Positions 1 to 20,330 of a DNA stretch of 20,330 nt are shown in pieces (within the stretch, counting starts at the first letter, position 1; the number at the start of each line of letters is the position of its first letter). The notes beneath the pieces are model-generated. The model did not search any database, was not told the DNA's origin, and was given only the letters and a program-made list of their open reading frames with translations. A program made the position numbers and the translations under genes. This DNA comes from Gammaproteobacteria bacterium (lineage in GTDB: Bacteria; Pseudomonadota; Gammaproteobacteria; Enterobacterales; Psychrobiaceae): positions 2,450 through 22,779 of the forward strand of contig JABSRS010000010.1 of NCBI GenBank assembly GCA_013214885.1, in the 5' to 3' direction.

Positions 1-932
1 TGGGCAGCACCTTTGTCTTATCACTACCTATCCATGCTCCGCAATCAGGGGGGGTAAGCACCTCACATGCTCAATTAAGCTTGAGCTCTCTTGTACAAGA
101 AGCCATCGAGCAAGAGGGAGAGCTAATAGAGTTGGGAGTTCAGAGGGATAAACTAGCAGTCCCGGTTCAGTCAAGTCGGTTCAAAGTGCTGGTGGTTGAG
201 GACAATGATCAAATGAGGAATTTTTTAACTCAGTGTCTCGAGAGTAAATTTGAGGTTATCAGTGCCGCGAATGGCCAAGAAGGGTTAGAGAAAGCGGTCG
301 AGCTGGTGCCTGATCTGATCTTAAGTGACATTATGATGCCGGTGATGGATGGGATTTCGATGTGTGAAAAACTTTACCACCACATAACCACCCAGCATAT
401 TCCTGTTATTTTGCTAACAGCAAAAAGTGATCCTGAAACAAGAATCGCAGGGCTTAATAATAAAGCGATCGACTTTATTACTAAGCCTTTTGATATGCAG
501 GTCTTATTATTAAAACTCGATAATTTACTTGAGTTAAGCCAGCGCCAACAATCGGCTAATCAAAAACATGTATTTCAACCAGAAACTGCGATACAGATTG
601 GCTCTGCCACTTTGTTTATTTCAGCGATCAAAGCGTGTTGCCAGGAACATTACGCCGATCCAAACTTTAACGTGGCTGTCATGGCTAAGAATATGGCGAT
701 GAGTGTCAGAAAGCTACAACGGATATCGATGGCTAACTTAGGGTTATCGCCCAATGAGATACTGAGAAACTATCGGTTAAATATTGCGTTGAGTATGCTC
801 CAAGCCAATCATAATGTGACTCAAAGTTATCTTGATTGTGGATTCTCGTCTGCCAGTTATTTTAGTCGGGTGTTTAAGGAGTATTACGGTTACAGCCCTA
901 GTAAGGCAAATTTAATTCAAACTAAACAATAA
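1..932 (+). CDS. Hybrid sensor histidine kinase / response regulator / AraC-type transcription factor, 5'-truncated by the window
   Basis: The reading frame is open from base 3 with no stop, so the gene begins before the window; the TTG at 81 is unlikely to be a real start. The first residues, GSTFVLSLP, match the G-S-T-F-x-L-x-L-P end of a histidine-kinase ATPase domain. After a short linker comes a receiver domain (about bases 190-530) with the acidic pair VEDN, the phospho-acceptor Asp in LILSDIMMP, the Thr of LLTAK and the Lys of ITKPF. The last 110 residues form an AraC/XylS double helix-turn-helix, ending in the typical CGFSSASYFSRVFKEYYGYSP. Such one-protein two-component systems usually sense a sugar or other ligand through a periplasmic domain and act on nearby genes, but the sensor and probable target genes lie outside the window. 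It converges on prmA, 38 bp between stops. The family is certain; the ligand is unknown. Confidence 0.9.
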   Translation, partial: GSTFVLSLPIHAPQSGGVSTSHAQLSLSSLVQEAIEQEGELIELGVQRDKLAVPVQSSRFKVLVVEDNDQMRNFLTQCLESKFEVISAANGQEGLEKAVELVPDLILSDIMMPVMDGISMCEKLYHHITTQHIPVILLTAKSDPETRIAGLNNKAIDFITKPFDMQVLLLKLDNLLELSQRQQSANQKHVFQPETAIQIGSATLFISAIKACCQEHYADPNFNVAVMAKNMAMSVRKLQRISMANLGLSPNEILRNYRLNIALSMLQANHNVTQSYLDCGFSSASYFSRVFKEYYGYSPSKANLIQTKQ

Positions 933-935
933 GTT

Positions 936-962
936 GCGGATGGATACATTATCACCACCCGC
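936..962. other. Imperfect inverted repeat between convergent genes
   Basis: GCGGATGG at 936-943 faces CCACCCGC at 955-962 across an 11-nt loop. One pair is mismatched on the plus strand and is a G-U wobble on the minus strand. It lies between the stops of the hybrid kinase and prmA. No T-run follows on either side, so it is at best a weak or factor-assisted terminator. Confidence 0.3.
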
Positions 963-970
963 GACAGTGA

Positions 971-1852
971 TTAACGCTTAACGCCGTTAAGTCTAATCCA
1001 CTCGTCTTGCTCAGTGGCTGGTGCCATGTCAAACCATTGGCCATAAACCTGACGCAACTTTTCTGCTTGTGACGGTAATAATCCAGATAATGCTAATGGA
1101 CCGCCAGATTTAACTAAACCCTGCATTAGCGGTGCGAGATCTTCAAGTGGTCCCGCTAGAATATTAGCCACTAAGACATCACCAATAATATCGTCTGGCT
1201 GATCTTGCGGTAAATAAAGCTCAATTTGATCTTCAACGCCATTACGCTTAGCGTTCTCTTTACTGGCTAAAATGGCTTGAGGGTCAATGTCGATACCCAC
1301 GACCCGTTTTGCGCCAAGTTTTAGGGCAGCAATGGCCAAAATTCCTGAACCACAGCCGAAATCGACCACGGTTTTACCGACTAAATCTAAGCCATCTAAC
1401 CAAGCTAAACACAGTGCCGTAGTTGGGTGGGTGCCAGTGCCAAACGCTAAGCCTGGGTCAAGCATCACGTTAACCGCTGTTGGATCTGGGACATCACGCC
1501 AGCTTGGGCAAATCCACAGACGCTTGCCAAACTTCATTGGGTGGAACTGATCCATCCACTCGCGGACCCAATCTTTGTCTTCAAGCGGTTCAATTTTGTG
1601 GGCAAAGTCACTGCCTAATTCGGGCTGAGCGGTTAAAAATGCCATCACCGCCGTCATATCTTGCTCGCCTTCATAAAGCGCAACGATATCGGTGTCACCC
1701 CATAGGCGTGTTTCGCCAGGCAGTGGTTCAAATACCGGGTTGTCCTTGGCATCTAAAAAGGTCACCGATAGGGCACCGCTGTCACTTAAAATGTCACCTA
1801 AGTGTTCGGCCGTTTTATCGGTTGCGTTTATTTTTAATTGGATCCAAGGCAT
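971..1852 (-). CDS. prmA: Ribosomal protein L11 methyltransferase
   Basis: PrmA trimethylates lysines and the N-terminal amine of ribosomal protein L11 in the cytoplasm, using S-adenosylmethionine. The 293-residue product has the family's usual length. The N-terminal ~100 residues form the L11-recognition domain. The catalytic domain shows [15 protein letters not shown] (131-145), the SAM-binding loop [15 protein letters not shown] (162-176), the acidic end of strand 2 in GIDIDP (186-191) and NILAGPL (230-236), which corresponds to the NPPY-like motif. The ATG lies 114 bp from the accC stop, but a terminator and a TATAAT box sit in that gap, so prmA probably has its own promoter. Downstream, where many gammaproteobacteria carry dusB-fis, there is a convergent hybrid kinase gene instead. 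Identification is firm. Confidence 0.97.
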
Positions 1853-1885
1853 CAGTTACTCATTGTGTCAGTATTATTGCTGGGG

Positions 1886-1891
1886 ATTATA
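1886..1891 (-). promoter_or_regulatory. Candidate -10 box for prmA
   Basis: On the minus strand this reads TATAAT, 33 nt before the prmA start codon and downstream of the accC terminator. No good -35 hexamer is visible at 16-18 nt. Its placement between a terminator and a gene start is the main support. Confidence 0.4.
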
Positions 1892-1915
1892 GCCCATGAG
1901 ATTAACTAGGCACAT

Positions 1916-1944
1916 AAAAAAACCAGCACGAAGGCTGGTTTTTT
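1916..1944 (-). terminator. Rho-independent terminator after accC
   Basis: The arms AACCAGC (1921-1927) and GCTGGTT (1934-1940) enclose a 6-nt loop, and an A-run and a T-run flank the stem, so the hairpin ends in a U-tract on either strand. It lies 23 bp past the accC stop and should end the aroQ-accB-accC transcript before prmA. Confidence 0.88.
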
Positions 1945-1966
1945 AATAATTGAGAAAAACGACAGC

Positions 1967-3307
1967 TTACATGCCTAATTTTTTCTCAAGATAGTGGATG
2001 TTAGCGCCACCGTTTTGGAAGTTTTCATCTTCCATAATGCTTTGTTGTAATGGGGTATTGGTTTTAATCCCTTCAACAACCAGTTCGCTCAGTGCATTAC
2101 GCATCCGGGCAATCGCAATGCCACGGCTCTCACCATAGGTAATTAGCTTACCGATCATCGAATCATAATGCGGTGGTACTTTGTACCCTGCATAGATGTG
2201 AGAATCCCAACGAATACCTAAGCCACCTGGGGCATGGAAACGTTTGATTTCACCCGGTGATGGGATGAAAGTTACTGGGTCTTCAGCATTGATCCGACAT
2301 TCGATCGCATGGCCGCGAATTTTAACTTCATCTTGAGTAATTGATAAAGGTTGACCAGCAGCAATTCGCAGTTGCTCTTTAATTAAATCAATACCAGTAA
2401 CCATTTCAGTAACACAGTGTTCAACCTGAATACGGGTATTCATTTCAATGAAATAGAACTCACCGTTTTCATAAAGGAACTCGAAAGTACCTGCACCGCG
2501 ATAACCGATATCAACACAGGCTTTAGCACAGCGCTCGCCGATGAAACGACGAATTTCTTCGGTAATGCCAGGTGCTGGAGCTTCTTCAACAACTTTCTGA
2601 TGACGACGCTGCATTGAACAATCACGCTCACCTAAATGAATCGCATGACCTTGGCCATCGGCTAAGACCTGAACTTCGATATGACGTGGGTTTTCAAGGA
2701 ATTTTTCCATGTAAAGCTGGTCGTTATTAAAACAAGCTTTAGCTTCAGCTTTAGTGATAGCAATAATTTCAACCAGTTCGCCTTCGTTACGCACCACGCG
2801 CATGCCACGACCACCGCCGCCGCCAGACGCTTTAACGATAACTGGGTAGCCAATTCGTTTGCCTATTTTCTTATTAAGTGCCATATCGTCACCTAATACG
2901 CCGTCAGAACCGGGAACCGTAGGTACACCCGCTCTTTTCATGGCTTTGATTGCTGATACTTTATCACCCATTAGGCGAATAGTATCGGCTTGTGGGCCAA
3001 TGAAAATAAATCCTGACTGTTCTACTTGCTCGGCAAAATCAGCATTTTCGGCTAGGAAACCATAGCCTGGGTGGATAGCTACTGCGCCAGTAACTTCAGC
3101 AGCACTTATTATTGCTGGAATGTTTAAGTAGCTCTGCGCCGCTGGTGCTGGCCCGATACATATTGTTTCATCAGCCAATAATACGTGCTTTAACTCGCGA
3201 TCAGCCGTTGAGTGAATTGCCACGGTCTTAATACCCATTTCTTTACAGGCACGAAGAATACGTAAGGCAATCTCACCACGGTTAGCGATTACTATTTTAT
3301 CTAACAT
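1967..3307 (-). CDS. accC: Acetyl-CoA carboxylase, biotin carboxylase subunit
   Basis: AccC carboxylates the biotin on AccB with ATP and bicarbonate, the first half-reaction of malonyl-CoA synthesis for fatty acids. The 446 residues match the family (E. coli has 449). The N-terminal fold starts [20 protein letters not shown]. The ATP-grasp glycine loop is [13 protein letters not shown], followed by [16 protein letters not shown] and the metal/catalytic stretch [12 protein letters not shown]. The residue after this His is Cys (VEHCVTE) where the family nearly always has Pro (VEHPVTE); this is a local oddity in an otherwise intact enzyme. The gene lies 11 bp downstream of accB in the same operon, so the two subunits should be co-expressed. 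Confidence 0.98.
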
Positions 3308-3318
3308 AACAGTTGGCC

Positions 3319-3765
3319 TTATTCGATGATTACTAGAACCTGATCAAATTCAACCGCTGCGCCATCTTCAACTTCGATAGCAACAACAGTACCCGCTTTA
3401 TCCGATTCAATTTGATTCATCATTTTCATCGCTTCAACGATACATAATGTGTCGCCAACTTTTACTTTACTACCCACTTCAACAAAAGGCTTAGCTTCTG
3501 GTGATGCTGCGCGGTAGAAACTACCAACCATTGGTGACTTTACTTGATGACCAGTAACAACTGCTGGGGCAGCGTCGGCAACTGGAGCAGCAGCAACAAC
3601 TGCTGCAATCGGAGCGGCAACTGGGGCTGCAGCATATGCAACAGGCGCTGCAATAGGAGCGGCACGGCTGATGCGTACAGATTCTTCACCTTCTGAAATT
3701 TCCAGCTCAGTAATACCAGACTCTTCAACTAGCTCAATTAATTTTTTAATCTTACGAATATCCAT
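3319..3765 (-). CDS. accB: Biotin carboxyl carrier protein of acetyl-CoA carboxylase
   Basis: AccB carries the biotin that shuttles CO2 between biotin carboxylase and carboxyltransferase. The 148-residue protein has a helical N-terminus ([17 protein letters not shown]), a flexible Ala/Pro/Val-rich linker at about 36-70, and a C-terminal biotinyl domain. The biotinylation motif EAMKMMNQ is intact with Lys114, the target of the BirA ligase. It sits between aroQ (13 bp gap) and accC (11 bp gap). The linker DNA is a low-complexity run of GCA/GCT/GCC-type codons. Identification is certain. Confidence 0.98.
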
Positions 3766-3778
3766 GGTTATTCTCTTT

Positions 3779-4231
3779 TTATTCAGTTGAGGGCTGTGAT
3801 AGATGTGTCACTGCCGCATGTAAGGCGTATTCATAACCCGCGCTACCTAATCCGCAAATCACTCCAACAGCGATATCACTGAAATAAGAATGTTGACGAA
3901 AAGCTTCACGTTTATGAACGTTTGATAAATGAACTTCTATAAAAGGAATATCTACCGCTAAGATCGCATCTCGCAACGCAACGCTGGTATGCGTAAACGC
4001 GGCAGGATTGATGATAATAAAATCGGCATCACATTGGTGAATAGCATTAATTAACTCAAATTCGGCATTTGATTGAATATGGTCTAATGTAATCGCCATA
4101 TCTTGCGCTTTTTTGGTTAAGTTGCCGACTATTTGTTCTAAAGTTAGGTGACCATAAAGACCTGGCTCTCGGCGTCCTAACATATTTAAATTTGGACCAT
4201 TTACCAGTAATACACGGCTATTTTCGCTCAT
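3779..4231 (-). CDS. aroQ: 3-dehydroquinate dehydratase, type II
   Basis: This enzyme converts 3-dehydroquinate to 3-dehydroshikimate in the shikimate pathway to aromatic amino acids and catecholates. The 150 residues fit the small dodecameric type II enzymes. Visible motifs are [17 protein letters not shown] with the catalytic Tyr26, [28 protein letters not shown], and [14 protein letters not shown] with the catalytic His101. It is the first gene of aroQ-accB-accC, an order known from several gammaproteobacteria. The ATG is preceded by AGAGG and GCAAG; neither is a strong, well-spaced ribosome site. Confidence 0.97.
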
Positions 4232-4263
4232 CTTGCTGACATCCTCTGAGTATATCTAATAAC

Positions 4264-4284
4264 GTGAAATAAAGTGACTTTCAC
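4264..4284. repeat. Inverted repeat upstream of aroQ
   Basis: GTGAAA at 4264-4269 and TTTCAC at 4279-4284 flank a 9-nt spacer, and a nested palindrome AAAGT-G-ACTTT lies at 4271-4281. It sits 33-53 bp upstream of the aroQ ATG, where it could be an operator or a leader hairpin. It does not match any operator I recognise. Confidence 0.3.
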
Positions 4285-4340
4285 AGTGTGGTAGGGCCAA
4301 AAATCGTTAACAAGCACTAGATATTCCTTACTTACTGCAC

Positions 4341-4346
4341 ATTATA
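4341..4346 (-). promoter_or_regulatory. Candidate -10 box for aroQ-accB-accC
   Basis: This reads TATAAT on the minus strand, about 110 bp upstream of aroQ, within a TGTATATAAT context. No convincing -35 hexamer lies at the right spacing. It is the best promoter-like element in the 239-bp gap between the membrane-protein gene and aroQ. Confidence 0.35.
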
Positions 4347-4409
4347 TACATTTACTAGCATTTAGCAGCCAAATACTGGTCTTATCACCTACGATGCCTA
4401 CTTTGGATG

Positions 4410-4433
4410 TAAGATATTAATTTATTTATCTTA
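4410..4433. repeat. AT-rich inverted repeat
   Basis: TAAGATA (4410-4416) and TATCTTA (4427-4433) form a perfect 7-bp inverted repeat with a 10-nt spacer, just beyond the terminator of the membrane-protein gene. Function is unknown; it may be incidental in AT-rich DNA. Confidence 0.3.
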
Positions 4434-4444
4434 GTCTAAAAATC

Positions 4445-4468
4445 AAAAAAAGCCGCTCTCCGAGAGGG
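4445..4468 (-). terminator. Rho-independent terminator of the PhoP/PhoQ-like operon
   Basis: On the minus strand a short stem (CC-CTCT pairing with AGAG-GG, one bulged base, 3-nt loop) is followed by C and seven T. It begins 3 bp past the stop of the 104-residue membrane protein. The stem is short and bulged, so strength is moderate. Confidence 0.65.
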
Positions 4469-4470
4469 AT

Positions 4471-4785
4471 TTAGATCGCCCCTGTCATCTTCATGAAGGT
4501 GTAATAGCCCGTAGAGCCACTGGCTATGATGATCAAAATATTGATAATACGGAGCCACTTAACTGACGTTGTCGCGATTTTTGTCTTAAATGTGCCTAAA
4601 ATCCCTAAAGCGGCCGCTAGCATCATGCCTTCTGCCAGCGTAAACGTAATGGCAAAGGCAACTGCTGGATCGCCCCCTGGTTGAAACTTAAATACTAGTG
4701 CCACTAATGTCGCGACAATCATCGCCGCACCACTTGGAAAAAAGCACAGTAAATACCATGCTCGTTGTGTCGAGTTACTTAACAT
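4471..4785 (-). CDS. Small three-helix inner-membrane protein of unknown function
   Basis: I do not recognise a family. The 104 residues contain three hydrophobic segments: about 11-31 (LLCFFPSGAAMIVATLVALVF), 42-63 (VAFAITFTLAEGMMLAAALGIL) and 78-95, with a basic stretch (KTKIATTSVKW) between the second and third. It lies 17 bp downstream of the sensor kinase and ends at a terminator, so it is probably the last gene of the PepSY-regulator-kinase operon. The ATG is preceded by AGGCAATAAA. A role linked to the sensor kinase, such as a membrane accessory, is a guess based on position only. Confidence 0.75.
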   Translation of the reverse strand: MLSNSTQRAWYLLCFFPSGAAMIVATLVALVFKFQPGGDPAVAFAITFTLAEGMMLAAALGILGTFKTKIATTSVKWLRIINILIIIASGSTGYYTFMKMTGAI

Positions 4786-4802
4786 TTTATTGCCTATTTC
4801 GA

Positions 4803-6176
4803 TTAATAATGGTGTTTTGGAAAGGTAATAATAAACTTAGCACCCAACAAATCAGATTGCTCGATAGTCAGTTGACCTTGGTAGCTTTTTACAATATCAA
4901 CCACCACGGCCATGCCTATTCCTTGTCCTTGTTCCTGAGTATCTAATCTTGCACCGCGCTGGGTAATCTTTTCACGCTGTTGCTCTTCGATACCTATCCC
5001 ATTATCTTCAACAATCAATTGTAAATGTTGTTTTTGATCAACAACACTGACTTTTACTTCACCTGCACCATATTTATAGGCGTTATCCATTAAATTGCCG
5101 AGTAACTCCATCAAGTCACCTTGATCGCCTTGAAAGTGACTTACTTGCTTAATTCTGATTTCGCACAGTACGCATTTGTCATGATAGACCTTATCGAGCG
5201 CATTTTTAATCTGTAGCGTATGCTCTAAAATATTGACCCGAGTAATACCTGTGACTTGTTGTGATACCACGGCGCGCTGGAGTTGATAGCGAACAATTTG
5301 ATCCATCCGCTGGCACTGCTCTTTGGCGATAGCGACTAAATCGCTATGCTCTTTGGCGATAGCGACTAAATCGCTACTATTATCGTTAGCGGCATTACTT
5401 AATACGGCCAGTGGAGTCTTTAATGAATGGGCCAGATCGCCAAGGCGTTGATGGTACCTTTCACGTTGTTTGCGTTCACTATCAATTAAGCGATTGAGAT
5501 TGCCTGTTAAACGATTTAGCTCATTGGGATAGCTATCACTTAAGGCATCGATATAACCCTCTTCAATTTGTTTTAGTTCACTGGCTAAGTGCTGAAGTGG
5601 TTTGAGTCCGCGGCTCAGTAACAAATGCTGAGCAGCAAGTAGCATCACAGCAACGCCTGTTAATCCTAGCCATAACCGTTGTCGGTAGCTGTGTAGTGAT
5701 GCTTGATAGGGGGCGTTGTCTTCCATCACCACAAAGGTATATTGATAATCCCTGCCATTGCTTTCTTCGATAGTGCCATAGGTTGCGACAAATAACCCAA
5801 CACCAGGGTGATTGTTATCGGCTGAAAAAGAGCTTTGACCAGGCCTTTGCGGATAGGCACTAATGGCTGAAATATTTAAGGCCGATTTTGAGCGCCATAG
5901 TTCAGAACCTGCACGATCGAGTACGTAACCATAAAGTCCTGAGTTAACTTGGTTAAATCTTGGTTCTTGTTGGTATGCCGGAACAATGAGGTATTTTCCT
6001 TGTTGTTCTGAATTGGAAATTAAACTTAAAATATGAAGTTGCAACTTTTCTTGGGTTGCAGTTTTTGCTGCACTGCTAAAAGCTGAGTCGAGGATCGCAG
6101 CGGTAATGCTAAAGAAAATTAATGACAATAAGCTAGCAATGATTAAGATGCGGGTACGTAATGAATAGCGGTTCAA
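4803..6176 (-). CDS. PhoQ-like sensor histidine kinase
   Basis: This 457-residue inner-membrane kinase should phosphorylate the response regulator encoded upstream. It has a first membrane helix (8-28), a periplasmic sensor domain (about 30-165), a second helix (168-187), a HAMP-like linker, and the dimerisation domain with the phospho-acceptor His250 in LAHSLKTPLAVL, as in PhoQ. The ATPase domain shows the N box NLMDNAYKYG, DNGIGI and GQGIGMAV. Residues 268-287 are two copies of SDLVAIAKE(H/Q), encoded by an exact 30-bp duplication. The start is TTG: an in-frame stop lies three codons upstream and AAGGA (6183-6187) is 6 nt before it. A terminator hairpin separates it from the regulator. The signal is unknown, and PhoQ-type Mg2+/peptide sensing should not be assumed. 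Confidence 0.92.
   Translation of the reverse strand: MNRYSLRTRILIIASLLSLIFFSITAAILDSAFSSAAKTATQEKLQLHILSLISNSEQQGKYLIVPAYQQEPRFNQVNSGLYGYVLDRAGSELWRSKSALNISAISAYPQRPGQSSFSADNNHPGVGLFVATYGTIEESNGRDYQYTFVVMEDNAPYQASLHSYRQRLWLGLTGVAVMLLAAQHLLLSRGLKPLQHLASELKQIEEGYIDALSDSYPNELNRLTGNLNRLIDSERKQRERYHQRLGDLAHSLKTPLAVLSNAANDNSSDLVAIAKEHSDLVAIAKEQCQRMDQIVRYQLQRAVVSQQVTGITRVNILEHTLQIKNALDKVYHDKCVLCEIRIKQVSHFQGDQGDLMELLGNLMDNAYKYGAGEVKVSVVDQKQHLQLIVEDNGIGIEEQQREKITQRGARLDTQEQGQGIGMAVVVDIVKSYQGQLTIEQSDLLGAKFIITFPKHHY
5317..5376. repeat. Exact 30-bp tandem duplication inside the sensor kinase gene
   Basis: Bases 5317-5346 and 5347-5376 are identical over all 30 bp, and the match breaks on both outer sides. 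The unit encodes ten residues and keeps the frame, giving SDLVAIAKEH followed by SDLVAIAKEQ. With no silent differences between the copies, the duplication looks recent or is kept identical by slippage. Confidence 0.97.
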
Positions 6177-6191
6177 AGTTAGTCCTTAACT

Positions 6192-6215
6192 AAAAAGCCA
6201 GCATTGTGCTGGCTT
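6192..6215 (-). terminator. Intercistronic terminator between response regulator and kinase
   Basis: AAGCCAGC (6195-6202) and GCTGGCTT (6208-6215) form a perfect 8-bp stem with a 5-nt loop. On the minus strand the stem runs into TTTTT. It lies 7 bp after the regulator stop, and its T-run ends just before the kinase ribosome site (6183-6187). It should reduce kinase transcription relative to the regulator. Confidence 0.8.
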
Positions 6216-6222
6216 GGTTACT

Positions 6223-6906
6223 TTAATTATTGGCTAATGCAGGATTGATTCTGTAGCCTCGACCGCGCAGAGTTTCAATCGGTTCAAGGGTGCCATTTGG
6301 ATCGAGTTTTTTACGGAGTCGACGAATGAAAACTTCAATAACATTCGAATCTCGATCATAGTCTTGATCGTAAATATGCTCGGTGAGAATAGTCTTAGAT
6401 ACCACCTGATGAGGGTGGGTCAGTAAATACTCCATTACTTTATATTCGTAGGCGGTTAGTTCAACATCGCTGCCGTTTAGTGAAACGATCTGGGCATTTA
6501 AGTCGAGTGTTATTGGACCAAAGGCCTGAGTTGCACTGGCCATGCCGACACTGCGGCGCAATAGCGCTTTGACCCGAGCCTGCAGTTCATCCATTTCAAA
6601 TGGTTTAGTTAAATAATCATCGGCACCACTATCGAGACCACGAACTTTCTCTTGCCATTGATCGCGGGCGGTTAAAATTAAGATTGGAAAATTCTTTTCT
6701 TGCAATCGTAATTGCTTGATCACTTCCATGCCATCAATTTTAGGCAAGCCAAGATCAATAATTGCTAAATCGTATGGATATTCGGTGCCTTGAAATAAGC
6801 CATCTTCGCCGTTATCTGCGGTATCAACAGCGTAACCTTGTTTGGTCATGTTGTCGGCTAGTTGTTGTTGTAGCTGAGGTTCATCTTCAATGATTAAAAT
6901 GCGCAT
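6223..6906 (-). CDS. PhoP-like OmpR-family response regulator
   Basis: This is a 227-residue cytoplasmic transcription factor. The receiver domain has the acidic pair IEDE, the phospho-acceptor Asp51 in IIDLGLP, Thr79 in LTARD and Lys101 in LTKPF. The C-terminal winged helix (about 128-222) ends in the OmpR-type VIEVFIRRLRKKL and ETLRGRGYRIN. The context LTARDQWQEKV resembles PhoP (LTARESWQDKV). AGGGA lies 7 nt before the ATG. It follows the PepSY gene by 14 bp and precedes its kinase by 46 bp. Family and partnership are firm; the regulon is not visible here. Confidence 0.95.
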   Translation of the reverse strand: MRILIIEDEPQLQQQLADNMTKQGYAVDTADNGEDGLFQGTEYPYDLAIIDLGLPKIDGMEVIKQLRLQEKNFPILILTARDQWQEKVRGLDSGADDYLTKPFEMDELQARVKALLRRSVGMASATQAFGPITLDLNAQIVSLNGSDVELTAYEYKVMEYLLTHPHQVVSKTILTEHIYDQDYDRDSNVIEVFIRRLRKKLDPNGTLEPIETLRGRGYRINPALANN

Positions 6907-6920
6907 ATTGTTCCCTATCG

Positions 6921-7184
6921 CTATGGTTTTCTTTCTAAAATTTTGCCAGTGCTAGCATCAACATACACCATTTTGACCCGGCCTTGGTCTTTTTTGAATT
7001 TTATTCTTATTTTAAAATATTGTTTATTCGATGCTTTTATTTTAGAGATAGCTAATACTTTTGCATTGTATTTAGATGCGACACTTTTTGCTGCTTGTTG
7101 CTCGGTCACTGAGCCAGCAAAAGCGATAGAGCTGGAGATGTATAATGTGATTATTAGCGTAAGGATAATTTTTGTTAGTGCCAT
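6921..7184 (-). CDS. Small secreted PepSY-domain protein
   Basis: The 87-residue protein starts with a signal peptide (about 1-23, ending IAFA before GS). The remaining ~60 residues form one PepSY domain: VTEQQAAKSVASKYNAKVLAISK, then FKIRIKFKKDQGRVKMVYVDASTGKILE with the characteristic V-D-x-x-T-G-x-I. It is probably periplasmic. It is the first gene of an operon with a PhoP/PhoQ-like pair, suggesting it modulates the kinase's periplasmic sensor or is a co-regulated envelope protein. PepSY domains are often inhibitory or binding modules. The ATG is preceded by TGAGAAAAAA, a weak ribosome site. Confidence 0.85.
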   Translation of the reverse strand: MALTKIILTLIITLYISSSIAFAGSVTEQQAAKSVASKYNAKVLAISKIKASNKQYFKIRIKFKKDQGRVKMVYVDASTGKILERKP

Positions 7185-7211
7185 TTTTTTCTCAGTTTAA
7201 ATTAAAACTTA

Positions 7212-7239
7212 TAAAATAACCAAATATGTAGTTATTTTA
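7212..7239. promoter_or_regulatory. 9-bp inverted repeat upstream of the PepSY-regulator-kinase operon
   Basis: TAAAATAAC (7212-7220) and GTTATTTTA (7231-7239) are a perfect inverted repeat with a 10-nt spacer, 27-55 bp upstream of the PepSY start codon. It could be an operator for the operon or a leader hairpin. It does not fit the direct-repeat layout of a classical PhoP box. Confidence 0.4.
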
Positions 7240-7470
7240 CGCTGATTGATCCACTTCCTATCCCTAGAGCCGTGCGTAACAGGTCAATTCCTTTGAGTCG
7301 TAGAGTACATTATATCGGGTAATCTACAAACGCTCTTTTAATTTAGTTTAAAATATTGTTTTAATCCCTGATAATTACATTTTGCTTGCTCTTGAACAGC
7401 TATTTTGGTTTATTCTAAATCTATTTTCTCATTGTATTGGTTGAAATATGAACTTTGGCTGAACTATCAT

Positions 7471-8673
7471 TCAGAAAAAATGACTAGCCTTAGTGACCGC
7501 AGCAATAAATTTATCGACATCGGCTACGGTATTGTACGGGGCAAATGAGGCGCGAACCGTGCCGGCAATGTTTAGATGCTCCATAAATGGCATGGCACAA
7601 TGGTGACCAGCTCTCAGCGCGATATTTTGTTGATCTAACAAAGTGGCAATATCAGAAGGGTGCTCATCGTCAATCACAAAACTAATGATGCTGAGTTTGT
7701 TTTTAACATCACCAATAATCCGCAGGCCATCAATCGCTAATAATTGGGTTCGGGCAAGTTCCATTAATTGTGTTTCATGGCGATTCAATGCGGCGCGATC
7801 GAAGCTATTAATAAAATCAATCGCCTTGGCTAAACCTATAACGCCACTAATATTTGGTGTACCTGGCTCAAATTTAAATGGCAGTTGATTAAATGTGGTG
7901 CCGCTAAAGCTAACTCGTTTAATCATTTCGCCACCACCTTGCCACGGCGGCATTGCCTCGAGTAGTTGTTGCTTGCCGTAAAGTACTCCGATGCCTGTTG
8001 GGCCATATAGCTTATGGCCAGAAAAAGCATAGAAATCACAATCAAGTTCGGTGACGTTAACCTCAAGGTGTGCGATGGCTTGGGCACCATCGATCACCGT
8101 TATGGCATTCACTTGCTTTGCTAGCGCAATGATTTCTTTAATTGGGTTGATAACCCCCGTGACGTTTGAGGCATGAGCGATTGCAACAATTTTCACTTGG
8201 TCGGTGATTAATGATTTGGCATGGTCTAAATCTATTTCAGCGGTATCGGTTAAGCCAATAACTTTTATTTCAGCACCCGTTTGCTCGGCCAATAACTGCC
8301 AAGGCACGATATTAGCGTGGTGCTCACTTAACGCGAGTACTATTTGATCACCCGCTTTTAAATTGGTACGGCCATAGCTTTGCGCAATGAGATTAATCGC
8401 CTCGGTTGTACCCTTGGTAAAGATAATCTCTTTGCTGGAATGGGCATGAATGAACTTGGTGACCGTGGTGCGAGCAAGTTCAAACTGCGCCGTTGCTTTG
8501 GCACTTAACTGATGCGCCGCCCGATGGACATTGGCATTGCCAGAGCTGTAAAACTCAGTGATAGCATCAATAACTTGCTGGGGCTTTTGCGCCGTCGCTG
8601 CACTATCAAGGTACACGATCTGCTCATGACAAATTAATGGAAAGTGACGGCGGAAATCAGTATCGTTCAACAT
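7471..8673 (-). CDS. csdA: Cysteine desulfurase, CsdA type
   Basis: This PLP enzyme removes sulfur from cysteine as an enzyme-bound persulfide for Fe-S clusters or thio-cofactors. The 400-residue class II aminotransferase fold shows YLDSAATAQKP, SEHHANIVPW, VIDGAQA, the PLP-binding Lys221 in YAFSGHKLYGPTGIGVLYG, and the persulfide Cys359 in RAGHHCAMP. The stretches WQGGGEM, EPGTPNISGVIGL and GTVRASFAPYNT resemble E. coli CsdA more than SufS, although HHCAMP is SufS-like. The usual partner csdE is not next to it; the flanking gene upstream is uvrA, 5 bp away, so the two are probably co-transcribed. Alternative name: SufS-like desulfurase. Confidence 0.9.
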   Translation of the reverse strand: MLNDTDFRRHFPLICHEQIVYLDSAATAQKPQQVIDAITEFYSSGNANVHRAAHQLSAKATAQFELARTTVTKFIHAHSSKEIIFTKGTTEAINLIAQSYGRTNLKAGDQIVLALSEHHANIVPWQLLAEQTGAEIKVIGLTDTAEIDLDHAKSLITDQVKIVAIAHASNVTGVINPIKEIIALAKQVNAITVIDGAQAIAHLEVNVTELDCDFYAFSGHKLYGPTGIGVLYGKQQLLEAMPPWQGGGEMIKRVSFSGTTFNQLPFKFEPGTPNISGVIGLAKAIDFINSFDRAALNRHETQLMELARTQLLAIDGLRIIGDVKNKLSIISFVIDDEHPSDIATLLDQQNIALRAGHHCAMPFMEHLNIAGTVRASFAPYNTVADVDKFIAAVTKASHFF

Positions 8674-8678
8674 TTGTT

Positions 8679-11516
8679 CTATTTACCTAAAACTAAAGGC
8701 TTTAAAAAGCGGGCAGTATGAGAGGTTGGATGCATAGCGACTTCTTCTGGGGTACCAGTACACAAAATCTCACCACCACCGGCACCACCTTCGGGTCCTA
8801 GGTCGATAACCCAATCAGCCGTTTTAATAACATCAAGGTTGTGTTCGATAACCACAATAGTGTTGCCATGATCGCGCAGGCGATAGAGCACATCTAATAG
8901 CATTTGAATATCTTTAAAGTGCAAGCCTGTGGTTGGTTCATCCAGAATATAAAGTGTTTGTCCGGTATCGCGCTTTGATAATTCTTTGGCAAGCTTAACC
9001 CGTTGCGCCTCACCGCCAGACAAGGTAATTGCCGACTGTCCTAATTTTATATATGACAGACCAACGTCCATCAGGGTTTGTAATTTACGTGAAATAGCGG
9101 GCACTGGTTTAAAGAACTCATTGGCATCTTCAACCGTCATATCTAAGACTTGATGAATGTTTAGCCCTTTATAAAGTACTTCCAGCGTTTCGCGGTTATA
9201 ACGTTTTGAGCTACAAACATCACAAGGTACGTAAACATCAGGTAAAAAATGCATTTCTACTTTAATTAAGCCATCACCCTGACAAGATTCACAGCGTCCG
9301 CCCTTAACGTTAAAACTAAAACGTCCTGGTTTGTAACCACGGGAACGCGATTCTTGGGTTGCGGCAAACAGCTCACGAATTGGGGTGAATATCCCGGTAT
9401 AAGTCGCAGGATTAGATCGCGGCGTACGACCAATTGGGCTTTGATCGATATCGACCACTTTATCGCAATTATCCAAGCCTTCAATTCGGTCATAAGGCGC
9501 TGGCTCATCATTGACTGCCTTATTGAGTGCCAAATGGGCAATGCGATAGAAGGTATCATTAATTAAGGTCGACTTGCCTGAGCCAGAAACCCCTGTAACA
9601 CAGGTAAGAAGACCATTTGGAATGGCCAAATCGACAGATTTTAGGTTGTTGCCAGTCGCGCCAAATAGCTTGATCCATTTTTCGGTTGGCTTGGTGCGCT
9701 CGGCTGGGTACTCAATTTTTTTAACCCCAGATAAATACTGCCCCGTCAAAGACTCGGGAGTATTGATAATATCCTCATAGCTACCTTGAGCAATAATTTC
9801 GCCGCCATGGACACCAGCACCAGGGCCAATATCGATAATATAATCGGCACTGCGAATAGCATCTTCATCATGTTCAACCACGATCACGGTATTACCAAGA
9901 TCGCGTAAATGGTTGAGGGTTTTTAATAATCGTTCATTATCACGTTGATGCAGGCCAATCGATGGCTCATCAAGTACATACATCACGCCGACTAAACCAG
10001 CACCAATTTGGCTGGCCAGTCTAATACGTTGTGCTTCACCGCCCGACAAGGTGCCAGCACCACGTGATAGGCTTAAATAACTTAGACCAACATTAACCAA
10101 GAAACCGAGTCGGTCTTGAATTTCTTTTAAGATCTTTTCAGCAATTTGGGCGCGCTGACCACTAAATTCTAATTGTTGGAAGTATTCAAAACACTCACCA
10201 ATCGAATATTCAGTAATTTCAGGCAAGTTAGTTTTATCGATAAAGACGTTACGCGCTTCAAGGCGTAGGCGACTGCCGTTACAACTTGGACAAGATTGCT
10301 GATTAAGGTATTTAGCCAGCTCTTCACGCACCGAATTGGACTCGGTTTCGTGATAGCGGCGATCCATGTTGTTAATAATCCCTTCAAATGCATGATTTCG
10401 GATCACGACATCACCGCGGTCATTCATGTATTTGAACTCGAGTGACTTGGTACCACTACCGTACAGAACTAAATCTTTGTGCTCTTGTTTAAGCGACGAG
10501 TAAGGAGCCTCAAGTTCAAAGCCGTAATGCTCACTCAGCGAAGTTAACATTTGGAAGTAATAAAAATTACGACGATCCCAACCTCGAATAGCACCGCCAG
10601 CCAGGCTTAATTCGTCATTGACAATTAATTTTAGCGGATCAAAAAATTGCTTAATCCCTAAACCGTCACAGCTGCCACAAGCACCCGCTGGGTTATTGAA
10701 TGAAAAAAGTCTGGGTTCGAGCTCTGCCATCGAATAGCCACAGTGCGAGCAGGCAAAATTGGCAGACAGTAAAATAGGTTCGATATCACTGTCATCGTCC
10801 ATCGAGACAATGCTCGCAACGCCACCCGATAAATCGAGTGCCGTTTCAAAGGATTCAGCCAATCTCTGCTGTAAATCATCACGGACTTTAAAGCGGTCAA
10901 CGACCACTTCGATGTCATGCTTCTTTTGTAATTCGAGTTTCGGAGGATCGCTTAAATCGCAAACTTCACCGTCGATTCTGGCACGGATGAAGCCTTGGGC
11001 CGCTAAATTATCTAATAACTTAGCATGTTCGCCTTTGCGTTGTTGCACCACTGGGGCTAACAACATTATCTTGCTGCCCTCAGGGAGCGATAATACTTTA
11101 TCGACCATCTGACTTACTGTTTGAGCAGCCAGAGGAGTGTCGTGGGTGGGACAGCGAGGTTCGCCGACACGGGCAAATAATAGGCGCAGGTAATCATGAA
11201 TTTCGGTAATGGTGCCAACCGTGGAACGAGGATTGTGCGATGTCGATTTTTGCTCAATAGAAATCGCTGGGCTTAGGCCTTCAATCGAGTCGACATCTGG
11301 CTTTTCCATTATCGACAAAAATTGCCTAGCATAAGCAGATAATGACTCAACATAGCGGCGTTGACCTTCTGCATAAAGCGTGTCAAAAGCTAACGATGAT
11401 TTCCCCGAGCCCGATAAACCAGTAATGACAATTAATTTGTCCCGCGGGATCGTTAAATTAATGTTTTTTAGGTTGTGGGTTCTGGCACCCCGAATTTCAA
11501 TATTGTTTACGCGCAC
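8679..11516 (-). CDS. uvrA: Excinuclease ABC subunit A
   Basis: UvrA is the damage-recognition ATPase of nucleotide excision repair and loads UvrB onto lesions. The protein has two ABC modules, each with Walker A ([18 protein letters not shown]) and the signature LSGGEAQR, plus zinc-binding cysteines (CSHCGYS...[16 protein letters not shown]...CDVCSSKRY). I place the start at GTG 11516, giving 945 residues beginning [15 protein letters not shown], because AGGAAGGG (11521-11528) lies 4 nt upstream. An in-frame start 13 codons further up would add a tail that has no counterpart in E. coli UvrA. It lies just upstream of csdA and diverges from piuC. No clear gammaproteobacterial SOS box is seen. 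Confidence 0.97.
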
Positions 11517-11520
11517 TAAT

Positions 11521-11528
11521 CCCTTCCT
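11521..11528 (-). promoter_or_regulatory. Ribosome binding site deciding the uvrA start
   Basis: The minus strand reads AGGAAGGG, then ATTA, then GTG. This strong Shine-Dalgarno site favours GTG 11516 over the longer in-frame start at 11555, which would place this site inside the coding region. Confidence 0.75.
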
Positions 11529-11756
11529 ATCACAGCTCGATAATCGAACTGGCAATTATCGCATAAAAAAAGCTTAGGGTCTGTTGATCTTTGTCGTTCG
11601 AATTTAGTTCAATCGTTCGGACAGCATCTGTTGGTTATTTCAACTGAGTGATTACCTAGTTTGTAGCTAACTACACCCAGAACGCTTCTGCCTGATATAA
11701 ACCGCCAAAATTGCCGAACAATGATCTTAAAATTTAAAGCTGTTCTTATGTGGACC

Positions 11757-11762
11757 TATAAT
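11757..11762 (+). promoter_or_regulatory. Candidate -10 box for piuC
   Basis: TATAAT with TTTAAA 18 nt upstream (11733-11738) as a poor -35. It lies about 120 bp before the piuC start and 50 bp before the Fur-like site, so Fur would bind downstream of this promoter's start point. Confidence 0.35.
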
Positions 11763-11810
11763 GTTCTTTTATATGGTCATTTTATTATCACCTTAGCTAC
11801 TAGTTGCAAA

Positions 11811-11825
11811 TGGAAATAATTATCA
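11811..11825. promoter_or_regulatory. Fur-box-like site upstream of piuC
   Basis: TGGAAAT-A-ATTATCA matches the 7-1-7 Fur consensus TGATAAT-n-ATTATCA at 12 of 14 arm positions. It lies 59 bp upstream of the piuC start. PiuC homologues in E. coli and Pseudomonas are Fur-regulated, which supports the call. Confidence 0.65.
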
Positions 11826-11884
11826 TTACTATCGTTGCTATTATTGAGGCGTTAATTTTTTATACCAAATACGAGTCAGAATTT

Positions 11885-12565
11885 ATGTTATTGCACATCC
11901 CTAATGTTTTAACGAAAGCACAAGTTGTAGAGTGTCAAGAGATGCTATTAGGCGCTGATTGGGTCGATGGAAAAACCACCGCGGGTCATTTGGCTCTACA
12001 TAGTAAAAACAATTCACAATTACCACAAGATTCTGAAGTCAGCCGACAAATAGGCGATTTCGTATTGAGCCGCTTGCAACAGCAGTCGCAATTTATGAGT
12101 GCAGCACTACCGAACAAGTTTTATCCGCCAATGTTTAATTGTTATCAAGACGCGGGAAATTTTGGTAATCATATCGACAATGCGATTAGAAGATCCCCCT
12201 TGACCGGTGGTCAAGTGCGCACCGATTTATCGATGACCCTATTTTTAACCGAGCCTGACAGTTACGACGGGGGAGAACTTGTAATTGAAGATACTTACGG
12301 GGAAAAACGAGTTAAGTTACCGGCAGGTGATCTCATTCTCTATCCGTCAACGAGTATGCATCGGGTGACACCCGTCACCCAAGGGCGTCGCTTGGCTTCT
12401 TTTTTTTGGTTGCAAAGTTTAATCCGCAGCGATGAACAACGCCGGACATTATACGAACTTGATCAGAGTATTATGGCGCTAACTCAACAAGACTCACAAC
12501 AAGTTGAATTGATCAGATTGACTGGGGTCTATCACAATTTATTAAGGCAATGGTCTGAAACATAA
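11885..12565 (+). CDS. piuC: PKHD-type Fe(II)/2-oxoglutarate hydroxylase, PiuC/YbiX family
   Basis: This is an iron- and 2-oxoglutarate-dependent dioxygenase of the family found beside Fiu/PiuA siderophore receptors; its substrate is not established. The prolyl-hydroxylase-type fold carries the iron triad His96-x-Asp98 (GNHIDN) and His159 (SMHRVTPV), and Arg169 (GRRLASFFW) for 2-oxoglutarate. The start ATG at 11885 gives 226 residues, the standard family length, beginning MLLHIPNVLT. The frame is open further up to 11804, but the extra 27 residues (rich in I) are not part of the family and overlap the Fur-like site. The receptor gene follows on the same strand after an unusually long 454-bp gap. 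Confidence 0.92.
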   Translation: MLLHIPNVLTKAQVVECQEMLLGADWVDGKTTAGHLALHSKNNSQLPQDSEVSRQIGDFVLSRLQQQSQFMSAALPNKFYPPMFNCYQDAGNFGNHIDNAIRRSPLTGGQVRTDLSMTLFLTEPDSYDGGELVIEDTYGEKRVKLPAGDLILYPSTSMHRVTPVTQGRRLASFFWLQSLIRSDEQRRTLYELDQSIMALTQQDSQQVELIRLTGVYHNLLRQWSET

Positions 12566-12600
12566 ATATCCGGGTTCAGGTTAATTAGTCTTTGCTTAAA

Positions 12601-12746
12601 AATAATACCAATCGCATTAAAGCTGTGATCTTATTACTGGCATGGCCATGCTAACGCTGTTGCGCCAACTCATCTGGTTTCGATCTACAGACCATGGTCA
12701 AATCGTTTTAAGTCAAACCTTCATTACTGGATAACGACTTAAAACG
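12601..12746. repeat. Candidate interspersed repeat (MITE-like) with nested palindromes
   Basis: The block starts AATAATACCAATCGCATTAA, which resembles the ATACCAAT-type ends of intergenic repeats I recall in marine gammaproteobacteria. It contains the 12-bp palindrome GCATGGCCATGC (12640-12651) and a perfect 11-bp inverted repeat CGTTTTAAGTC (12704-12714) / GACTTAAAACG (12736-12746) with a 21-nt loop. TTATTACTGG (12631) and TCATTACTGG (12721) recur 90 bp apart. No clear matching terminal repeats or transposase were found, so the limits are approximate. Confidence 0.4.
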
Positions 12747-12949
12747 TCATTTTGAGGTTTCAAAAGATTTATTTTTAACTTCTTATAAAAATAAAAAATT
12801 AATATCATATAACTAATAGCGGATAAATTAATTGATATTAATCAATTTGTTGTTGTTAAGTTGTGGTAAAACACTGAATAAAGTGACATCTCGATCTTTA
12901 ATTTTTAGAACCGAACTATCGATAAAACCTCGTAACTGACATTGCAAAC

Positions 12950-12968
12950 GATAATGGTTCGCATTATC
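12950..12968. promoter_or_regulatory. Fur box upstream of the TonB-dependent receptor
   Basis: GATAATG-GTTCG-CATTATC is a perfect 7-bp inverted repeat and matches the 19-bp Fur consensus GATAATGATAATCATTATC at 15 positions. It lies 51 bp upstream of the receptor ATG, so the receptor is expected to be repressed when iron is plentiful. Confidence 0.85.
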
Positions 12969-13019
12969 ATGTGCTCGCTTTAATTTTACTTCCTTTTACT
13001 TAATCTATGAGATATCGCT

Positions 13020-15257
13020 ATGACTACCTTTACTAAATCTCCTATCAATATTGCAGTGGGGATTGCATTAGTAACCTGCGCTATTAGCGCACAAGCCGCT
13101 GGCTCCATCAAGGAACTAGCCGTTACTAAAGTGCAAGATCAGCAAACTGGCCAATACCATACAGGCAAATACCACGTTGAAAAAGTGGCGACGCATAAAA
13201 TCACCACTGCGTTGGTTGATACCCCTAAAACAGTGACTGTGATTTCAGGAGCTTTACTAGAGGATCAAGGTGTGACGACTATGGCTGAGGCGTTACGTAA
13301 TGTTTCTGGTGTATCGACATTTGGTGCTGGTGAAGGTGGTGGCGGTAATATTACCACCAATGATAAGTTAACTATCCGTGGTTTTAGCGCCAACGAAAGC
13401 ATCTATATCGATGGTATTCGTGATTTATCAAGTTATTCTCGTGATTTATTTAACTATGAACAAATTGAAATCACCAAAGGCGCAAATTCGTCCATTGCTG
13501 GTAAAGGGACCTCTGGCGGCGCAGTCAATTTGGTGACAAAGCGTGCCGACATGGAGATGGGTTTTAGCAAAGCGAAAGTTAGTTTTGATCAAGCACAAAC
13601 CAAGCGTGTGTCTATTGATAGTAACCTAGTATTTAATCAAGATACTGCCTTACGTGTTAATGCAGTAGTGAGTGACGGCGGCGATATCCATGACAATGGC
13701 GTAGAGAATTATAAAACACAAGGGCTGGCTTTCTCATTGCTTCACAACATCTCTGATAAAACCGCTATTAGTGGCGATGTGTTGATTCTCAAGCAAAATA
13801 ACAACCCGATGCTAGGCTTGCCTTGGGTAACTAAGGATGTGGCAGCTGACACCAGCTACACCGAAGGCGCGATCGACAAATCACTATGGGATATATACTA
13901 CGGTGTACCATCGCGTGATTTTGAGAAAACCAATATGACGCTGCTAACATTAAAAGTCGAGCATGAGTTGTCGGATAGTTCACGTTTAGTGAGCAGCACG
14001 CGTTATGTGACTAGTGATAGGCAGTCAACATTGAGCCGCCCATCGTTTTTGTATACGCGTGATGCTGAAACGAGGAAAAAAACTTATTTTGAGCCAGTTC
14101 GTCTTGATTACTTACAAAACACCGATGAAGAGAACGAACTATTGGTGACTCAGCTTGATTTTGTTACTCAGCTCTCACTGGCTGGAATGCAACATGATAT
14201 TGTGGTTGGTGGTGAGATTTACCAAGAAAGCTATAGCTATTATCGTTTTACCGATAACACTGTGTTATCTAGCGCTACAGTAGATTTGTTTAATCCTAAT
14301 CTTAACGTTACCTACACGGGAGCGATAACCCGTTTAGACAAGCCTGCAAAAGTCGAAGGCACCGGAATTGCTATTTATGGATTAGACACCATCCAATTAA
14401 GCGATCACTGGTTAATGACGGCAGGGCTGCGTTTTGAAGATTTTGGCGCTAAGGGATCTTCATATCAAAGAACTGGTGAAAGAGATGCTCACGGCAGCAG
14501 TATTTATGCTTCGGAAGATGGCTTGGACGTTAGTGATAACTTTGTGAGTTACAACATGTCATTAGCCTATAAGCCAAACTATTATACCAACTATTACTTA
14601 GGCTACGCTAACTCACAATCACCGAGTCTTAGTACGCTCAAAGCTTCTCGATATGACTCGAGTAATAAATTAGATCCGGAAGAAGCAACCACGTTAGAGC
14701 TAGGGGCAAAATGGCAGTTAATGGGCGATCGTCTGTTGGTAAATGCCGCGTTATTTGTGACAGAAAAAACAGTTAAAGATCGCAATGATGATCGAGTCTA
14801 TTTCTTAGCTGGTAAGCAGCGAGTCGAAGGATTTGAGCTAAGCATTAATGGTGAAATTAACGATGATTTATCGATTATTGCTTCATATACTCATCAAAAA
14901 TCAGAAGTACTACAGGACTTTAGCCAAGATAGTGTTGGTAATGGTTTAACGTCGACGCCTGAGCATACCGCTAATGTGTGGATTAACTATGCTGCAAGCG
15001 ATAAATTATCACTTGGTGCGGGCGCAAACTATACTTCTGGAGATATTTACTGGCGTAAAAATACGGCTTTCTTCGATACTGGCAGCACGGTATTAATTAA
15101 CGCGATGGCTTCTTATCAAGTGAATGATGCATTGGGATTACAACTTAATATCAATAATCTAACCGATAAAGATTACATTACTGATTACAGCGCTAAGGGG
15201 CATTTCCTACCTGGCGCGCCAAGAAATATTAAACTGGGATTAACCTATCAGTTTTAA
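13020..15257 (+). CDS. TonB-dependent ferric siderophore receptor, Fiu/PiuA type
   Basis: This outer-membrane receptor takes up a ferric siderophore with energy from TonB-ExbBD. The 745 residues begin with a signal peptide (cleavage near SAQA, residue 26) and a possible TonB box (KELAVTKV). The plug domain (about 55-175) contains KTVTVISGALLEDQGVTTMAEALRNVSGVSTF, TIRGFSANESIYIDGIRD and GGAVNLVTKRA. The rest is a 22-strand-type barrel with a typical C-terminal signature ending in Phe (LGLTYQF). The plug resembles E. coli Fiu (GVNTFFAGE..., SIYIDGIRDIGS), a receptor for catecholate monomers, and piuC is the classical Fiu/PiuA neighbour. A catecholate ligand is therefore likely but not proven. 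A bidirectional terminator follows. Confidence 0.95.
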   Translation: MTTFTKSPINIAVGIALVTCAISAQAAGSIKELAVTKVQDQQTGQYHTGKYHVEKVATHKITTALVDTPKTVTVISGALLEDQGVTTMAEALRNVSGVSTFGAGEGGGGNITTNDKLTIRGFSANESIYIDGIRDLSSYSRDLFNYEQIEITKGANSSIAGKGTSGGAVNLVTKRADMEMGFSKAKVSFDQAQTKRVSIDSNLVFNQDTALRVNAVVSDGGDIHDNGVENYKTQGLAFSLLHNISDKTAISGDVLILKQNNNPMLGLPWVTKDVAADTSYTEGAIDKSLWDIYYGVPSRDFEKTNMTLLTLKVEHELSDSSRLVSSTRYVTSDRQSTLSRPSFLYTRDAETRKKTYFEPVRLDYLQNTDEENELLVTQLDFVTQLSLAGMQHDIVVGGEIYQESYSYYRFTDNTVLSSATVDLFNPNLNVTYTGAITRLDKPAKVEGTGIAIYGLDTIQLSDHWLMTAGLRFEDFGAKGSSYQRTGERDAHGSSIYASEDGLDVSDNFVSYNMSLAYKPNYYTNYYLGYANSQSPSLSTLKASRYDSSNKLDPEEATTLELGAKWQLMGDRLLVNAALFVTEKTVKDRNDDRVYFLAGKQRVEGFELSINGEINDDLSIIASYTHQKSEVLQDFSQDSVGNGLTSTPEHTANVWINYAASDKLSLGAGANYTSGDIYWRKNTAFFDTGSTVLINAMASYQVNDALGLQLNINNLTDKDYITDYSAKGHFLPGAPRNIKLGLTYQF

Positions 15258-15322
15258 TGGTAGACAGCTGGCCATTGGAAACACGTATTTTCATTGGTCA
15301 CGGCTATAAATAGTTAACTCAT

Positions 15323-15351
15323 AAAAAAGCCGATGCTTCATCGGCTTTTTT
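15323..15351. terminator. Bidirectional rho-independent terminator
   Basis: GCCGATG (15329-15335) and CATCGGC (15339-15345) form a stem with a 3-nt loop, flanked by six A and six T. It lies between the receptor (+) and the hydroxy-acid dehydrogenase (-), which converge on it, so it should end both transcripts. Confidence 0.92.
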
Positions 15352-15414
15352 GTTTCTGACAGCAACTAATCTCTACTTTGGCTATCAATGGCTAGACATC
15401 GGTATAATTGCACT

Positions 15415-16524
15415 TCAAGTTAATAGTTTATCTTCGGTTATGTCGTTAATAGTTTTAGCCCCACACAGCCCCATGGTGAGTTCAAACTCGTCTTTCAATA
15501 TTTTTAGAGCATGGGCAACGCCCATTGGACCAGCAGTGGCAAGTGCATAAAGCACGACTCGGCCAATTAATACGCTGTTCGCACCTAAGGCGATAGCTTT
15601 GAATATATCACTGCCACGGGTAATGCCGCTATCAAGCATAATACTAAAATCTTGTCCGACAGCTTGACGAATGCTCGGTAGGGCATCGATACTCGATATT
15701 GCACCATCGAGCACCCGACCACCGTGATTTGATACAACTATTGCGCTAGCCCCTATCGCTTTGGCTTTAAGCGCATCTTGTGGGTCGAGTATGCCTTTTA
15801 TTATGACTGGCAAACTGGTGAAATTAATGATTTTCTCAATGAGTTCCCAAGTCGGAGCGCTGTCTTGTAGTCGTGCCAATACTGGGTTCTTATATTGATT
15901 ATAGTCGATGCGATCCTGATTGTTGTTGATTAAATTAACCGCACACACATCACTGGGTAAGCTAAACCCCGCACGTTGCTCACGATTTCTTAAACCATTA
16001 ACGGGAGCGTCAACACTAATCATTAAGGCCTGATAACCATTATGTTGGGCTCGCTCAATTAAGCTTAATGTTTCACGCCAGTCGGTTTGTACGTATAACC
16101 CAAACCATAGCGGACTCGAGGATTGTGACTGTTGATATTGCTGTGCGACGTCCTCAATGCTGGTACTGGCGAGGGTACTTAATACAAATCCAATATCTTG
16201 GGCGCCAGCGGCCATTACCGTGGCAAGTTCACCAAGCGGATTGAGTAACGTCTGATAAGCCATTGGCGCAATTAAGAAAGGATAGGCGAGAGATTGACCA
16301 AGGAGTTCGCTCTCGGTTGTTGCGCCAGTTAAGTCACATAACACGCGTGAGCGTAGTTTTATTGCATCGAAACAGGTGCGATTATCTGCCTTGGTAATTT
16401 CATCGGCCGAGCCGCCATCAATATAGTGCCACACAGCCTCGCTTAAATGCTGCTTAGCGTGACGGCGATAATCACTAGCGGCGGCGATATCATGTGGAAT
16501 GTTTTGTTGATGAGACGTTGGCAT
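15415..16524 (-). CDS. FMN-dependent alpha-hydroxy-acid dehydrogenase/oxidase
   Basis: This cytoplasmic or membrane-associated flavoenzyme belongs to the LldD/glycolate oxidase family, which oxidises L-2-hydroxy acids (lactate, glycolate, mandelate) to keto acids. The 369 residues form a TIM barrel with all usual active-site residues: Tyr34 in HYIDGGSADE, Tyr144 in GLYVQTDW, Lys243 in VIIKGI, His267 and Arg270 in SNHGGRVLDG, and the FMN phosphate site LDSGITRGSD...LIGR. The substrate cannot be read from the sequence. It lies 92 bp after the DUF4198 gene on the same strand and may be read through from that operon, but hairpin-forming repeats lie in the gap. Its place in an iron locus is unexplained. 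Confidence 0.9.
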   Translation of the reverse strand: MPTSHQQNIPHDIAAASDYRRHAKQHLSEAVWHYIDGGSADEITKADNRTCFDAIKLRSRVLCDLTGATTESELLGQSLAYPFLIAPMAYQTLLNPLGELATVMAAGAQDIGFVLSTLASTSIEDVAQQYQQSQSSSPLWFGLYVQTDWRETLSLIERAQHNGYQALMISVDAPVNGLRNREQRAGFSLPSDVCAVNLINNNQDRIDYNQYKNPVLARLQDSAPTWELIEKIINFTSLPVIIKGILDPQDALKAKAIGASAIVVSNHGGRVLDGAISSIDALPSIRQAVGQDFSIMLDSGITRGSDIFKAIALGANSVLIGRVVLYALATAGPMGVAHALKILKDEFELTMGLCGAKTINDITEDKLLT

Positions 16525-16554
16525 GGCTGGTTAATCACTTTTTTAAGGTAAATG

Positions 16555-16606
16555 CACCGCTAATGGATCATGAGCGGTGTAATGTACGCTAGCATTTTGA
16601 GCTAGC
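16555..16606. repeat. Two adjacent inverted repeats between DUF4198 and hydroxy-acid dehydrogenase genes
   Basis: CACCGCT (16555-16561) and AGCGGTG (16573-16579) form a 7-bp stem whose loop contains a further ATG/CAT pairing. GCTAGC (16588-16593 and 16601-16606) forms a second 6-bp stem with a 7-nt loop. No T-run follows on the minus strand, so they may be processing or attenuation structures rather than terminators. Confidence 0.4.
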
Positions 16607-16616
16607 TTGAGGATTA

Positions 16617-17444
16617 TTATTCGTAGGAAATTTCAAATGAATAAAATAGGCGGTAACCCATTTCATCATATAACTTAGCGTTTTGTTTTTCGCTATGCTT
16701 AACACTTAAGGTGAATAAACCACCTTGATCAAATTGATAACTTAATTGTCCGTTGGCATCGGTAACACTTTCGCTCGGCTTATTTGAAGCGAGATACTGC
16801 GCGCCGCTGCGTTGTAATTTTGCCGTAGCGTTGCGTAATGGTTGACCATTTAAATACAATTTCATAGTAATGACATCATTGGTGACATAATCAGATGGAT
16901 GAGTCACAGGGACAAGTTCTAACCCTTTACCTGTTGGCTTGAAATCCTGTTTAGATGGTCGGATATTGGTAATAAAGGCAATGGCGGTTGTTACCGATTT
17001 CTTGGTTACCACATTTTTTGCAGAATTTGGTAACTCACTTTGGGCGTCGCTCTTGTTTAATCGCAAGCGTTTCTTTTTCGCTTGAGATCCCACAGTGTAG
17101 CTGGTGGTATAACGAGGTTGGTTTTGGTAAGTAACCGTATAAGTACCTTGTTCGCTAATGGCAAGATCAAGGGTTGTTCGTTGCGCACTTTGGTAAATAT
17201 TACCCAAGTACCGCAGTGTTTTTCCTTGTGGGTCAATGACGCTTAAGCCGGCCGCTGACACGCTGTGATCCAAACGAAAAGGGGTTTCGCTAAAGCTTAA
17301 ATCAACCGTTACCGTGGTTGGTCTTTTACTATTAATGTTAAATTGGCTCGGCCACATATTTAAACCATGAGCAAGTGCTTGGCTTGCCAGTAATGTTGAG
17401 GCGAGTGTTAATGAGCTCAACGTCATTTTTGTCAATGTATTCAT
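16617..17444 (-). CDS. Periplasmic DUF4198-family protein
   Basis: The 275-residue protein has a signal peptide ending ASQALA before HG (residue 25). The mature protein is beta-rich in two parts: residues 30-120 (Ig-like, ending GTYTVTYQNQPRYTTSYTVG) and 155-275 (TGKGLELVPVTHPSDYVTNDVITMKLYLNGQPL, then DANGQLSYQFDQGGLFTLSV). They are joined by a very basic linker (AKKKRLRLNK). LELVPVTHP plus the Gly-rich end is typical of DUF4198, proteins often found near metal-uptake genes. Its ATG overlaps the DUF2271 stop (TAATG), so translation is probably coupled. It may bind metal or a siderophore, or stabilise the PepSY membrane protein; this is inferred from context. Confidence 0.85.
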   Translation of the reverse strand: MNTLTKMTLSSLTLASTLLASQALAHGLNMWPSQFNINSKRPTTVTVDLSFSETPFRLDHSVSAAGLSVIDPQGKTLRYLGNIYQSAQRTTLDLAISEQGTYTVTYQNQPRYTTSYTVGSQAKKKRLRLNKSDAQSELPNSAKNVVTKKSVTTAIAFITNIRPSKQDFKPTGKGLELVPVTHPSDYVTNDVITMKLYLNGQPLRNATAKLQRSGAQYLASNKPSESVTDANGQLSYQFDQGGLFTLSVKHSEKQNAKLYDEMGYRLFYSFEISYE

Positions 17445-17923
17445 TACTTATTTACCTTGATAGTGATGGCGCCGATTTCGTCGCTTGGCGCGATGCTGTA
17501 TTGTTGGTGATCATTTAAGTTAATCTTTTGACGAACCAGTGAACGACCGCCTTTTTGGCGTACCACTTCAATCATTAGGGTGAAGTCATTTAAGTCCGCA
17601 ATATCTAATTGCACCTGATGCTGACCAGCCATGTGGGTCGCGCCAGTGATACCATCAAACTGATTGTCGCTATAACGACCTTCCTTGCGCCACCAACGGC
17701 GAATGTCGACTAACCATTTATCGTTATCACGTTTTATTAAATGCCACAATAATAAATTCTTACTATCTCCTTTGGTTTCTGCCCACATTGCGACGTAAGG
17801 CTTGCGGTAGTCCTGCTGATCAAACTTAGGTAGTGAAAAGTCGACCGTTAACGTAACTGCTGGTGATAGTGTGCTAAATAGCATACTCATCACTGCTAAG
17901 GTGATATAAATACTCTTTTTCAT
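17444..17923 (-). CDS. Periplasmic DUF2271-family protein
   Basis: The 159-residue protein carries a signal peptide (cleavage around residue 22, SPAVT). The mature part shows the DUF2271 hallmarks PYVAMWAET, LLLWHLIKRDNDKWLVDIRRWWR and FDGITGATHMAGQHQVQLD. The family is of unknown function but often occurs with PepSY membrane proteins and flavin/iron genes. It starts 20 bp after the PepSY-TM gene and shares one base with DUF4198, forming a tight three-gene operon. A periplasmic partner in electron transfer or iron release is the working guess. Confidence 0.85.
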   Translation of the reverse strand: MKKSIYITLAVMSMLFSTLSPAVTLTVDFSLPKFDQQDYRKPYVAMWAETKGDSKNLLLWHLIKRDNDKWLVDIRRWWRKEGRYSDNQFDGITGATHMAGQHQVQLDIADLNDFTLMIEVVRQKGGRSLVRQKINLNDHQQYSIAPSDEIGAITIKVNK

Positions 17924-17943
17924 GTTGTCCTCTTTGGTGGGGG

Positions 17944-18564
17944 TTAGTGCATTAAATACAGCACTAATAAAAATAAACTGCTACCAGCGATGAGCCAATG
18001 GCTGCTTGCTCGGCGGGTCTTCTTATTAATTAGCGCGAGCCACAATCCGCTGAGGCAAAAAATAATCATCACGATGGCGCTGGCATCTGAGACGTAGCGC
18101 CATAGCGTGGTGGTGTGCTTTGAGCGATGAATGTTATTAAGTGTATCGAGCAGTCCAAAAGGACTTTGGTGAATCTCGATACGTTGCTCTTGGCTAAAAA
18201 ACTCAATCAGGGTGTGGCTACCTGGGCTTTGTAAGGTAACGATTAATAATTGATCGTAATCGTCCCATTCAAACTCATAATCGACACCGCGTATGTCATG
18301 CGTGTTGTCGAGCCATAACATCAGGTTTAGACCGTTGTACGCGTAGTTTTCTGCCCAATCTGGGCGTTGGTTTAGCCATGATGGTGACTCTATCGTGATG
18401 CTGGTGGATGCTGTATCGCCATCGCTCAAGTCTGGGTGATTCAGAAAAAAACCTGAAATCGCGAAAAACAACATCAGTAACATGACCAGCATCGCGCTAA
18501 AGACATGTATGTCACGCGCCAACGCGTTATATGAAATATTGCGTTTTAATTTTAAAAATCCCAT
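17944..18564 (-). CDS. PepSY-associated transmembrane protein, candidate heme electron carrier
   Basis: The 206-residue inner-membrane protein has helices at about 21-41 (FSAMLVMLLMLFFAISGFFL), 162-180 and 188-205, with a ~115-residue periplasmic part between the first two (FGLLDTLNNIHRSKHTTTLWRYVSD ends it). ARDIHVFSA before helix 1 and NIHRSKH before helix 2 carry the conserved His of PepSY-TM proteins; in the ferric-siderophore reductase FoxB such His bind heme. The protein is much shorter than FoxB-like reductases and has no flavin domain. It is first in the operon with DUF2271 and DUF4198, and divergent from the flavoprotein across a Fur-like site. A heme relay to the periplasm is inferred. 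Confidence 0.82.
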   Translation of the reverse strand: MGFLKLKRNISYNALARDIHVFSAMLVMLLMLFFAISGFFLNHPDLSDGDTASTSITIESPSWLNQRPDWAENYAYNGLNLMLWLDNTHDIRGVDYEFEWDDYDQLLIVTLQSPGSHTLIEFFSQEQRIEIHQSPFGLLDTLNNIHRSKHTTTLWRYVSDASAIVMIIFCLSGLWLALINKKTRRASSHWLIAGSSLFLLVLYLMH

Positions 18565-18615
18565 TAGCCATTCGATTACTGCATAATTTGAACGCCCATA
18601 TAGTACTAGTGTTAA

Positions 18616-18627
18616 GCATTTAAATGC
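18616..18627. repeat. 12-bp palindrome in the divergent promoter
   Basis: GCATTTAAATGC is a perfect palindrome centred about 22 bp from the Fur-like site, inside the 110-bp gap between the divergent genes. It could be a second operator; I cannot assign a regulator. Confidence 0.35.
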
Positions 18628-18636
18628 AATACTATA

Positions 18637-18651
18637 TGATAATAATTTTCA
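18637..18651. promoter_or_regulatory. Fur-box-like site in the divergent PepSY-TM / flavoprotein promoter
   Basis: TGATAAT-A-ATTTTCA matches the 7-1-7 Fur consensus at 13 of 14 arm positions. It lies 23 bp before the flavoprotein ATG and 72 bp before the PepSY-TM ATG. TATGAT (18635-18640) is a possible -10 for the flavoprotein. One site could repress both transcripts. Confidence 0.75.
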
Positions 18652-18674
18652 TTTAGATTTAGATTTGTAATTTA

Positions 18675-20330
18675 ATGGTCATCGCGCTGCAAAACATCTA
18701 CCACGCTCAACTTGGTCGCGTATTGTCTTATACGTTGTCACGGCTGTTGCTGATAATCGCTGTTATTGGTGCTGCTTTGTGGCTTTTTGTTGTTGGCTTG
18801 TCACTGGAGTTACCAGGGTTAAACGGCGAAGTATTTATTCATGTGGTTGAGGGGGAACATCATGGTGCGACCCTTGGTGTTTTTGCATCAGCCGATTACC
18901 GTTTAACTCAGGCTCTAATAGTTTTCTCGTCACTTGAGTCCAATGTCCTTGGTGGCTTATTAACGGCTTGGCGTTACGGTATTGCGATTCTTATTGGCAT
19001 TGTTGGCTTGATGTTATTGCTTAGGATTCACCGCTTGGCACTGTTAATTTTATTAATCATGCTGAGTAGCGGCGCAGTGTTAAACGAGACATCTCTGACG
19101 TTATCTGTTTTGTCATTGTTTTGCTCGGGGCTCTATCTGCTGTTACTGATTGGTTTTAGCAATGCTGTTGGTATTAAATTTAACGCCGATGTGCCAAAAG
19201 AGCAAAAATCGTCGTTGATTGCTTACGCTAGTCAAAGTGGTACGGCGCAAGGGCTGGCGCAACAGATCGCCAAGATCTCTAGTCAATATTGCGATATTAA
19301 AGCGTTTTCAGAACTGACACCCAACTGTTTACAGCGCTATCAACAGCTATTTGTGGTGGCATCAACTTATGGCGATGGACAAGCGCCAGAGAAATCTCAT
19401 GGCTTTGTTGAAGCGCTAGCGCAATGTGAACAGGCACTGCCTAATTTACATTTTGCGGTGCTAGCGTTAGGCGATAGTACTTACCCTAAGTTTTGTGCCT
19501 TCGGTCATCAATTAGCGGCGATGTTACGTGATAAAGGGGCGCAAGCGTTATACCCTGTTCACGAAATAGACCGTGGCCATATTGCCTCAGTGAGCCAGTG
19601 GTGGAGTCAAGTGTGTCAGGGGCTTGGTTGGCATAGCGAGCTGATGCATCAGCAATGGTTAACCGCTACAATTATAGACAATCAATGCTTAAATCCATCT
19701 CAGGAACGGCGGATGGCGCATTTGATAACGCTTCGAGTTACAGGGGCGCGTTATCAAGCGGGGGATTTGTTAGAAGTGCTAACGCCACTGAAACGCAGTG
19801 TTATTGAACTAAAATTGACGGCTCTAGGACTTAATCCGAATTGCAGGGTTAACTTAGGCGAGCAAGTCATCAGCTTGATTGATGCATTAACGCAATTGGA
19901 GTGGCAGCAACAAACGGCCAGTCAGGCGCAGGCGTTAGTTGATCAGCTATCTGTGTTACGCCCCAGAGTATACTCAATTGCCAGTAAGCCTGATGATCCC
20001 GTGATCGCGTTATTTGTTCGTCGGTTAGTTAAGGATGACGGGGAGCTCGGTTTTAGTTCAGCACGACTGTGCGCCAGCCAAACGGATCATGAATTTAAAG
20101 TATCGTTACGCCGCCACGATAGTTTTAGGCCGCCGCTAAACAATGTACCAATGATACTTATTTGCGCCGGTACTGGTATTGCACCATTCATGAGCTTTCT
20201 TGCCCAGCGGCAACAACTATCTTTTGATGCCCCGATTTGGCTGATATTTGGCGAGCAATACCAAGACAGCGGTTGCTATTTTAAACAGCAGCTCGACGCA
20301 TATCAACGAGCCGGTATATTAACGGAGTTG
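18675..20330 (+). CDS. Membrane-anchored flavodoxin / ferredoxin-NADP reductase fusion, 3'-truncated by the window
   Basis: The frame is open from ATG 18675 to the last base (552 codons) and the gene continues beyond. The N-terminus has about four membrane helices (21-41, 101-116, 119-135, 141-161). A flavodoxin-type FMN domain follows: AYASQSGTAQGLA (183-195), ASTYGDGQAP (229-238) and LALGDSTYPKFCAFG (263-277). Then comes a CysJ-like reductase with the FAD motif RVYSIAS (431-437), GFSSARLC, and the NAD(P)H motif CAGTGIAPFMSFL (497-509). The order FMN-FAD-NAD(P)H matches sulfite reductase flavoprotein and cytochrome P450 reductase. The membrane helices and Fur-like promoter suggest it feeds electrons to a membrane carrier for iron reduction rather than to sulfite reductase. 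The short upstream region has no clear ribosome site, so the exact start is less certain. Confidence 0.9.
   Translation, partial: MVIALQNIYHAQLGRVLSYTLSRLLLIIAVIGAALWLFVVGLSLELPGLNGEVFIHVVEGEHHGATLGVFASADYRLTQALIVFSSLESNVLGGLLTAWRYGIAILIGIVGLMLLLRIHRLALLILLIMLSSGAVLNETSLTLSVLSLFCSGLYLLLLIGFSNAVGIKFNADVPKEQKSSLIAYASQSGTAQGLAQQIAKISSQYCDIKAFSELTPNCLQRYQQLFVVASTYGDGQAPEKSHGFVEALAQCEQALPNLHFAVLALGDSTYPKFCAFGHQLAAMLRDKGAQALYPVHEIDRGHIASVSQWWSQVCQGLGWHSELMHQQWLTATIIDNQCLNPSQERRMAHLITLRVTGARYQAGDLLEVLTPLKRSVIELKLTALGLNPNCRVNLGEQVISLIDALTQLEWQQQTASQAQALVDQLSVLRPRVYSIASKPDDPVIALFVRRLVKDDGELGFSSARLCASQTDHEFKVSLRRHDSFRPPLNNVPMILICAGTGIAPFMSFLAQRQQLSFDAPIWLIFGEQYQDSGCYFKQQLDAYQRAGILTEL

Follow-up and report, generated by a model that had tools for sequence, protein, structure and literature searches.

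A candidate Fur-linked electron path through a half-size PepSY protein, a predicted FMN carrier and a separate membrane flavoprotein in a marine gammaproteobacterium

How could electrons reach a periplasmic ferric siderophore when the PepSY membrane protein and the flavin reductase are encoded by separate genes, and what would exported DUF2271 and DUF4198 proteins contribute? This question is raised by a 20,330-nt stretch of contig JABSRS010000010.1, referred to here as the window, from a marine bacterium (Gammaproteobacteria, Psychrobiaceae). An initial annotation had proposed an iron-linked transmembrane electron path with separate PepSY and flavin parts and two exported partners, a proposal that the present analysis supports. 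The reading favoured here, with somewhat better than even confidence, is a Fur-controlled line from NADPH, FAD and FMN to heme in PepSY, then to covalent FMN on DUF2271 and a ferric siderophore, with Fe(II) going to DUF4198 and from there to an importer.

Components of the locus

The PepSY, DUF2271 and DUF4198 genes form a compact operon on the minus strand, and a membrane flavodoxin–FNR gene is divergent on the plus strand (open reading frames and Pfam). The features of the window are:

11811–11825, plus strand: Fur-like site, the second in the window, matching 12/14, ahead of the PiuC-like start
11885–12565, plus strand: PiuC/YbiX-like Fe(II) dioxygenase, starting where the NCBIfam model begins
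13020–15257, plus strand: TonB-dependent siderophore receptor, exceeding the TIGR01783 cut-off
15415–16524, minus strand: gene for an FMN-dependent hydroxyacid dehydrogenase-like protein, separated from DUF4198 by 92 bp on its downstream side
16617–17444, minus strand: exported DUF4198 protein (Pfam PF10670); predicted mature N-terminus H26 (codon 17367–17369), by eye
17444–17923, minus strand: exported DUF2271 protein (Pfam PF10029), predicted covalent FMN carrier; signal-peptide-like N-terminus by eye
17636–17656, minus strand: flavinylation motif of DUF2271, D90-G-I-T-G-A-T96 (DGITGAT), FMN predicted on T96
17944–18564, minus strand: PepSY cytochrome-like membrane protein, 206 aa (Pfam PepSY_TM_like_2, PF16357, 107.2 bits)
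18505–18507 and 18127–18129, minus strand: codons of the invariant PepSY residues H20 and H146
18637–18651, plus strand: Fur-like site TGATAATAATTTTCA, 13/14, in the divergent PepSY/flavoprotein promoter region
18675–20330, plus strand: diflavin reductase with four-helix anchor, flavodoxin and FAD/NAD(P)H domains (Pfam), 3'-truncated

PepSY and DUF2271 are 20 bp apart, and DUF2271 and DUF4198 overlap by 1 base. The layout described initially, with the three Pfam families, the divergent flavoprotein and the PiuC-like and receptor neighbours, was recovered in full. The dehydrogenase-like gene is a probable further member of the operon; a similar gene lies downstream of the trio in locus L148 and closes the C576 cluster. 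The top-scoring model for the receptor is Fiu, yet the score lies under the cut-off of that model. The PiuC-like start was placed 27 codons within the TTG frame as listed, and signal-peptide cuts were made by eye and with a loose pattern rather than a predictor.

The Fur-like site between the divergent genes, already marked in the initial annotation, is unlikely to be a chance match: at one mismatch or fewer, 0.02 matches are expected per window, and at least one match arose in 2 of 100 shuffles. It falls within the conserved promoter core of five loci of the genus, two of which score weakly there (10/14). In L146, L149 and C576 the Fur-like sites reach 10/14, which is not above chance (P 0.19, 0.33 and 0.28). 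At two mismatches or fewer, 0.16 matches are expected per window; with the site ahead of the PiuC-like gene two were seen, a number reached in 2 of 100 shuffles.

The PepSY protein is half-size. Histidines near its helices had been noted initially and are present; among 40 aligned short PepSY proteins only H20 and H146 are invariant (40/40), with H43 in 20 and H150 in 10. Its predicted model has three membrane-type helices only, and the protein lacks the two PepSY domains, four helices and two His pairs of the FoxB/FpvG type. Profile comparison with the first half of fused PepSY–flavodoxin–FNR proteins gives a probability of 94.5, the alignment spanning both His. With the short PepSY model, Foldseek returned no PDB match at E ≤ 0.001, and VIA-align placed FoxB at rank 40, beneath unrelated folds. 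We infer that the protein carries heme through H20 and H146, and it is probably a homodimer, the counterpart of one two-heme FoxB.

The predicted FMN cofactor of DUF2271 was overlooked in the initial annotation: residues T93 to T96 of the DGITGAT motif conform to [S/T]GA[S/T], and the flavinylation motif is kept in 40 of 42 collected members. ApbE flavinylates DUF2271, and the motif has been mutation-tested in an A. ursilacus homologue (PMC8238504). The genome has a single ApbE match (C555), a lipoprotein-like frame behind nqr-like genes (frame and neighbours read by eye). None was found in the window cluster; the contig stops shortly after the cassette, but relative L014 also has none nearby.

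In DUF4198, His occupies the predicted A–H junction, the expected mature N-terminus, in 40/40 proteins, and the same holds for 23/23 NikL-like proteins. The crystal structure of IsDUF4198 (PDB 9GCB) has nickel bound in a metal site with an N-terminal histidine (PMC12537917), a residue also predicted at the mature N-terminus of the window protein. No counterpart was matched to its second ligand, His18, and 9GCB was not retrieved by sequence search, which returned 9mhi–9mho, labelled phosphoribosylglycinamide formyltransferase.

The flavoprotein gene is cut off at its 3' end, since the window reaches the end of the contig (contig position 22779). Flavodoxin_1 and NAD_binding_1 exceed their Pfam cut-offs, and FAD_binding_1 is slightly under (29.5 versus 32.3 bits). 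A full-length counterpart, 631 aa long, occurs in the Psychrobium relative L014, and it is the model of this relative, not of the truncated window protein, that matches the diflavin-reductase (CysJ/CPR-type) fold. The flavodoxin, FAD and NAD(P) domains together with that fold, taken from the relative, place the protein in the CysJ/CPR class. Its flavodoxin–FNR part is 38–42% identical to several fused PepSY–flavodoxin–FNR relatives among the matches listed. The anchor has no conserved His across 35 close relatives. The idea that it binds heme or is a degenerate form of the PepSY domain was rejected, the profile probabilities being 0.22 and 0.37 percent against the positive control of fused versus short PepSY given above.

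Proposed path of electrons and iron

The genes, motifs, conservation, co-location and promoter footprint observed here fit the following path, in which the direction of every electron step is one that we infer. (i) Electrons would pass from NADPH, the presumed donor, through FAD to FMN of the membrane-anchored diflavin reductase. (ii) Its flavodoxin domain would dock onto the half-size PepSY protein. (iii) Heme would be held there by H20, at the cytosolic end of helix 1, and by H146 on the periplasmic side. (iv) Electrons would continue to FMN linked covalently to T96 of exported DUF2271, attached in trans by the one ApbE of the genome. (v) This FMN would reduce a periplasmic ferric siderophore imported by the neighbouring receptor. 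(vi) Finally, Fe(II) would be caught by the N-terminal His of DUF4198 and presumably passed on to a metal importer, whose genes sit in the same operon in many relatives. DUF2271 flavinylation, Fur control and DUF4198 nickel binding have been demonstrated on homologues by others.

Distribution among relatives and alternative readings

Co-occurrence of the families, proposed initially as a check, is non-random: in a set of 148 genomes of the order, any two of the families PepSY, DUF2271 and DUF4198 occur together in 37 (Fisher p 2e-17 to 1.5e-22, kinship ignored). In 36 of 47 DUF2271 loci of this sample, both partners are encoded on the same strand no more than 1.5 kb away. A class-level sample, with 3 of 143 over the cut-off, is too thin. 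In 22 of the 36 order-level trio loci, from six families, the trio heads a longer operon with NikL-like, (mostly) DUF6162, ZnuA, ATPase and ABC-3 permease genes. Neighbour labels come from single-sequence or small-profile searches with the best label only; fusions take one label, so that the ApbE–DUF2271 protein of L154 counts as DUF2271, and in L182 the DUF2271 frame went undetected. Importer genes are absent at the window locus. The tie between trio and importer in many relatives was missing from the initial annotation, and no description of the longer operon was found in the main text of the open-licence papers searched.

FeoB was found in none of nine genomes of the window's genus, six of them at least 90% complete. 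Outside the genus it occurs, among the matches listed, in 32 of 36 DUF2271-bearing genomes (not in G166, G226, G251 and G262), and the idea of the trio as a general FeoB replacement was dropped because of this. In the FeoB-less genus the system may have been split into dispersed cassettes and have acquired its own diflavin reductase; the wider reading to which this belongs is held, as a whole, at a little short of even chances. Among eight genomes of the genus in the order sample, five have DUF2271, all with the split flavoprotein divergent from PepSY; the other three have weak flavoprotein matches only (best listed E 1.3e-15 to 7e-15).

The source of the electrons could be different. VciB (COG3295) of Vibrio cholerae is a small PepSY-like inner-membrane iron reductase with three helices and two essential His; it forms a dimer and is linked to the electron transport chain. 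On this model the trio would be fed by the quinone pool, and the divergent flavoprotein would be a neighbour with another acceptor. We consider this unlikely. The VciB link speaks for it, as does the presence of the flavodoxin–FNR reductase beside the full trio in only 3 of the 34 stretches with a recognized complete trio (the window, L148 and L149, all of the window's genus). However, PepSY adjoins the split flavoprotein at each of the five loci of the genus; G247 and G261 have the two genes side by side, lacking DUF2271; and a fused PepSY–flavodoxin–FNR form exists.

A module for another metal, or for several (nickel, zinc, manganese, copper), instead of iron is a less probable reading still. 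Linked ZnuA-like proteins keep seven His in 22/22 sequences, including H65, H127 and H193, which we take to be zinc-type ligand positions, and the 100-aa partner in the longer operon resembles NikL, under the cut-off of that model. The nickel of the solved DUF4198 (PMC12537917) and the role of CrpH, another PepSY_TM protein, in copper respiration (PMC13038864) point the same way. Iron is favoured by the siderophore-receptor and PiuC-like neighbours, by the iron regulation of homologues in Shewanella, Caulobacter and Alteromonas, and by Fur-like sites of at least 12/14 close to the start in 15 of the 39 PepSY genes (simple consensus, without shuffle control), whereas no Zur-like site in the 39 promoter stretches exceeded 11/14 (simple consensus). 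That PepSY is a siderophore permease and not an electron carrier, as proposed for 4–8-helix PepSY proteins of Alteromonas (PMC7190382), is very improbable given the three helices of the predicted model, the invariant H20/H146 pair and the reduction precedent of FoxB (PMC13038864).

If the iron-reducing electron line is correct, the iron roles of DUF2271 and DUF4198 become testable as successive steps, bound-flavin electron delivery followed by binding of the reduced metal at an N-terminal His. The longer operon suggests a possible inner-membrane route for reductively released iron in cassette-bearing bacteria, and gives the Fpv machinery a counterpart for comparison outside pyoverdine systems.

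Relation to known systems

The three helices in the model of the window PepSY protein and its two invariant His would fit the description of VciB, a protein named in PMC8238504 and PMC11870441. The fused PepSY–flavodoxin–FNR proteins, presumably of the PA4513 type, hold the same three functions in one chain, whereas the window has two genes and an anchor without PepSY similarity. A flavinylated partner is not reported for VciB in the available part of PMC8238504, whereas the window PepSY has DUF2271. The proteins compared in PMC13038864 have at least four helices.

Clusters of PepSY, DUF2271 and DUF4198 have been described, and iron reduction argued for them, by Meheust 2021 (PMC8238504). The window shares with these PepSY-like flavinylation systems a PF16357/PF03929 protein, here PF16357 beside DUF2271, a flavinylation-motif DUF2271, a DUF4198 and an iron context. 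It differs in two ways: a free-standing, divergent membrane flavoprotein supplies the NAD(P)H component, and the sole ApbE match, of a kind frequently but not universally found within such clusters, lies elsewhere in the genome. The Caulobacter operon CC_3059–3063 contains the same kinds of genes: transporter/PepSY, DUF2271, DUF4198, ApbE and a separate sulfite-reductase-type flavoprotein. Fur binds its promoter (PMC3751524), and transposon insertions reduce fitness in EDTA (PMC3751524, PMC11870441). That operon is a single unit including apbE, whereas the window genes are divergent and followed by a dehydrogenase-like gene, and apbE was not seen among them. In S. oneidensis, SO_1188–1190 begins with a PepSY inner-membrane protein, is iron-responsive and has a Fur motif; SO1190 is annotated as the periplasmic component of a Co transporter (PMC2667191, PMC12442407). 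From these descriptions, rather than from sequence, SO_1189 and SO_1190 would correspond to DUF2271 and DUF4198.

The fpvGHJKCDEF genes of P. aeruginosa include an ABC transporter for iron freed by periplasmic reduction, and what precisely FpvH, FpvJ and FpvK do has yet to be settled (PMC6954188). Compared by gene kinds, the longer operon of relatives is similar, with a reductase, small membrane and periplasmic proteins, two binding proteins and an ABC transporter; FpvG, however, is a full-size reductase, in place of which the relatives have half-size PepSY, DUF2271 and DUF4198. In the window itself such a combination of reductase, two binding proteins and ABC importer does not occur. The initial annotation had taken the split between membrane and flavin proteins, and the roles of the two DUF families, to be undescribed, a view that the published work does not support (PMC8238504, PMC3751524, PMC12537917). 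Most parts of the module were known already, and what is distinct here is the cytosolic reductase as a separate membrane protein.

The trio and its proposed membrane electron donor

The window carries genes for a half-size PepSY protein (PF16357) and the exported proteins DUF2271 (PF10029) and DUF4198 (PF10670), here called the trio, divergent from a membrane-anchored flavodoxin-FNR flavoprotein. The features are as follows.

17944–18564, minus strand: PepSY, trio gene
17444–17923, minus strand: DUF2271, trio gene; 20 bp gap to PepSY
16617–17444, minus strand: DUF4198, trio gene; one-base overlap with DUF2271
15415–16524, minus strand: gene resembling FMN-dependent hydroxyacid dehydrogenases, 3' of DUF4198
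18675 onwards, plus strand: flavoprotein, cut by the contig end

This layout is conserved in L014, a stretch of a Psychrobium MAG and the sole relative from the named-genome scan; matching gene order indicates that it is apparently a contig of G237, a genome of the window genus. Its PepSY is 86% identical to that of the window and its flavoprotein has 631 aa. The dehydrogenase-like gene also lies 3' of DUF4198 in locus L148. It is terminal in the cluster of C576, another contig of the window genome, where its product shares 48% identity with the window protein across 124 aa.

The three families do not co-occur at random. Over-cut-off matches were scored per family in 148 genomes of the order. 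DUF2271 is present in 41, PF16357 in 45 and DUF4198 in 48, and each pair is common to 37 genomes (p 1.5e-22, 1.4e-20 and 2e-17, uncorrected for kinship). At 36 of 47 DUF2271 loci, both partners are encoded on the DUF2271 strand no more than 1.5 kb away. The trio is not a chance neighbourhood. Eleven loci are exceptions. Two genomes of the window genus, G182 (C7) and G202 (C79), combine PepSY, DUF2271 and the flavoprotein, with DUF4198 absent there; G247 and G261 place PepSY and flavoprotein at one site and DUF2271 and DUF4198 at another. DUF2271 adjoins a fused PepSY-flavodoxin-FNR protein in L157, adjoins a Ferric_reduct/FAD membrane protein that replaces PepSY in L155 (6633–8431), and is fused to ApbE in L154 (Pfam). 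Because these contexts vary, one membrane electron donor seems able to stand in for another at DUF2271.

Another arrangement, with DUF4198, a second protein and a DUF2271-ApbE fusion in a row, occurs in L154 (6147–12124), L156 (5653–11268) and L192. In L154 the second protein is an EF-hand protein and the ApbE fusion is Pfam-shown; the L154 and L156 rows add a protein of about 800 aa. A manganese efflux pump gene occupies the position of the missing DUF4198 in L146 (6447–6989; Mntp, Pfam), as does a gene similar by eye in L147 (7963–8502).

The proposed electron path runs from NADPH through the FAD and FMN of the flavoprotein, PepSY heme and the covalent FMN of DUF2271 to the ferric siderophore. 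The L014 flavoprotein is modelled as a CysJ/CPR-type diflavin reductase preceded by an anchor of some 170 residues, which is helical apart from a small region of strands. Across 35 relatives the anchor has no conserved histidine, and its similarity to PepSY is undetectable. Heme must therefore be supplied by the PepSY partner. PepSY adjoins the flavoprotein at all five genus loci seen. In the wider protein database, seven close entries for PepSY and for the flavoprotein agree in the length of their longest contig, which hints at the same pairing but does not prove it.

The Fur-like site reported between the trio and the flavoprotein was recovered at 18637–18651, with 13 of 14 positions matching and 0.02 sites of that quality expected in the window. 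When the intergenic regions of the five genus loci are aligned, the site falls within a shared promoter core; the best scores of the five are 13, 13, 12, 10 and 10 of 14, both 10s being not above chance. Upstream of the window's PiuC-like gene there is a further Fur-like site, matching at 12/14 positions.

The exported proteins

The window DUF2271 carries the motif DGITGAT. The pattern [ST][GS]A[ST], preceded by an acidic or Gln position, is found in 40 of 42 collected members; the others are a fragment (L018) and L017, from genome G012, in which TGPT replaces the flavinylation motif and which is perhaps not flavinylated. Flavinylation of a DUF2271 homologue by ApbE, abolished by a threonine change, is described in the main text of PMC8238504.

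In all 37 DUF2271-linked aligned members, and in 40/40 of the neighbourhood set, DUF4198 has alanine followed by histidine (A|H) where signal-peptide cleavage is expected. According to PMC12537917, a homologue binds nickel via its N-terminal histidine and His18. The window protein lacks histidines 34 and 53, present in 27/37 and 20/37 aligned relatives. DUF4198-like chains also occur in PDB 9mhi–9mho under the label phosphoribosylglycinamide formyltransferase (profile match 8.7e-17).

The initial annotation had regarded the division of labour between separate membrane and flavin proteins, and the DUF roles, as apparently undescribed; the core was already described in 2021 and earlier. The open-licence literature searched yielded neither a joint reading of DUF4198 as metal acceptor behind DUF2271 nor an operon uniting the trio with NikL-like, DUF6162 and ZnuA/ABC-3 genes. 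'ABC transporter', 'zinc', PF01297 and PF00950 are absent from the main text of PMC8238504, as are DUF2271, PepSY, flavin and siderophore from the available text of PMC12537917.

The longer operon and the metal importer

Neighbourhoods were inspected at all 36 trio loci of the order sample. At 22 of them the trio continues into further genes of the same orientation, with no gap longer than 206 bp. These loci span six GTDB families: eight in f144, six in f153, three each in f162 and f154, one in f148 and one in f1, the C576 copy. The genes after the trio encode, in order, a NikL-like protein, an approximately 200-aa protein, a ZnuA binding protein, an ABC ATPase, an ABC-3 permease and one more protein. 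In a 23rd locus, L149, the contig ends after the NikL-like gene. The A|H junction recurs in the NikL-like proteins, as do two cysteines that never vary (23/23); the NikL match stays under the model cut-off in 4/4 tested. Of seven 200-aa proteins tested, six are DUF6162 and that of C576 is not; DUF6162 relatives include two from Psychromonas and another from Vibrio campbellii. Both final proteins tested resemble ZnuA weakly, that of C576 scoring above the cut-off and that of L174 slightly under it. Fur-like sites of at least 12/14 lie near 10 of 21 PepSY genes heading the longer operon.

Three copies of the trio occur in the window genome: one in the window, one in C576 with the importer, and one in C179. 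The C576 copy (stretches L160 and L007) has a broken PepSY frame and broken pieces of a divergent flavoprotein, and is followed by NikL-like, ZnuA, ABC ATPase and ABC-3 permease genes; its PepSY frames lie outside the stretch scored for operon gaps. The C179 copy (L008, 5544–7462), with DUF2271 motif TSAT, sits behind TonB receptor, ExbB, ExbD, TonB and TPR genes, as read by eye. FeoB matches none of nine window-genus genomes (six of them at least 90% complete) and is present in 99 of the 148 genomes of the order. Among the nine, the operon-type permease is confined to C576, so delivery to an ABC importer is not the rule across the genus. Further permease matches in the window genome, G220 and G280 are 26–29% identical, and six genomes have none. 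Three split-module genomes without a linked permease make both the mechanism and the longer-operon reading slightly less likely.

The ZnuA-like proteins argue against an iron-only role of the longer operon, with seven invariant His in 22/22, three of them at what we take to be zinc-type ligand positions. In kind, the gene set of the longer operon resembles fpvGHJKCDEF, in which, according to PMC6954188, FpvG is the reductase, ferrous iron is bound by FpvC, and the putative importer is FpvDE.
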